Source: Richelia sp. CSU_2_1 (GTDB lineage: Bacteria; Cyanobacteriota; Cyanobacteriia; Cyanobacteriales; Microcoleaceae). From it: DNA of 64,000 bases. This document shows, in pieces, positions 1-64,000 of the stretch. The stretch's first letter is position 1; every line of letters starts with the position of its first letter. The position numbers were made by a program, and so were the translations under genes. The stretch is taken from positions 1 to 64,000 of the forward strand of contig JAAUPF010000008.1 in NCBI GenBank assembly GCA_012034575.1. Reading direction: 5' to 3'. The notes under the pieces were generated by a model. It made no database searches and was not told the DNA's origin. It was given only the letters and a program-made list of their open reading frames with translations.

Positions 1-7
1 CTCAAAG

Positions 8-84
8 TTCCCCTTTTTAAGGGTAATTTAGTAACCGGAAGCGCTCTCAAAGTCCCCCTTTTTAAGGGGGATTTAGGGGGATCT
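8..84. repeat. Palindromic CCCCCTTTTTAAGGGGG repeat, two copies
   Basis: Two copies of a C-run/TTTTTAA/G-run palindrome followed by a GGGATTTAGGGGGATC-like tail. Related copies occur at about 4058-4090 and 22484-22560 in this window, so it is a dispersed intergenic repeat. No gene is seen in the first 470 bases. Confidence 0.7.
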
Positions 85-142
85 AGACTGTGGTAAAAAC
101 GCGATTTATAAACGGCTTCAGTATTGACGATCGCACTATGAT

Positions 143-186
143 TCCCAACTACCAACTACCAATTACCAATTACCAATTACCAATTC
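143..186. repeat. Heptamer tandem repeat, TTACCAA family
   Basis: About six head-to-tail copies of a 7-bp unit (ACCAACT/ACCAATT). The same family recurs near 5630-5650, 7125-7150, 36430-36481, 43041-43156 and 48913-48962. It is of the short tandemly repeated heptanucleotide type known from filamentous cyanobacteria. Confidence 0.8.
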
Positions 187-471
187 TAATAATTCCCGCA
201 GCAGCATCGAGACAAACTACTGTAGTTTTAGTACCGAATTAGAAACATTGTTTTGAAAAGAATTGGGGTGTTATAGCAAATCCGGCTTACTTACCCCCTC
301 TCCCCCTCCCCCCTCTTCTTTGTCACGATCTGTTAACTTTTTGCGGAAATTGTGCGCTCCCACTCAAATTCTGTAAAAATGAATACAGAAATTAGTTTGC
401 GCACTTCCTTTTAGTTTGGTTGACGAGAAGTGTTTTCGCAAAACTTAATAGATTGTAGACGGAGAAAAACT

Positions 472-714
472 ATGTCCCTTCAAACTAGCCATCCAGTTGA
501 TCCATCAGCACTCGAAAGCGCGATCGCTTCAGGTTGGAACCCGGTTTGCCATATCACCTACAACCGGGATGCTTGGGTTAAGTTGCTCCAGCCGCCCAGC
601 GAGTATGCTTTTGGCGAAGCAAAATTGCTCTGTCAAGAATCCCCCAATACCTGGATTGCTTGGATACCGGATTGTGGCGAGGTGGTGTTGGACAGAAGCC
701 ATTTCTATTGTTGA
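472..714 (+). CDS. Small conserved-looking protein of unknown function (80 aa)
   Basis: I do not recognise a family. The start is set at the ATG at 472 because GGAG lies about 7 bases upstream; a longer in-frame start at 430 lacks this and adds a basic unlike segment. The product begins MSLQTSHPVD, is soluble, has two Cys near the middle and a C-terminal Tyr-Cys, and contains many Trp (NAWV/WIAWIPDCGE-like stretch), as in a small compact domain. Codon use fits the neighbouring genes. A second small gene of similar size follows about 135 bases downstream on the same strand, so they may be co-transcribed. Confidence 0.6.
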   Translation: MSLQTSHPVDPSALESAIASGWNPVCHITYNRDAWVKLLQPPSEYAFGEAKLLCQESPNTWIAWIPDCGEVVLDRSHFYC

Positions 715-849
715 TTGTTGCGATCGATTGGCAATCAAACGGACGATCGCAGCAGCAGCCACAGCCACCGCCAGCCCGATCGTGCATTGCTTATTTCTGA
801 ATTCGGTATCGCAAAGCAAGAATTTCAAGTATCAAATTGGTTGAGTCTT

Positions 850-1092
850 ATGAACACCGAATTAGTATCAGTTATTGATTGGGATGAAATGTTTGAGTAT
901 CTACCGGGGACGATAGTAGAACTCAAAAATCAACCAGGAGTCGAGCATCAGATCGATTATTACGAAGCCCTCATGGTTCCTCCCGTCTGGTTAGTAGACG
1001 ATCCGCGTCCCCGCTATCCCCATGAATTGCGGATAATCTCGCGTCGGGAAGTGCAAGTTTGCGATTTAGAACCCCAACTATTATCAGTTTGA
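850..1092 (+). CDS. Small acidic protein of unknown function (80 aa)
   Basis: Start chosen at the ATG at 850, giving MNTELVSVIDWDEM; upstream in-frame sequence from 715 is low in protein character and carries a HIP1 core. The protein is acidic, predicted soluble, without membrane segments, and includes a proline-rich VPPVWLVDDPRPRYPHE stretch. I do not recognise a domain. It follows the small gene ending at 714 on the same strand. Nothing in the sequence gives a function. Confidence 0.6.
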   Translation: MNTELVSVIDWDEMFEYLPGTIVELKNQPGVEHQIDYYEALMVPPVWLVDDPRPRYPHELRIISRREVQVCDLEPQLLSV

Positions 1093-1182
1093 ACTTCCAC
1101 GCGCGATCGAAAGTTTCCCAGTCTGAGCTCCTTGCTTTGATTGGGTTTTGATGTTTTTATGCAAACATTTAGCTACTTAATA

Positions 1183-1572
1183 TTAGCTCTTAAATTTTGA
1201 ACCATTACCAATACCTGTTGTAATAAACAAGATGAGGAAGAGAATCAGGAAAGGCGTGAAATACACTTCAGGAGTTGGGGATGCTGTAGCTTTTTGGATG
1301 TAATAAGCTACACCCAGGGTAGAGCCAATCATGACAACAGTATCCCATTGAGTAACCACTGCTCCACCTAGTTTATCAGATAACCAACCGCCGACAGGAC
1401 GGATTAAAGACCCTACCAAAGGACCCCACCAGGCATAGGCGAACGGATCGATCGCATTTGGATTAGCAGATCCGTCAGGCAATTTCGGGCCTGGGAAAGG
1501 CGGCGAAAAATCAATTAGTAATGGGGAAATGGTGCCAAATCCTCGGTATTTGCGTAAAAGTGAAAGAGCTTT
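1183..1572 (-). pseudogene. Remnant of NarK/NrtP-type nitrate/nitrite transporter
   Basis: The minus strand encodes an internal piece of a major-facilitator nitrate transporter. The segment WWGPLVGSLIRPVGGWLSDK carries the RPxGGWLxDxLGG loop signature of the NarK family, followed by two hydrophobic helices and TTGIGNG. The reading frame continues upstream of 1482 without a stop (KYRGFGT, then PFPGPKLPDG), but no N-terminal half or start is present, and it ends abruptly soon after GNGS. A full NarK has about 12 helices and 450-500 residues, so roughly one quarter survives. It is a decayed gene, not a functional transporter. Confidence 0.75.
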
Positions 1573-1650
1573 AAAACGATTGCTCCAAACGAGTTTCTCG
1601 GAAAAAAAGGCGAAGCGGCTCCTGTATATTAAAAGAGTCCAGCGATCGCT

Positions 1651-2331
1651 CTAAGCATATTCTCGCAACACATATCCCACCCCCCGAACAGTATGCAACA
1701 ACCGTTTTGGATTGCTAGCCTCTAACTTGATCCGCAAAGCACGAATGTAAACTTCAATAATATTTGACTCCCCCATAAAATCGTAATCCCAGACTTGTTC
1801 CAGAATTCGATCGCGCGCAATCACTTGTCGGGGATGCCGCATCATAAACTCTAATAAATCGAATTCTTTTGCAGTTAATTCAATCAGTTTGTTTCCCCGA
1901 TAAACTTCGCGGGTGAGGCGATTCAAAGTCAAATCTTCAAACTCCAAAGTATCTGGATCTTCAGGATGAGCGCGGCGCAAGCGGGCTTTCACTCTTGCTA
2001 AAAGTTCTTCTATACTAAAAGGTTTAGTAACGTAATCATCAGCTCCCGCATTTAATCCAGCCACGCGATCGGGTACTTCATCTCTTGCTGTTAGCATAAT
2101 AATCGGTACTTGAATGCCGGTTTTTCGCAATCGCAAACATAAATCCAATCCAGAAATTCCGGGAAGCATCCAGTCTAAAATCAACAAATCTGGTTGTGCA
2201 TCGCGAGCCACCGTCAAACCATCAATCCCGTTGCGAGCAACGGTGACGTGATATCCTTCCAGGCTGAGTTCTGCTTCGATGAATCCTGCTAGCTTGGGAT
2301 CGTCTTCAACTAAAAGAATGCGTTCGGTCAT
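1651..2331 (-). CDS. OmpR-family response regulator
   Basis: A 226-residue two-component regulator. The receiver domain (residues 1-120) starts MTERILLVEDD, with the phosphoacceptor Asp near 53 in LLILDWMLPG, Thr in IMLTARD and Lys in VTKPFS. The C-terminal winged-helix DNA-binding domain (about 130-224) has the usual RVGYVLRE-like end (RGVGYVLRE). The start at 2331 excludes an upstream in-frame extension that reads through an IS605-type end. The histidine kinase gene immediately upstream on the same strand is the likely partner. It resembles cyanobacterial RppA-like regulators, but the target is not predictable from sequence. Confidence 0.9.
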   Translation of the reverse strand: MTERILLVEDDPKLAGFIEAELSLEGYHVTVARNGIDGLTVARDAQPDLLILDWMLPGISGLDLCLRLRKTGIQVPIIMLTARDEVPDRVAGLNAGADDYVTKPFSIEELLARVKARLRRAHPEDPDTLEFEDLTLNRLTREVYRGNKLIELTAKEFDLLEFMMRHPRQVIARDRILEQVWDYDFMGESNIIEVYIRALRIKLEASNPKRLLHTVRGVGYVLREYA

Positions 2332-2338
2332 GGCTGGT

Positions 2339-2423
2339 GCGAAAAACTTTAATGGAAGGAAGCAGAAACCTAAGTCGTGAGGCTTGGGAATCCTCGCCGT
2401 TAAGAAGGCGGGGAGGATGTCAA
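2339..2423 (+). mobile_element. Right-end remnant of an IS200/IS605-type (TnpB) element
   Basis: On the plus strand GAATCCTCGCC, TTAAGAA, GGCGGGGAGGATGTCAA forms an imperfect hairpin ending in GTCAA, the layout of IS605-family right ends. The element end at 50821 reads GAATCCCCGTCG then GGGGAGTACGTCAA, the same architecture. No transposase gene is left here. It lies exactly between the kinase and regulator genes. Confidence 0.6.
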
Positions 2424-3868
2424 AGTGGCGGATTCCAAACAGGTAAGATGATGGTAAAAATACTTCCTTCGTTCGGTTTGGAACGGAGGGTAATTCGACC
2501 TTCCATTCCTTCAATCAGGCTTTTGGCGATCGCTAATCCCAATCCCGTACCATCTCTAGAACGGGTCATAGATTCATCTACTCGATAAAATCTTTCAAAA
2601 ATGCGGTTTTGATGTTGCAGGGAAATGCCAATGCCTCGATCGCATACGTGAATCATGGCATACTTCTCGCTCTTTTCTAACACTAAATCAACAGATTGCT
2701 CCATTGATGAATACTTAATTGCATTATCTACCAGGTTAATCAGTACCTGTTGCAAGCGATCGCGATCGGCACAGGTGAAAACATCCTCATCAGCGATCGA
2801 TACAGCAATCTTTCGATTGCTAACCTTTTGGCTCATCGCCGCTACTTCCATCACCAGAGTATTCAGCATAATTGGATTCAGCCGAAAGTGCAAGTTACCG
2901 CTATCTGCCCGCGCTAGATCGAGCAAATCTTGCAACATCCGAATCGTGCGTTCGGTTTCCGCCGTTGCTGTTTCTAGGGCTTGCTTTTGATAAGCACTTA
3001 AATTAGTTCCCCGTCGCAGCAAACTTTGCAGATAACCCAGCACAATTGTCAGGGGAGTGCGCAATTCGTGGGAAACATTGCCGACAAACTGGCGCTGTTG
3101 TTCCCATGAGCCGGATAATCGGAATAACATTTGATTAAAAGCTGTAGCCAGTCCCAGAATTTCGTCAGGTGCTCGATGCAGTTGCAATTGAGCCTGTTTC
3201 AAATCATCGGCGGAGATAGCACTCGCAACTTGGCTCATTTGCTCTAAAGGCTGCATGGCTTTACGAATTCGTCGGGCGATCGCAATAGTTAATATGACAA
3301 TTGTGAGCATACTAACTAACAACAAACGACTCAATGCAGAATTGAATTTCTGCCGATCTTCGGTGATATCTAGGGATAAATAAACCATACCCAACGCTCG
3401 ATCGTTCACTGCCAAAGGATTGCCGCACAACACGACATAGCGATCGCCAAAACGAACTACACTCGGTTTTGCAGGAACTTGTGCCAATGAATCCATATCA
3501 AGAATTGCAGGCGAAGAACTGTCCATACTGGGAGAATGTGCCACGATGTTACCTCGATCGCTCTTAACCCAGACTAATAAACCCGATGTCGAAACTTTAT
3601 TGATGGTACGTTCCAACCCAACTTCAAGCATACCCATTTCGCTGTAAAGCTTAATTCGATCGGGAAACCCCATCGCGATGTATTCCAGCGTTTGTTTGTG
3701 GGCATAAACTAGATTTTGTTCCATTTGCCAGCCAGCCCAAAACGCTACACCGCCAAGTCCCATAATCGAGAGTACCACCAATTCCAGAGTTAGGCGAAAC
3801 TGAAGCGAAGAAGTGGAAATTCGCTGGTTTGTGAAATAATTGATAACTCCTCTAAAAGCGCGACTCAT
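2420..3868 (-). CDS. Membrane sensor histidine kinase
   Basis: A 482-residue kinase. Transmembrane helices lie near residues 27-48 and 180-198, with an extracytoplasmic sensor loop between them. A HAMP linker (about 199-250) is followed by the H-box VSHELRTPLT with His267, then N-, G1- (CDRGIGI) and G2-box (GTGLGLAI) ATPase motifs. It is transcribed before the OmpR-type regulator at 1651-2331, 88 bases apart, so the two probably form one two-component system. Its stop codon TGA overlaps the GTCAA tip of an IS605-type end, so the last codon of the gene is set by an old insertion. The sensed signal is unknown. Confidence 0.92.
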   Translation of the reverse strand: MSRAFRGVINYFTNQRISTSSLQFRLTLELVVLSIMGLGGVAFWAGWQMEQNLVYAHKQTLEYIAMGFPDRIKLYSEMGMLEVGLERTINKVSTSGLLVWVKSDRGNIVAHSPSMDSSSPAILDMDSLAQVPAKPSVVRFGDRYVVLCGNPLAVNDRALGMVYLSLDITEDRQKFNSALSRLLLVSMLTIVILTIAIARRIRKAMQPLEQMSQVASAISADDLKQAQLQLHRAPDEILGLATAFNQMLFRLSGSWEQQRQFVGNVSHELRTPLTIVLGYLQSLLRRGTNLSAYQKQALETATAETERTIRMLQDLLDLARADSGNLHFRLNPIMLNTLVMEVAAMSQKVSNRKIAVSIADEDVFTCADRDRLQQVLINLVDNAIKYSSMEQSVDLVLEKSEKYAMIHVCDRGIGISLQHQNRIFERFYRVDESMTRSRDGTGLGLAIAKSLIEGMEGRITLRSKPNEGSIFTIILPVWNPPL

Positions 3869-4100
3869 ACTATTTTAGATTTTAGATTTTAGATTTCGGA
3901 TTTGAGATTGTGACGCTCTTGCTCCCTCATTTTTGGAATTAGAGCTTGGAGATTGTGACGCTCTTAATCCCTCATTTTTGGGATTGGAGATAGGAGATTG
4001 TGACGTTCTTGCTCCCTCATTTTTGGAATTAGAGCTTGGAGATTGTGACGTTCTTGCTCCCCCCTTCTTAAGGGGGGCTGGGGGGGATCTCCCGCTGTGA
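3869..4100. repeat. GATTTTA heptamers and ~50-bp direct repeats
   Basis: Upstream of the kinase lie three GATTTTA-type heptamers and then four tandem, slightly diverged copies of a unit containing GAGATTGTGACGYTCTTGCTCCCTCATTTTTGGAATT. The block ends in a CCCCCCTTCTTAAGGGGGG palindrome. The apparent 74-codon reading frame across it is only the repeat read in one frame (ERHNL repeated). Confidence 0.8.
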
Positions 4101-4120
4101 AAACACGCCCCAGAAAAGAA

Positions 4121-4732
4121 TTAAAAATTTTTCGCAGTGCCGAGAATTGGATCGAATTCAAACCGCCGATCGTAGTTTGTTTCGCCATACAAATTAAAAC
4201 TAATTGTAGGCAGATCGCCCATTGCTTCTACATGGTGAATCGCATCGGGCATTAAACACAGGATGTCGCCGGGATTGAGCAAACAATCGCCCGCAGCTTC
4301 GATCGTATCTGGAGATTTTGCAGTCGAAGAACGCCGCCAAAAAGTGTTTTTTTCCTCTCCACTCAGCAGCGCCACTAGCCCCCAACAGCCATGATTGTGA
4401 ATCGGCGAAATCACGCCCGGTGCCCAAGCTACCAACTGCACCGTTAGCGGAAAAAACGGTTCATCGTACAAAACCGACACTTCCCAACCCGTTTGAGGAT
4501 CGGGTTCCAGGGGAGTGATTTGCAGCCAAGAGGAACTCGCCAACAACTGGCGAACCAGGGGACAAATCGCCTGGAGTCGCAAACGATCGTCCTCAATTCG
4601 ATTTAATACATCTTCCAGATCCGTCAAAAAGCGGTAAAGCCGATAGGGCTCGGTCAACTCTTCAGCCTGACTGACAACCTCAGAAGCATTGCACCGCCCA
4701 TCATCCGTCGCGAACCAGTCTTTTCCTATCAT
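4121..4732 (-). CDS. Cupin-fold protein, cysteine dioxygenase-like
   Basis: A 203-residue protein related to the predicted metal-dependent enzymes of the cysteine-dioxygenase/double-stranded beta-helix group. It contains PIHNHGCWG (His112 and His114) and a later ICLMPDAIHHVEA segment that could supply the third metal His. The N-terminal part is helical. The ATG at 4732 is preferred over a TTG 33 bases upstream. The substrate is not evident; no sulfur-metabolism gene is adjacent. It is oriented away from the thioredoxin/CcdA genes that follow. Confidence 0.8.
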   Translation of the reverse strand: MIGKDWFATDDGRCNASEVVSQAEELTEPYRLYRFLTDLEDVLNRIEDDRLRLQAICPLVRQLLASSSWLQITPLEPDPQTGWEVSVLYDEPFFPLTVQLVAWAPGVISPIHNHGCWGLVALLSGEEKNTFWRRSSTAKSPDTIEAAGDCLLNPGDILCLMPDAIHHVEAMGDLPTISFNLYGETNYDRRFEFDPILGTAKNF

Positions 4733-4997
4733 AGTTGTTGCAATTAGTGATTCGATCGCTAGCAATTGATTGTCTCACCTTCAATCTACGAGAAAAATGA
4801 GCAACATTACCGAAGCCATATCAAGTTTTATCCAATCCCCACCTGGCATTCATCTGGCACTCATTTTTCTAGAATTTAATAAAAATAACTTGAAACCAGA
4901 GACACGTACAATTACCTTTGACAGTTTTCTGGTTTGAGATTTCAGCCTGATTTCACTGTTTTTTTGCAACGACAATCCTAGCTTTTTGAGGTTTAAT

Positions 4998-5555
4998 ATG
5001 CGTAAACATTCAGCATTTTGGCTCAGTTTGTGTCTGAGCAGTCTGGCGATGTCAGTATCTTTTGTAGCTGTAACATCCGCTAGAACCGTCGCCGCGAGCG
5101 ATCGGGCGATCGCGCAAACGAACCCCTGCGCCTCCAAAAATCCTTGTGCATCCACAAATCCTTGTGCATCTAAAAATCCTTGTGCATCTAAAGCAGGAAA
5201 TGTCGGTGCACCTCTGGCGAAACAACTGCAAGGAAAGCCGGTTGTAGTTGACATTTATGCAAGCTGGTGTGCGGCGTGCAAAAATATTGCTCCTACCATG
5301 TCTCAACTGAAGCAGGAGTACAGCGGAAAAGTTAATTTTGTCATTCTTGATGTGAGCGATCGAGCCAAAGCTAGCCAAGCAGAAGCCAAAGCTAAAGAAT
5401 TAGGATTAGGTGCGTTTTTCGCTCAGAACAAATCGCAAACAGGAATGATTGCTATCATCGATCCAGCGACGGGTAATATTTTGGCCCAGCATCGCAACAA
5501 TGCCAACAAATCGGCTTACACATCGGTACTTAACGCTGCTCTCGCCAAAAAATAG
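4998..5555 (+). CDS. Exported thioredoxin-domain protein with Cys repeats
   Basis: 185 residues. An N-terminal signal sequence (MRKHSAFWLSLCLSSLAMSV) ends near an ARTVAAS/IAQ region. It is followed by four tandem NPCAS-x units and then a thioredoxin fold with active site YASWCAACK. The ATG at 4998 is chosen; a TTG 12 bases upstream is less likely. The protein should act in the thylakoid lumen or periplasm. CcdA and a cytoplasmic thioredoxin follow on the same strand, which suggests it receives electrons through CcdA. The NPCAS repeat Cys residues could be redox-active or bind metal; nothing in the sequence decides this. Confidence 0.9.
   Translation: MRKHSAFWLSLCLSSLAMSVSFVAVTSARTVAASDRAIAQTNPCASKNPCASTNPCASKNPCASKAGNVGAPLAKQLQGKPVVVDIYASWCAACKNIAPTMSQLKQEYSGKVNFVILDVSDRAKASQAEAKAKELGLGAFFAQNKSQTGMIAIIDPATGNILAQHRNNANKSAYTSVLNAALAKK
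5121..5192 (+). repeat. 18-bp coding tandem repeat (NPCAS-x), four copies
   Basis: Four copies of AATCCTTGTGCATCYAMA inside the thioredoxin gene. The unit is a multiple of three, so copy number can change without breaking the frame. The last copies are nearly identical at DNA level, which suggests recent expansion. Confidence 0.85.
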
Positions 5556-5801
5556 TCGCTTCGGGATACAAAGAAACCGGGTTTATAGCCTTTCTCGGTA
5601 ATATGAGGTAGATCGCGGGGGTTGGTAATTGCTAATTGGTAATTGGTAATCGATCGAGCTTGTACCTCACTTACCTGAGCATTGCTATATGCCTGGATAT
5701 CTAACGGGAAAACCCAAAATTTTTCCGAGAAACCTGGTTTCTCCGATCGAGCCACAATTTATCGAGCCACAATTTACAGTCTCTTAAGGAATTAATAACA
5801 A

Positions 5802-6652
5802 ATGGAACAAATACCTCAGTCACCAACCGAAAAAACGCTTCTAAAGGCTTTAGAATATCAAAAAAATGGCTATTTTACGGTGGATTGGGATTGCTATCCC
5901 TAGTTCTGGTACTCACCGTAGGACCGATCGTCAGTCATCCGATCGAACAGGTGATTTCCATCATCGAAAACAATTATCAGCAATGGTTTAACCAGCAGGA
6001 CACGGCAAATCCATTTGTGTTATTGCCCTTAGCATTTATTGGCGGATTAATTGCTAGTGTATCCCCCTGTATTTTGGCACTTTTGCCCGTCAACCTCAGC
6101 TACATCGGCACTTTAAAAATTGAATCCCGTTGGGATGCTTTTACGAAAGCTGGCTTGTTTGTGCTGGGGGCAGTCACAATTTTAAGTCTGTTTGGTTTAG
6201 TTTCATCCTTCGCTGGAGCCGTGATGGTGGAGTATCGAGGCTATATCAATATTGTTGTGGGTTTGATTATGGCTGTGATGGGTTTGTGGTTGATGGGAGT
6301 GGTTCAATTGCCCTTACCGCAAATGAATGTAAATCTACCCAAGGCAGGACCTTATGGAGTCGGTTTAACCTTTGCTTTGGTAAGTTCTCCTTGTGCGAGT
6401 CCGGTGCTGTTTGCGGTGTTGGCGGCGGCAGCAGCCACAGGTTCTCAAATTTTAGGTACGTTGACGATGGTTAGCTACGCTTTGGGATATACAATCCTGA
6501 TTTTTCTAGCGAGTTTGTTTACAGGAATGGCAAAACAAAGCAAACAGTTATTGAACCATTCCGAGGGAATTATCCGCTTCGGTAGTCTGGCACTGATTCT
6601 AACTGGAACCTACTACCTATTTACTGGCACTAAATGGTTCTTCGGAGGTTAG
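5802..6652 (+). CDS. ccdA: CcdA/DsbD-type thiol electron transporter, apparent N-terminal frame break
   Basis: Membrane protein that passes reducing equivalents from cytoplasmic thioredoxin to extracytoplasmic thiol proteins, as in cytochrome c maturation. It shows about six helices and the paired motifs ASVSPCILALLP and LVSSPCASPVLF with the two redox Cys. An ATG at 5802 with AAGGA 11 bases upstream starts MEQIPQSPTEKTLLKALEYQ, but its frame ends after 33 codons. The helical core is open only in the -1 frame from about 5860, where KKWLFYGGLGLLSL makes a natural first helix. The switch lies in an A7 run (5860-5866); one extra A would join the frames. Without this, a TTG at 5885 is the only likely start. 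Confidence 0.85.
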
Positions 6653-6695
6653 ATCGATATAAGCTGTCTTGAAATCAATCAAAGGAGAAATTATC

Positions 6696-7037
6696 GTGTC
6701 AGAGTCTTTATCAACTAACGAAATTTTTGCGGAAGTACACAACAATCTACAACAATTAATGCTTGAATCTGACATTCCCATTCTGGCTAAATTTGTTACA
6801 CCGCACTGTCCCTCTTGCAAAACGCTGGCACCGGTACTGCAACAGCTTGTGACCGATTTTGCTGGCAAGATTATCTTAGTGACGATCGACATGACAGAAT
6901 ACCCGGATTTGACAATTGAATTGGGCGTGCGTAGTGCCCCCACTGTGATGTTGATTAAAGGGGAAGAAATCCTGGAACGCATCCCTGGCTTGAAACCGAA
7001 GAAATTCTATGCAGAGGCTATCAAAAGGGCTATATAG
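6696..7037 (+). CDS. Thioredoxin-like protein, cytoplasmic
   Basis: 113 residues, no signal peptide. Thioredoxin fold with active site CPSC in FVTPHCPSCKTLAP and the cis-Pro segment VRSAPTVMLI. The GTG at 6696 is chosen because AAAGGAG lies 8 bases upstream. It starts 43 bases after ccdA on the same strand, so the cluster exported thioredoxin - CcdA - cytoplasmic thioredoxin is probably one transcriptional unit. Its likely role is to feed electrons to CcdA from the inside. The CPSC site differs from the usual CGPC, so redox potential may differ. Confidence 0.88.
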   Translation: MSESLSTNEIFAEVHNNLQQLMLESDIPILAKFVTPHCPSCKTLAPVLQQLVTDFAGKIILVTIDMTEYPDLTIELGVRSAPTVMLIKGEEILERIPGLKPKKFYAEAIKRAI

Positions 7038-7150
7038 GGCTTGCTGAATCAGTCTTTTAGTGGGGTTAGGGAACAGGGTTCGAGGCAACAGGGCTCGAGG
7101 CAACAGGCAACAGGCAACAGTTTTACCAATTACCAATTACCAATTACCAA

Positions 7151-8128
7151 TCACTTCGTTTGAAAGATATTCTGCACCATTTTCTTCTCTGTATTTGCTG
7201 CCCCTTTATCCAATTCTGCAAGCTCCCCCGCATCTAATTTCCAACCCAAAGCGCCGATATTTTCCCTCGCTTGTCGGGCAGATTTAGCCCCCGGAATGGG
7301 AATAGTTTCTTTGCAAATACACCAGTTAAGTGCTACCTGCGAAATTGTCTTATTTCTGAATGCTGCTATTTCTCGCAAACACTCCAAGAGCGATCGCATT
7401 CCCGGCAATAGCTGCTTGCAAGCCAAACCTCTGATACCTTGAGGAAACGGTCCGTTTTCCGAATATTTCCCAGTCAGCAATCCCAAAGCTAAAGGACTGT
7501 AAGCAATCAATTTAATTCCCAATTCGTCGCAAACATCTTTCAAACCTTGTTCGGTAACTGGATAAGTAGAAAGTAGCGAATATTGAACTTGCAATGTTAC
7601 AATAGGAACGGCGCGATCGCTCAATTTTTTATGCGCCCATTTTAACCGTTTCGGGCCGTAATTAGACAAGCCCACACCCTTGACTAATCCTTGCTGGTAA
7701 AGGTCAGCTAAACCATCTAAAAGAGGGCTTTCTTGCCAAGGTGCGTAGTTAGCAGTAGACCAGTGCATTTGCACTAAATCTATATTTTTCCCCAGGCGGG
7801 AAGCTGAGGCTTTTCCAGCAGATACCATCGACTGTCGCGTCAATCTCCAAGGATAAGCAGCGAGTTTGGTGGCGATGCAAATATTGTCTTGATGTACGCC
7901 TCGATATTGTTGGGAAAACTGCCCTAAAAGTTGCTCGCTGCGCCCATTTAATTTTCCGGTTCCGTAGGAGTCTCCCGTATCGAATAAAGTGACACCGTTA
8001 GTGACGCAGAGATTGAAAGCAGCTTGCAATTCGCCATCCATACTTTCATCATATCCCCACAGCAATCGGTTGCCCCAGGCCCAAGTTCCGCAGCCCATTA
8101 TTGGTAGGTAAAGTTGGTTGTTTGGCAT
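7151..8128 (-). CDS. Aldo/keto reductase
   Basis: 325-residue NAD(P)H-dependent oxidoreductase of the AKR superfamily. The catalytic set is visible: Asp50 and Tyr55 in TLFDTGDSYG, Lys88 in IATKLA and His122 in VQMHWS. The C-terminal part has the cofactor-binding IPIPGAKSARQARENIGA segment. Length is normal. Substrate cannot be predicted. Its 3' end faces the thioredoxin gene and is separated from it by heptamer repeats. Confidence 0.93.
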   Translation of the reverse strand: MPNNQLYLPIMGCGTWAWGNRLLWGYDESMDGELQAAFNLCVTNGVTLFDTGDSYGTGKLNGRSEQLLGQFSQQYRGVHQDNICIATKLAAYPWRLTRQSMVSAGKASASRLGKNIDLVQMHWSTANYAPWQESPLLDGLADLYQQGLVKGVGLSNYGPKRLKWAHKKLSDRAVPIVTLQVQYSLLSTYPVTEQGLKDVCDELGIKLIAYSPLALGLLTGKYSENGPFPQGIRGLACKQLLPGMRSLLECLREIAAFRNKTISQVALNWCICKETIPIPGAKSARQARENIGALGWKLDAGELAELDKGAANTEKKMVQNIFQTK

Positions 8129-8137
8129 TTGTTCGGG

Positions 8138-8253
8138 AGTTGATAGTTGATAGTTGATAGTTGACAGTTGACAGTTGACAGTTGACAGTCGATCGATTGA
8201 TGCAATTTATCTGCGTTGATCCGCGTTTATCTGCCTTTATCAGCGGTTGCAAG
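8138..8253. repeat. TTGACAG heptamers plus ATCTGCG-type dispersed repeat
   Basis: About seven TTGATAG/TTGACAG units are followed by ATTTATCTGCGTTGATCCGC and related ATCYGCG steps ending in CAGCGGTTGCAAG. The same two-part arrangement occurs near 14290-14370 and 21070-21175, and the second part alone near 36611-36673, so the pair behaves as one dispersed module. Confidence 0.75.
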
Positions 8254-8344
8254 TCGATCGTTGATAGTTGGTGATTGGTAATTATCCCAATCTCCCAATC
8301 TAACAATCTCCCAATCTAACAATCTAAAATCCAAAATCCAAAAT

Positions 8345-9727
8345 CTAAAATCCAAAATCTAAAATCGACTGAGTTGTTGGAGAAGGCGCATTTCTCCGGT
8401 TGTTAGCAGGTCGATCGGGCTTATCTTTCGTATTCGCTGCCGGCGTATCTTTTGTATTGCCCGCAGGCTTATCTTTCGCATTTGCTGCCGGCGGTGGAGG
8501 CGGTGGAAAAGTAGCGGCGCGTCTGGGTATTTGTTGGGCTGTTCGGAATGCGGAAAACGGGAAGAAAGTGCGAAATGCAGATAGGCGATCGGTCTTCGCT
8601 TCTTGATAGTAATCCCACAGACTTTCGTAGTAGAAGAAAGACGCGCCAAAACCGCGTTCTTGAACTGCCCGTACCTGAGATTGAATTTGCTGCATCGGTA
8701 CTGGGCGATTCCTCAAACCCGTCATAATCCCCACTCCCGTAGGAATCTTTTGCTGCGCTTCTTGCATTTCTGGGAGATCGATTTTCTTCACAAATGATTC
8801 TAAGTTGGGGCGGTAAACTTGCACGATTAATTCATCTGCAATATCTAAACGCACCCAATTCAACCAATCTTGCAGGTGCAGTTTGTAAGCGAAATCGTAA
8901 TAATTGGGAGAAATCGAGAAAATTGCATCGGGTTTTTGAGCTTTGACGGCTTGATTTAATTTTGACATAAATGCCGTGATTTTATCTGCCCGCCATTTCA
9001 CCCATCCGGGGTCTTGAGAGTCGGTTGGCGGTGCTTTTTTGGTTTCTTTGGTGTAGAGTTCGACGGTGTATTTATCGTAGCCAAATTCGGCGGGCAAACT
9101 CATGTGGTCGTCAAATTGAATGCCATCAGAATCGTATTGAGTTGTAATCTCCAACACGAGATCGGTGATAAATTGTTGCACTTCTGGATGAAAAGGATTC
9201 AACCAAACTACTTCGCCACCAGCCCCGATCGAGGTTTGAGTTCCGTCTTGTTTTTCTGTCAGCCATTCGGGATGATTTAAGGCTAGTTCCGAAGTGGGAG
9301 GCGTCATGAAACCAAACTCAAACCAAGGAATTACTAACAATCCTTTGCTATGCGCTTGGGCGATTAAATCGCGGATAATATCCTGTCCTTCTAAGCCCCT
9401 GTAAACAAACGGTTGAATCTCTCTTTGTTGCGCTACCGGGCTGGGATACATGACATAGCCGGAGTTCCAAACAACGGGATAAACTGTATTGAAATTCAAC
9501 TGCTTTAACTTAGTTAGAGCATCTCCCAATTTGCGGCGATCGCGGAGAATATCTTTGTCATTTGTTGTCAGCCAAACTCCGCGAATTTCCTGACGCGGTA
9601 GTTGGGCTTGGGCGGGCATAAATAAGTTATTTGCCAGCAATACTGCGCTGAGTGAAATTGCAAACAACAGGGGAAAAAATTTTTTAATCGATCGATGCCA
9701 ATTTCGGGAAAAGATACTTGCTGTCAT
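8345..9727 (-). CDS. Exported glycosyl hydrolase-like family 10 protein
   Basis: About 460 residues from the ATG at 9727, which begins a good signal peptide ending MPAQAQ; a longer start at 9811 puts 28 residues before it. The core matches the GHL10/DUF187-type TIM-barrel hydrolases: EIRGVWLTTND, TVYPVVWNSGYVMYPS, GLLVIPWFEFGFM and GIQFDDHMSLP. The product is probably periplasmic or surface-bound and acts on a polysaccharide or peptidoglycan-like substrate. The C-terminus is low-complexity (KDKPA-type repeats), and the final codons and stop fall in an ATTTTAGATTTTGG repeat, so repeat invasion may have set the end. Confidence 0.88.
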   Translation of the reverse strand: MTASIFSRNWHRSIKKFFPLLFAISLSAVLLANNLFMPAQAQLPRQEIRGVWLTTNDKDILRDRRKLGDALTKLKQLNFNTVYPVVWNSGYVMYPSPVAQQREIQPFVYRGLEGQDIIRDLIAQAHSKGLLVIPWFEFGFMTPPTSELALNHPEWLTEKQDGTQTSIGAGGEVVWLNPFHPEVQQFITDLVLEITTQYDSDGIQFDDHMSLPAEFGYDKYTVELYTKETKKAPPTDSQDPGWVKWRADKITAFMSKLNQAVKAQKPDAIFSISPNYYDFAYKLHLQDWLNWVRLDIADELIVQVYRPNLESFVKKIDLPEMQEAQQKIPTGVGIMTGLRNRPVPMQQIQSQVRAVQERGFGASFFYYESLWDYYQEAKTDRLSAFRTFFPFSAFRTAQQIPRRAATFPPPPPPAANAKDKPAGNTKDTPAANTKDKPDRPANNRRNAPSPTTQSILDFGF

Positions 9728-10039
9728 AGTTTTGAATGGTGCGTTAACTACAGAAGCGCACCAGGGCATAATTTGCTGATGAATTTTGCTCGCTAACCAG
9801 TCTACAGCCATGTGTAACTATTTGTAAATTGATTCAGTGAAATTGAGTGAAATTACTGGATTTTTGCGCTTCGATCGCACTCCAGGCAAGTATAATCGCC
9901 AACACACAGAATAAGTGAGAAGATTTGGTAAAGGTGCTAGCCATTTTTTAATTACGCGGTGCGAGCAGCAAAAACCGGACAATTTGGAGCGGCGCAGCGA
10001 TCGTACAATATTAGTGCGGGAAAAACTCGATCGAACATA

Positions 10040-11251
10040 ATGCCACAAGATTTAGTATTAATTGGCGGCGGTCACAGTCATGCTATTGTATTGAAAATGT
10101 TCGGCACAAAACCGCTGCCGGGAGTGCGTTTGACTTTGATTAGCGATGTATCGCACGCGCCTTATTCGGGGATGTTGCCGGGACACGTTGCCGGGTTTTA
10201 CAGTTACGATGAATGTCATATCGATTTGCGATCGCTCGCTGAATTTGCTGGCTGTGAATTAGTTGTCGATCGGGCGATCGCGATCGACTTTAACAGAAGT
10301 CAAGTTATTTGTCAAAACTGCCCGCCGGTTAATTTTGATTTGCTGTCTGTAGATATCGGCAGCACTCCTGCAACTTTATCCGTACCGGGGGCGGCAAAAT
10401 ATGCTGTTCCAGCTAAGCCAGTACCGGAATTTTTAGCTAATTGGAATCAATTGATTGCATGGCGGCAAAATCATCCCGAGATGCTGTTGCGAATTGCTAT
10501 TGTCGGCGGCGGTGCCGGCGGTGTTGAATTGGCGTTAAATATGCAAGCTAGATTAACGAAGGAAGAAGGAAGAAGGAAGAGGGAAGAAGGAAGAGGGAAG
10601 AAGGAAGAAAAATTAGATAAATTATTGGAAATTCACTTGTTTCATAGCGGTGATGAATTGATGCCGGGACACAATAACCGGGTGCGGTTGCGACTTCAAG
10701 AAATTCTCGTCAGTCGAGGCATTCAATTGCATTTGATGGAAAAAGTAAGCGCTATAGAAAAAACTGCCAAGCTGGAAATAGCCTCGGATTCCAAATTCCC
10801 CTTGCCCGATTATCAAATTTACTGTCAATCTAGTTTAGAATTAGAGTGCGATCGCATTTTTTGGGTAACGCAAGCAGCAGCAGCTAATTGGATTGAAGAA
10901 TCTGATTTATCCACCGACGAAAAGGGCTTTATCCAAGTTAACGACTGCTTGCAATCTATCTCGCATTCCAACGTATTTGCGGCAGGTGACATTGCAGCAA
11001 TGATTAATTATCCGCGCCCCAAAGCAGGCGTATTTGCAGTGCGTCAGGGCAAACCGCTGTTTGAGAACTTGCAGCAATTTTTATTAGGAAAACCCTTAAA
11101 ACCATTTGTACCGCAACAGCAATATTTGAGTTTAATCGGTACGGCAAATAAAAGTGCGATCGCCTCTCGCGGTTCTTGGATGTGGGAATCACCGCTATTG
11201 TGGTATTGGAAAGATTGGATCGATCGACAGTTTATGAAAAGATTTAGATGA
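10040..11251 (+). CDS. NDH-2-like FAD/NAD(P)H oxidoreductase, SelD domain absent
   Basis: 403 residues. The FAD-binding LVLIGGGHSH (residues 6-14) and NADH-binding IAIVGGGAGGVE (152-163) motifs and a late VFAAGDIA are present. It matches the pyridine nucleotide-disulfide oxidoreductase half of the cyanobacterial proteins that are often fused to selenide, water dikinase (SelD). Here the frame stops where that fusion would continue (KDWIDRQFMKRFR), inside a 14-bp tandem repeat. Residues about 173-192 are a Lys/Glu/Gly/Arg-rich insert encoded by GGAAGAR heptamers right after the NADH-binding region. ATG 10040 is chosen as the first codon of the FAD motif region. Confidence 0.88.
   Translation: MPQDLVLIGGGHSHAIVLKMFGTKPLPGVRLTLISDVSHAPYSGMLPGHVAGFYSYDECHIDLRSLAEFAGCELVVDRAIAIDFNRSQVICQNCPPVNFDLLSVDIGSTPATLSVPGAAKYAVPAKPVPEFLANWNQLIAWRQNHPEMLLRIAIVGGGAGGVELALNMQARLTKEEGRRKREEGRGKKEEKLDKLLEIHLFHSGDELMPGHNNRVRLRLQEILVSRGIQLHLMEKVSAIEKTAKLEIASDSKFPLPDYQIYCQSSLELECDRIFWVTQAAAANWIEESDLSTDEKGFIQVNDCLQSISHSNVFAAGDIAAMINYPRPKAGVFAVRQGKPLFENLQQFLLGKPLKPFVPQQQYLSLIGTANKSAIASRGSWMWESPLLWYWKDWIDRQFMKRFR
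10558..10611 (+). repeat. GGAAGAR heptamer tract inside a coding region
   Basis: About seven copies of GGAAGAA/GGAAGAG in frame within the NDH-2-like gene, encoding [16 protein letters not shown]. The same heptamer occurs in the EAL gene (42869-42990) and after the RodZ-like gene (56061-56150). Confidence 0.85.
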
Positions 11252-11299
11252 AAAGATTTAGATAAAAAGATTTAGATGAAAAGATTTAAATGAAAAAAA
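11234..11299 (+). repeat. 14-bp tandem repeat ATGAAAAGATTTAG, over four copies
   Basis: Four and a half copies with small differences. The first copy encodes the last residues and stop of the oxidoreductase, so the repeat defines its C-terminus. Confidence 0.85.
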
Positions 11300-11419
11300 T
11301 TATCGATCGAACTCAGAAATAGAACAAGTTCGATCGAACTTAACTTATATAGCGATCGCAAATCATTATAGATTTGTTGCTCAAAGAATAGGTAGTTTTA
11401 ATTAAGGAAACCAGGAAAG

Positions 11420-12325
11420 ATGAAATTTACGTCTCGATCGCAAGAGAGTATTTATAGCGCAGCTACTCTTGCTGAAGATTGCACGATCGTTCATGGTGAT
11501 TCTCGCGTTGAATTAGTTAAAATGCCTGATAAAATTTTTCAATGCTGTGTCACAAGCCCACCTTATTGGGGATTGCGAGATTACGCAACCGATAATCAAA
11601 TCGGTGCCGAAGAATGTTTGGAAGATTATATCAAAAATCTTGTACTGGTGTTTCGTGAAGTTCGACGAACTCTAGCTGATGATGGAACGCTTTGGCTGAA
11701 CGTTGGCGACTCTTACACGAGTGGAAATAGAACTTGGCGAGATAATGACAAGAAGAACCCAGCCCGTGGAATGAACTACAGACCGCCTACGCCTAATGGG
11801 CTGAAACCTAAAGATTTAATAGGCGTACCTTGGCGTATCGCGTTCGCGTTGCAATCTGATGGTTGGTATCTGCGATCGGATATTATTTGGCATAAGCCTA
11901 ATTGTCAGCCTGAATCAGTTAAAGATAGACCGACTCGATCTCATGAATATATGTTTCTCTTTTCAAAATCAGAACGTTACTACTACAATGGCGAGGCGAT
12001 AAAAGAACCTACTCACACCAACGGTCAGAAAAAAAATAAACGAAGTGTTTGGTTGATAAATGCTTTAGAAACAGTTTGGAATATCAACACAGAACCCTTT
12101 AAAGGTGCTCACTTTGCCGTATTTCCGCCTTCCCTAATTAGACCTTGCATTTTGGCTGGCAGTCAAGAAGGTTCTCTCGTTCTCGATCCTTTTTTCGGTT
12201 CCGGTACTACTGGTGAAGTTTGCTTGGAATTTGGCAGAAAATGTGTAGGTATTGAAGTAAACTCTGAGTATATAGATATTGCGGACGATCGTCTTAAGAA
12301 TATTCAGCTAAAGTTGAGCGTATAA
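11420..12325 (+). CDS. DNA methyltransferase, probable N4-cytosine type
   Basis: 301 residues. Catalytic motif TSPPYWGLRDY (SPPYW at residues 46-50) precedes the SAM-binding motif DPFFGSGTTG near residue 256, the order of beta-class amino-methyltransferases. SPPYW is typical of N4-methylcytosine enzymes, though N6-adenine is not excluded. GATGAAATTT at 11420 has GGAAA-like bases upstream. No intact endonuclease gene is adjacent, but a restriction-enzyme-like remnant lies on the opposite strand 60 bases downstream (12385-12530), so this may be the survivor of a type II system. The recognition sequence is unknown. Confidence 0.9.
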   Translation: MKFTSRSQESIYSAATLAEDCTIVHGDSRVELVKMPDKIFQCCVTSPPYWGLRDYATDNQIGAEECLEDYIKNLVLVFREVRRTLADDGTLWLNVGDSYTSGNRTWRDNDKKNPARGMNYRPPTPNGLKPKDLIGVPWRIAFALQSDGWYLRSDIIWHKPNCQPESVKDRPTRSHEYMFLFSKSERYYYNGEAIKEPTHTNGQKKNKRSVWLINALETVWNINTEPFKGAHFAVFPPSLIRPCILAGSQEGSLVLDPFFGSGTTGEVCLEFGRKCVGIEVNSEYIDIADDRLKNIQLKLSV

Positions 12326-12384
12326 ATCAACAGGAGGAAATCGCCATCTCGCATGAACGCAGCAATATTTTTTGAGTAAACGCT

Positions 12385-12530
12385 TTACTTGCAATTTACG
12401 CTCGCTTCTGCCTGCGTTTTCAAAGAAAACCTTTCCCCATTAATAGTGATGTCGTGACCTGGGTTCCCTCGACGGGCTATCTGAGAATTATTTCCACAAA
12501 AGTTTGCTACTCTTTCCAAGCAGCATAAAT
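12385..12530 (-). pseudogene. Remnant of a restriction endonuclease-like gene
   Basis: Reading the minus strand leftward from about 12530 to the TAA at 12385 gives an open stretch of about 48 codons: GNNSQIARRGNPGHDITING, then ERFSLKTQAEASVNCK. The pattern GHD, a short strand, then SLKT resembles the PD-(D/E)xK core seen in type II endonucleases, and the wording recalls the ScaI family. There is no start codon or remaining domain, so it is a fragment. It is convergent with the methyltransferase gene. Confidence 0.45.
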
Positions 12531-12574
12531 TATAATTGTATGGCATAATGATTCATAAGTAAATACAAGTAACC

Positions 12575-13234
12575 ATGCTCCGCAAAATAGGATTTGGACT
12601 CATCTGGATTGCATTTAGCACCTACGCTTTCGTATTTTCCCCTCCCGATAGCCCGGAAACATTAACCTTAATTACCAACCTTTCCACCGGAAACATCGCA
12701 GGCATTAACCCTTTAATCGTCGCCCTATTCAACATCATGGGAGTCTGGCCGCTAATCTATAGTTGCGTGCTGTTTGCTGACGGTAGGGGACAGAAAATCC
12801 CAGCATGGGTTTTTGCAGCTTTATCCTTCGGCGTCGGCGCTTTTGCCTTGCTGCCCTATTTAGCATTGCGCGAACCGAATCCCGAATTTCCCGGCAATAA
12901 AACAGTCTTTTTAAAGATATTAGATTCCCGTTTTACTGCCATTTTATTAACTTTAGGCGCTGTTGCTTTAGTTGCCTTTGGCTTGACAAAAGGCGATTGG
13001 TCGGATTTTATTCAACAGTGGCAAACCAGCCGTTTCATCCACGTCATGAGTTTGGATTTTTGTATGCTGTGTCTGGTATTTCCTGCATTGCTTGGTGACG
13101 ATATGGCGCGCCGGGGAATGCAAAATACTGCAGCTTTTTGGGCGGTAACATTAGTACCGTTGTTCGGGCCATTGGCTTATTTGTGCGCGCGTAAATCCCT
13201 GCCGGAAAATGCTGCGGAAACTGTTACAAATTAG
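12575..13234 (+). CDS. Conserved membrane protein of unknown function (219 aa)
   Basis: About six hydrophobic helices, starting MLRKIGFGLIWIAFSTYAFV. A conserved-looking loop has LLPYLALREPNPEFPG, and a later segment has the Cys-rich LDFCMLCLVFPALLGDDMARRG. It resembles a cyanobacterial/plastid family of membrane proteins without an assigned role. The ATG at 12575 has no clear ribosome-binding site. It is followed by about 300 bases of repeat-bearing noncoding sequence, so it is probably monocistronic. Confidence 0.82.
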   Translation: MLRKIGFGLIWIAFSTYAFVFSPPDSPETLTLITNLSTGNIAGINPLIVALFNIMGVWPLIYSCVLFADGRGQKIPAWVFAALSFGVGAFALLPYLALREPNPEFPGNKTVFLKILDSRFTAILLTLGAVALVAFGLTKGDWSDFIQQWQTSRFIHVMSLDFCMLCLVFPALLGDDMARRGMQNTAAFWAVTLVPLFGPLAYLCARKSLPENAAETVTN

Positions 13235-13414
13235 ACAGCACGGCGGTAAAATATCGGTCTAAGATTTGGCTCGATCGACTCAAACCATCAAATCGCTGTT
13301 TGTAGTTTCATTGTAGTTTCACTTTAGCACCCAATGTTTGTAGTTGTGCTGTCAGTGCCCGATCGCAACTACAAACTTATGGGTAAGTCATGTAGGAGTT
13401 AGACATCAAAGCCT

Positions 13415-13481
13415 AGAAACCGGGTTTTTTATAAAAAAAACTGCGTTAAAGTCCGCAGAAAAGGTAAAAAACCGGGTTTCT
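13415..13481. repeat. Inverted repeat AGAAACCGGGTTTTTT
   Basis: Arms at 13415-13430 and 13467-13481 face each other across a loop that contains a smaller CTGCG/CGCAG stem. It may act as a terminator for the membrane-protein gene. Single arms of the same sequence occur near 5573, 26068 and 63722. The rest of 13235-13541 shows no gene. Confidence 0.65.
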
Positions 13482-13541
13482 GCGAGCGAAGTATGTAAGT
13501 TATGTTATCAATAATTATCTAGCGCTTTCGATCGCAATCGC

Positions 13542-14267
13542 ATGAAAAAATTTCCGATCGTCGGTATTACCACCTACAGCCGCAGCAAAGCAGGCGAATA
13601 TTCACTCAACGGAGCTTATACAGATGCCGTGCAAAAAGCCGGAGGAATTCCGATTTTGCTACCGCCCAATCAATTAGATCCAGCTAGTATTTTTGATATA
13701 GTAGATGCTTTAATCTTTTCCGGCGGCGGCGATATCAATCCCGAAATTTACGGAGGCTGCATTGAGGAAACAGTTTACGGGATTGACTCCGAACGCGATA
13801 ACTTTGAATTAACCTTAGCCAAACTAGCCTTAAAATCTAACATCCCGATTTTAGGAATTTGCCGGGGAATGCAAATTTTAAACGCAGCCAGCGGCGGAGA
13901 TTTGATAATTCACGTACCGGATATTTACGGCAAAGAAATCGATCACCGCAAAGAAAATCCCACAAGCCCGATCGAGCATAGCATTAAAATCGATCCAGAT
14001 AGCAGGCTGGCAAAAATTATGGGAACAACATCTACAACAGTAGTTTCTTGGCACCATCAATCGGTGAAAAATATGACAGCTTCCTGGCAAATCTCAGCTT
14101 GGGCATCTGACAGTTTAGTAGAAGCAATGGAGTATGAAAATCATCCTTGGATGGTAGCAGTCCAATGGCACCCGGAAATGTCGCCAAATAGCATTCCCAA
14201 TGCTCAACTATTTCGAGCTTTCGTGCAAGCGGCTGCTGCAAAATTTGTGAGTTATAAATCAGCCTGA
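13542..14267 (+). CDS. Class I glutamine amidotransferase-like hydrolase (peptidase C26)
   Basis: 241 residues, gamma-glutamyl-GABA hydrolase/PuuD-like. The triad is visible: Cys107 in ILGICRGMQ, His210 and Glu212 in AVQWHPEMS. The oxyanion region is FSGGGDINPEIYG. The family hydrolyses gamma-glutamyl amides, for example in putrescine degradation, but no other pathway gene is nearby, so the substrate is open. ATG at 13542 gives a normal N-terminus (PIVGITTY). Confidence 0.92.
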   Translation: MKKFPIVGITTYSRSKAGEYSLNGAYTDAVQKAGGIPILLPPNQLDPASIFDIVDALIFSGGGDINPEIYGGCIEETVYGIDSERDNFELTLAKLALKSNIPILGICRGMQILNAASGGDLIIHVPDIYGKEIDHRKENPTSPIEHSIKIDPDSRLAKIMGTTSTTVVSWHHQSVKNMTASWQISAWASDSLVEAMEYENHPWMVAVQWHPEMSPNSIPNAQLFRAFVQAAAAKFVSYKSA

Positions 14268-14289
14268 AAATCTGTAAGCATCATCAGAT

Positions 14290-14375
14290 TTACAGTTTAC
14301 AGTTGACAGTTGACAGTTGATGAAATTTATCTGCGTTTACCCGCCTTTATCTGCGGTTGCAAGTTGACAGTTGAC
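14290..14375. repeat. TTGACAG heptamers with ATCTGCG-type repeat
   Basis: ACAGTTGACAGTTGACAGTTGATGAAATTTATCTGCG and following steps repeat the module seen at 8138-8253. The stretch 14268-14609 otherwise holds only an AGGACTGAAGTCCT palindrome near 14488 and no gene. Confidence 0.75.
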
Positions 14376-14609
14376 ACTTGAGGGTCGATCGCTTGATATT
14401 GTGTCCGATAATGACATAATATCATGTCCGATCGAATTCCCGCAATCGGATTAGTTGGTAGCGAGGACTAAAGTTCTCTGAAAATGAGGACTGAAGTCCT
14501 GGCTGCGAACCCTATCGATCGCCCGCGATCGACCCAACATGATATAATTGCGCTGTCGGTGAGTCCCGGACTAAAAATTAGAAACTCTCAAATCGCAGGA
14601 AGTTTTAGG

Positions 14610-16516
14610 GTGAAGGAAGTAATTAAAAATTTGTCAGAATCTGGTAAGAAACGCTCGATCGCACCTTTGCTGTTATCGATTTTATGGCTGTGTTTTCTCG
14701 CCGGGATCGGTTTTTTGTGGAACTTAGGCAACATCGGTTTAGTTGACGAAACCGAACCGCTATTTGCTGAAGCCGCCCGCCAAATGACTGTGACTGGCGA
14801 TTGGATTACGCCCTATTTCAACGGCGAAACTCGCTTTGACAAACCGCCTTTAGTTTACTGGTTGATGGCGCTCGGATATAAGTTATTTGGCGTTAACGAA
14901 TGGGCGGCACGCCTTCCTTCGGCTTTATCCGCGATCGCCCTGACTTGTTTCGGATTCTATACTTTATCAAAGATAGAAAGAATCAGAAATCAGGAAGCAG
15001 AAAAACTCTCTTCCTCCCCCATTCCCCCATTCGGGGCGAGCGCGGGGGCACGTGGGGCGGGCACGGGGCACCGCCCCTACAAAATCCGCCTTTCTTTCTT
15101 TCTCTCCCTTGGATTGGTTCGGCTCTAATTGCATTAAATGCCCACACGATTGCTTGGGGAAGAACGGGTGTTTCCGATATGCTGTTAAGCGGCTGTATGT
15201 GTTCGGCACTGCTAGCTTTTATTCTCGGTTACGTCCTGGAAGAACAGCGGGAAAAAGCAGGAATTACTGCCATGAAATCGGCAATATTTCCCAATAAATG
15301 GTATCTGACATTTTATGTATTAATTGCGCTGGCAATTCTGGCTAAAGGGCCTGTAGGAATTGTCATCCCAGGGCTGATTATTTTGTGTTTTGCGCTGTAC
15401 TTGGGGGATTTTTGGCAACTTTGGCGGGAAATGCGTCCGGTGTCTGGAATCTTAATTATTCTGGCGATCGCGCTGCCTTGGTACGTCCTCGTTACTTTAG
15501 CTAACGGTCAAACTTATATTGACAGTTTTTTCGGCTATCACAATTTTCAGCGCTTTACAGAAGTCGTTAACAAACACTCTGCACCTTGGTATTTTTACTT
15601 TATTGTGGTGTTAGTTGGTTTTGCACCTTGGTCGATTTATTTGCCGCTGGCGATCGCCCGGACTCGTTTTTGGCAGCGCAGTTATTGGAGGAGGCAAGCG
15701 AGAAAAGATCGATTGGGTTTGTTTGCTTTATTTTGGTTTGCTTGCATCTTCGGCTTTTTTACAATTGCAGTAACTAAATTGCCCAGTTACGTACTGCCTT
15801 TAATGCCCGCTGCTGCAATTTTAGTATCGCTATTTTGGCAGGATATTATTACTGGTAAAATCATCGAAAGCAAGCGAGAACATTTAGAAAAAAAGCAGAA
15901 TAATTTGCCGCGATCGCTCTTAATTAATATCAGCATCAATGCAGTATTTTTGTTGATTTTAGCCGGAGCAATTTTGTACAGTTACAATTGGTTGGGAGAC
16001 GATCCGGCAATGCCTGATTTTCCGCAAGCAATTAAACAATCCGGTTTGCTAATAGCAGGCGGTACGATTTGGATAATTGCAGCAGGTGCGATCGGGTTGT
16101 TATTGTGGAAGCGCCAGGAAAGATGGATTTTAACAACTAACTTAATCGGATTAGTAGCATTTATCATTTTTGGTCTCACTCCCGCCTACAATTTAGTCGA
16201 TATTCACCGCCAGTTACCGCTGCGACAATTAGCGCAAATTGCAGTGCAGCAAAAACAGCCTGGGGAAGAATTCATGATGATCGGTTTTTGGAAACCGAGT
16301 TTAGTTTTTTACACTCAAGGGCCGGTGACTTATTACCGAAGTACCAGAGGGGCGGTAAACTACATCCGAGAGTCGAAAAATCCTCCGACTCCCGATGTTT
16401 TGGTGTTGGGATATCCTAAAAAATTTGTGGAAGCCGGATTGCAGCCCGATGAATATAAATTGATAGATAGTCGGGGCGCTTATCAATTGGCAAGGGTGCC
16501 GAGGAAAGCTTTTTGA
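14610..16516 (+). pseudogene. ArnT/PMT-like glycosyltransferase (GT39/83 type), one frame break
   Basis: Integral membrane glycosyltransferase that transfers a sugar from a polyprenyl-phosphate donor. The N-terminal part has the catalytic-loop acidic pair in GLVDETEPLFAEAARQM and the GETRFDKPPLVYWLMALGY signature, and the rest has many helices. GTG 14610 is preferred because AGGAAG lies about 8 bases upstream. The frame ends at 15128, and the correct continuation is in another frame from about 15085 (FFLSLPWIGSALIALNAH onward to 16516). Just before the switch is a GC-rich repeat (15033-15080), and at the switch a TTTC tetranucleotide run. Adding one 4-bp unit would restore the frame. It may be a switchable gene, a true pseudogene or a sequence error. 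Confidence 0.8.
15033..15104 (+). repeat. GC-rich insert and TTTC microsatellite inside a gene
   Basis: 15033-15080 is a GGGGC/CCCCG-rich block ending ACGGGGCACCGCCCCTAC, of the type seen as intergenic repeats in cyanobacteria. It is followed at 15091-15104 by TTTCTTTCTTTCTC. Together they form an extra, poorly conserved loop in the glycosyltransferase and contain its frame break. Confidence 0.7.
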
Positions 16517-16594
16517 TATCGCCTGCGATATTACCCACTCCGACAAATTCGGTAGGGGCGGGTTCACCAACAATATATAAGGGCGATCGACAAT

Positions 16595-16924
16595 TCATAT
16601 CAACCCGCCGCCCTCGGAATTCTGTTTTTGCAACAGAAAATCCAGAAAATCTTCCAGTTGTAAAAGTCTGGCTTCAGATAACTGACGCAATTTGACTAAA
16701 ATCATTTCTTCTTGCTGCAACTGGGTAATGGGGATAATTTGCGAAGCTGCTACTTCTAACGTCACTTGCGGCACATCAAATCCTTCCAAACTATACCCAT
16801 CCTCTTCCCCTTCTGGCATGGGGTAATGTTCGACAATAGTTGCTATATCTCCCCGTTTCAAGTTGTATTCTGGCAAATCCCCAGCCAAGGCAACTTGGGA
16901 AAATAAAGAGTATTTTGACTTCAT
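16595..16924 (-). CDS. DUF4926-type small protein
   Basis: 109 residues. The N-terminal 65 residues (FSQVALAGDLPEYNLKRGDI, ATIVEHY, then a GFDVPQVTLEV beta segment) match the DUF4926 pattern of small beta-barrel proteins. The C-terminal 40 residues are helical (QLQQEEMILVKLRQLSEARL). The start ATG overlaps the stop of the upstream DUF6883 gene by ATGA, so the two are translationally coupled. Such small coupled pairs often behave as toxin/antitoxin or immunity modules; here this is inference. Confidence 0.8.
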   Translation of the reverse strand: MKSKYSLFSQVALAGDLPEYNLKRGDIATIVEHYPMPEGEEDGYSLEGFDVPQVTLEVAASQIIPITQLQQEEMILVKLRQLSEARLLQLEDFLDFLLQKQNSEGGGLI

Positions 16925-17253
16925 AAATTGCCTCCTTTATCTGGCACTAAAGTAACAAATTTAGCCGTACCGTTTGCAACCATCCAAATGCTGAGGATTT
17001 GGAGTTCAACGCCGTTAATTCCTCGCAGACAACCGCGAATTGCATACTTATCGCCGTAGCGAGTTGTTTCAATCGATCGGGCAGGTTGCGTTAAGATTTG
17101 AGCGCGCAAATCCTGTTCTAGTTGCTGCCAATTTTCCAATGTATATCCCGCCTGAGCCAGAAATTTTGACTTGTCATCTTTCGGCAATGACACAAGGAGG
17201 TACTGGGTTAGTTTTTTTTCTGCAATCGTGGCATTCCGTGGCAAAAAAACCAT
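16921..17253 (-). CDS. DUF6883-type small protein
   Basis: 110 residues. The layout (start LPRNATIAEKKLTQYLL, central KSKFLAQAGYTLENWQQL, end YGDKYAIRGCLRGINGVEL then LSIWMVANGTAKFVTLVPDKG) fits the DUF6883 family, a compact alpha/beta domain often found at the C-terminus of toxin-like proteins. It is first in a two-gene unit with the DUF4926 gene, overlapping by 4 bases. I infer a toxin-like partner role; no catalytic residues are established. Confidence 0.8.
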   Translation of the reverse strand: MVFLPRNATIAEKKLTQYLLVSLPKDDKSKFLAQAGYTLENWQQLEQDLRAQILTQPARSIETTRYGDKYAIRGCLRGINGVELQILSIWMVANGTAKFVTLVPDKGGNL

Positions 17254-17525
17254 TTTTAAACCTCGATCGTAGCCTGACAGTGGGATTTGTTATTTGTTAA
17301 ATTATACATAAGGGCGATCGACAATTTAGATCGATCGGCCCCGCCCTACGGTAAATCTGAATGTACATTGATATTGTTTGTGGGGTTAGGGCGGGTTTTT
17401 GAGATTGTTTGTTTTGGGGCGATCGCGATCGATCGACCACCCCTCTAGGCATTATGTATGTATTGCTTCTTTCATTATTATAGTAGAAATGCTAAATTAA
17501 AAATATCCATAATTTGACTGCGATC

Positions 17526-17789
17526 GTGCCCAAACAACTCACCATTGCCGAAGCCCAGCAGCAACTACCCAACTTGCCAGAGGAACTCACCTATGAGCCA
17601 ATTGTCATCACTCAAGATGGAATTCCTGTTATGGCAGCAATGAGTTACACCCATCTGACTCAACTACTGGAAACCTTGGATATTCTTACCGATCTTGAAT
17701 TTGTTACCAAGCTGCGCCAAAGTATCGCTCAAGCAGATCGAGGTCAAACTATTTCCTGGGAGAATGCCAAAGCCAAGTTAGGGTTATGA
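17526..17789 (+). CDS. Phd/YefM-like antitoxin without toxin
   Basis: 87 residues from the GTG at 17526 (a TTG at 17514 is the alternative). The segment KQLTIAEAQQQLPNLPEEL, then EPIVITQDGIPVMAAMSYTHL, follows the Phd/YefM fold: AEAxxxL helix, xVxIxxxGxPVxxxxxxxxL. The C-terminal tail would bind a toxin. The stop overlaps an ATGA start, but that downstream frame ends after 15 codons (MNEEENSIAIKYLES), so no toxin remains. It is probably an orphan antitoxin. Confidence 0.75.
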   Translation: MPKQLTIAEAQQQLPNLPEELTYEPIVITQDGIPVMAAMSYTHLTQLLETLDILTDLEFVTKLRQSIAQADRGQTISWENAKAKLGL

Positions 17790-17954
17790 ACGAAGAGGAA
17801 AATTCGATCGCAATAAAATACCTTGAAAGCTAGACAATGGCAAAATATATTTTCCACGAACAACCTAAAACTGCATTCCTGGAGAATTTTTGATAATATA
17901 AATGTGGCGTAAGGTCGATCTTCTAAAAAAGCCTATTTAAACGAGTAGAAAATT

Positions 17955-18194
17955 ATGATCCCAATTAAGGAAGCTCAACAGCAATTGCAGCAGTTAATCG
18001 ATTCGGTAAGTGAGTCGCATCAACCGATCGTAATTGCAGGAAAAACGGGCAATGCAGTATTATTATCTGAAGCTGACTGGGCATCGGTGCAGGAAACACT
18101 TTATCTTCTCTCAATACCTGGAATGCGGGAATCAATTCGAGAAGGACTGGCAACACCAATTGAGGCGTGCGATCCTCTTCGAGGGCTTCGCTAA
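17955..18194 (+). CDS. YefM-type antitoxin, altered C-terminus
   Basis: 79 residues, starting MIPIKEAQQQLQQLIDSVSE, with IVIAGKTGNAVLLSEADW and ETLYLLSIPGMRESIREGL, the standard YefM antitoxin sequence. The last residues (CDPLRGLR) come from a HIP1-like GCGATCCTCTTCGAGGGCTT repeat rather than the usual acidic tail, so the toxin-binding end may be changed. The YoeB-type toxin gene follows within 12 bases but has a frame break. Confidence 0.85.
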   Translation: MIPIKEAQQQLQQLIDSVSESHQPIVIAGKTGNAVLLSEADWASVQETLYLLSIPGMRESIREGLATPIEACDPLRGLR

Positions 18195-18205
18195 CGGGAG
18201 TTAGA

Positions 18206-18473
18206 GTGGTGAGTTGGAATCTAGTCTACACCAAACAGGCACAGAAAGATGCCAAAAAACTCGCTTCTAGTAATTTACGAGACAAAGCGCAAGAGTTACT
18301 CGATCTCATTCAAATCAATCCGTTTGGTGAATCCGCCACCCTACGAGAAATTAGTGGGAGATTTGGAAGGTGCATATTCACGGCGAATCAACATTCAGCA
18401 TCGTCTGGTGTACGAGGTAATTGAGTCAGAGAATACGGTAAAAATTTTGCGAATGTGGACGCATTATGAGTAG
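18206..18473 (+). pseudogene. YoeB/Txe-type mRNA interferase, frame-broken
   Basis: The N-terminal half (VVSWNLVYTKQAQKDAKKLA, up to INPFGE) and the C-terminal half (PPPYEKLVGDLEGAYSRRIN, then HRLVYEV and MWTHYE) are in different frames. Removing one base near 18332 would give a normal toxin of about 88 residues with the catalytic Arg/His/Tyr end intact. It starts at GTG 18206 directly after the YefM gene. As written, the toxin is not made, which leaves the antitoxin alone. Confidence 0.8.
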
Positions 18474-18597
18474 AGTTTCTAACAGGTTCAATAATATAGA
18501 GGTCGATCGCCCTTAAAACTGGTAAATTAGCCGACCATACGTGCCATAATCAGCAATACAATCTGGAATACAATCTGCTACGCGATCGCCCGAACCT

Positions 18598-20346
18598 ATG
18601 GATGCGCTAATCGGCAAAAGCTTACAAGGTGGCAAATACACCATAGAACAAGAATTAGGCAGAGGCGGCTTTGGAATTACTTTCCGGGCAACTCACCGCT
18701 ATTTAGGACAGCCTGTAGTTATTAAAACCTTAAACGAATCCTTGCGGCGGCATCCCAATTTTGCCGAGTTCGATCGCAAGTTTCAAGATGAAGCAAGGCG
18801 GTTGGCTTTGTGCGTCCATCCGAATATCGTCCGCGTCAGCGATTTCTTTGTCGAAGACGGGCAGCCTTACATGGTAATGGATTACATTCCCGGTCAAAAC
18901 TTGGCAGATATTGTAGGTGCAAATCGCCCCCTACCGGAAGCGACAGCCGTTCATTACATCCGTCAAATTGGGGCGGCTTTGCAAGTAGTTCATCAAAACG
19001 GTTTGCTGCATCGAGATGTCAAGCCGCAAAACATTATTTTGCGCCAAAACACTCAGGAAGTCGTGTTGATTGACTTCGGCATCGCCCGCGAATTTACTCC
19101 CGGTGCAACGCAAACTCATACTAATATGGTGTCCGACGGCTACGCACCCGCAGAACAATATTTAGCCCAAGGAAGATACACGCCCGCAACGGATGTTTAC
19201 GGTTTGGCGGCGACGCTTTACACGTTGCTGACAGCACAAGTCCCCGTACCTGCTGTTTTCCGCACCAGTCAGCCGCTGCCCGCACCTCGCGATTTGCAGC
19301 CTCAAGTAAGTTCGATCGTCAGTCAAGCAGTGATGCGGGGGATGGCAATAGAAGCTCAAAATCGCCCCGCTAGCATTGCTGAGTGGCTGGCCCTGCTTTC
19401 GGGCGCGCAAGTGGAAAATACCGGGCCGACGGTGGCAGTAATTCCGGGACACGGAAATCAGTCGCCTGCAAATTCGCGAACTACGCCCGCTGCGATCGCC
19501 CCTGACCGACGCAATGACAAAATTTGGTTGATTTTGGGGTTGGCAGCGATCGCGGCTTTAGTAGCGGGATTTGTGGCGATCGCGCGGATTTTAGTCAACC
19601 GCCCGCCAGCGCCGGAAACCGCAGAAAAAATCGATCGCCCTTCTCTCCGCACAGAAACTGAAACGCGCGATCCGCCCTCACCAATTCCCACAATCACTCC
19701 CAGAGAAACTCCCAGGGAAATTCCCCGAGAAACTCCTAGAGAAACTCCCAGGGAAAGCCCGCCACCTGCGGTAGAAACTTCACCGCCAGCAGCAGAAACT
19801 CCCGTACCGACACCAACGCCGACGCCTTCTCCTGACGATCGAGAACCTGCACCGGAAGAAAGGCCTGTCGAACAACCGATCGAACCAGATCGATCGCCCG
19901 CGCCCGATCGCGAACAACGCACAAACTCTGACGGCAGAATTCCCGCCATACCTGGGTTTGCGGTGGGAACCCCGGAAAGTCAAATTGTCGGGGCTTTGGG
20001 AGATCCGACAGAAACTCAAGCCAGGGGCTATTGGCCGAATACTCGCACCGCAATTTACGAAATATTGCCGAATCGGATTACTCTGGGCTACATTTACGAT
20101 CGCGATTCCGGCGAGTTGGTGCAGACGGAGGGTTCTTTCGCCCAGTCGGTAAACGATTTAGTAGTGCGAACAACTTTAAACGGGATGTTGGGCGGGGCTA
20201 GCGAGGAGGTTTTGCAGGGATTTAGCGACGTACACCAGCGCCGGACCGATCGATTTACATTCAGGAAGGGTAATCTTGAAGGGACGATCGAGCGCAACAA
20301 GTACGATCGAATCTACATCGGCGTCTGGGACGAAAATTTGCATTAG
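18598..20346 (+). CDS. Hanks-type Ser/Thr protein kinase with membrane anchor
   Basis: 582 residues. The kinase domain (13-270) has G-loop [10 protein letters not shown], Lys43 in [13 protein letters not shown] with Asp140, IDFGIA and APAEQY. One transmembrane helix (about 309-333) follows, then a Pro/Thr/Glu-rich stretch with repeated ETPRE units (about 335-450). A C-terminal domain (about 450-582), beginning [20 protein letters not shown], is beta-rich and probably outside the membrane as a sensor. Typical of cyanobacterial Spk/PknB-like kinases. The linker DNA contains short Pro-codon repeats and may vary in length. Confidence 0.93.
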
Positions 20347-20364
20347 GATTTTGTACGGGACGTG

Positions 20365-20487
20365 ATGATACAGCTAAGGAAATATCGATCGACAGATTGG
20401 GATGCAATTGCAGCTATTCACGATCGAGCCCGATTGGATGAATTGAGAGATTCTGTTGGTGTTGCAGACGAAAACAGGAAAACTTAA
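20365..20487 (+). pseudogene. N-terminal remnant of a GNAT acetyltransferase
   Basis: A 40-codon frame reading MIQLRKYRSTDWDAIAAIHD, then RARLDELRDS, matches the start of GNAT-family acetyltransferases (LRxYxxxDWxAIxxIHDRARxDELR). It then diverges and stops. The acetyl-CoA-binding half is missing, so this is a truncated gene. Confidence 0.65.
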
Positions 20488-20598
20488 CGGCAATGAGTCT
20501 TTCCCCGCAACGGGTCATATTCTACTGCTTAATAAATAATAGCGAAGGTCGATCTATACAGTAAGGTGCGCACTGCGAACCTTACGATGAAAATTGTT

Positions 20599-21069
20599 TC
20601 AACCTGCGGTTATTGCTTTTTGTTTTTCTCGCTCTAGTTTGCGCTGCTTCAAAGCTTCAAGATTTTGTTTGATAAGACCGATCGCGCTGCCATTTCCCTG
20701 TTGTTGGTACAATTCGCTAGCGCGCAGCAAATCAGCAACCGCTTCGCTGTCCGATCGCAAATTTGCAAATACCAAACCGCGATTGTGGTAAGCTTCTGCC
20801 AAAGTATCAACTCGCTGCAGGGCGCTGGTAAATCGATCTCTAGCTTTGCGATATTTTCCTGATTGATAAGCTTCTATTCCCTGTTTAAAATCAGTTGCTG
20901 CTTGGCGGCCGCTATCGCTATCTGGAAATTCTGGCGAACTTAAAATTGGTTCTTTAAACAGTATGGAAATGCTGCCCTTGCCGAAGTAAGCCCAAGTCAT
21001 TGTTCCCAAGCCAATTCCGAGTGCAGCGACAACAATTACAGACAAAGCAATAAAATTGGTGAGTTCCAT
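20599..21069 (-). CDS. Membrane-anchored TPR protein
   Basis: 156 residues. An N-terminal helix (residues 5-28, FIALSVIVVAALGIGLGTMT) anchors it. Two TPR-like units follow: FKQGIEAYQSGKYRKARDRF and AEAYHNRGLVFANLRSDSEA. The C-terminus is a basic helix. It is likely a scaffold for protein contacts; the partner is unknown. The upstream region is filled with TTGACAG and ATCTGCG-type repeats. Confidence 0.82.
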   Translation of the reverse strand: MELTNFIALSVIVVAALGIGLGTMTWAYFGKGSISILFKEPILSSPEFPDSDSGRQAATDFKQGIEAYQSGKYRKARDRFTSALQRVDTLAEAYHNRGLVFANLRSDSEAVADLLRASELYQQQGNGSAIGLIKQNLEALKQRKLEREKQKAITAG

Positions 21070-21330
21070 AGTTGATAGTTGACAGTTGACAGTTGATAGT
21101 TGACAGTTGACAGTTGATGAAATTTATCTGCGTCGATCTGCGTCTATCCGCCTCAATCAGCGGTTGCAAGTTGACGAAAGGACAGTTATATTGTATCCGT
21201 AAAATGGTTGTATGTATCTGTAGGGGTGAAGCATAAGCCCTTCGGGCAGGCAACGCCTTCGGGCGATAATATCTGCAATAAATTTCAGGCTCCCTACCCG
21301 AATGCTTCACCCGCTGGTTTGTGCGATCGA
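21070..21330. repeat. TTGACAG/ATCTGCG module and a GGTGAAGCAT inverted repeat
   Basis: 21070-21175 repeats the heptamer plus ATCTGCG module. Near 21218-21312 an inverted repeat GGTGAAGCAT...ATGCTTCACC encloses a CTTCGGGCAGGCAACGCC block. No gene is seen between 21070 and 21421. Confidence 0.65.
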
Positions 21331-21363
21331 TATTGTAATATAATAAAATAATTTCTAAGTTTT

Positions 21364-21421
21364 GCAACAAATTTTGACAGCAAATTTTGACAGCAAATTT
21401 TGACAACAAATTTTGACAGCA
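21364..21421 (+). repeat. 14-bp tandem repeat CAAATTTTGACAGC, four copies
   Basis: Four near-identical copies lie directly before the start codon of the phosphatase gene. They replace the expected ribosome-binding region, so copy number could affect expression. Confidence 0.85.
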
Positions 21422-22042
21422 ATGGCGGCGCGCAATTATTTTAATGGCAAATGGTTTCTCGGATTACTAGCTTTAGGATTGTCGATCGCCCTAATTATAG
21501 CAACTGCAAGTTCCGATGCGACAACTAACGCGCCAACTCAAACCGGTTGGCAATTGTTGCAGCGAGGCGATGCGGGATTGGTAGTGGCAATGCGACACGC
21601 GATCGCCCCCGGCACGGGAGATCCTGCTAACTTTAAATTGGGGGATTGTGCCACCCAACGCAATTTGTCGGAACGAGGAAGAAATCAAGCCCAGCAAATT
21701 GGAGCCGAATTTCGCAAGCGTAAAATCAAAATTGCCAGAGTTTTATCCAGTCAGTGGTGCAGGTGTTTGGAAACCGCAAAATTGATTAATTTAGGCAAAG
21801 TCGAACCTTTTCCAGCACTTAACTCATTTTTTAACGACAGCAGCAAAGCACCGGGACAAACAGCGGCAATTCGCAAGTTAATTGTTGACAACCGCAATAC
21901 AAAAGGCGTTATTATTTTAGTAACCCATCAAGTCAATATTACCGCCATTACCAATATCGTACCGCAAAGTGGCGAAGCAGTTATTCTCAAGGGCGATCGA
22001 CAGGGTAAAATCCAAATAGTCGCCAGGCTTGGAGGATTTTAA
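21422..22042 (+). CDS. Histidine phosphatase family protein, membrane-anchored or exported
   Basis: 206 residues from ATG 21422. An N-terminal hydrophobic segment (FLGLLALGLSIALIIATASS) serves as signal or anchor. The phosphatase core has VVAMRHAIAP (catalytic RH), NLSERGRNQAQQIG, LSSQWCRCLETA and VTHQVN with the second His. Length and motifs match small periplasmic histidine phosphatases. The substrate is unknown. The start lies in the last copy of a 14-bp tandem repeat. Confidence 0.9.
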   Translation: MAARNYFNGKWFLGLLALGLSIALIIATASSDATTNAPTQTGWQLLQRGDAGLVVAMRHAIAPGTGDPANFKLGDCATQRNLSERGRNQAQQIGAEFRKRKIKIARVLSSQWCRCLETAKLINLGKVEPFPALNSFFNDSSKAPGQTAAIRKLIVDNRNTKGVIILVTHQVNITAITNIVPQSGEAVILKGDRQGKIQIVARLGGF

Positions 22043-22066
22043 AATTGTTAACAATTTATTTTTGAT

Positions 22067-22453
22067 ATGAGTTTCCTATTTCGCTCCTCCCTAGTAACTT
22101 TAGCAGACCTCGATCGAGAAGTTCTCGTGAAATTTTACACAAAATTTCTCGACCTAGAACCAAATCCCTACATTCCCAATAGTTATGCCGAATTTCAACT
22201 ACCAGGCTTGAGACTCGGCATCTTCAAACCCAAAGATTCCCACAAATCGGAGTTTGCCAATCGAGCCAAAACAGGCATGAGTTTGTGTTTGGAAGTCAGC
22301 GATATAGAAACTGCGATCGCCCGTATTTGGGCCTTAGGATGTCCGCCTCCCGGTGAAATTGTCACAGCTTCTCACGGGCGAGAAATCTATGCTTTCGACC
22401 CCGCAGGTAACCGCCTAATTTTGCATCAATCTTCGCAGGATCGATCGAGCTAG
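22067..22453 (+). CDS. VOC/glyoxalase-superfamily protein
   Basis: 128 residues with the two beta-alpha-beta-beta-beta halves of the vicinal oxygen chelate fold: SSLVTLADLDREVLVKFYTK in the first and GMSLCLEVSDIETAIARIWA, then EIYAFDPAGNRLILHQ in the second. It starts 24 bases after the phosphatase gene and may be co-transcribed. Metal ligands are not obvious. The enzymatic role (dioxygenase, lyase or resistance protein) is open. Confidence 0.85.
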   Translation: MSFLFRSSLVTLADLDREVLVKFYTKFLDLEPNPYIPNSYAEFQLPGLRLGIFKPKDSHKSEFANRAKTGMSLCLEVSDIETAIARIWALGCPPPGEIVTASHGREIYAFDPAGNRLILHQSSQDRSS

Positions 22454-22479
22454 GGTATATTTTCAAACTACTCCTAGAA

Positions 22480-22562
22480 ATTTAGATCCCCCTAAATCCC
22501 CCTTAAAAAAGGGGACTTGAAGATTCTTGCTCCCCCCTTTTTAAGGGGGGCTGGGGGGGATC
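22480..22562. repeat. CCCCCTTTTTAAGGGGG palindromic repeat pair
   Basis: GATCCCCCTAAATCCCCCTT followed by CTCCCCCCTTTTTAAGGGGGGCTGGGG. Same dispersed family as at 8-84 and 4058-4090. It lies between convergent genes and could also end transcription. Confidence 0.75.
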
Positions 22563-22647
22563 GAAGACTTTGAAAATACGTCCTAGGGCTTGCGCTGCAC
22601 GCCCTACCTATAGAGACTTTGATAATCGAAACTCAAGACACTTTTAA

Positions 22648-22938
22648 CTATCTCATCAGTTCCGCAAAACTATAAAAACTGATAATTAATAACAGCACTG
22701 CTGTGAGATGAGTTAGCTGAAATTGGGGCTGCGGACCGATCGACTCTCGCACCAAAATTGAGAAAGACGAACCAATTATATAACTCAGAGACAGCACTAA
22801 ATACGGCCACTCGGCAGTCATACTCCACAGCCCCAGCAAAATAATCGCCAAAGTCAACATCACCAACTCCACAAATCGTGGTGGATTGTATTGAGCAGAC
22901 ATCGTAACAGTGTGCCACCAGAATTGTAAAGGTTCCAT
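22648..22938 (-). CDS. Small membrane protein of unknown function
   Basis: 96 residues, or 84 from the inner ATG at 22902 (MSAQYNPPRF). Three hydrophobic stretches are seen: VMLTLAIILLGLWSM, LVLSLSYIIGSSFSIL and LTAVLLLIISFYSF. I do not recognise a family. No ribosome-binding site distinguishes the two starts. It lies convergent to the VOC gene. Confidence 0.6.
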   Translation of the reverse strand: MEPLQFWWHTVTMSAQYNPPRFVELVMLTLAIILLGLWSMTAEWPYLVLSLSYIIGSSFSILVRESIGPQPQFQLTHLTAVLLLIISFYSFAELMR

Positions 22939-23051
22939 TTGTTAGCGATCGAACTTGTGGATTTAGATTTATAGTTTAACTCATCAGCGACTCGGACTCA
23001 AGCCCGCACTACAAACAGCGACTGGGACTCAAGCCCGCACTACAAACTGAG

Positions 23052-24443
23052 TTAAAAATCAATGCTCAAAGGCGTTCTCGGAAACGGAATCACATCACGA
23101 ATATTTCCCATTCCCGTCATAAACTGCACCAACCTTTCAAACCCCAAACCAAACCCAGCGTGAGGTACAGTACCGTAGCGGCGCAAATCCAAATACCACC
23201 ACAATTCCTCTTTATTCATACCTTGAGATTCCATGCGCCTCTCTAAAACATCCAGCCTTTCTTCCCGCTGCGAACCGCCGATAATTTCCCCAATATTCGG
23301 AGCCAAAACATCCATCGCTCGCACCGTTTTCTCGTCATCGTTCAAACGCATATAAAATGCTTTAATTTCGACGGGATAATCGCTGACAATTGTCGGCTTT
23401 TTAAACAAATCCTCAGCCAAATAACGCTCGTGTTCCGACTGCAGATCCAAACCCCAACTTACCGGGAATTCAAACTTTTTATTTGCCTTTTCCAACAGCC
23501 CGATCGCCTCTGTATAAGTAATCCGCTCGAACTGATTGTTAATAATATTTTCCGCAGTTGCCAAAACAGTCTTGTCGATCCGTTCGTTGAAAAACTCCAT
23601 ATCTTCCCGGCAGTGTTCCAAAACGTATTTAAAAATGTACTTTAAAAACGCCTCAGCCAAATCCATATCGCCCTGCAAATCGCAGAAAGCCATCTCCGGT
23701 TCGATCATCCAAAACTCAGCCAAATGTCGCGAAGTATTGGAATTTTCCGCTCGAAAAGTCGGTCCGAAAGTATAAACATTACCGAAAGCCATCGCCATAA
23801 CTTCCGCTTCCAACTGACCGCTAACTGTTAAATAAGCGCGCTTGCCAAAAAAGTCCTGAGCGTAATCAACCTCCTGCGAATCAGTCAGCGGCACCTTCTT
23901 TAAATCGAAATTAGTAACGGCGAACATTTCCCCCGCACCTTCACAATCGCTAGCAGCAATAATCGGAGTATGCACCCACAAAAAACCGCGTTCTTGAAAA
24001 AATTGATGTACCGCCGCCGAACAAGCATTGCGCACTCGGAATACAGCACCGTGAGTGTTTGTCCGCGGGCGAAGATGCGCGATCGTCCGCAAAAACTCAA
24101 AAGAATGTCGCTTTTTTTGCAGAGGGTAAGTTTGCGGGTCAGCATCACCATAAACTATAACTTCAGATGCTTTTAACTCAATCCGCTGTCCTTTAGCCGG
24201 AGACGCTACTAACACGCCAGAAACTTCTACCGAAGCACCTGTATTCAGTTGTTTTAATATAATCTCAAAATCCGGCAAATCGGCATTAATAACTACTTGT
24301 AAATTAGCCATCGCCGAACCATCGTTGACTTCAACAAAGGCAAATTCTTTCAATTCCCGCTTGGTGCGAACCCATCCTTTAACAGTTACATTTTCATCAG
24401 GTTCGCCCGATCGTAAAATAGCAGCAATACGTTGATTCGTCAT
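23052..24443 (-). CDS. asnS: Asparaginyl-tRNA synthetase
   Basis: 463 residues, normal length. The N-terminal OB-fold (residues 15-100) begins [16 protein letters not shown]. The class II catalytic core has motif 2 [20 protein letters not shown] and motif 3 [15 protein letters not shown]. It charges tRNA-Asn with Asn. The AEFWMIEPE sequence and overall length identify AsnRS rather than AspRS. It is a housekeeping gene and a good anchor for orthology. Confidence 0.97.
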
Positions 24444-24547
24444 CTCGTCTACTCCAATTTAGTTACTGTTTCTACATTCGATCGAAAATTGCGGTGCAGC
24501 CTTACAATATAGCGATCGAACATTGCTACCTCTTTGCCTAATTACTT

Positions 24548-25180
24548 CTAATTCTGCTCGGTTAGAAGCAAGTCAGCCCGAAAAATCTGTTCGGCAGTCA
24601 AGTTCAATTCTGGGAAAGTCGGCGACTCAATTGTGTCATCATCCCTCAACTGTTTGACCTGGTATTCCCCCTCTATTAACTGGCAAACCGAGAGGGTTGG
24701 TTGTTTGGGATTGCCGGTAAACTCGCGGCCGCCCAAACCGAGATAGTCCGCGATCCAATATTCGGCAATTCCTATCTCCTCATAATCAGCGAACTTGAGA
24801 TGGTAATCATCCCGCCAATTCGCGTTCACTACCTCTACAGCCAGTCGAACTGAAGACCCCATCGTAACGATCGATTCTTTTTTCCAACGAGGTTCGTTTG
24901 CGATCGCGAGTCGGTCTAAGATAACTACACCTGGCTGATAACCTGACTCGTTACGAACGGATTTAAGCAGGCAGCTACCGGGGATAAAGTAAGGCAGTTG
25001 CAGTCGTCTGATTTCTGCGCCGATTTCTCCCCAGATAAAGCCTGTAACTTCCGAACGATCGCCGGGTCCTAAAGGCATTTCAACAATTACTCCATTGTGC
25101 AGTTCGTAACGGCGGATAGAGTTCTCTGGATACCAGGCAACGAACTCGTCAAAAGTGAATGTTTTTGGTATGGTTTGCAT
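24548..25180 (-). CDS. Uma2-family (DUF820) endonuclease-like protein
   Basis: 210 residues with the typical start TFDEFVAWYPENSIRRYELH, GxxVEMPLG, PGVVILDR and RLAVEVVNANWRDDYHLKFADYEEIGIAEYWIAD. These form the PD-(D/E)xK-like core of Uma2 proteins, which are abundant in filamentous cyanobacteria. Activity is not established for most members. It stands alone downstream of asnS on the same strand in the reversed order. Confidence 0.9.
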   Translation of the reverse strand: MQTIPKTFTFDEFVAWYPENSIRRYELHNGVIVEMPLGPGDRSEVTGFIWGEIGAEIRRLQLPYFIPGSCLLKSVRNESGYQPGVVILDRLAIANEPRWKKESIVTMGSSVRLAVEVVNANWRDDYHLKFADYEEIGIAEYWIADYLGLGGREFTGNPKQPTLSVCQLIEGEYQVKQLRDDDTIESPTFPELNLTAEQIFRADLLLTEQN

Positions 25181-25253
25181 CTGTTCCTCTCTCGATTTTC
25201 TCTCTCTTTATTCTCTCCCTCTGCGCTCTCTGCGCCCTCTGCGGTTCAATAAT

Positions 25254-25631
25254 TCAACCCACATAAGATTTCAAAAGCCAACCGATTAAAATGCCAAGTC
25301 CCCCAAAACGAACAGCTTGCCAAAAAGGTTGCTTGATGCTTCCCCAAGAAAACAAACTGCTTTCCAAATTCAACTCGATCGACTCCAATTCTCGATCGAT
25401 TTGCCGCAATTCCTCCTTGAGTTGGGGTAAAGGATTGCGACGTGCGGATTGGCGGATTTCTTCGCGTCGGTGGCCGAGTTCGGCTTGGCGCTGCCGATCG
25501 ACCTGAATTTGAGTGTACCGTTCTTTGAGAGCAGCGAGCGATCTTTCTGCTGCTGCGATCGCTGCTGCAAACTCGCTTTCATCTTCTCCCGGACTTTCCT
25601 GCCGATTTAACTCTGATGGCTCTTGAGGCAT
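25254..25631 (-). CDS. Coiled-coil protein with C-terminal membrane segment
   Basis: 125 residues from ATG 25631. The middle is a long charged coiled coil (AAAERSLAALKERYTQIQVD and QLKEELRQIDRELESIELNL). The C-terminus FWQAVRFGGLGILIGWLLKS is a single membrane helix. It is of the kind conserved among cyanobacteria without a known role. Divergent from the next gene. Confidence 0.75.
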   Translation of the reverse strand: MPQEPSELNRQESPGEDESEFAAAIAAAERSLAALKERYTQIQVDRQRQAELGHRREEIRQSARRNPLPQLKEELRQIDRELESIELNLESSLFSWGSIKQPFWQAVRFGGLGILIGWLLKSYVG

Positions 25632-25759
25632 TTCGATCTGCAAACCTGAAAATGATTAAAAAAACCGATTGGTAACTGAGTTGTTGTTATTACTTGCAGT
25701 ATATTTTGTTAATTGAACAACACCAAATCGCTACAATTGTCGCTTAATAATTGCCACCT

Positions 25760-26038
25760 ATGCTTGAAACCGCACCAACAACCCAAACTGTCAATCTCAA
25801 CGAGCTTAGCACGCTAGAACTCGCCCAAGCTCTCGCCGCGCGCCTCGCCATCTCCGAAAAAGATTGGCACCGACTGAAAACTAACCGTTCTGCCCGGGCC
25901 AGCGAGCAAGTCGCGGCTGCTTTGATCTTTTTAGTCAAAGATCGGCCAGAAGAAGCCCTCCCGCGCTTAAATCAAGCAGCAGGATGGCTCGATCGATCGA
26001 TTTCTGCCCCTCCCTGTGAAAGCCACGGCAAAAAATAG
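25760..26038 (+). CDS. Small conserved cyanobacterial protein (92 aa)
   Basis: Starts at ATG 25760 (MLETAPTTQT). The core LNELSTLELAQALAARLAIS, WHRLKTNRSARASEQVAAAL, FLVKDRPEEAL and GWLDRSISAPPCESHG is helical and looks like a conserved cyanobacterial family (possibly DUF6439; I am not certain). It shares a promoter region with the divergent coiled-coil gene. A stem with a T-run follows. Confidence 0.78.
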   Translation: MLETAPTTQTVNLNELSTLELAQALAARLAISEKDWHRLKTNRSARASEQVAAALIFLVKDRPEEALPRLNQAAGWLDRSISAPPCESHGKK

Positions 26039-26064
26039 TTGCCGTGCGACACCGACACCAGCGA

Positions 26065-26105
26065 TCGAAAACCTGGGTTTTTCCATAAAAAACCAGGTTT
26101 TTTGA
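26065..26105 (+). terminator. Hairpin with T-run after 25760-26038
   Basis: AAACCTGGGTTTTT, CCATA, AAAAACCAGGTTTTTT: a strong stem followed by six T. Placed 27 bases after the stop codon. Also resembles the AAACCGGGTTT repeat family at 13415. Confidence 0.65.
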
Positions 26106-26536
26106 GTTGTAGCAGGTAATACCAATTTCATAAAATCGCACTACAGTTAGTAGATATTTTTTAGCGATCGAGCTTGATTCGGTACATCGTATTTGTACTA
26201 TAGCAGTCCTAAATCATTTATAAAGTTTTTACCCCACCCCAACCCTCCCCTTACTAAGGGCGAGGGAGTAAGAAATTTACAAATCATTTGCGATCGCTAT
26301 ATTACTTTATGAAAATGCTATAACACTTGTTGCTATTAGACCAAATTAGAAGCCCCTTGTCGATCTAACAGCGTCGGTGAATATAGTAAATGTATTTTTT
26401 TGTAACGATCGCACTTACCATTAAGACATTATACTGTTCCCATTGAATGTTATCTGCAGCTATCAACTTTTCAAACAGGCTTTCAGCGGAACCGTTAATG
26501 ATAGGGCTTTTCAGTCTGAAATTAGAGAGGAGAATT
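26106..26536. other. Noncoding stretch with a C-rich dispersed repeat
   Basis: No gene seen. Near 26230 a CCCCACCCCAACCCTCCCCTTACTAAGGG block of the dispersed intergenic type occurs. The remainder is AT-rich and should hold the promoter of the ferritin-like gene. Confidence 0.5.
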
Positions 26537-27601
26537 ATGACAACAAACCCGAAGACATGGACTAAGGAACTCGTACAAGATCATGCCAAGGTAGCCGTGA
26601 TGGTGGAGCTGTACACTCTGCCCTTCTATCTAACTGTACTCACCTCTATCAAGGATAAAAAACATCCTGACTACTACTCTATCTTGAGTATCTGCATTGA
26701 GGAGATGCTCCACCTGCAATTGGCAGCTAATCTGTGCCTAGCACTTGACACTCAACCGATATTTACCGCACCTGAGTACGGTACTCCCATTCCATACTTA
26801 GATCCCAAAAATCCAACCACTGGGCATTATAAGCTGATCAATGTAAAGTTGGATGCCCTGAATCAAGCAACCCTGGACGTAATGCTCGACATTGAGACTC
26901 CTAGCGGTTTAGAGGATGAGCGTCATCCAGAGCCTGGGGTGCGGGCAATTATTCGGCGTGTCGAAGATACTTTGGAGGAGAAGTGGAATATGAAGCATCA
27001 CACGACTCCACAGTATCCTTACGATAGCATTGGCGATATGTACGACGCATTAGTTACAGGAATCAAACAGGTTGGCGAAAATCAGTTTTCTTGGAAGACT
27101 ACCAATCAGCAGGCTTTGTGGGACAAAGAGCCATTCAAACAGAAAATCGAGGTGCCTGGGGACGTACACGACGCTGTAACGACGATCAGCTTACAGGGCG
27201 AGGGCAAAACTACTGCTGAGGGGAGATATGCCATACCTCCAAAATACCGTTTGGAGGATAAGGACGATAGTGGTTCTTTAAATGAACACTCTCACTATGA
27301 AAGACTTCTGGAGATCGAGAATCGACATCTGGAGAGCAAGAATCAAGAGAGTATTCTCGATCGCAAGTTTCCCGATGTCTATGATGTCTCTACAGCTACT
27401 GATGAAGCCTCCAAAAATAAGCAGCATAATGCTTTGGACAATCTTCAGAAGCGTTTTGCTACCCTACTCAAAGATCTAGACAATATGTGGAATCAGGGTA
27501 TGACACCTGATGATACGCATTTTTGGTCTGATATGTGTGATGGGCTACTCCCAGCAGCCGAAGAATGTTGGAAGGCAGGTGTCGTTCCAAAATGGTCTTA
27601 A
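26537..27601 (+). CDS. VioB/ferritin-like domain protein
   Basis: 354 residues from ATG 26537, which has GAGAGGAG upstream. The segment AVMVELYTLPFYLTVLTSIK, then ICIEEMLHLQLAANLCLAL, gives the helix pair with Glu, Glu and His expected of the ferritin-like family found in VioB-type proteins (PF12902). Further Glu/His residues are in ALVTGIKQVGENQF. The family includes components of secondary-metabolite pathways, but here no pathway gene is adjacent. The C-terminal part is hydrophilic. Base composition is slightly less HIP1-rich than neighbours. Confidence 0.82.
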   Translation: MTTNPKTWTKELVQDHAKVAVMVELYTLPFYLTVLTSIKDKKHPDYYSILSICIEEMLHLQLAANLCLALDTQPIFTAPEYGTPIPYLDPKNPTTGHYKLINVKLDALNQATLDVMLDIETPSGLEDERHPEPGVRAIIRRVEDTLEEKWNMKHHTTPQYPYDSIGDMYDALVTGIKQVGENQFSWKTTNQQALWDKEPFKQKIEVPGDVHDAVTTISLQGEGKTTAEGRYAIPPKYRLEDKDDSGSLNEHSHYERLLEIENRHLESKNQESILDRKFPDVYDVSTATDEASKNKQHNALDNLQKRFATLLKDLDNMWNQGMTPDDTHFWSDMCDGLLPAAEECWKAGVVPKWS

Positions 27602-27655
27602 GCCTAGTATTGATTCGTGACTGAGCCCGCACGACAACATTTCCCTGTAAAGGTT

Positions 27656-27676
27656 AGGGGGCGCTTGTCGCCCCCT
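27656..27676. terminator. GGGGGCGCTTGTCGCCCCC hairpin between convergent genes
   Basis: Eight-base-pair GC stem with a short loop, halfway between the convergent genes ending at 27601 and 27726. No clear T-run follows on the plus strand. Confidence 0.5.
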
Positions 27677-27725
27677 GAAACTCTCAACTCATACTTGCCC
27701 CAATCCCCTCTCAACTGTCAACTCT

Positions 27726-28214
27726 CTAACGCAATCTAGGCAATCGATAGCGACTGGGAAGTTCTTTGCACAGCCTGAGTTCTGTTCCGCGATCGTTCCA
27801 CTCCACCCGATCGAAAATTTGGTAAAGAATAAATAACCCCCTGCCGCATTCATTTTCTACGTGGGGGAGTATAGAGTCAATAGAGTCATCTGGGGGGTGA
27901 ATTTCCCCGCAATTATTTTGATGAAGAGTGCAACTGCAAGGGGCCTTAAAACCCGAACCCTCGTCCGATATTACCCACCAGTATTGGTTTTGTACTATCG
28001 AAAAGCGGACTCCAACTGTTTTGCTGGGGTCTAAGTTATTTCCGTGCTTAGCAGCATTTACCAAAGCTTCTTGAAGTCCCAACCGCAGTTCCGCCTCCCA
28101 CTGAGTCGGAACCTCTGCTAGAAGCAGATCCAAAATCGGACAAAGGTATAGGGTAGAAGCGAAGCTAATCGTAATCCAATTGCGTCCTACCGGACGGGGT
28201 GAAATAGCAATCAC
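27726..28214 (-). CDS. Anti-sigma regulatory factor-type ATPase (HATPase_c)
   Basis: 162 residues from GTG 28214. GHKL ATPase motifs: N-box LQEALVNAAKHGN, G1 ISDEGSGF, G2 CGRGLFILYQIFD. This is the RsbW/SpoIIAB-like serine kinase form. An inserted loop (residues about 92-120) carries CSCTLHQNNCG with three Cys and could bind metal or form disulfides. No partner anti-anti-sigma or phosphatase gene is adjacent. Confidence 0.88.
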   Translation of the reverse strand: MIAISPRPVGRNWITISFASTLYLCPILDLLLAEVPTQWEAELRLGLQEALVNAAKHGNNLDPSKTVGVRFSIVQNQYWWVISDEGSGFKAPCSCTLHQNNCGEIHPPDDSIDSILPHVENECGRGLFILYQIFDRVEWNDRGTELRLCKELPSRYRLPRLR

Positions 28215-28943
28215 TCAGAAAACTCCCTAACTTTCAGGTAGATCGTGTTCGCACCCTGCATTGTTGGCTCCCTTTTGCAGACGAATATGATTAAAAATGC
28301 TAGTTAATTGAGCGCTGCTGCTCTATCTCTATTTTAGCTCATCACAGCACTTAACAAAACACAATAATGTCAAAAATGTCAAAAAATATTCTGCTGTTCT
28401 CAGAACTCTCGCTACTATTGACCTCAGCAATTTTACCTAGAAATCCCACTGACATCGAAATTTTTGATGCCCGATAGAGCGTCCAATTGGTTGTCGGCTG
28501 CTCCTCCACTCCCCTCAACCAAGTTGTTACTTAAAGATCCCCATCCCTAAAAAGCCTTAATTAGACTTAAATAAGTTGCTCCCCGAGCCGATCGCCAATT
28601 CAGAGCTGCTTTGCTCCCCTCAATTGGCTGTCACCGCTTCACTATTGTCTGCGCCACTGACAACCAAAATTATCATCCTCTGGTGTCTGGCGATCGAGAC
28701 CCTCAGTTATTTCCCCAGCAAACCTCCAACGCGCGATCGCCCTGCCAACTGCCCCGCTCTTTTTAATAATCGTTACAAAACTTATGTTTTTGCGTTCAAA
28801 CTTAGCACTCGGATTGCCGTCCTCTCGCCGCCCTCCGTTGACCGACGATCGGTTGCTAATGTTGGAACAGCACTTCGATCGCAATTTTCTAACTGCAAAA
28901 ACTGCGATACAATAGTTAATGTAAGTATTTATTTCTTTACATC
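28215..28943. other. Long intergenic region without a recognised gene
   Basis: About 730 bases. Reading frames present on both strands are Ser/Arg-rich, lack recognisable domains and have no ribosome-binding sites. The end near 28880-28943 is the promoter region of the hydrolase gene (TACAATAGTTAATGTAAG). Confidence 0.55.
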
Positions 28944-29852
28944 ATGCGAACAACCCCAGCCATCACCGCAGCCCCCATACCAGGCACGTACTGGCAGTGG
29001 CGGGGACACTCAATCTACTACGTGCGATCGGGCGACAACCGACAGCGCCCGCCGTTGCTGTTAATTCACGGTTTTGGAGCATCCACAGATCACTGGCGCA
29101 AAAATATCAGCGGCCTGAGCAAAGACTTTGAAGTATGGGCGATCGACCTGTTAGGATTCGGGCGATCGGCAAAACCCGACTTGCAGTACAGTGGCGATCT
29201 CTGGCGCGACCAACTCCACGACTTCATCACCAGCGTCATCGGCCGGCCCGCCGTATTAGCCGGCAACTCCCTCGGAGGCTACGCAGCCCTGTGCGTTGCC
29301 GCCCAACGCCCCGAATCCGCCGCCGGACTCATCTTAATCAACAGCGCCGGCCCCTTCAGCGAACCCCAGCCCGCACCCGAAGCCCCACCAATGCAAAAAG
29401 CTTTGTCTGCGGTAGTTAAAACTTTATTTCAGCAAGATTGGGCGAGTTTTCTGCTGTTTCAGTACGTGCGCGGGCGATCGACCATTCGGAAAACCCTCGA
29501 AAAAGTTTATTTGGACCAAAGCGCAGTTACAGACCAATTAGTAGAGGAAATCTACCGCCCTTCGTGCGATCGGGGTGCCCCAAAAGTATTCGCCTCCGTT
29601 TTCAGAACGCCCCAAGGGGAAAAAATCGACGTGCTGCTGAGTCAATTAACCTGTCCCCTGTTAATGCTGTGGGGAGTAGGCGACCCTTGGATGAATTCTA
29701 CAGAAAGAAGCGCCAAATTTCGCCAACACTACCCGCAATTGACAGAACACTTTATTACCGCCGGTCACTGTCCCCACGACGAAGTACCGGAACAGGTAAA
29801 CAACTTAATTCGCGAGTGGGTAGTATCAACTGCAAGAGCGCCAGTCCAGTAG
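28944..29852 (+). CDS. Alpha/beta hydrolase
   Basis: 302 residues. Oxyanion HGFGAS, nucleophile elbow AGNSLGG with Ser, acid LMLWGVGDPW with Asp, and His in TAGHCPHDE. The start PGTYWQWRGHSIYYV is like cyanobacterial/plant hydrolases related to chlorophyll-breakdown pheophytinase and to MenH-like enzymes. The actual substrate is not shown by sequence. Length normal. Confidence 0.92.
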   Translation: MRTTPAITAAPIPGTYWQWRGHSIYYVRSGDNRQRPPLLLIHGFGASTDHWRKNISGLSKDFEVWAIDLLGFGRSAKPDLQYSGDLWRDQLHDFITSVIGRPAVLAGNSLGGYAALCVAAQRPESAAGLILINSAGPFSEPQPAPEAPPMQKALSAVVKTLFQQDWASFLLFQYVRGRSTIRKTLEKVYLDQSAVTDQLVEEIYRPSCDRGAPKVFASVFRTPQGEKIDVLLSQLTCPLLMLWGVGDPWMNSTERSAKFRQHYPQLTEHFITAGHCPHDEVPEQVNNLIREWVVSTARAPVQ

Positions 29853-29968
29853 AATCATTCTCAAAGAAAAAAGGTTGTCTGGGTGCTCGATCGAACTGGA
29901 GAAAAACGAGCCAGAATTCAATGATTTGGTTCTACCATGTCTGGACGGGACCCCAAGGAAGTTAATTG

Positions 29969-30908
29969 ATGGGCAAAGTCGGCTATGCTTTGAGCAATCA
30001 ACTCTTTAATTTCATGCTCAAAGCCTTCAGCTATCATGTCATTTATTTGAATGCTGTTTTTCTCAAAGATTCTCCATCTAATTATGCGCGTTGAAGATTG
30101 TTGTAAAGCCTTATTAGCTCATTGTTTGCCCGCTGTCGATCCCGAATGCAAGGGGATATGTCTTGATGTGGGTGTTGGCACTTTTGCCTTTTATTGCGAA
30201 CTGTTTGCTCGTTTGGGGTTTCCCACGGTAGCGGTAGAACCCCTTCCTACGACTAAACTGCGCCGACTTTGTCAGAAAATTTCCATTCCTTTAATCGAAA
30301 GTTGCCTGTCCGATATTAATGGCGATCGGTCTTTATATCTCGGCACGTTTGCTGGTTTTTTCAATCGGAATTTTAGTTCTTTATCTCCCGATTGGTTTGG
30401 CTCTTCCCAAATCGCGCGACAAGTTCCATCAATGCGACTTTCGACCTTACTGGATGGACTTCAAGCCCAAACGCTGACTTGTTTAAAGCTGGATATTGAA
30501 GGATGGGAGTCCGCCATTATCGAGCAATTTGTCGAACTTCCCGAGACACTACTCCCCAAAATCGTCATGTTTGAATATGGCGGCGGCGTGAGTCGTAAAC
30601 AGGCGAAAAGAGGGTGGTCGCCGAAGTTCATCAAAGCGACCCTTGATTGTTTATCGGTTTTAAAACAGTGCGGCTATGGTTTTAGCATCGCGATCGATTA
30701 TACGCAGACGGATAGAGAGCGAATTTTTAATTTACAATCGTCGAGTTTAGATGCCGATACTCTATTTCACGAGAATGCCGTTTATGGAAATATTATTAGT
30801 TTCTCTAATTGGGACTGTTCTCCCAAGGAAATAGCCCGAGTTTGCGCGCCTTACTATGGAGGTTGGGAAAATGCTTTAGTGACTACCTTGTTGTCGGTGT
30901 TGCGGTGA
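29969..30908 (+). CDS. FkbM-family methyltransferase, apparent frame break near the start
   Basis: SAM-dependent methyltransferase. The core has GICLDVGVGTFAFYCELFAR, TVAVEPLP, LKLDIEGWE and KIVMFEYGGG, standard for FkbM proteins, which methylate sugars or natural products. The main frame opens at ATG 30051. A good ribosome-binding site (AAGGA) instead precedes ATG 29969, whose frame reads MGKVGYALSNQLFNFMLKAF, to KDSPSNYAR and stops at 30094. Removing one base near 30086 would fuse NY to RVEDCCKALL. I think the real N-terminus starts at 29969. Confidence 0.85.
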
Positions 30909-30978
30909 ATTATTGCAAGTTTTTTTGACATACTCACGCCCGCTAAAGCCACGGTAATTCTTGACGGTTCAAAGCAAC

Positions 30979-31305
30979 TTAATAAAAACGGAAATGAATT
31001 CTCGGATTCAGTAGCGCCTCTACAGGTTTTCCGCCCTTGAGGTGCTGTTCCACTATTATGGGCACGTCGATCGGTTTAACCCGACAATACCAAATTTCCT
31101 CCGGCACAACTCGCACGGTCGGGCCCATGTTGCACTGTCCCTGACAGCCGCTAGCTTTCACCTGCACCCCTGGAATTTGCTCGGCATCAAAAGCAGCCAG
31201 CACGGCCGCCGAGCCATTTCTCAAACAAGATTGGTGCTGGCAGATCAGTATACAGGGCAATTCTGGCTGGGAGTCCGGTTCTTTGGCTTCAGGTTCAGGC
31301 ATCAT
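30979..31305 (-). CDS. Thioredoxin-like [2Fe-2S] ferredoxin
   Basis: 108 residues. Four Cys in ILICQHQSCLRNGSA and ASGCQGQCNMGPTVRV match the thioredoxin-like [2Fe-2S] cluster domain. Two ATG codons start the gene (31305 and 31302). The N-terminus is Pro/Glu-rich. Probable electron carrier; no partner hydrogenase or reductase gene is adjacent. Confidence 0.9.
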   Translation of the reverse strand: MMPEPEAKEPDSQPELPCILICQHQSCLRNGSAAVLAAFDAEQIPGVQVKASGCQGQCNMGPTVRVVPEEIWYCRVKPIDVPIIVEQHLKGGKPVEALLNPRIHFRFY

Positions 31306-31442
31306 TCAAGGTCGATGTCGATCGCAAGATACTTAACCTATCTTAACAATACGATCGCCCTGGCATATCCTTAGGGGGAGCAGTCCGTGCGGCTCTTTCC
31401 TGATACGATCGAATTAGAGAGCAACTCAATCAACCGCCGATC

Positions 31443-31904
31443 ATGCCTAAAACCGTAGCCGATGTGATGACCCGCGATCCCATCTTGGCAAGACCCGAAA
31501 TGCCCCTGAACGAAGCGATTAAAATTTTAGCCGATCGGCGCATTAGCGGTCTGCCAGTGGTAGATGTAAACAACAATTTAGTAGGCGTCATCTCCGAAAC
31601 CGACTTGATGTGGCAGGAAACAGGCGTCACTCCTCCGGCTTACATCATGCTGCTCGACAGCGTGATTTACTTGGAAAATCCCAGCCGCTACGAGCGAGAC
31701 CTCCACAAAGCTTTAGGGCAGACAGTTGGAGAAGTAATGAGCGGCGAGCCAGTGACGATCGCCCCTGACAAACCTGTCAGAGAAGCCGCCCAACTGATGC
31801 ACGAACGCAGCATCCACAGGTTGCCCGTACTTGATGCCTCCGGCAAAGTAATCGGCATTCTCACGCGGGGAGATATCATCCGAGCGATGGCAGCCGAAGC
31901 TTAA
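31443..31904 (+). CDS. CBS-domain pair protein
   Basis: 153 residues made of two CBS motifs: VADVMTRDPILARPEMPLNE with RISGLPVVDVNNNLVGVISE, and VGEVMSGEPVTIAPDKPVRE with SIHRLPVLDASGKVIGILTR. Such proteins bind adenine nucleotides and regulate partners; in plants the related CBSX proteins act on thioredoxin. Nothing here shows the partner. Start ATG 31443 is clear. Confidence 0.93.
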   Translation: MPKTVADVMTRDPILARPEMPLNEAIKILADRRISGLPVVDVNNNLVGVISETDLMWQETGVTPPAYIMLLDSVIYLENPSRYERDLHKALGQTVGEVMSGEPVTIAPDKPVREAAQLMHERSIHRLPVLDASGKVIGILTRGDIIRAMAAEA

Positions 31905-32145
31905 TTGGGAATAGCACGGCAACAGCCAGCAATCACTAATTAGTGAACCTGGAAACTTTGGCACCAGGCAAGAGCCAAAAGCTTGCGCTTGTTGGAATTC
32001 TTCCTTCTTCCTTCTGACTGATAACGATAGCGAGCGCAGACACTCGCACTGGTGACGAGCGCGAGCGAGGACGCTCGCACTGGTAGCGCGGAACACCACC
32101 CCTACCAACTGTCAACTGTCAACTGTCAACTGTCAACTCTTCTTT
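31905..32145. repeat. GCGAGCG/ACTCGCAC repeat and CAACTGT heptamers
   Basis: Near 32028-32085 a block repeats GCGAGCG, ACACTCGCACTGGT and ACGCTCGCACTGGTAGCG. It is followed at about 32107-32138 by four CTGTCAA heptamers (complement of TTGACAG) directly before the nblB start. Confidence 0.7.
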
Positions 32146-32805
32146 ATGAGTATTACCCCCGAATCTGTCGAGCAATTGCTGAGTTCCGAGGATCTCGGCG
32201 ATCGACTGCGTGCAGTCAACCAAATGCGGCAGTTAGAACCAGCGATCGCTTTCAAGCTGATCCAAACAGCGATCTCGGACAAAAACGTCCGCGTCCGCTA
32301 TGCAGCCGTCAGCCAAATGTCAACCCTCGGCCAACAGGATTTATCCCTTTCTTTAGAAATACTGCTCAACAGCCTGCACAACGACCCCGAAGCCGATGTG
32401 AAAGCAGCCGCAGCCGATGCTTTGGGTGCCCTGAAATTAACCGAAGCTTTAGACGACTTGCAGCAAGTTTACAGCAGTACATCTGAGTGGCTGATCCAGC
32501 TCAGCATTGTCGCAGCCTTGGGGGAAATGGGCGAACCGAAAGCATTTCCGCTTTTAGAAACAGCCCTCGCCTCACCAAACGAGTTGATTCAAACCATTGC
32601 CATCAGCGCTCTGGGAGAATTGGGCGAGCGTCGGGCGATCGAGCTGCTAATTCCCTACGCTGAAAGTGCCGATTGGCTGATCCGCTACAGAGTCGCTCAA
32701 GCTCTCAGGAGGTTGGGCGGCACCGAAACTGAGGCTGCTTTGGAAAAACTAGCCCGCGACGAAGTAAAGCAAGTGGCAGAAGAAGCGCAGGCGGGACGAC
32801 TTTAG
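32146..32805 (+). CDS. nblB: NblB-type HEAT-repeat phycobilisome protein
   Basis: 219 residues, the usual NblB length. It consists of tandem HEAT/PBS-lyase repeats, for example DLGDRLRAVNQMRQLEPAIA, VRVRYAAVSQMSTLG, EADVKAAAADALGAL, LIQTIAISALGELG and WLIRYRVAQALRRLGG. NblB-family proteins are needed for phycobilisome breakdown under nutrient stress and are related to bilin lyases CpcE/F. A different lyase-like role is possible, since no phycobiliprotein gene is near. Heptamer repeats take the place of a ribosome-binding site. Confidence 0.85.
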   Translation: MSITPESVEQLLSSEDLGDRLRAVNQMRQLEPAIAFKLIQTAISDKNVRVRYAAVSQMSTLGQQDLSLSLEILLNSLHNDPEADVKAAAADALGALKLTEALDDLQQVYSSTSEWLIQLSIVAALGEMGEPKAFPLLETALASPNELIQTIAISALGELGERRAIELLIPYAESADWLIRYRVAQALRRLGGTETEAALEKLARDEVKQVAEEAQAGRL

Positions 32806-32906
32806 ATGCGGGCGATCGCGTCAGCCCGCTAGCATCCTGACAACAGTCAACACCACAGTCAACACAACACTCAACCATTGACTGTCAGCCATTTTGAATT
32901 TTGCTA

Positions 32907-32980
32907 CGGGTACGGCAGGGCTCGAACCTGCGACAGGCGGATTAGAAATCCGCTACTCTATCCAACTGAGTTACGTACCC
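32907..32980 (-). tRNA. tRNA-Arg (anticodon UCU)
   Basis: Minus strand: acceptor GGGTACG pairs with CGTACCC, D-loop AGTTGGATA, anticodon stem GCGGA/TCCGC with loop TTTCTAA, T-arm GCAGGTTCGAGCCCTGC. CCA is not encoded. Reads AGA codons. Confidence 0.95.
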
Positions 32981-33127
32981 AGATTTAAGTCCCAAATTTA
33001 CGTTTCTGAGTTAGTATCCTCGATCGACAGCCCAAACTAAGGACTAGAGGGAATTTTGGAACTTAGCTGCGGAACTTTTGAAGCCAGCTAAAAGCTTGCT
33101 AGCAATATTGTATCTGGGGAATGGGAG

Positions 33128-33268
33128 ATGTCGCAAGTCTATGGGCCAGATAATTTTGAGGAACCTGTTCGCCAACTCCCACCTATCAGAATACAGGATA
33201 TCTCTGCAGGTTCGATCTCGTCTTTGACACTCGGTGACATACTCCCACGTCAAGCGAGTACGCTATGA
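33128..33268 (+). other. Possible short reading frame cut by a TnpB element
   Basis: An open frame of 46 codons starts MSQVYGPDNFEEPVRQLPPI and runs into the right end of the TnpB element at about 33234, after which the residues belong to the element. The host part may be the beginning of an interrupted gene or noncoding chance. No family recognised. Confidence 0.25.
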
Positions 33269-34860
33269 CGTGGGCATCTTTGCAGCCCGATGAAGGGTAT
33301 ACAAAATTTCCTTCACGGTACTGTTATCCATAGTTCCTACTACAGAAAGATTCCCGCTACGGCGTTTTATACTTGGGAAAATGTCCAACCCAAGTCTCTT
33401 TAAATTAATCGCGGCGTTAATATCGCGATCGACCATCAGAGAGTTCTGCTCATCCCAATAGTCTCGAATACTGCAATCGGTGAAAATGATTTCATTCCGA
33501 TAACACAGTACCATTGAAGTATAAGCAGGTTTTTGTGCAATAACAACTGCTCCAGCTTTTGAGGCTATGTAGTCCAGTGTCTTAAAAAATTGACCGAATG
33601 CAGCATCTAGCCAAGACTTATTCAGTCCTGATTTTGCTGATTGACCGTTGGTCAGATAAGCCCCATCATCATTTTGCTCGCTCTTATTGCGCTTAGTTAA
33701 GCCTTTAAGGTTTAGGTCTTCATGGAAGAAGAATTTAGCACCTGTTTTGACAAGTTTATGAGCAATTTTATATTGAAAATCTTGGCGAGAACGAGCAATA
33801 CGTTGATGCTGCTTGGCTTCTCTTTTTGCTAGTTTTCGCCTCGCTTTACTCCCCCGTTTCCGTTGGTTTCGTTTCTTCGAGATCCGAGCTAGTTTTGATT
33901 GATTTTTGCGTAGTGGCTTAAGTGAAGGTAGTTTATCACCTTCAGATGTTGCCAAATAGACATCTTCATGAAGCACTGCATCTAAGCCAATTGAGTTCCC
34001 CCAAGTCGGAGTAATTTCGTCAGGGGTGAATTCAGGCACCTCCAGATCTTCAAGCATTAATTGAATGAACCAACCATCAGCTTTTTTAGTAACACTAGCT
34101 TGCTTGAGGGTAAATTTATCTGGGATGGGGCGGTGCATCCGAACTTTGACAACTCCTAGTTTGGGCAATCGAATATAAATCCAGTCATTTCGACAGCATT
34201 TAATCCAATCGTTACTAGCAGTTGCAAAAGTCATCGTGCGATAGCTTGCTTTGTTTTTAAAGCGAGGTCTACCAAACTTACCACCTTTACTATCACCAAC
34301 AATAAATCGCTCAAAGGCTGTGTCTACTCGTTTGGACACGTCTTGCACAACCGTTGAATCTACTTGCTTGAAATCCAACAATTCACCACTATGAAAAACT
34401 TTTACCAAATCTTTTTTGATTGATGGTAGTGCAGCTTTTTGATTGTAATAATTAGGCTTTGGTCTGGGAGTAGCAATACTGCTTGTTAGCGGACAGGCAT
34501 CAATATCGGTACGGTTCATCTGCCACCAGTCGAAGCGATCTCCTAGCTGGCGATTATACCAATAACGGCAAATTCTCAGCCAGCGATTGAGCTGCTGTTT
34601 TTGATTGGTGTCTGGATAGAATCGATACTGATACGTTACTTTCATTGCGTTACGCTCTTGACGCTGCAAGGCAAGCGTTATTATATCGCGTTCGCCTTGC
34701 AAGTTGATTAACAATTTATTGGATCGAGAGTTTGTTCGTCTCCTCATCCACCCGTCCCCTGCTAAAGTCTACAATTTTTAGATTGCTTACGGGTGGAATC
34801 GGAGTCTCACGCGACTCTCATCCCACACTAACCGAGGCGGTATAGTGTGGGGATTCCCGT
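33234..34860 (-). mobile_element. IS200/IS605-family element carrying tnpB only
   Basis: Right end (minus strand): GCCCACGTCA loop TGACGTGGGAGTATGTCAC at 33234-33275, a strong hairpin ending GTCAC. Left-end hairpin CCCACACTA ... TAGTGTGGG at 34822-34851. Only tnpB lies between them; no tnpA, so mobility would need a TnpA elsewhere. It sits between tRNA-Arg and the MATE gene. Confidence 0.75.
33263..34645 (-). CDS. tnpB: TnpB RNA-guided nuclease-type protein
   Basis: 460 residues from ATG 34645 (MKVTYQYRFYPDTNQKQQLN). RuvC-like acidic residues are kept: Asp222 in IGLDAVLHED, Glu309 in FFHEDLNLKG and Asp near 406-408 in VDRDINAAINL. A basic helix (about residues 245-285) follows the first motif. 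The zinc-ribbon zone is unusual: only two separated Cys (about 381 and 391, in SMVLCYR and FTDCSI) instead of two CxxC pairs. TnpB proteins cut DNA guided by RNA from the element's right end and help the element persist. It may be active, but the altered ribbon makes this uncertain. Confidence 0.85.
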   Translation of the reverse strand: MKVTYQYRFYPDTNQKQQLNRWLRICRYWYNRQLGDRFDWWQMNRTDIDACPLTSSIATPRPKPNYYNQKAALPSIKKDLVKVFHSGELLDFKQVDSTVVQDVSKRVDTAFERFIVGDSKGGKFGRPRFKNKASYRTMTFATASNDWIKCCRNDWIYIRLPKLGVVKVRMHRPIPDKFTLKQASVTKKADGWFIQLMLEDLEVPEFTPDEITPTWGNSIGLDAVLHEDVYLATSEGDKLPSLKPLRKNQSKLARISKKRNQRKRGSKARRKLAKREAKQHQRIARSRQDFQYKIAHKLVKTGAKFFFHEDLNLKGLTKRNKSEQNDDGAYLTNGQSAKSGLNKSWLDAAFGQFFKTLDYIASKAGAVVIAQKPAYTSMVLCYRNEIIFTDCSIRDYWDEQNSLMVDRDINAAINLKRLGLDIFPSIKRRSGNLSVVGTMDNSTVKEILYTLHRAAKMPTS

Positions 34861-34886
34861 CTGTTTAGCTAAAAGTGAGAGATTGT

Positions 34887-36262
34887 TTAATGCGATCGCG
34901 ATTTGCATTGGACGATCGAACTGCGCAACCGCCACAGAAACAGTCCCGCTACAACCGCGATCGCCACTGACTGCCCGATCCACAAGCCCTTACTGCCTAA
35001 TCCCAGACTGAAGCCCAGCCCGTAACAAGCGGATAAGCCAAAGCCCCAGTAGCCCAATACATTCAGTACCATAGGAACTTGCGTATCCTGCAGCCCTTGC
35101 AAGGAGCCGTACACAGCCTTCTGAAAGCCATCGAGAACTTGGGCGATCGCGGCAATGACGAGCAATGGCACAGCTTGGGCAATAATAGCTGCATTGTCTG
35201 GATTTTGCACGTCTAAATAAATGCCGATCGCCTGTTTGGGGAATAGCAGCAGGGCGATCGAAACCCCAAACATAAAGTTGTACTCATCCCCATACTGACC
35301 CAAGCTGCCTGTTGAACTCCCACAAAATCTTTCCGGCCCAACCATTGCCCCACTCGCACCGTCGTTGCATAGGAAATACCCAACGGTACCATGAACACCA
35401 CCATAATTGTTTGAAACACGATCTGATGCGCCGCTAAAGCTTCTGTTCCCAACGTTCCCATCCAGAACATAATCACCATAAAAAAGCCAGTTTCTAGTCC
35501 TGAAAACAGGCCGATCGGCACTCCCACCCAGACTAATTCCCACAGAATTCTCGGTCGCAGGCGATGCAGTTCTTGAAAAATTCGATAGTTTTTCAGCCTC
35601 GGATTGATGAAAACATACAGCGCCAAAGCGACGAACATTCCCCACAGTGCCATCACGCTTGCCAATGCTAACCCCGCCAATCCCATCTGCGGAAAACCAA
35701 ATTTACCAAAGCCTAAAATATAGTTCCAAACAATATTAAAGGCAGTTCCTGCCACCACAATGAACATCACCGGACGCGCTTGAGATAACGCTGAAACCGT
35801 CGCTCGTAACGCCGCAAACCCCACCGCAGGAAACAAGCCCCACAACATGATATCGAGGTAAGTATTGGCAAGTTTTACTGTTGTTTCAGTTTGTCCTGCA
35901 TGGCTCATCCAGCTATCTAGATGTGCGGTGAGAATCATCATCGGAATTGAAACTAAAATTGCCAACCACAACCCCTGACGGGCAACATTCTGGATGCGCG
36001 TTTTCTGCCCCGCACCAAACGCTTCAGCAATCAGCGGGCTTACTCCCATCACGATGCCACTGGTGGCTGTCATTATCGAAAGAAAGACGATCGCGGCAAG
36101 CCCTCCTGCTGCTAAAACATCGGCTCCCATTCTGCCCATCATGACAGTATCTGCAAATCCTGTGGCCGATTGAGCGACTTGGGCGCTAGCGAGGGGAACG
36201 GCTAATTTAAAAAACTCTCGTACCTCAGTTTGGAGGCGATTTTGCATCTGAATGACAGTCAT
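34887..36262 (-). pseudogene. MATE-family efflux transporter, one frame break
   Basis: Twelve-helix multidrug/toxic compound exporter. It starts MTVIQMQNRLQTEVREFFKL, then QSATGFADTVMMGRMGADVL. The first frame runs through VGQWLGRKDFVGVQQAAWVS and MGMSTTL, then leaves the frame near 35272. The next frame continues FGVSIALLLFPKQAIGIYLD and ends WRLRSSIVQCKSRSH. One added A near TTTATG would join them into a protein of about 458 residues, normal for the family. The substrate is unknown, with Na+ or H+ as likely driving ion. Confidence 0.85.
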
Positions 36263-36691
36263 GAAGAAATTTCCTGAATTGCTGGGTAAACCGCTACTTG
36301 AGAGAATTTAGCCAGATAAAATTTTTCTGATTTTTGCGGCTTTTTCAAAATCTTGCGCATCATTTACTTTATGTAGCGAAGCTGTTTAAGAAGTAGCTAT
36401 AGCCTCTTTTGTAATAGATGAGATACACTTTGGTAATTGGTAATTGGTAATTGGTAATTGGTAATTGGTAATTGGTAATTGCTTAATATTGTACCTCACG
36501 CTTCATGATAACTGCTATGTATTGCGATCGAAAAAATCAAAATTGCGACGCAGTAGATCGCGCAACAAAATCAGAAGTTTAAATACCGATCCAAATTTTG
36601 TGAAGTTTTTGAACCGCAGATGTCGGCGGATTAACGCAGATGAACGCGGATGATGTTTTACCTGCGGTTCAAAAGTTTTGAAACAAGGATT
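36263..36691. repeat. TTGGTAA heptamers and ATCTGCG-type repeat between genes
   Basis: 36430-36481 holds seven TTGGTAA units. 36611-36673 holds GAACCGCAGATGTCGGCGGA and ACGCAGATGAACGCGGATGA, ending CCTGCGGTTC, an inverted-order copy of the ATCTGCG repeat. No gene seen in the 429 bases. Confidence 0.75.
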
Positions 36692-39307
36692 TTAGTTGCT
36701 CAATACTCCTTCGGGAATTCCCAAAATATCCTCAATTCGCGGCATATCTTCTAAAGGAATTACTCGCCCTTCGTCCTCGAAGCCGGCAATGCGATCGAAG
36801 TTCAAATACCGATACAAATCTGCGGCAAATGGATCGATCTTTTTCGCTACAAGATCTTTGTATTCTTGCACTGTCGGAATGCGACCCAACAGCGAACAAA
36901 CTGCCGCCAATTCCGCAGAACCGAGATAAACTTGCGCGTCTTTGCCCATGCGGTTGTTGAAGTTGCGAGTGGAAGTTGAAAACACTGTTGTCGCATCTTT
37001 AACTCGCGCTTGATTGCCCATGCAAAGGCTGCAACCGGGCATTTCGGTGCGCGCGCCCGCTGCTCCAAAAATGCCGTAATATCCCTCTTCTTTCAATTGC
37101 TGTTCGTCCATGCGAGTTGGCGGACAAATCCACAGGCGAGTTTGTACGGCTCCTTCGCCTTCTAACACCTTCGCAGTTGCTCGGTAGTGACCGATATTTG
37201 TCATGCAAGAACCGACAAATACTTCGTCAACTCGATCGCCCGCAACTTCACTCAATAATTTAACATTATCTGGGTCGTTGGGAGCGGCGACGATCGGCTC
37301 TTTTATCTCGCTCAAATCGATCTCAATTATCTCGACATACTCGGCATCGGCGTCAGCTTCTAGCAGCACTGGATTTGCCAGCCATTCTTCCATCTTCGCC
37401 ACGCGGCGCATAATGGTGCGCGCGTCTTGATAGCCCCGCGCTACCATGTTTTTCAGTAGCGCTACATTGGAACGAATGTATTCGGAAACTGTTTCGACGC
37501 TGAGTTTAATCGTGCATCCCGCGCAAGAACGTTCGGCTGTCGCGTCGGTTAATTCAAAGGCTTGCTCTACTTTTAAATTTGGCAAGCCTTCAATTTCCAT
37601 AATCCGACCGGAAAAGATGTTTTTCTTGTTCTTTTTCTCGACAGTTAGCAATCCTTTCTGAATCGCTACGTAGGGAATGGCATTGACGATATCCCGCAGC
37701 GTTACTCCGGGTTGCAATTCTCCTTTGAACCGCACTAAAACCGATTCTGGCATATCCAAAGGCATGACGCCTAAAGCCGCAGCAAAAGCTACTAATCCCG
37801 AACCCGCCGGGAAGGAAATTCCTAACGGAAAACGAGTGTGAGAATCGCCTCCGGTTCCTACTGTATCCGGCAATAACATCCGGTTCAGCCAAGAGTGAAT
37901 GATGCCGTCTCCGGGCCGCAAAGCTACGCCTCCCCGTTGAGACATAAAATCGGGCAATTCGTGATGGGTTTTGACATCGACGGGTTTCGGATAAGCTGCT
38001 GTGTGGCAGAAACTTTGAATTACTAAATCGGCGCTAAATCCCAAACAAGCAAGTTCTTTTAATTCGTCTCGCGTCATCGGCCCGGTGGTATCTTGGGAGC
38101 CGACAGTTGTCATTACTGGTTCGCAAGATGTGCCGGGACGAACGCCTGCTAAACCGCTAGCTTTTCCTACCATTTTCTGCGCTAAAGTGTAGCCTTTACC
38201 CGTATCTGCGGGGATGCTGGGGCGGGTGAAAATCGTGCTGGGTTCCAATCCTAAAGCTTCGCGGGTTTTGTCGGTTAAAGTGCGCCCGATTAACAGCGGA
38301 ATGCGACCGCCGGCGCGAACTTCGTCTAAAATTGTGTCGGGTTTCAGGGTAAATTTGGAGATGATTTCTCCGGCTTCATTGGTAATTTCGCCTTTGTAAG
38401 GATGGATAGTAATTACCATGCCTGTTTCCATTTTGGAGACATCGCATTCGATCGGCAATGCTCCAGAATCTTCCGCCGTATTGAAGAAAATTGGCGCGAT
38501 CGCACTTCCTAAAATATACCCGCCGCTCCGCTTGTTGGGTACAAAAGGAATATCGTTTCCTATATGCCACAACACCGAGTTAATCGCCGATTTCCGCGAC
38601 GAACCGGTACCGACAACATCGCCGACATAGGCTACGGGATGACCTTTTTGCTTCAACTCGGCAATGGTTTCTAAGGCCCCTGGCATTCGAGTTTCTAGCA
38701 TCGCTAAAGCGTGCAAGGGAATGTCCGGCCGCGTGGTAGCTTGAGGTGCGGGAGACAAGTCATCGGTATTCGTTTCTCCGGGTACTTTGAAGACGGTAAC
38801 GGTAATAGTTTCTTCTAGCAAAGGACGGCTGGTAAACCACTCGGCATCGGCCCAAGAATCGACGACTTGCTTGGCGTAGGGATTGGTATCCGACAGCGCG
38901 AGAATGTCGTGGAAAGCGTCAAATACTAACAGTGTTTTGCTCAGGGCGCGGGCTGCTGTAGCGGGAATGGCGGCTTCGGCTGTGGGATCGAGCAAATCGA
39001 TTAAAGATTGGACGTTGTAGCCGCCCATCATCGTTCCTAACAGGTAAACTGCCCATTTGGGGGCAATTAGCGGGCTGCGGATTTCGCCTTTGGCGATGCC
39101 GGTTAAAAAACCTGCTTTGACGTAGGCGGCGCTGTCTACGCCGGGGGGAACTCGATCGCGCAATAATTCTACTAAGGTCTCTTCTTCTCCCGGTGGCGGA
39201 TTTTTCAGCAGTTCGCACAGTTGCGATGTTTGCTGCGCGTCTAGCGGTAATGGGGGAATTCCTTGTGCCGCGCGCAGTGCGGCTTGTTGGCGGTAAGATT
39301 CAAGCAT
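36692..39307 (-). CDS. acnB: Aconitate hydratase B
   Basis: 871 residues from ATG 39307, chosen because GAGGAG precedes it and [20 protein letters not shown] is the standard start; a longer frame to 39391 is spurious. The enzyme interconverts citrate and isocitrate with a [4Fe-4S] cluster. Cluster Cys are in CAGCTIKLS and [12 protein letters not shown]. The N-terminal HEAT-like domain and swivel domain ([16 protein letters not shown]) are in AcnB order. Complete and in frame. Confidence 0.97.
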
Positions 39308-39631
39308 TTTTCTTTCTCCTCGGATGGCATTTGCTAAGTGCTGGCAAATCGGTTCATTTTTTAGCTTACGGGTTGAGGTCCGATCGGGCATAGTATACTG
39401 CCCTTATCAAAACTTAACGCAACTTCAGAAACAGTTAAGTACACAACCTATGACAGATGTTTTTTGTAGCGAGAAGCAATCCGAGCAGCTCTGTTCGAGG
39501 GCATTCTGTTGCATCCTTACGGTTAAGATTGATGTTGTAAGGGGATATGAATGCCGATCGCCCTGCATCGGAAATCCCCTGTTATCGCCAATTCAGAGTC
39601 CTTCGCTGCGGAATTATAGGAGTCCAGTTTT
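39308..39631. other. Divergent promoter region between acnB and sensor gene
   Basis: No gene seen. It separates two divergently transcribed genes and contains AT-rich GGGCATAGTATACTGCCC, a perfect palindrome near 39387-39404, which could be an operator. Confidence 0.45.
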
Positions 39632-42600
39632 GTGCAAAATCGACTGTTGCAATGGATCGATCGAAAACTTGAAAATTTTATCCCTGAAAACTGTCAGGGT
39701 TGCGGCTTTAAGCCAGAAATGCGCGAAGCCCTTGAAGAAACTAAAGAATTATTTTTAGCCTTCGCTGACTCAATGCCGGTGCCGCTGGTTGTCAGCAGTT
39801 TGGCAACGGGTACTATTCTTTACTGCAACGATTTATGCGATTTGGCTTTCGGAGTGACAGCATCCGAGTTCATCGACCGCCAACACGCTGAAACGCTGTA
39901 CAGCAATCCCGCCGATCGCCGGCAATTGCTGGAGGTTCTGGCACGCGACGGATATGTCCGCGAAGCAGAAGTTCGCCTGAAAAAGGCTGACGGTACGGAG
40001 TTTTGGGCGACTGTATCGATGCGGTATTTGACTTTGGAAGCGGAAAAAGCCGTGCTGTCTGTGTTCTGCGACATTACCGAACGCAAGCGAGCCGCAGCTT
40101 TAGAGCGAGAAATGCTGGAGTCGATCGGGCTGCGAGCTCGCCAGCAAGCTGCTGTCGCCCTTTTGGGACAGGAGGCCCTGGCCGAAACGGATTTGTCGGC
40201 GCTGATGGACAAAGCTGCAGTGTTAATTGCGAAAACGCTGGATGTCGATTACTGCCAGTTTTTGGAACTTTTGCCCTCCGGCCAGGCTTTTTTGCTGCGA
40301 TCCGGTGTCGGGTGGGAACCCGAACTCGTCGGCCGGGCTACTGTTACCGCTTCGGCTCGGTCTCAAGCGGGCTATACGCTGTTAGCGGGCGAACCGACTG
40401 TTGTTCGAGATTTGCGGGTGGAAACGCGGTTTAGCGAGTCGCCGCTGCTGCACAACCACCGGGTTGTTAGCGGTGTTACTGCGATCGTCCCTGGCAATAG
40501 AACTCAGGAAAAAAGCAATTGGGGGCAAGCAGAACCGCCCCATAATTCTCCATCTCAGTCTTCTGTGTGGGGGGTGATGGGGGTTCACACTAGCCGAGAT
40601 CGGTGTTTACATTAGATGACATTTATTTTATGGAGGCGATCGCCAATTTGTTAGCTGCGGCGATCGAGCGGATTAGATATTCGGAACGCTTGCAAATGAT
40701 GGAACGGGCGATCGAAAGCAGCAGCAATGGCATTGTGATTACCGACGCTACTGTGGCTGACAATCCGATGATTTATGTCAATCCCAGTTTTGAGCGGATT
40801 ACGGGTTATCGCCGAGACGAATTAATCGGTAAAAGTTGCCATTTTTGGCAGGGTCAAGGCACCAGCAGGGATGCTGGAGAAGAGCTGCGCAATGCTATTG
40901 AACAAGGCAGAAGCTCTCAAGTTATATTGCAGAACTTTCGGAAAGATGGCTCGCTTTTTTGGAACGAAATTTCTATTGCTCCGGTTTACAACTCGCGCCG
41001 CCATTTAACTCACTTTATTGGAGTTCAAACTGATATTACCGATCGCAAACGAGCTGAAGAAGAATTATTTTTAAAGTCTCAAGCTTTAGCAACTTTTAGT
41101 GCCAATCTCAAACACCTGCACCGAATTACAACTTATCACTATCAAAATTTTGAAGAACTGGTTGATGATTATCTGACAGCCGGCTGTTTGATTTTTGGAC
41201 TGTCGATCGGTCTCGTCGCTCAAGTAGAAAATCGATGTTGGATCGTGCGATCGGTCAAAGCTGAAACGCAAATATTTGTTAAAGGTTTAGAATTAAATCT
41301 CAACGATACTTACTGCGCGGCGGCCATCGACTCAAGAAAAACCATAGCTTGCTCTCATATTGCCAAATCGAGTTTGATGGGAGAAAAACAAACTTATAAA
41401 ATTTTTGAGCTGGAATCTTATATCGGTACTCCGATATTTGTCGAACGTAAAATTTACGGCACTTTGAGTTTTTGTGCGTCAGAACCCAGGAAGAAAAAAT
41501 TTGAACCGGAAGAACTAGAAATAATTGAACTCATGGCTCAAAGCCTGGGGAAATTCCTAGCAGCTCATCAAATGGAAGTCGAACGCCAGCAAGCAGAAAA
41601 AGAGCGATCGGAGTTAATATTATCTCTGGTGGAAAGTGAGGATCGCTACCGCAGTTTGGTCGAACTGTCTCCCGAAGCGATCGCCGTTCACAGTCAAGGA
41701 AAAATTGCCTATATCAATGCCGCCGGCGCTAAACTTCTCGGTGCCAGTTCTCCAGCAGCCCTGATCGGCCTTCCAGTATTGAATTTCGTCCATCCAAACT
41801 GCGTGCAAATAGCTAAAGAGCGAATGCGAAAAGTAGAGGAAGAAAACACCCCGATCGACCTTGCTGAAGAAAAATTCATGCGGCTTGACGGACAGATAAT
41901 TGATGTTGAAGTTGCCGGCATACCCGCTACTTATCAAGGCTGTGCCGCCGCCCAAATTATTATTAGAGATGTGACGGAACGCAAGCGAGTAGAACAGCAA
42001 CTGCTGCACGACGCCTTTCACGACGCGCTGACGGGTTTGCCGAACCGCGTTTTGTTCATTGACAGGTTGGGACAAGCAATCCGCCGATCGAAAAATTCCT
42101 GCGATTACAAATTTGCCGTACTTTTCCTCGATTTAGACCGCTTTAAAGTAGTTAACGATTCTCTCGGACACATTCTCGGCGACAAATTGCTAGTGGCGAT
42201 TTCTGCGCGGCTGCAAGCGTGCGTGCGGGCTTCCGATACTGTGGCGCGACTGGGGGGGAGATGAATTCACCATCCTGCTAGACAATATTCAAAACGTGGG
42301 AGACGCTACCCTGGCAGCTAACAGAATCCAAAAAGAACTGACTTTGCCGTTCAATCTTGAAGGCCACGAAGTCTTTACTACGGCCAGCATTGGCATTGTT
42401 TTTAGCAGGGATGAGGCAACAGCAAACAACAGCTTGAATTGCTTGCAATGTTCCGCACAACTTCACCCCGAAGAATTGCTGCGGGATGCTGATATTGCCA
42501 TGTACCGCGCTAAAGCTTTGGGAAAAGCCCGCTACGAGGTGTTTAATTTGGCAATGCACGACCAAACTCTGTCGCTGTTGCAGTTAGAAAACGACCTGCG

Positions 42601-43693
42601 GCTGGCTATTTTGGGAAAAGATGAATTGGAGAAAAATAAGGAGGAACTTTCGCATTTTGTCTTGCACTATCAACCAATTGTTTCGATCGCAGATGGCTCG
42701 ATCGAGGGTTTTGAAGCTTTGGTGCGCTGGCATCACCCGGTGCGGGGTTTAGTGCCTCCATCTAGTTTTATTCCTGTCGCTGAAGAAACGGGTTTGATCG
42801 TGCCTCTGGGAACTTGGGTACTGCGGGAAGCTTGCCGCCAATTGCGCGCTTGGCAAGAACTTTTAATGAAGGCAGAAGGAAGAGGGAAGAAGGAAGAAGG
42901 AAGAGGGAAGAGGGAAGAAGGAAGAGGGAAGAGGGAAGAAGGAAGATGGAAGAATGAAGAGGGAACAGGGAACAGGGAAGATAAGGAAGAAGGAGGAGGG
43001 GAGACAGTAGAAAACGGAGATGTTTCGATCGATCCCAATTCCCCATTACCAATTACCAATTCCCAATTCCCCATTACCAATTCCCCATTACCAATTACCA
43101 ATTCCCCATTGCCAATTCCCAATTCCCAATTTCCAATTTCCAATTCCCCATTAACAATGAGTGTCAATCTTTCAGCAAAACAACTAGGTCAACCGAATTT
43201 GATCGAGTTAATCGATAAAATTTTGGCAGAAACAGGCTGCGATCCGGCTTGTTTAAAATTGGAAATTACTGAAAGCGCGATCGTGGAAAATGTGAAGAAA
43301 GCTAATACGGTACTCGCTGAATTAAAAGCAAGAAATATTCGGCTGTCGATCGACGATTTCGGTACTGGTTATTCGTCTTTAAGTTATTTGCACCGCTTTC
43401 CCCTGGATACGTTGAAGATCGATCGCTCTTTTGTCAGCCGTTTGGGGACAAAAGAAAGCAGCGACGGCGGCGGACAACCTTTGCAAATTGTGCGGGCGAT
43501 CGTGACTTTGGCGCGCAATTTGGGCTTGGAAGCGATCGCCGAAGGTGTAGAAACTGTCGAACAGTTAGAACAGCTTCGAGAACTCGAGTGCGATCGGGCT
43601 CAGGGATATTTGTTTTCTAAACCTTTGGATAGTGCGGCGATCTCTGAACTTTTACAACGGGCGATCGATAGTCAGTTGACAGTTGACAGTTGA
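39632..43693 (+). pseudogene. PAS-GAF-PAS-GAF-PAS-GGDEF-EAL cyclic-di-GMP protein, two frame breaks
   Basis: From GTG 39632: a PAS domain ending DITERKRAA, a GAF domain, a second PAS (ESSSNGIVITDATVADNPMI), a second GAF, a third PAS and then GGDEF and EAL domains. Break 1 is near 40600: HTSRDR must join VFTLDDIYFMEAIANLL by one added base. Break 2 is in a G7 run (42252-42258) inside the GGDEF motif; with G6 the frame reads [15 protein letters not shown] residues are intact ([32 protein letters not shown]), interrupted by a 95-residue heptamer-encoded insert. If functional, it would make and/or break cyclic-di-GMP in response to a ligand or light. Confidence 0.85.
42869..43156 (+). repeat. Two heptamer tracts encoding an insert in the EAL domain
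   Basis: 42869-42990: GGAAGAR heptamers encoding EEGRGKR-like 7-residue units. 43041-43156: CCAATTC/CCATTAC heptamers encoding [14 protein letters not shown] units. Three heptamers make 7 codons, so the frame survives only with suitable totals. The insert falls between the helix WQELLMK and the strand SVNLSAK. Confidence 0.9.
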
Positions 43694-44010
43694 CAGTTGA
43701 CAGTTGGTAGGTTGGGTTGAACAAGCGTAAATTCTCCGCTTTGCTTCGCCCAAAGTCCGTCATTTTAGATGTAAATAATTTGGTTTTCCATATAGACATG
43801 AATAAATATTTCACTCATTGGTTTTTGACTCGCGGATCGATATTATTTAACCGCTCCAGAGCGCAGAGGGGGAAGAGCGAGAGAAGAGAGAGATGAATAA
43901 TTCTGATGCCATCGGATTTGGTACTATTAGTCATTAGCCAGCAGAAAAATAACGATCGACTCTCAACGATCGACTCTCAACTGTCAACTGTCAACTGTCA
44001 ACTCTCAATT
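43674..44010. repeat. TTGACAG tracts around an intergenic region
   Basis: TTGACAG units at 43677-43705 supply the final codons (SQLTVDS) and stop of the EAL gene. CAACTGT units at 43976-44005 lie at the stop of the convergent kinase. No gene between them. Confidence 0.8.
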
Positions 44011-47000
44011 AGCTTTGAGTGGAATCTCGATCGCAAATTCTGCACCGCATCCTGGCAAAGAATTGCAGTAAAGCAACCCTCCGTGCCGTTCCGTAACAAT
44101 TTGATAGCTAATTGACAGACCCATTCCAGTACCTTTACCGACGGGTTTAGTAGTGAAAAACGGGTCAAAAAGTCGAGTGCCGACACTCTCCGGTATTCCC
44201 AGACCGTTATCAGCAATCTTAATAATTACTCGCTCGGAATTTAGCATTTCAGTGCAGATTCGGATGTGGCTGGGTCGTGCCCGAATCTCTTCATTAGAAC
44301 GCCGCAAATCCCGTTCCTCCAAAGCATCCAAAGCATTGCTCAAGATATTCATAAATACTTGATTCAACTGACCTGCATAACATTCTACTAACGGCAATTG
44401 ACCGTATTCTTTAATCACCGGAATCTCGGGACGATCGTGTTTTGCTTTCAAGCGGTGCTGCAAAATCATCAAGGTACTGTCGATGCCGTCGTGAATGTTA
44501 ACTGCTTTCATTTCCGCTTCGTCCATGCGGGAAAAAGTGCGCAAAGAAGCAACAATTTGTTGAATTCTATCTGCACCGACTTTCATCGAAGCCAGCAATT
44601 TCGGCAAATCTTCCATCAAAAATTCTAGTTCAATATTTTCTATTTCCTCTTGAATTTCTGGAACTGGTTCGGGATAGTGGTCTTGGTAAAGTTCTATCAA
44701 TTTGAGCATATCTTGAGTGTATTCGTTAGCGTGGGTGAGGTTGCCGTAAATAAAATTAACTGGGTTGTTAATTTCGTGAGCGACTCCTGCCACTAACTGA
44801 CCGAGAGATGACATTTTTTCGCTTTGAATTAGCTGAGATTGAGTGCGAGTTAGTTGCTGTAAAGTTTGCTCTAATTCGCGGGCTTTGTTATCAGTTTGGG
44901 TATAAAGTTCGGCTTGATTGAGGGCGATCGCTAATTGAACTGTAATCGCTTGCAGCAATTCTACTTCGCTATCAGTCCAGGGGCGCGCGGAGTTACTATT
45001 GCTGCAACTAATCGCGCTGACTACTCCCGAAAGCGCTTGCACCGGAATTACCAGTACAGATTGACCGCCCATAGAACGAACTGTTTGCCGCCAAACAGAC
45101 TCGGAGATTTGTGCGACATCATCTACCCGCAGGATTTCCAAACGCAATAGCTGCTGTCCGAGGTGGCCGAAATCGGCAGCCGAATAGCGACCTGTTAAAT
45201 CGGGAAGTTCCCGACTGCGAGATTCTTGAATGATTTCCCAGAAAGCATCGTCTTCACTGTCGCGATACCAGGCAAAACTGCACCGATCGACCTGCATGAA
45301 AGCGCGAATTTGTTTGACGGCAACATTAATGATGCTGTCGAAATCGAGGGAATTGCGAATTTGGGCAGTCAGAATGTTGAGCAATTTTTCTCGATCGGCT
45401 TGCTGTCTGAGTCGGGCTTCCGATTCCCTCAGGGCTAATTCTCCCCGCTTGCGATCGGTCACATCTTCGGTAATAGCTAATAGGTATTGGGGATTGCCTG
45501 CTAAATCGAGAATTGCTGTTTTCTTGGTGTGAAATATGCGAGTTTCGCCTTCGCCATTTTGAATCAGTTCTTCAGGAATATCGATAATTTGCCCGCTGGC
45601 GAGCACTTCCCGATCTTTTGCGGTGAAAAAGTCGGCTTGTTCTCTGGGGAAAAAGTCATAGTCATTTTTGCCCAAAACTTCTGCTGCCCGGAAACCAAGC
45701 AACTGTTCGGCGACAGGATTCCAGAGTACAAATCGCAACTCTTCTACTTCTTTGGCAACTACTCCTACTGGTATGGTATTGAGTACCGATTCCAGGAACT
45801 TTTGAGCGTGTTGCAATTCTGTTTCTGCCTGTTTGCGATCGCTAATTTCTTGTTCTAGCTGGGCGACTGCTTGTCGCAATTCAGCAGTTCGATCGGCTAC
45901 TCTATCTTCTAACTCGGCTGCTGCTTGCCGCAGGGCTGCTTCAGCGTTTTTGCGATCGGTAATGTCCATCGCAGTACCGAATAGTTTGATTGTCTTGCCG
46001 TTCGCATCGGTTTCCACCTCGCCCAAGGAGTTGATGTGGCGCAAAGTACCGTCGGGGCGGTACAAGCGGAAGTCAAAATCGAAGGGAATGCCGAAGTCGA
46101 TCCCCCGCTGCACTTCGCCGTACCACAATTCCAGATCTTCTGGATGGATCGCGCTAGTTTGTTGTTCGCGGTTGGGCGCTGCGGGTGCCGGTTCGAGCCC
46201 GAAGATGCGGAAGAGTTCCTCAGACCAAGTGACGGTTTCTGTAGCTGGGTCGAGTTCCCAATTACCGACATGGGCGAGTCTTTGGGCTGCTTGTAGCTGT
46301 CGCTGGCTTTCGCGGATGGCGGTTTCAGCAAGTTTGCGATCGGTAATATCGAGGAGGACGCCGCAAAATACGGTTTCGCCGTTGTCGCTGGAAGTTGGCA
46401 TTGAGTTTCCTTGCCACCAGCGGATCTCACCGTCGGGCTTGATGATGCGCCCTTCGTAGTGCCAGGGGGAGAGGTTTTCGACAGCCTCAATGCCGGAAGT
46501 GATATAGCTTTCCAAATCCTCGGGATGGATGCAAGACATGAATGTATTTAAGTCTTGCATTATTTGTGCTGCTGTCACGCCGGTGATATCGAAAATGCGA
46601 TCGCTGATATAGTCAACCTGCCAAACTCCGCCCCGGCTGCAAAACTGAAACAGAGCTCCGGGAATGGTAGCCGCGATCGTCCGAAACTTGGTTTGGGTGG
46701 CGGTGAGAACTGCCAGAGTCTGCCGCAGTTCGGCGGTGCGTTCTTCGACTCTGATTTCTAGTTCTGCATTTGCCCGCTGCAATGCCTCTTCTGCTAGTTT
46801 GCGATCGGTAATGTCGCGGGCGATGCCTTGAAAGCTGATAATATTGCCTCCGCCATCTTTGACCGGCGAGATGTTGCAAGTAATCCAACACCAACTGCCG
46901 TCGGCGCGTCGGGCGCGAATCTCGAGTCCTGCTTGTTGTTGTCCTGTTGTTACAATGCGATCGAGAAAAGCCCTCGTAGCGGGCAAGTCTTCTGGATGGA

Positions 47001-48564
47001 TAAATTCAGCAAAGGATTTACCTGGGATTTCTGAGAAGTTGTGTCCGAATAAATCCGTCCATTTGGGAGAAACGTAGGTGAATGTTTCTGTTGGGGAATG
47101 TTCGTAAATTAAGTCGTTGGCGTTTTCGACAAAGTGGCGAAATTTAGCTTCGCTCTCTTGCAGGGCTGCTTCTGCTAATTTGCGATCGGTAATGTCGGTA
47201 GCTGTACCTGTAGTGCCGGTGATATTTCCGGTTTCGTCGTACAGGGCGATCGCGTTGAACATCAGATATTTGAAGCTGCCATCTTTGGCGATTTGCACGC
47301 TTTCGTGCTGGAAAACCGATTCTCCAACCAGCAAGCGGGAAAAAACTTTTACATCTTTCTCCATTTGTTCGGGAGTTATAAAGTCGGAGAAAGGTCGCCC
47401 GATCATTTCTTCTGGTTCGTAACCGTAGATGCGTTTGACTGCTGGGTTAACGAAACTGTAACGTCCCGAAGTATCGACCGACCAAATCATGTCTTGAGAG
47501 GTTTCTACCAAGCTGCGGTATTTGGTTTCGCTGGCTTTGACGGCTTCTTCTGCTTGCTTGCGTTCCGTCATGTCGCGGGAAACGCCGACTGTCATCACGA
47601 CTTGACCGTCTTCGTTGCGGATGGGTGTTTTGACGGTGCTGAAAAGTCGCACTTCTCCGTCGTAGCGCGCGGCTGGTTCTTCGGCAATTTGCAGGGTTTG
47701 CCCGGTTTCAAATACAAAGGCGTCATCTCTGACGTACTGGAGGGTGTAGTCGGGATGGGCGAAAGGCGCGTCTACAATTCCTTTGAGTTCCTCTTGACTC
47801 ATGCCGTAATAGTCGCGAAATGCTTGATTCGCCCAGACGATTTTCGATTCCGGACCTTTGACCAATACCATGTCGGCGATCGAGTCGAGTATTTGGTGGT
47901 ATTTTTTTTCGCTTTCGCGCAGTTGCTGCTGGGCGAGTTCGATTTCTGCAAGCTGTCTCTGGGTTTGCAGGTGCAGTTCGGCTTGGTAGATGGCGACTGC
48001 TAAGTGATCCCCGACTTGTCTGGCAAATTCGATTTCGTCTTCTTGCCAATCGCGCGGTTGACCGCACTGATGGATGCACAGCAATCCCCACAGGTGTTGC
48101 CCTTGCAGCAGGGGTACGACTAAGTTAGCTCGGATTTGAAATCGCTTGAGAATTTTTAGGTGGCACGGGCTCAACCGGGCTTTGTAGATGTCGCTGACGG
48201 ATTGAACGTAACCTTTAGCGTAGTTGGCTGCAAATTGTTCGCCGAAACAATGGTCGTGAACTTTTGTTCCTAGAGATGGGCTGTATTGGGGCAGCACGTC
48301 TTCTGATACTACTTCGCCGTCGTTCCATTCGGACTCCGGGAGGAAGCGGTAGACGGCGACTCGATCGGCATTTAAAAGTTGCCTGACTTCGGTGGCTGTG
48401 ATTTTAAATATTGTTTCTAGGTCTAGGGATTCGCGAATTTTGCTAATAACTCCCATCAAGGCTTGCAGTTTTTTGAACCAAGTTTGAGACTGCATTTCTC
48501 TTTCTAGGTGAGCTAGCTTCTGCCGGAGGTTGGTTACTTCTTGATACAGAAATTCATGAAACAT
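44005..48564 (-). CDS. Multi-PAS sensor histidine kinase with cyanobacteriochrome-like GAF
   Basis: 1519 residues. GAF1 (about 45-200) has Cys134-His135 in LSPCHLKIL, the bilin-attachment pattern, and a DHCF motif (Asp104, Cys106) 28 residues before it, the DXCF signature of cyanobacteriochromes. It also has [20 protein letters not shown] and HQCGQPRDW. Six PAS domains follow (about 222-335, 343-460, 470-590, 620-745, 755-870, 920-1040), most ending DITDRK. Then a GAF2 (1055-1220), H-box with His1263 in [12 protein letters not shown], and an ATPase with GTGMGLSI. No receiver or regulator gene is adjacent. Probably a light-responsive kinase; chromophore binding is inference. Confidence 0.92.
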
Positions 48565-49097
48565 ATGTTATTTCTTTAGTTATTTTGCGATCGGCTGTAC
48601 GGGTAAATCCCACTAATGTGATGAAACGTGATGTTATGAAACTTGACTCTAATGAATGGGAAGGACTGATGGCACTTTCTGTTCCTTTTTCTGGCACTTC
48701 TTCTGGCTCTTCGCAGCTACCCTGACCGCATATCCGTATTTTATCTTAAATTTTTGGTGATTTAAGGTGGTGGTTATTCCGTAGATTTACTTATTTGATT
48801 GAGTGCCGATCGAGCGCTTAATCAAATATCACTCTCTCGACATTTTACTAAATTTGACAATTTTTGGCGATAATATTTTGTTTTAAATATCACATTTGTG
48901 TCGCTAAAGCTTTGTAATTGGTAATTGGTAATTGGTAATTGGTAATTGGTAATTGGTAATCGATCGGGCTTGTATCTCGATTACCACCAGATGGCTGTAA
49001 TCGATCGTTCCCCTGCTTGAACTAGCTGTATGGGGAAGCGGTCGATCGACTGGATGTTTTAAATTGTAGATTAATTATCGGTGCCCGGTTCGATCGT
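48565..49097. other. Intergenic region with TTGGTAA heptamers
   Basis: No gene seen. 48913-48962 holds seven TTGGTAA units followed by a CGATCGGGCTTGTATCTC tail, which also follows the heptamers near 5650, so heptamer plus tail move together. Confidence 0.65.
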
Positions 49098-49292
49098 TCA
49101 GGATCGAATGCAATATTCGATAGCATCTAATGCTGCGCCTGCAATTGCGATAGCTAAAACCCGTTTAACAAAGAATTTGGAGCAATCTAAGGTTTTATGG
49201 CAGTTTTCTTGCTGTTTGGCAGTAAAGTGAGTACGGCATACATACCCTGCATAGCACGAGGTTGCGCGCAAATCTGGGAACTGTAGCAGTAT
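49098..49292 (-). pseudogene. Unidentified open fragment, possibly a decayed gene
   Basis: The minus strand is open for about 64 codons without a normal start. It has several Cys (TSCYAGYVCRTHFT, NCHKTLDCSKFFVKR) and a hydrophobic stretch (VLAIAIAGAALDAIEYC), and ends CIRS. It has more protein character than the surrounding sequence but I do not recognise it. Confidence 0.25.
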
Positions 49293-49341
49293 TTACAATA
49301 TTAAAACTTACGCATCGATTTTATACATATCGATTTTATAC

Positions 49342-49366
49342 ATAGGGTGCGCACTGCGCACCTTAC
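49342..49366. repeat. Palindrome GGTGCGCACTGCGCACC
   Basis: Perfect palindrome AGGGTGCGCACTGCGCACCTT. Related copies at about 50538-50560 (GGTGCGCAATGCGCACC) and 20562-20585 (partly decayed). A dispersed intergenic repeat. Confidence 0.8.
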
Positions 49367-49490
49367 CGCTATAAATTGTGTTTTTAACCATTGGTAACTA
49401 AAAACTCAAAACTCCCGACAAGCCTCCAAACTATTCAAAAGTTTTCTGCAATTCAAAACTCAAAATTCAAAACTCTCGATCGACTCCCAT

Positions 49491-50438
49491 CTAAACTTTG
49501 AGTATTGCCTTAGCGTCCTCAATACTTTGTCGCACGATTCGATCGGACTCCCTAAAAGCCACCATTTCCGAATCGGTTAATTCAAGTTCCAACACTTGTT
49601 CTACACCCTGACATCCCAAGCGAGATGGCACTCCCAAAAAGATATCTTTCACGCCGTATTCGCCCTGCAAATAAACGCAACAAGGCAATATTCGCGACTG
49701 ATTTAATAATATTGATTCTACCATCAAACAAGCAGCAGATGCAGGTGCAATATAAGCGCTAGCAGTCTGCATTAGTTCGACAATTTCCCCGCCACCGTGT
49801 CGAGTTCGCTCTACCAAACGCTCGATCGTCCCGGCATCCATCAGTCGATCGATCCCAATGCCGCTGACAGTAGAATACCGGGGCAAAGGTAGCATTGCAG
49901 CGCCGTGATTGCCGATAACAGTTGCGTGAATTTCTGCCACAGAAATACCCAATTCCATCCCGATAAAAGTTTGAAAGCGGGCCGAGTCGAGAACTCCTCC
50001 CATCCCCATAACTCGGCTTGCCGGCAAGCCTGTAGCTTGCCAAACTAAATAGGTCAATACATCCAAGGGATTGGTAATTACTATTACGATCGCCTCGGGA
50101 GAATGGGCGATCGCCTGTTTGGCAGCTTCGGTAACAATTCGAGCATTTACTGACAGCAAATCTTCCCGACTCAAACCCGGTTTGCGGGGAATTCCTGCGG
50201 CGATTACTACAATATTTGAACCTGCGGTATCTGCATAATTGTTAGTACCAGTAATTTTGCGGTTGCAGCGTTCCACAGCGAGCGCTTGCATTAAATCTAA
50301 AGCAATTCCCTGCGGCCAACCCGGTACAATATCTAATAACACTACATCGGCAAGATTCTTTTCGGCAATCCGCTGGGCTAAGTTACTGCCGACTTTGCCT
50401 GCACCGATAATTGAAACGCGGGTTGAAGGACAATTCAT
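49491..50438 (-). CDS. mdh: Malate dehydrogenase
   Basis: 315 residues of the LDH-like MDH type. NAD-binding VSIIGAGKVGSNLAQRIAEK with Asp36 (LLDIVPG) selects NAD. The substrate loop AAGIPRKPGLSREDLL has Arg at the position that separates malate from lactate specificity. Catalytic His in TVIGNHG and Arg in LDSARF. It oxidises malate to oxaloacetate. Complete. GATTTTA heptamers lie directly upstream. Confidence 0.94.
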   Translation of the reverse strand: MNCPSTRVSIIGAGKVGSNLAQRIAEKNLADVVLLDIVPGWPQGIALDLMQALAVERCNRKITGTNNYADTAGSNIVVIAAGIPRKPGLSREDLLSVNARIVTEAAKQAIAHSPEAIVIVITNPLDVLTYLVWQATGLPASRVMGMGGVLDSARFQTFIGMELGISVAEIHATVIGNHGAAMLPLPRYSTVSGIGIDRLMDAGTIERLVERTRHGGGEIVELMQTASAYIAPASAACLMVESILLNQSRILPCCVYLQGEYGVKDIFLGVPSRLGCQGVEQVLELELTDSEMVAFRESDRIVRQSIEDAKAILKV

Positions 50439-50440
50439 TT

Positions 50441-50482
50441 GATTTTAGATTTTAGATTTTAGATTTTAGATTTTAGATTTTA
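50441..50482. repeat. GATTTTA heptamer repeat
   Basis: Six GATTTTA units upstream of mdh. Same heptamer near 3870-3890 and, in altered form, at 8335-8368. Confidence 0.85.
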
Positions 50483-50565
50483 CATCACTTATGCAAATAC
50501 CTGTTCGATTGTTTACAATACATCATTTACAGAAATAAGGTGCGCAATGCGCACCCTACATTCAG

Positions 50566-50781
50566 TTATTTGAAATCTTCGAGTTGGTCTACCCGCAACC
50601 AAATATTCGGCGTCGGAACTTTGCCAAATTTTACAAAAGCATAGTCTCCTCGAACATCCATCACTTCGCCTTTTGTTTCAAATATATAGGAGGAAAAGCG
50701 CCGATCGCTGGCTTGGGCTTCCAAACTATTTTCCAATTTTTCCCGCACGGCACGGACAATACTGCCTTTTTTGATTGCCAT
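50566..50781 (-). CDS. ndhO: NAD(P)H-quinone oxidoreductase subunit O
   Basis: 71 residues from ATG 50781. Sequence [20 protein letters not shown], then [20 protein letters not shown] and [11 protein letters not shown] is diagnostic of NdhO, a small peripheral subunit of the cyanobacterial/chloroplast NDH-1 complex that works in cyclic electron flow and respiration. A longer start at 50814 is not needed. A deleted TnpB element lies about 40 bases upstream of the start. Confidence 0.95.
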
Positions 50782-50820
50782 AACTTGCTCTATTTTGTCG
50801 ATCGAACCATACAAATTTTA

Positions 50821-51300
50821 TTGACGTACTCCCCGCGATGAATCGACGGGGATTCTCAAAGGTTGCATGAAGGCGGGTTAAAAACCGCGCCTTCATGCTT
50901 TCTTCTTCCTGCTTCCTCGATTCTTAACTAGACGGTTGCCCGTCCCCGTCAGACCATCTCCACAGGCATTTTCTTTAACGTCCAAGAGGCGTCCCCCCTC
51001 AGACAACTGAACTATAGCGTTAACCGAGCATTTACGAAAATTGGGCCAATCCTTGCGTTCCCGCAGGGCAAATTTCCACACTTTCCGAACAATGGTTAGC
51101 GTGTGTTCGATGAGCTTTCCTTGCTCTTTGGTCGGATTGGCTTTGTACTCGTAAGTTAAAGTTAACACTGTTTATTACCTCCTATCTCATCATAAGCAAC
51201 TATGATAGAGATATTCCAGAAAAAGATGAACGACGGGTTTTAACCAGCCGGGGATCGTTTCATCCCCTCCTTTAAAGGCAGGGGTTCTCACGCTCCCGTA
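50821..51300 (-). mobile_element. Deleted IS605-type element (about 480 bp)
   Basis: Right end on the minus strand: GAATCCCCGTCG, TTCATCG, CGGGGAGTACGTCAA with TCAA at 50821-50824. Left end hairpin AACCCCTGCC...GGAGGGG near 51261-51290. Between them is a shortened tnpB of 91 codons. It is a non-autonomous derivative that could still move if TnpA is supplied elsewhere. Confidence 0.8.
50893..51168 (-). pseudogene. tnpB with internal deletion (N-terminus joined to C-terminus)
   Basis: Starts like a full TnpB (MLTLTYEYKANPTKEQGKLI, then VRKVWKFALRERKDW and RKCSVNA) and ends with the typical tail ENACGDGLTGTGNRLVKNRG. The RuvC domain and Zn ribbon in between are missing. It has no nuclease activity but retains the end that would code the right-end RNA. 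Confidence 0.85.
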
Positions 51301-51368
51301 TTGTTTTGATAGAAATTTGTCATTACAGCACCTCTTTACTTTGTATCTCCCACTCTCCCCCTCTCTTC

Positions 51369-52364
51369 TCAATGCTGGCACTGGGGGCAAAAATGGGTCG
51401 ATCGCGCTGCTAATCTGATGCGTTCGATCGGACTGGAACACTGGCGGCACGGTTGACCGGTGCGATTGTACACCCAAGCGACGCCACCGTAATTGCCGTT
51501 AACACCTTGGACGTTGAGATAATTGCTGAAAGTAGTGCCGCCCGATTCGATCGCCTTCTGTAAAACCTGAATAATTGCTGAATGGATGCGCTCGATTTGT
51601 TCTGCTGTCAAATCCGCGCCCAGAGTTGCCGGCAAAATGCCCGACACAAACAAAACTTCATCCGCGTAGATATTCCCCAAACCCGCCAGGAGCGATTGAT
51701 CTAGCAAAGCCGCTTTAATCGATCGCCTCCGACGGTGCAGCTTGCGGGTCAAATATGCTGTGGTAAATTCCTCTGAAAACGGTTCGGGGCCCAAAAGCTT
51801 CAGCCCGGTAACTGTATTTGCCACCTCTGTTTGAGCCGGCACGTACCACATTTGCCCGAAAGTGCGCTGATCTACAAATCGCAGTTCCTTATTTCCTTCA
51901 AAAAACAGTCGCACTCGGGCGTGCTTTGGTAGGGGTTCCGATCGATCCACCCACAGCAGTTGGCCTGTCATCCGCAGGTGAACGCCCAACCAACCGGCTT
52001 TTGAAGGTCCGAAGGAGCCTGGAGGAAGGGGGAAGGAAGAAGCAGAAAGTTGAGAATCGAGTTGAGAATCGATCGGAGTTTGGAATCGAAAATCTCCCCA
52101 TCTCCCCATCTCCCCATCTCCCCCTCTCGCACTCTCCCTCTCCCCCTCCCCTGCTGGGAATTGAGACAGTTCTGCCAGGAGGTATTTGCCGCGCCTGTAC
52201 CAACGGAAGATCGACTTTCCCTGAAGTTTTGCCAAAAAATCGGTTGCAGAAATCGGGCGGGCGATCGAACTGTTTAACAGCACGTCCCCGCCCACAATTT
52301 CCCGATCGGGGGTTACTTGATTCAAACCCCGGCAAATAGTTTCAACTTCTGGCAGTTCTGGCAC
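51369..52364 (-). CDS. mutM: Formamidopyrimidine-DNA glycosylase with repeat-encoded insert
   Basis: 331 residues, longer than the usual ~275-285. Catalytic Pro1-Glu2 (MPELPEVETI), Lys60 in RRGKYLL, helix-two-turn-helix LLDQSLLAGLGNIYADEVLF and a zinc finger CRQCSSPIERIRLAARSTHF-CPQC. It removes 8-oxoguanine. Residues about 70-123 form an insert (GERESARGGDGEMGRWGDFR and a Ser/Pro stretch), encoded partly by ATCTCCCC octamers, between the Lys strand and GWLGVHLRMTG. The gene starts 2 bases after the psaE stop, so they share a transcript. Confidence 0.92.
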   Translation of the reverse strand: MPELPEVETICRGLNQVTPDREIVGGDVLLNSSIARPISATDFLAKLQGKSIFRWYRRGKYLLAELSQFPAGEGERESARGGDGEMGRWGDFRFQTPIDSQLDSQLSASSFPLPPGSFGPSKAGWLGVHLRMTGQLLWVDRSEPLPKHARVRLFFEGNKELRFVDQRTFGQMWYVPAQTEVANTVTGLKLLGPEPFSEEFTTAYLTRKLHRRRRSIKAALLDQSLLAGLGNIYADEVLFVSGILPATLGADLTAEQIERIHSAIIQVLQKAIESGGTTFSNYLNVQGVNGNYGGVAWVYNRTGQPCRQCSSPIERIRLAARSTHFCPQCQH

Positions 52365-52366
52365 TG

Positions 52367-52741
52367 TTAGCGCTGTTCTGTTCCTTGGTTTGGCGCACCT
52401 TCCACGCTGCCGGGAACTTCTGCTCCCGGTTTGCTGCCCGTCGAAGTTTTCGGCTGCTGGGGGGCTGCTCCGCTGCCAGTTTTCCGAGTTTTCTCGTCGA
52501 TCGTGGTTTGCTTGCCGCCTGTTGCTGCGGTTGATTTTGCTTTAGCTTTCGGGCCTGCAACTTCCACTAATTCGCTTTGGGCGAAGTTGTTGGTGTTGAC
52601 GCCTGCATAATTTACGCTGTTAAAGCGAACGATAACTGGGTATTTAATGCCGCTTTGGTCTACCGTAGCAACGGTACCCACTTCTTGATACCAGTAGGAT
52701 TCTTTGCGGAGAATCCGGACTGTAGAACCGCGTTGAACCAT
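52367..52741 (-). CDS. psaE: Photosystem I reaction centre subunit IV
   Basis: 124 residues; the PsaE SH3-like core is 1-68 ([20 protein letters not shown], then [19 protein letters not shown]). PsaE docks ferredoxin/flavodoxin on the stromal side. The extra 56 residues are hydrophilic ([12 protein letters not shown], then Gly/Pro/Thr/Gln) and disordered, an unusual length compared with the typical 65-76 residues. The upstream 385 bases hold its promoter and no other gene. mutM follows within 2 bases. Confidence 0.95.
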
Positions 52742-53126
52742 GAGCTTTTTTTCCTTAGCGATGAATAAACGGATAAAGCCATTTTTTTCACTCTAATCGA
52801 TCGCGCGACGCATTTAAAGTCTGCAAGCTATTTTTTGTCTCGGCGTCATTTTTTCTTCGCTGTTTGTAACGAAAAGTAAACTTTTTTGCCCGTGGGATCG
52901 AGCGGTAGAAAAAACAAAAAGTCCATTATTATCCGTCAAATAAAAGCAGCACGAGCGAAATCTATAAAAAACTTTACACGGAATCCGAATCAGTCCCCAG
53001 CAGCATCGCGGCACCAACAATAATCGGGCGATCGCTGTGGCTCGATCGATTCAATTAGTTCTAGTATTCAAGGAAGACTTGAAAAAATGAATTTTTAAAG
53101 ATGTTGTGCGCAAGTTTAAAAAATTA
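52742..53126. other. Divergent regulatory region, psaE and RibD-type gene
   Basis: No gene seen. It must hold the psaE promoter on the minus strand. AT-rich runs lie near 52855-52930. Confidence 0.5.
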
Positions 53127-53886
53127 ATGACAGCTCGAATCGATCGACCTCACGCAACAGTAATACTGGCAATCTCTGCTGACGGTAAAATTGCCGATAC
53201 AGCCCGATCGCCCGCTAGATTCGGTTCTGCAAATGACAAAGCCCACCTCGAACAGCAAGTCGCTCGGGCGGACGCAGTTTTGTTCGGAAACGGCACTTTA
53301 CGCGCTTACAAAACCACTTTGACAGTAACTTCACCCCCATTGCTCGAACAGAGACAAGAGCAAGGAAAGTCACCGCAACCGGTGCAAATCGTGTGCTCGC
53401 GATCGCGCCAATTTGACCCGAATTTGCGATTTTTCAGCAGCCCGTTCCCCGCTGGCTGCTGACTGGGAAACGGCCGAATTTCCCACTCAAACTCCAACTA
53501 ACGATCCTCTTCCTGGAATGTTCGATCGAACCTTAGTTGCTCGAATAGCAGGAGGAGAAATTGATTGGCTAGATGCTTTCGGACAGCTAGCAAATCTCGG
53601 CATTCAACGCTTGGCAATTCTGGGAGGAGGGCAACTGGTAGCGTCGGTACTTGCTGCAGGCTTAATAGATGAATTCTGGTTGACGGTGTGTCCGTTAATT
53701 TTGGGCGGCACCGATGCACCCACACCAGTTGCAGGAAAGGGTTTTTTAGCATCCTGCGCTCCGAAACTGCAGCTTTTGGCAGTAAAACAGGTGGAAGGTG
53801 AGGTTTTTTTGCACTATCGAGTCGCTCGATCGAAAATTCACGGTGGCGATCCAAAACCGGGCGCACCGGGCGATCGACCGAGTTAA
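53127..53886 (+). pseudogene. RibD C-terminal-type reductase, two frame breaks
   Basis: Start ATG 53127 (MTARIDRPHATVILAISADG, KIADTARSPARFGS), followed by HLEQQVARADAVLFGNGTLR, matches the dihydrofolate reductase-like domain that reduces the riboflavin precursor (RibD/RIB7 type). One base is missing in a T5 run (53430-53434) so RFF should continue QQPVPRWLLT. A second base is missing in AAA at 53468-53470 so GK should continue TAEFPTQTPTNDPLPGMFDR. With both added, the protein continues LAILGGGQLVASVLAAGLID to 53886. Broken or misread gene. Confidence 0.78.
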
Positions 53887-53985
53887 CTTACTCGTGGGAA
53901 GTCCCGCGCTCTATCTGAATCTAAGGCTACTCCCAGTGAATTTGGAAGCCCGTACCATACTGCGTTAGCAGTTGGTGTCGGGTAG
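53887..53985 (+). pseudogene. C-terminal remnant of a tnpB with right-end hairpin
   Basis: Directly after the RibD-type stop, the frame LTRGKSRALSESKATPSEFG, then SPYHTALAVGVG ends at TAG 53985. This is a TnpB tail. The hairpin CCCGTACCATACTGC, GTTA, GCAGTTGGTGTCGGG followed by TAGTTCACC has the form of an element right end. Confidence 0.65.
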
Positions 53986-54396
53986 TTCACCGACCGTCAG
54001 TTCTAATTAAGTCGAGTGGCAATACAAGATTTGTGATAATCTTGGTGTATGATGGTTCTAAATCGAACAACGCACTTGTGAAGCCAGTGGCAAATCAGCA
54101 GCACCCGCACAAGTCAACCGCGATCCCAAACTCTCTGTTTTCGCAGAATTCTCAGGGTTATTGCATAACCGCAAACTGCTGGGACGCAACTTCCTCCACG
54201 GATTAGCCCGCAGTATAATTTGTTGCCAAACCAGAATTGAGCAGTACAAAATGTCTTTTGCTGGCAGAAGGAATTGTGCAGGTAGATCGATAAATGATTT
54301 ATTCGATCGGACAAAAATAACCGCAACCGTCCGACGGCCGCTGTACTCGGCAAGCCTAATTAACAGGGGATTTCGATCGAGCAACTGTCTGAATAT
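53986..54396. other. Intergenic region upstream of the pseudouridine synthase
   Basis: No gene seen; open frames on the minus strand mirror the synthase N-terminus and are not supported. Confidence 0.5.
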
Positions 54397-55188
54397 ATGG
54401 ATGAAAGGCTGCAAAAAATTCTCGCCCAGTGGGGCATTGCCTCTCGCCGTCAAGCCGAACAGATGATTGTAGCTGGACGAGTGCGAGTTAATGGCAAGAT
54501 CGTTCAATTGGGACAAAAAGCAAATCCGGCGAGCGATCGCATCGAAGTTGATGGAGTGCTCTTTAAGCCATCAGATCGACCGGTTGGAGTCTATCTGTTG
54601 CTCAACAAACCGGCAGGAGTAGTTTCCACTTGCAGCGATCCCAGGGCCAAAACCACAGTCCTCGACTTGCTACCGCCCAAACTGCGATCGGGCCAAGGCA
54701 TTCACCCGGTAGGACGTTTGGATGCAGATTCAACAGGGGCCTTGTTGCTCGCGAATGATGGTAAGCTGACATTCTGTTTGACCCATCCGCGCCATTCGGT
54801 ACCTAAAACCTATGAGGTTTGGGTGCAAGGCAGTCCCCCGGAACAGCTACTGCAAGTGTGGCGTCAGGGCGTTATATTATCTGGCAGAAAGACTCTGCCT
54901 GCTGAGGTTCGAGTCCTCGATCGCGCGCGAGACCAAACGCTGTTGCAAGTGGTGCTATCGGAAGGGAGAAACCGACAGATCCGGCGAACGGCCGAATTGT
55001 TGGGACATCCCGTACTGAAGCTGCACCGCACGGCGATCGGTCCGATCCAACTGCAACCCCCCGGAGAACCGGCCCTCCCCCTAGGCCGCTATCGACCCCT
55101 TAACCATTCGGAACTTATTTTTTTGTGGAATCAAGTCAACCTAACATCAATAAATGTGCCAGTAAATCTCGAGGAGCACAGCATATGA
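54397..55188 (+). CDS. RsuA/RluB-family ribosomal pseudouridine synthase
   Basis: 263 residues. S4 RNA-binding domain (ERLQKILAQWGIASRRQAEQ) and the synthase domain with catalytic Asp in HPVGRLDADSTGALLLANDG, plus YEVWVQG and EGRNRQIRRTAELLGHPVLK. Converts a uridine in rRNA to pseudouridine; the exact site (16S or 23S) is not given. Its stop overlaps the next gene's start by ATGA. Confidence 0.94.
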   Translation: MDERLQKILAQWGIASRRQAEQMIVAGRVRVNGKIVQLGQKANPASDRIEVDGVLFKPSDRPVGVYLLLNKPAGVVSTCSDPRAKTTVLDLLPPKLRSGQGIHPVGRLDADSTGALLLANDGKLTFCLTHPRHSVPKTYEVWVQGSPPEQLLQVWRQGVILSGRKTLPAEVRVLDRARDQTLLQVVLSEGRNRQIRRTAELLGHPVLKLHRTAIGPIQLQPPGEPALPLGRYRPLNHSELIFLWNQVNLTSINVPVNLEEHSI

Positions 55189-56063
55189 CAAAGAATTTAT
55201 TTTTTTTATTTTTCAAAACCACTAAAAAGAGTCTGCGTTCCCCAGAACCAGAACCGGCTCAAAAGCTAGCCGAAATCGGGGCCAGACTCCGACAGTTCCG
55301 CGAACAGCACTCGATTTGTTTGGAAAAAGTAGCTTTGGTAACCATGATTCGCCGGGATCTGCTGCAGGCGATCGAAGAAGGCCAACTCGACCAACTCCCC
55401 GAACCCGTTTACACTCAAGGTTTGATCAAGCGTTACGCCGAAGCAATGGGCTTGGACGGGTCTGAGTTCGCCAACTTTTACCCGGCAGAACCGATATTCC
55501 GATCCCAGCCCCAGCGTTCTTGGGGGGATTGGCCTCAACTGCGCCCGATGCACCTCTACCTGTTTTACATATTTCTAATTATCTGTTCTGTAAGCGGACT
55601 GTCTCAGTTGATGAACGCTTCCCAGGAAACAGCCCAAACCGGCGTGGGATCGGTAGAACTCGCACCGCCACCAAATTTAGGCAGCGAACCTGTTAATTTT
55701 GCAGGCTCTAAAAGTCGTAAGGTGGATACTTACAAAGCTGTGGAAACAACAAGAACTGGTGAAAATTTAGATCCAGCCGGAAATAAACCGGTGATGGTGA
55801 GTGTCAGTTTTAAAGATGAATCCTGGATGCAGGTGGAAGTCGATGGCAAAACAGAATTTGAAGGAACTTTGCCTTCAGGGACTGTGCGCACTTGGCAGGC
55901 GCGAGAGCGGTTGGTGGTTATAGCTGGCAACGCCGGCGGCGTACTGGTTGCTGTTAACAACGGACAAGCACAGCAACTTGGAGATCCGGGCGCTGTTAAA
56001 GAAGTAGTTTTTCAAGCTGACGAGCTCAAACCATTGGAAAAGCCGAAGCAGGAAGCGCAATAG
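55185..56063 (+). CDS. RodZ-like protein (Xre-type HTH, membrane helix, DUF4115)
   Basis: 292 residues from ATG 55185, with GAGGAG upstream and a 4-base overlap with the synthase gene. HTH domain (about 20-100: LAEIGARLRQFREQHSICLE, TMIRRDLLQAIEEGQL, LPEPVYTQGLIKRYAEAMGL). Membrane helix about 126-146 (YLFYIFLIICSVSGL). The C-terminal beta domain SFKDESWMQVEVDGKTEFEG, GTLPSGTVRTWQARERLVVI matches DUF4115. RodZ links MreB to the wall. A heptamer tract begins at its stop. Confidence 0.88.
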   Translation: MTKNLFFLFFKTTKKSLRSPEPEPAQKLAEIGARLRQFREQHSICLEKVALVTMIRRDLLQAIEEGQLDQLPEPVYTQGLIKRYAEAMGLDGSEFANFYPAEPIFRSQPQRSWGDWPQLRPMHLYLFYIFLIICSVSGLSQLMNASQETAQTGVGSVELAPPPNLGSEPVNFAGSKSRKVDTYKAVETTRTGENLDPAGNKPVMVSVSFKDESWMQVEVDGKTEFEGTLPSGTVRTWQARERLVVIAGNAGGVLVAVNNGQAQQLGDPGAVKEVVFQADELKPLEKPKQEAQ

Positions 56064-56150
56064 GGAAGAAGGAAGAAGGAAGAAGGAAGAAGGAAGAAGG
56101 AAGAAGGAAGAGGGAAGAGGGAAGAAGGAAGAGGGAAGAGGGAAAAATCA
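56061..56150 (+). repeat. GGAAGAR heptamer tract, about 12 copies
   Basis: GAAGAAGGAAGAAGGAAGAA-type heptamers immediately after the RodZ-like stop. Same family as in the NDH-2-like and EAL genes, here in noncoding sequence. Confidence 0.9.
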
Positions 56151-56280
56151 ATTTTCTTTCTTGCCTCTTCCTTTGTATTTCTGTGGTGTTACGATCGTTG
56201 CTCGGGCAGTTAGAAGACTGACGATCGCTCTAATTAATAGTTAAGCATCGTACTCCTGACTGATGACTGATGCCTCCTTG

Positions 56281-57789
56281 TCAATTTTTCTGAGGCGAGC
56301 GCCCGCAGATGTAAGTAATGTTTTTGAGTCGATCGCGCACTTCCCAATTCAAAGCTTCAGGTCGGTAGCGCCACCCCCAATTTCCCTCTGCTTTCCCCGG
56401 AAAATTCATTCGCGCGTCAGTACCCAAACCCAATAAATCTTGAAACGGCACGACTGCCAAATTAGCAATAGAAATCCAACCCATGCGGATTAAAGACCAG
56501 TGAATTCCCTGGGGATCGATGCAGCCCAAATAGCGCAGCACCTCGTCTCTTTCGTAATGTTGCAAACTATTGAACCACCCAACAGTCGTGTCGTTGTCGT
56601 GCGTGCCCGTGTACACTACGCAGTTGCGAACGTAATTGAAAGGCAAAAAAGGATCGCCCGGACCGGCACCAAAAGCAAACTGCAAAATCTTCATGCCCGG
56701 AAACTCGAACCGATCGCGCAAAGCTTCCACTTCAGGAGTAATTACGCCCAAATCCTCAGCGATAATCGGCAAGTTGCCAAACTTTTCATTAATTACTTCA
56801 AACAAAGCCGTTCCCGGTGCCTTAATCCATTCTCCCTCGATCGCCGTTTCTTCCCCTTGCTTCACCGCCCAGTAAGCATCAAATCCGCGAAAGTGATCGA
56901 TCCGAGTCACGTCTACATAATCGAAAATCGCCTCAAAACGCTGCACCCACCACTGAAAATTATTTGCTTGCAGCTCCTCCCAATTGTAAACTGGATTCCC
57001 CCACAATTGACCTGTTTCGCTGAAGTAATCCGGCGGAACTCCCGCCATTAAAGCTGCTTCCCCAGTTTCTTCATCCAAACAAAATATTTCGGGATGCGAC
57101 CATACATCGGCGCTGTCGTGAGCTACATAAATCGGAATGTCGCCGATAATTTGAATGCCGCGCAGGTTGGCATAGCGCTTCAATTCCGTCCACTGCCGGA
57201 AAAACTCGAACTGGACGTATTTGTAGTAATAAATTTCCAAATTTAGCTGCTGCCGCCACTTATCTAAAACCTCGGGTTTTCTGCGGGCAATTTCCGGTTC
57301 CCAAGTGTGCCAGCTACCGCCACCAAAGTAGTCTTTTAGGGCCATGAAAAACGCATAATCTTCCAGCCAAAGGGCTTTGATTTCGCAAAAAGTCGAAAAT
57401 TCTCTTTGCTGTATGGGGGATGCTTTCGCTTTGAAGTTTTCGCAGGCTTTTTTTAGCAGGGGTATTTTGTGCGCGATCGCCCGATCGAATTCTACAGTAT
57501 CGGGGGGAAATTCCGGAAAATGAGCTAAATCTTCATCCGACAGCAATTGCTCGTCCCGCAACAATTCCGGGCTAATCAGCAGTGGATTTCCTGCCATTGC
57601 CGAATAGCACGAATAGGGAGAATTGCCGTATCCTGTCGGACCGAGGGGCAGTATTTGCCAGTATTGCTGGTCGCTTTCTGCTAAAAAATCAATAAAGCGG
57701 TATGCTTCTATTCCCATATCCCCAACGCCGAACCGACTGGGAAAAGATGTGGGGTGGAGTAGAATACCGCTAGCTCTGGGAAACAGCAT
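56281..57789 (-). CDS. malQ: 4-alpha-glucanotransferase (amylomaltase)
   Basis: 502 residues, GH77. Start MLFPRASGILLHPTSFPSRF, GVGDMGIEAYRFIDFL; QIIGDIPIYVAHDSADVWSH; catalytic region VTRIDHFRGFDAYWAV (Asp nucleophile), PIIAEDLGVITPEVEALRD (acid/base) and YTGTHDNDTTVGW. Rearranges alpha-1,4-glucans in glycogen and maltodextrin metabolism. Complete. Confidence 0.97.
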   Translation of the reverse strand: MLFPRASGILLHPTSFPSRFGVGDMGIEAYRFIDFLAESDQQYWQILPLGPTGYGNSPYSCYSAMAGNPLLISPELLRDEQLLSDEDLAHFPEFPPDTVEFDRAIAHKIPLLKKACENFKAKASPIQQREFSTFCEIKALWLEDYAFFMALKDYFGGGSWHTWEPEIARRKPEVLDKWRQQLNLEIYYYKYVQFEFFRQWTELKRYANLRGIQIIGDIPIYVAHDSADVWSHPEIFCLDEETGEAALMAGVPPDYFSETGQLWGNPVYNWEELQANNFQWWVQRFEAIFDYVDVTRIDHFRGFDAYWAVKQGEETAIEGEWIKAPGTALFEVINEKFGNLPIIAEDLGVITPEVEALRDRFEFPGMKILQFAFGAGPGDPFLPFNYVRNCVVYTGTHDNDTTVGWFNSLQHYERDEVLRYLGCIDPQGIHWSLIRMGWISIANLAVVPFQDLLGLGTDARMNFPGKAEGNWGWRYRPEALNWEVRDRLKNITYICGRSPQKN

Positions 57790-58340
57790 AATCTATCTAA
57801 AGATATAGGAATTAAACATTGACAGTTCGATCGGCATTCTTTTCAGGTAAGACCTTGCAGTTGATATGGTTTTTGTCTGAAAAGATGCCTTGGCTATTGT
57901 CTCATATTCTGCTGGAATGAGCTTGGCAAATATTTTAATTTTAATTGACCGACAACTGCTGAGCGCGCGAACAAAAATCACCATATCATAACTTTTCTTT
58001 TGCCAAATCCCAGTTTGTCTGTGGGGGTAAATTATCTGTAGCGAAAAATCATATCGAATCTTGTAACATCGCAATTATGAGAGTGCGAGCGTCGGAGTTC
58101 GCAACGAAAGCTAACGAGTGGCGACGCTCGCACTCTCGATCGAAACAGTCCCGGACGCACCTACTCTTTAGGTAGGGTGCTAATTGCGGGTCTTACAGTA
58201 GTTATGAGTAGTCGATCGAGCTACTATTTCCGTCCAGGATTGCAAAATATACCGGGATAATAGAGTTTCCCAAAGGCAACGCATGAGAAAGCCAACTATT
58301 TTGTATTCCCGGCAACAAGGAGATAAAAATTCACAAACAC
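57790..58340. repeat. Intergenic region with a 16-bp inverted repeat
   Basis: Arms GAGAGTGCGAGCGTCG (58079-58094) and CGACGCTCGCACTCTC (58122-58137) face each other across a 27-base loop. Related sequence is near 32040-32085. The 280-base minus-strand frame at 57793-58074 lacks any protein features. No gene supported. Confidence 0.7.
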
Positions 58341-58366
58341 AAGGGGAAGGTATTTCCTTCCCCTTT
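58341..58366 (-). terminator. Hairpin after psbY
   Basis: AAGGGGAAGG, TATTT, CCTTCCCCTT: ten perfect base pairs, 25 bases after the psbY stop on the minus strand. Confidence 0.65.
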
Positions 58367-58390
58367 CCGGAAACCAGTTCTGCTGTTGCT

Positions 58391-58516
58391 TCAAGTTTGC
58401 TTGTTCAAAAAGTTTTGAACTTGTCTCAGAGCGACTGCACCGATGTTGTACACAGCCCAGCCGCCGGCCAAGATTAGGGGTAGCAAAACTATCACTATGC
58501 GGAAGTCAAAATCCAT
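58391..58516 (-). CDS. psbY: Photosystem II protein Y
   Basis: A 41-residue frame starting MDFDFRIVIVLLPLILAGGW, AVYNIGAVALRQVQNFLNKQ. One membrane helix followed by a basic amphipathic end, as in cyanobacterial PsbY (WA-YNI-A-ALRQ pattern). The ATG at 58516 has GGAGGAG 5-11 bases upstream. A strong hairpin follows downstream. PsbY is a small subunit near cytochrome b559 of photosystem II. Confidence 0.9.
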   Translation of the reverse strand: MDFDFRIVIVLLPLILAGGWAVYNIGAVALRQVQNFLNKQT

Positions 58517-58859
58517 TGGTTCTCCTCCTAAAGTTTTTTAACGATTTCTCATAATCTATTTGTATCTCATTTTGGCATCATTCTCTAGACTGTATTTGGA
58601 GAAAGCGCTACGCCCGCTTGGGTCGATCGGCAGCTATGGCAAGCGCCAGGACAGTCAGGACTTTGGTAATTTAGGACTGACGCAAAAAAACTCGGTTTCT
58701 GGCAAAATCGTCGCTGCGATGTGAAAGTTTTGACGCATTAACCGGGTTTTTGACCCCTCGCGCGTCCGGAACTGTAATTGCTGAAACCTCGGCTCTGTAA
58801 GGATCTGATTCCTGCTAGATCGAGAGCGCCCCGCAGCGCCACCTCTAGAAAATTTAGAT
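58517..58859. other. Intergenic region without a recognised gene
   Basis: Holds the psbY promoter region and an AAACTCGGTTTCTGG / AACCGGGTTTTTGA repeat arm pair near 58688-58760. No gene seen. Confidence 0.5.
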
Positions 58860-59621
58860 CTATCGCCCGACAATCATTTTGGCAATCCCTTCCACTACCT
58901 GAGTTAGGGGATCGGTGGGGAAGTTCAGAGCAAAAACTCCTTTACTCGCCAGCAGCATCATTTTGTCGCTGTGGGGTAGCACCCCAGCAACAGGAATGCC
59001 GTAGATACTTTCTGCTTGCTGCTTCAAATCGTCGAAATCCAGGGATTCGGGAGCTTTGTTGATCGTCATCAATATTTTCGGCACTTCTAATTTGCGAGCG
59101 ACATCTACCGTGACAGCCGTTCCCTGAAAATCTTGTTGATCCGGACGCAGGATCAACAGCAGGATGTCGGAGATGGTAATGCTCAGAAGAGTTTCTTCGT
59201 TGAGGCCCGGGTGAGTGTCGATAAATAAATAGTCTAAATCCAGAACATCGATCAGTTCTTGAAAGCCGTCGGTGAGCAGCCCCACATCGTAGCCTTCGCG
59301 CAAAACTCGCGCGATCTCGCCTGCTTTAATGCTGGAGGGGATCAGGTAAAGGCTGCCCTTACCGCCTAGTTTTGGCAGTTGAGAACTGACATTGTAGGCC
59401 GCATCGGCGATCGCGCAGCGACCCCACAGGTAATCGTTGAGACAGCGCTCCATGTTGTTTTCGCTGAAGCCGAACAGTACGTGAATGCCGGGGGATTGAA
59501 TGTCTGTGTCTACAATAGCGACCCGATTTCCACCGCGAGCAATAATCGATGCCAGATTTGCAGTCGTGTTCGATTTGCCGGTGCCGCCCCGGTAGGAGTG
59601 GACAGAAATGATTTTTGACAT
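58860..59621 (-). CDS. ParA/MinD-type ATPase
   Basis: 253 residues from ATG 59621. Deviant Walker A HSYRGGTGKSNTTANLA, switch I-like IVDTDIQSPGIHVLFG and Walker B YLFIDTHPGLNEETLLS. Such ATPases position plasmids, chromosomes or protein complexes. No parB-like or minE gene is adjacent. The CHASE2 gene upstream on the same strand ends about 160 bases before it, so they may be co-transcribed. Confidence 0.9.
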   Translation of the reverse strand: MSKIISVHSYRGGTGKSNTTANLASIIARGGNRVAIVDTDIQSPGIHVLFGFSENNMERCLNDYLWGRCAIADAAYNVSSQLPKLGGKGSLYLIPSSIKAGEIARVLREGYDVGLLTDGFQELIDVLDLDYLFIDTHPGLNEETLLSITISDILLLILRPDQQDFQGTAVTVDVARKLEVPKILMTINKAPESLDFDDLKQQAESIYGIPVAGVLPHSDKMMLLASKGVFALNFPTDPLTQVVEGIAKMIVGR

Positions 59622-59781
59622 GATGTACGCAGGAGGCAAAATATAGAGTATCCGAGTGTTCGAGGGGAATATTTTCTCCGAATGTATAAAGTATAGTGGG
59701 CAATTTCGCGCCTGTTAAATGCGCGACAACTTATCAATTATGCTCATTAATTGTGCTCAAATTCTTGATGCTGTGGAGTTG

Positions 59782-61650
59782 TCAATCCTCCGTCTCCGGT
59801 AAATCCTGGCTCTTGCGAGCTTCCCTCTTGGCTGCTTCTCTGCGTTCCCGGATCTTTTGGGCTTTGGCTTGCAACGATCGCTCTAAGTCCTCATCGGGCT
59901 GAGTTTCGCCAGAACTAGGACTGCCGTTGGTGTTCGTTGGGACATCAGTTTGAGGGTGGTTCGATCGGACGAGAGGACTGCGATGTTTGTATTCCTTGGC
60001 TTTTTGGTGCAACTGAGCTAAGTAATCCTCTGGCATACTTTGTGTCTTTGAGGAATCGGAGGAACCGACAGTTGCTGGTGAGAAATCCTCTGGCAGACTT
60101 TGTGTCTTTGCGAGTTCTGGTGAGAGATCCTCTGGCGAAGTTTGTGCCTTTGAGGGTTCTGGTGAACCGACATTTAATTCTGGGATTTGGTACGGTTCTG
60201 TTGCAGGGGCTTCTTTGTGGGAAGTTTTGAATTCTTCTCTAACTTTCTTTAATTTCTCGATCGATGCTTTGTTGAGGACTTCTTCAACTTCGTCATCTTT
60301 TTGCTGTTCGTTAATTTCAATTTTGAAGACTTGTTTTACCTTCTTACTAATTGCTTGCCCGTATGCAGATTTGTTGAACCTGTCTGCGGAAACGATGCTG
60401 CTACCGGTGACGATTAATGCTAAGCTCGGTGCGACTGCAGGCAACCACCCTCCCGACAGAAAAATCCCGAAACTGATACCGCAGCATACTCCCAGCATAG
60501 CTAAATATGCTAGCGCCAAGCGCGCGGGGTGCGCGATCCGCCAAGCCAATGTACCCCCCACGATCGACCATCCCGAAATCCACAGGATTTCTGCCCATTC
60601 CGGCCAAAACCAAAATAACGGTCGCTGGTCTAAAACAGCACTCAAAAGTTGGCTGACTACTTGCGCGTGAGCAACTATACCGGGCATGAATTGGTTCTTT
60701 TGTTTGCCAGCACTGTAGGGCGTATAAAACAAATCTTTGACGGTTTCTGTGGTGTAACCGATGAGAACTATTTTATCTTTGACTAAATTCGGGTCAATTT
60801 TACCTTCTAAAACATCTGTAAGCCTGACTTGGTTTGCTGGTTGGCGTCGGGAACGGTAATTAATCAATACTTGATATCCCCTGACATCGGCATTTTTGTA
60901 TCCTCCCTCATTATCTGCTAATTGTTTGATTTGAGTTGAACCCAGCCATAAAGATTGGTTGGCATCGAGTTTGGGGTTGATTCCTTCAGATTGCAAGTAG
61001 CGGAGCGCGAGTCGGAGGTTGAAGGAAAATAATACTTCAGAACTGTCGTTGCAGGGATGTTTTTCGCTGGGATTTACGTCAATTGCCGGTGGTTTCATAA
61101 ATAATAAAGCCCTGCGCAGTATGCCGCCCCGATCGACTGAAAAGTCTGCAAATCCAAAGCTGTCTTTTGAGATGCCAGGGGGAGGGGGAGAACCGGGATT
61201 GTCCGTACTGCCGTCGGTGACTAAACACACGCCGATAATCCGATCGCTTTTTTGTAAAAGTGCAGTTAATTCGCTGCGGCCTTCTCCTTGAGGTACATCT
61301 CGCAGGATATCTAAGCCGATGACTCGCGGCTGCATTGCTTCTAGTTTTTGTAAGATTTCAGCTATTTTGCCGTCGGATATCGGCCACTGTCGCAGTCTCT
61401 GAATGTCTGATTCGGTGATGCCAACAATTAGCAAGCGCGGATCGGGACTTTCGTCGGGACGCAACCTCAGCATCAAGTCGTAAGCGCTTAATTCTGCTGA
61501 TTCGAGTATTCCTACCTGTCTGACGGCAATTAACGGTACGGTGACAACGGCGCTAGCAATCAGTACGATTCTGGCAAATGCTAGGGATGGTTTGAACAGT
61601 TTGCCCAATTGCGTTCGGACCGATCGAATTTTGTCGGAGAATTTACTCAT
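59782..61650 (-). CDS. CHASE2-domain membrane protein with repetitive tail
   Basis: 622 residues. TM helix about 24-44, then an extracytoplasmic CHASE2 domain (about 45-365: SAYDLMLRLRPDESPDPRLL, VIGLDILRDVPQGEG, KIVLIGYTTETVKDLFYTPY). Three further helices follow (about 370-450). Unlike CHASE2 kinases or cyclases, no catalytic domain follows: the tail has diverged SPEDLSPELAKTQSLPEDFS-type repeats and ends in a charged helix (KIRERREAAKREARK). It probably senses an external signal and acts through protein contacts. Confidence 0.88.
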   Translation of the reverse strand: MSKFSDKIRSVRTQLGKLFKPSLAFARIVLIASAVVTVPLIAVRQVGILESAELSAYDLMLRLRPDESPDPRLLIVGITESDIQRLRQWPISDGKIAEILQKLEAMQPRVIGLDILRDVPQGEGRSELTALLQKSDRIIGVCLVTDGSTDNPGSPPPPGISKDSFGFADFSVDRGGILRRALLFMKPPAIDVNPSEKHPCNDSSEVLFSFNLRLALRYLQSEGINPKLDANQSLWLGSTQIKQLADNEGGYKNADVRGYQVLINYRSRRQPANQVRLTDVLEGKIDPNLVKDKIVLIGYTTETVKDLFYTPYSAGKQKNQFMPGIVAHAQVVSQLLSAVLDQRPLFWFWPEWAEILWISGWSIVGGTLAWRIAHPARLALAYLAMLGVCCGISFGIFLSGGWLPAVAPSLALIVTGSSIVSADRFNKSAYGQAISKKVKQVFKIEINEQQKDDEVEEVLNKASIEKLKKVREEFKTSHKEAPATEPYQIPELNVGSPEPSKAQTSPEDLSPELAKTQSLPEDFSPATVGSSDSSKTQSMPEDYLAQLHQKAKEYKHRSPLVRSNHPQTDVPTNTNGSPSSGETQPDEDLERSLQAKAQKIRERREAAKREARKSQDLPETED

Positions 61651-61904
61651 AGTGTAGTACCGATATAATTTTCACTGAATTTTTTAGTAGCAGATACTTT
61701 AAGCCCAGATACAGTTAAGCTTCTTGCTGTGCGACAGCAACCCAGAGCGATCGACCTTCTCTATCTTAGAACAGCCGCCCGCTTTGACCGCTGGTAACAA
61801 AATTTTACAGTCGGCTGCTGGGAGTGCGTGCTGCTGCCTTGGCGTGTCCGACAGCTAAATTTTACCGATCGAGAGCGCACTTGCCGATCCAATTTAACTG
61901 AACA

Positions 61905-62510
61905 GGCGGGAAGTCCCCCGCCCAGCGCGTACTCACGCCGGGTGGTGAAATGAAAACCTGGGGAGGAGACGAGCTTTCATCCCTTGGTTGACAGTACGTT
62001 GACAGTGATCTTATGAAAATTTATAATCTATAGTAAAAAGTTTAGGGCAAATCGCTCTAAATTCATTGTTACCTCAACTAAAAAAACAAGAAGAAACCTC
62101 ATGGTTAGCTGATTGTTACAGTCAGGTACTGCAAGCTACTACTCTCAACCTAGTAACCGCTTATAAAAACTTCTTTGCTCTTAGAGCTAGCTTCCCTAGA
62201 TTCAAATCAAGGAAAGGTAAGCAGTCCGTCCAATACCCTCAAAACGTCAAGCTCTTAGCTAATAATGTTATTAAGATCCCAGGTGGAATCGGCGAGGTAA
62301 AAGCTGAGTTACAAAAACAAATTGAGGGACAAGTAAAGACAGTTAACATTAGCAAAACTCCGACAGGTAAATACTTCGCGTCAATCCTAGTTGAGAGTGA
62401 GGTAGATCGCCCAACAGTTTCAACGGTCGGCAATGTGCTAGGGATAGATTTAGGAGTCAAAGATTTTGCGGTAACTCATAATGTGTTATTGATAGATTGG
62501 GTATAAGTCT
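61905..62510 (+). mobile_element. Truncated IS200/IS605-type element
   Basis: Left-end-like hairpin GGCGGGAAGTCCCCCGCCC at about 61909-61926, followed by noncoding sequence and a TnpB fragment. No right end with TCAC/TCAA is visible before the DUF928 gene. Confidence 0.55.
62027..62506 (+). pseudogene. Internal fragment of tnpB
   Basis: Open from about 62027: LLPQLKKQEETSWLADCYSQ, FPRFKSRKGKQSVQYPQNVK, then VGNVLGIDLGVKDFAVTHN with the first RuvC Asp, and an early stop (LLIDWV). The first ~40 residues and everything after RuvC motif I are missing. It differs in sequence from the tnpB at 33263-34645, so it is a separate old insertion. Confidence 0.88.
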
Positions 62511-62599
62511 CGGAACCTGCCGAGGCTAGCTACTCGAAAATATTTTTTGCCTGCAGGGAGCATCTGTGTTTGGAACATTATATTGAAAGACACCAAAAG

Positions 62600-63340
62600 A
62601 TGAAACACTTTCTACATTTTGCTCTGCTGCCTGCGGCTGTATCCGCCATCGCCGCAGTTGTCGCTAGTTTGCCTGCCCCCGTACTGGCCCAATCGCAGCC
62701 AATTCTGCTCAGTCAAAACGTGAATTTTCGACCTCCCGACGTAACGGCCCCAGACAACAGGCAAGGGGGAACTCATCGGGGCGCTAAGTTGTGTCCGGCC
62801 GGTTTATCTATTACTCCTTTGATACCTGAGAGTAATATCGGTTTAACATTAGCAGAATCTCCCACATTTTTTGTTTACGTTCCTCAAACTGAGGCGGAAA
62901 TAGAGTTTGTTTTGCTAACAGAAAATGGAACGGAAATTGTCTACGAAACTGCATTTAAAGTTGACAAACCGGGAATTGTGGGAGTTACCGTTCCTGCTAC
63001 TAGCGACAACAAAAAGTCTATTGAGGTTGGCAAGCGATACGAGTGGTCGTTTTCTATGGTTTGCGACCCTCAAGATCGATCGGCCGATGTGGTCGTTCAA
63101 GGGCTAGTCCAGCGCATAGAACCGCAGTCCAATCTCAAGCAGGATTTGGAAAATACCGACGCGATGTCAAGGCTGAATGTTTATGCTAAAAATGGAATTT
63201 GGTACGAAACTCTTGCTACTTTAGCCGAACTGCGGCGCAAGTCTCCCGACAACCAGACGCTAGCAGCGGAGTGGACGAAATTGTTGCAGTCGCAAGGGCT
63301 GGATTCGATCGCAGCTCAACCGCTGATTCAGCCTCTCTAG
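62600..63340 (+). CDS. DUF928 exported protein
   Basis: 246 residues from ATG 62600. Signal peptide MKHFLHFALLPAAVSAIAAV, ending APVLAQ. The domain has RGAKLCPAGLSITPLIPESN, TLAESPTFFVYVP, YETAFKVDKPGIVGVTVP and YEWSFSMVCDP, typical of DUF928. These cyanobacterial proteins often lie near CHASE2 and CHAT genes. A beta-sandwich-like periplasmic role is inferred. A second copy follows at 63798. Confidence 0.88.
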   Translation: MKHFLHFALLPAAVSAIAAVVASLPAPVLAQSQPILLSQNVNFRPPDVTAPDNRQGGTHRGAKLCPAGLSITPLIPESNIGLTLAESPTFFVYVPQTEAEIEFVLLTENGTEIVYETAFKVDKPGIVGVTVPATSDNKKSIEVGKRYEWSFSMVCDPQDRSADVVVQGLVQRIEPQSNLKQDLENTDAMSRLNVYAKNGIWYETLATLAELRRKSPDNQTLAAEWTKLLQSQGLDSIAAQPLIQPL

Positions 63341-63354
63341 TGCTAGCTGTATCC

Positions 63355-63797
63355 CAGGGTGTTGTCTTTGCTCGTCTGATGTGAAGGCTAACTAATTTCC
63401 CCAGTTGCAGCAAGGGTTTTACTCGGTTTAGGACTTGCGATCGACCGCTGCTTGCGAAAAATCTTAATTCGGTAGTGAAGCAGCTACAAAGAAACGGAAT
63501 TCCGATTCTGCGCGCAAGTCTTATCGCGATTAAAAGTAGAGTAAAATCTACAAATTGGAAAAAACATGAAACGCTTTATTTAAGGCTTGGTCTTTACCCG
63601 ATCTGATGCGAAGGTTGACAAATTTCCCAGATTGCAGTAAAGAGTTTAACATCCCTAAAACTTGCGATCGCCCACCTCCGACAAAAAATCAGAGTTTGGC
63701 AGCAAAGTATCTAGGCAGAAACCCGGTTTTTAACTCCCCGCGCACAAGTCCTGTCCGGGCTAAAAGTAGAGTAATATCTCTACAAAGAGGAGAAAAA
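63355..63797 (+). repeat. Diverged tandem copy of the DUF928 leader region
   Basis: Two about 215-base units. Unit 1 (about 63365-63583) ends at ATG 63566 in ATGAAACGCTTTATTTAA, a start that stops after five codons. Unit 2 (about 63590-63810) ends at the ATG of the next DUF928 gene. Matching steps include CTGATGYGAAGG, TTTCCCAGWTTGCAGYAA, ACTTGCGATCGMCC and AAAAGTAGAGTAA. Confidence 0.75.
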
Positions 63798-64000
63798 ATG
63801 AAACGTTTTCTACATTTTGCCGTTGTTTCAGCGGCGCTATCTACTACCACTATTCTATCCTGTTTTCCGGCACCGTTGCTGGCAGGAACTGTGCCAATTC
63901 TCGTCAGTCAAAATGTGAATTTTCGACCTCCAGATGTCGGTGCTCCTGACAACAGGCAAGGGGCGACACATCGAGGTGAAGCCTGTCCGAAAGAGCTATC
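63798..64000 (+). CDS. DUF928 exported protein, partial (runs off window)
   Basis: The first 67 residues are in the window: MKRFLHFAVVSAALSTTTIL signal peptide, then QNVNFRPPDVGAPDNRQGAT and HRGEACPKEL. The same QNVNFRPPDV and DNRQG steps are in the first copy, so this is a tandem duplicate. GAGGAGA precedes ATG 63798. Confidence 0.9.
   Translation, partial: MKRFLHFAVVSAALSTTTILSCFPAPLLAGTVPILVSQNVNFRPPDVGAPDNRQGATHRGEACPKEL

Follow-up and report, generated by a model that had tools for sequence, protein, structure and literature searches.

A probable light-sensing histidine kinase with a DXCF cyanobacteriochrome-type GAF domain, conserved across Microcoleus-type genomes

The window, a 64,000-nucleotide stretch of DNA, encodes on its minus strand (44005..48564) a protein of 1519 amino acids with an ATG start that is likely a light-sensing histidine kinase, in which a GAF domain of the DXCF cyanobacteriochrome type (GAF1) would drive the kinase. 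The gene very probably codes for a kinase with which a filamentous cyanobacterium senses blue light and which, although unstudied, belongs to a known family of photoreceptors. Its domains, cysteines, kinase motifs, conservation and clade can be read directly from the sequence.

Pfam and NCBIfam matches arrange the protein as a cyanobacteriochrome-type GAF, six PAS domains, a second GAF (GAF2) and a histidine kinase, and all features given here lie on the minus strand. GAF1 comprises residues 48-192 (47989..48423). It is followed by PAS1 (residues 226-337, 47554..47889; PF08448), PAS2 (343-468, 47161..47538; TIGR00229) and PAS3 (467-592, 46789..47166), and then by PAS4 (about 626-747, 46324..46689), PAS5 (about 748-880, 45925..46323) and PAS6 (about 926-1047, 45424..45789), the limits of the last three being approximate and set by eye. 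GAF2, a Pfam GAF match, sits after PAS6 and ahead of the kinase (44920..45345). The kinase core (44014..44805) consists of HisKA (residues 1254-1349; 29.0 bits against a cut-off of 26.9) and HATPase_c (1399-1517). Alignment places His1263 within AHEINNP (1262-1268), and this motif together with an 11-residue motif at 1401-1411, ADNGLG, DPFFTT and GKGTGMGLS make up the histidine kinase boxes, which are all in place. Kyte-Doolittle analysis in 19-residue windows revealed no strongly hydrophobic helix in the protein, the highest mean (1.84) falling inside GAF2, and the kinase is probably soluble. An earlier note on this DNA had placed six PAS domains between input and output. Six S-box stretches (TIGR00229) bear out this number for the window protein, but the note overlooked GAF2 in front of the kinase, and the count is not fixed among orthologues, which carry three, five or six.

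With 93.2 bits (PF01590, cut-off 22.4), GAF1 scores best among the genome's 112 Pfam matches to GAF. Its best PDB matches by sequence include 6oap (1e-40), NpR6012g4 (6bhn), RcaE (8k9o, 7ckv), AnPixJg2 (3w2z) and TePixJ (3vv4). The best 50 matches of a Foldseek search with an AlphaFold model are cyanobacteriochromes, phytochromes or derivatives of such proteins, among them 6ob8/6oap, AnPixJg2 (3w2z) and TePixJ (4fof, 4glq). The model has a mean pLDDT of 76 and was used for the fold search and not for pocket geometry, which it does not confirm because pLDDT drops to 49-59 over the block of residues 101-150. Sequence matches, fold search and the GAF tree described below support placing GAF1 in the cyanobacteriochrome family. 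The motifs named in the earlier note are all present in the open reading frame: DHCF at residues 104-107 (48244..48255), Cys134-His135 (48160..48165), a spacing of 28 residues from Cys106 to Cys134, the quoted 15-residue stretch and HQCGQPR. In alignment, D104, C106, C134, H135 and N147 correspond to TePixJ D492, C494, C522, H523 and N535, whose roles are given in PMC6955287. At the sequence level, GAF1 therefore has all testable features of DXCF cyanobacteriochromes, namely the GAF type, Cys-His and Asp-X-Cys-Phe. Typical DXCF GAFs are described in PMC11284453 as converting phycocyanobilin (PCB) to phycoviolobilin (PVB) and cycling between blue and green. Other classes were rejected. The insert-Cys class has its Cys in an inserted loop and the Cys-Phe of DXCF replaced, but in GAF1 no Cys lies between residues 85 and 104 and DHCF is intact; a Pfam scan at 1e-3 found no PHY domain as in phytochromes (GAF-PHY); and GAF2 is no candidate for bilin binding, as neither bilin Cys position holds Cys in the alignment. 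As a possible source of phycocyanobilin, the genome encodes one heme oxygenase family gene (PF01126) and three bilin reductase family genes (PF05996), a family model that does not separate PcyA from other reductases.

The genome carrying the window (7.27 Mb, 370 contigs, 86% complete, 6.6% contaminated) belongs to a Microcoleus-type genus, of which 29 of 29 genomes examined carry the gene, the window's own included. Among the 59 genomes searched, residues 1-222 were matched over their full length at 85-95% identity in all 28 other genomes of the genus; outside it, 23 of 30 genomes gave a match at 1e-40, the best reaching 42-61% identity among the matches listed. Named records identical to genus sequences in GAF1 come from Microcoleus, Tychonema, Lyngbya and Oscillatoriales as well as from further cyanobacterial assemblies and metagenome-assembled genomes (MAGs). 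The 29 genus sequences, including the window's, were collected by whole-protein search and not by motif; the GAF1 sequences of a further 24 named orthologues (L060-L083) duplicate 24 of those in rows L002-L029 of the genus set and were not added to the counts. Asp104, Cys106, Phe107, His135 and Phe142 are each found in 29/29, while the X of DXCF is His in 21, Tyr in 7 and Arg in one. Cys134 is present in 28/29, the sole exception being a MAG (TY_ISSM_2_bin.22; L029 = L080) with Tyr at this position, which reads DYCF and NSYH. The earlier note had named loss of the cysteines among orthologues as grounds for giving up its claim, and this check left the claim standing. Since the motif is kept in 29/29 and the nearest solved and fold relatives are cyanobacteriochromes, phytochromes and their derivatives, the DXCF match is not due to chance. 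The patterns used to collect the outer relatives (L084-L139) include HDHCFGEQ, and 80 of 94 matches were kept; the counts of these relatives for Cys106 (57/57) and DHCF (56/57) are consequently not independent evidence, and the 57 rows represent 56 distinct sequences because L030 and L111 are identical.

From these data we infer bilin binding, color and the direction of kinase control by the window protein. GAF1 would bind phycocyanobilin through Cys134 and probably turn it into phycoviolobilin. In the dark, another thioether, formed between Cys106 and C10, would hold the bilin so that this state absorbs blue; blue light would flip the 15,16 double bond and break the Cys106 bond, upon which a longer-wavelength state would form. 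The signal would then reach HisKA by way of helical linkers, the PAS array and GAF2, and the light state would change autophosphorylation of His1263.

We predict the longer-wavelength state to be green, i.e. a blue/green color cycle for GAF1, because residue 85 is Val as in TePixJ. Alignment with NpR6012g4 (GEF, EQF) identifies residue 85 (48310..48312) as the β2 position and Phe142 as the helix position. According to PMC5240096, Phe at β2 is associated with teal photoproducts and traps ring D together with the helix Phe, while β2 changes red-shift the photoproducts of UG2 Y537V and NpR6012g4 variants. GAF1 has only one half of this teal-DXCF pair, with Phe142 present but Val85 at β2. Residue 85 is Val in 28 and Ile in one of the 29 genus sequences, and Phe in 51 of the 57 outer rows (one of them a duplicate), in which Ile (3), Met (2) and Val (1) also occur. 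Phe is likewise found in two members of the same clade from the window's own genome (L031, L032). The GAF tree was built from 52 rows: the window, six orthologues, 13 of the 57 outer relatives, 28 of the 112 own-genome GAFs and four PDB references. In this tree GAF1 falls into a 22-row clade (support 87/99) of GAFs that read DHCF, DYCF or DRCF and carry LLC[IV]H or a sequence near it, and this clade adjoins a group containing NpR6012g4 of the red/green lineage through a branch with moderate support (89/90). The root is a midpoint root and the tree does not settle the place of TePixJ. GAF1 might instead be a two-cysteine cyanobacteriochrome with a blue/teal or blue/orange cycle, an alternative we take seriously while leaning against it. 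In the tree its clade is a neighbor of the red/green lineage, and PMC5240096 names teal-DXCF and red/green GAFs jointly as near kin of insert-Cys GAFs. A teal photoproduct is conceivable because the conserved helix Phe142, Leu in TePixJ, is kept, and loss of the β2 Phe could even move the photoproduct beyond green into orange. Against this stands Val or Ile at β2 in 29/29 orthologues, with Val also in blue/green TePixJ.

Conservation is uneven along the protein. Mean identity to the 24 named orthologues is 92.5% for GAF1, 89.8% for the HisKA region, 81.5% for the HATPase region, 76-84% for PAS1, 2, 4, 5 and 6 and 69.8% for GAF2. Simple Nei-Gojobori ratios (omega; medians of 22-24 window-orthologue pairs) are 0.054 for GAF1, 0.133 for the kinase, 0.169 for PAS1-2, 0.196 for PAS4-5, 0.215 for PAS6 and 0.212 for GAF2. 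GAF1 is the most constrained domain, three to four times more strongly than PAS and GAF2.

The middle of the protein also varies in composition. PAS3 occurs in two of 25 orthologues compared, the window and L061, both of which lack the PAS that other orthologues carry after residue 909. Conversely, 18 of the 24 named orthologues, one of them (L074) cut by a contig end, have no PAS3 and a different PAS after 909 that is about 25% identical to it; in the contig-cut L072 only the first 17 residues of the after-909 PAS are visible. Three orthologues (L075, L077, L078) have neither and comprise 1393-1394 aa with five PAS domains, and a MAG sequence (L083) misses the PAS3-PAS5 stretch and retains three PAS domains in 1071 aa. 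Mapped on a tree built from the regions that the proteins share, the PAS types require four changes, with the window pair as one clade (100/99); this count is approximate because L072 and L083 were labeled as having neither type. With at most 32% identity over the full-length alignment, PAS3 is not a recent copy of another PAS in the window protein, and an assembly artifact is unlikely as the second assembly (L061) carries it at 94%. Among 74 scored of 217 candidates in the own genome the nearest other match is 54% identical, and no donor was found in this set. No PAS family was detected at 1e-5 in ten relatives scanned outside the genus, and in five relatives (L084, L086, L093, L101, L130) a single GAF is joined directly to the kinase. 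Among the ORFs compared, the window's kinase and GAF2 are closest to own-genome L054 and L055 (kinase 66 and 64%). We infer that the protein is modular, with its two ends kept and its middle exchanged, the PAS array being of three, of five, or of six domains built in two ways.

This architecture bears on how much of the signal is light. Three to six PAS domains plus GAF2 separate input from output, and close relatives differ in their PAS set but share both ends; light could accordingly be a modifier only, with PAS and GAF2 sensing the main signal, a ligand or redox cue, and the light sensor gating it. We regard this as rather doubtful, the PAS domains and GAF2 being the least conserved parts, and it is compatible with GAF1 as a blue-light sensor driving the kinase. 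The kinase looks like an orphan because a Pfam scan found no receiver domain in the eleven neighboring ORFs of the window. Of 14 flanking loci examined out of 24, 13 have a lactate/malate dehydrogenase family gene upstream and 12 a convergent PAS/GAF/GGDEF/EAL gene downstream; a link between the kinase and this opposite-strand c-di-GMP (GGDEF/EAL) gene is only a suggestion.

A further cysteine, Cys163 (48076..48078), is found in 29/29 genus and 57/57 outer rows, thus in 86/86 (85 distinct). Val85 and Cys163 lay outside the search patterns, but the outer sample is weighted to this clade. In a table of 53 rows (the 52 of the tree plus GAF2), all 22 clade rows have Cys163. Outside the clade it occurs in four rows (L042, L055, L056, L058), none with Cys134. 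It is absent from all 16 rows outside the clade in which Cys134 and a residue at position 163 are both present; two rows with Cys134 and a gap at 163 (L048, L052) were set aside. Counted from the motif Asp (D291, as derived from the W289/T292/A350 numbering in PMC11284453), residue 163 corresponds by alignment, not by structure, to AnPixJg2 Ala350, and Val102 and His105 take the positions of W289 and T292. PMC11284453 locates Ala350 at the β face of ring D and states that Ile at this position helps PVB to form in MCC3606390g2. One literature text search found no paper on a third Cys in cyanobacteriochromes, and a literature search found none mentioning DHCF with cyanobacteriochrome. It is conceivable, though we consider it quite unlikely, that these GAFs form a three-cysteine lineage in which Cys163 would act in the photocycle or in redox sensing, by fixing ring D or forming a thiol adduct, and that Microcoleus underwent a genus-wide retuning from teal to green by loss of the β2 Phe, the Phe85 paralogs being kept for color comparison. 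Highly improbable is that GAF1 is no longer a photoreceptor but a structural or small-molecule sensor domain for which light is irrelevant, as the loss of Cys134 in one orthologue would allow, because GAF1 is the most constrained domain and both cysteines are kept in 28/29. The points that count against a blue/green light-sensing kinase are this Tyr134 orthologue (1/29), the low pLDDT over 101-150, the retained Phe142, the 89/90 branch and the midpoint root.

Microcoleus is a genus known from soil crusts and mats. If our reading is right, every Microcoleus-type genome examined (29/29) keeps this light sensor, and the natural genus-wide change from β2 Phe to Val/Ile would allow the trapped-twist color model to be tested in a DXCF background. 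Conserved Cys163 would be a point of interest, and the orthologues, whose common ends enclose three, five or six PAS domains, would give access to the effect of the PAS array on signal transmission.

Among known systems, the blue/green DXCF cyanobacteriochrome TePixJ of Thermosynechococcus (3vv4, 4fof, 4glq, 6p58) shares with GAF1 DXCF and CH motifs 28 residues apart, the His after the canonical Cys, the Asn (N535/Asn147) and Val at the β2 position. However, TePixJ belongs to the chemoreceptor type and reads DPCF, whereas the window protein has a histidine kinase output and DHCF, and TePixJ has Leu and Ile in place of Phe142 and Cys163. The GAF of a dual sensor histidine kinase (6oap/6oaq/6ob8), the best PDB match by both sequence (1e-40) and fold, is like GAF1 part of a histidine kinase, but it lacks a second Cys at that site because DQYF replaces DXCF. 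Teal-DXCF cyanobacteriochromes, compared through the naming of NpR1597g1 in PMC5240096, resemble GAF1 in DXCF, in being named there alongside the red/green lineage and in the helix Phe, and differ in having Phe at β2. NpR6012g4 (6bhn) and other red/green GAFs, the lineage neighboring the GAF1 clade, have no second Cys, keep the β2 Phe and carry Trp two residues before the Asp, where GAF1 has Cys106, Val85 and Val102, respectively. Finally, short GAF-kinases from strains CCP2 (L084) and RU_5_0 (L086) and L130 belong to the same DHCF GAF clade. Their kinase domains are 59-61% identical to that of the window protein and the GAFs of L084 and L086 59-60% identical to GAF1, yet in all three the GAF leads straight onto the kinase with no PAS family at 1e-5, in contrast to the six PAS domains and GAF2 of the window protein.

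Beside the kinase gene (window 44005-48564, minus strand) lies a convergent gene encoding a PAS-GAF-PAS-GAF-PAS-GGDEF-EAL protein (window 39620-43693, plus strand), which is broken into three overlapping frames. A single long frame occupies this position in 12 of the 14 relatives' loci examined, with lengths of 848-1342 aa that are mostly cut by the end of the locus. The three-frame split in the window may represent a pseudogene or an assembly error. Short peptide repeats, EEGRGK followed by PITNS, are found within the EAL-containing ORF at about 42885-43105 (plus strand).

Within the extended region upstream of the kinase gene, AATTACC heptamers are repeated in tandem (window 48920-48954), and tandem copies of the same heptamer occur elsewhere in the window at 161-181, 7128-7148 and 36432-36480. 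The orthologous locus of strain Prado104 (L061) carries an additional ORF of 1844 aa (1676-7207) between the lactate/malate dehydrogenase family gene and the kinase gene; its product and the kinase are 27% alike across 390 residues. The window also encodes, at 33266-34768 (minus strand), a TnpB-like transposase of the IS605 OrfB type that carries a Cas12f1-like TNB domain.

In the kinase orthologue of MAG TY_ISSM_2_bin.22 (625-1290 in both L029 and L080, two entries for one orthologue), the canonical Cys134 is replaced by Tyr while the DXCF motif is retained as DYCF. This domain may be a bilin GAF lacking the canonical cysteine, or a dead GAF.

The Richelia genome itself yields 112 Pfam GAF matches. 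With the window GAF and 28 others aligned, cysteine was found at the canonical bilin position in 17 GAFs. The closest paralogues of the window GAF, L031 and L032, sit in multi-GAF genes on contigs C204 (42627-46924) and C317 (3667-5415) of the same genome, where the GAFs that come after them are of the red/green type and have Phe at the beta2 position.
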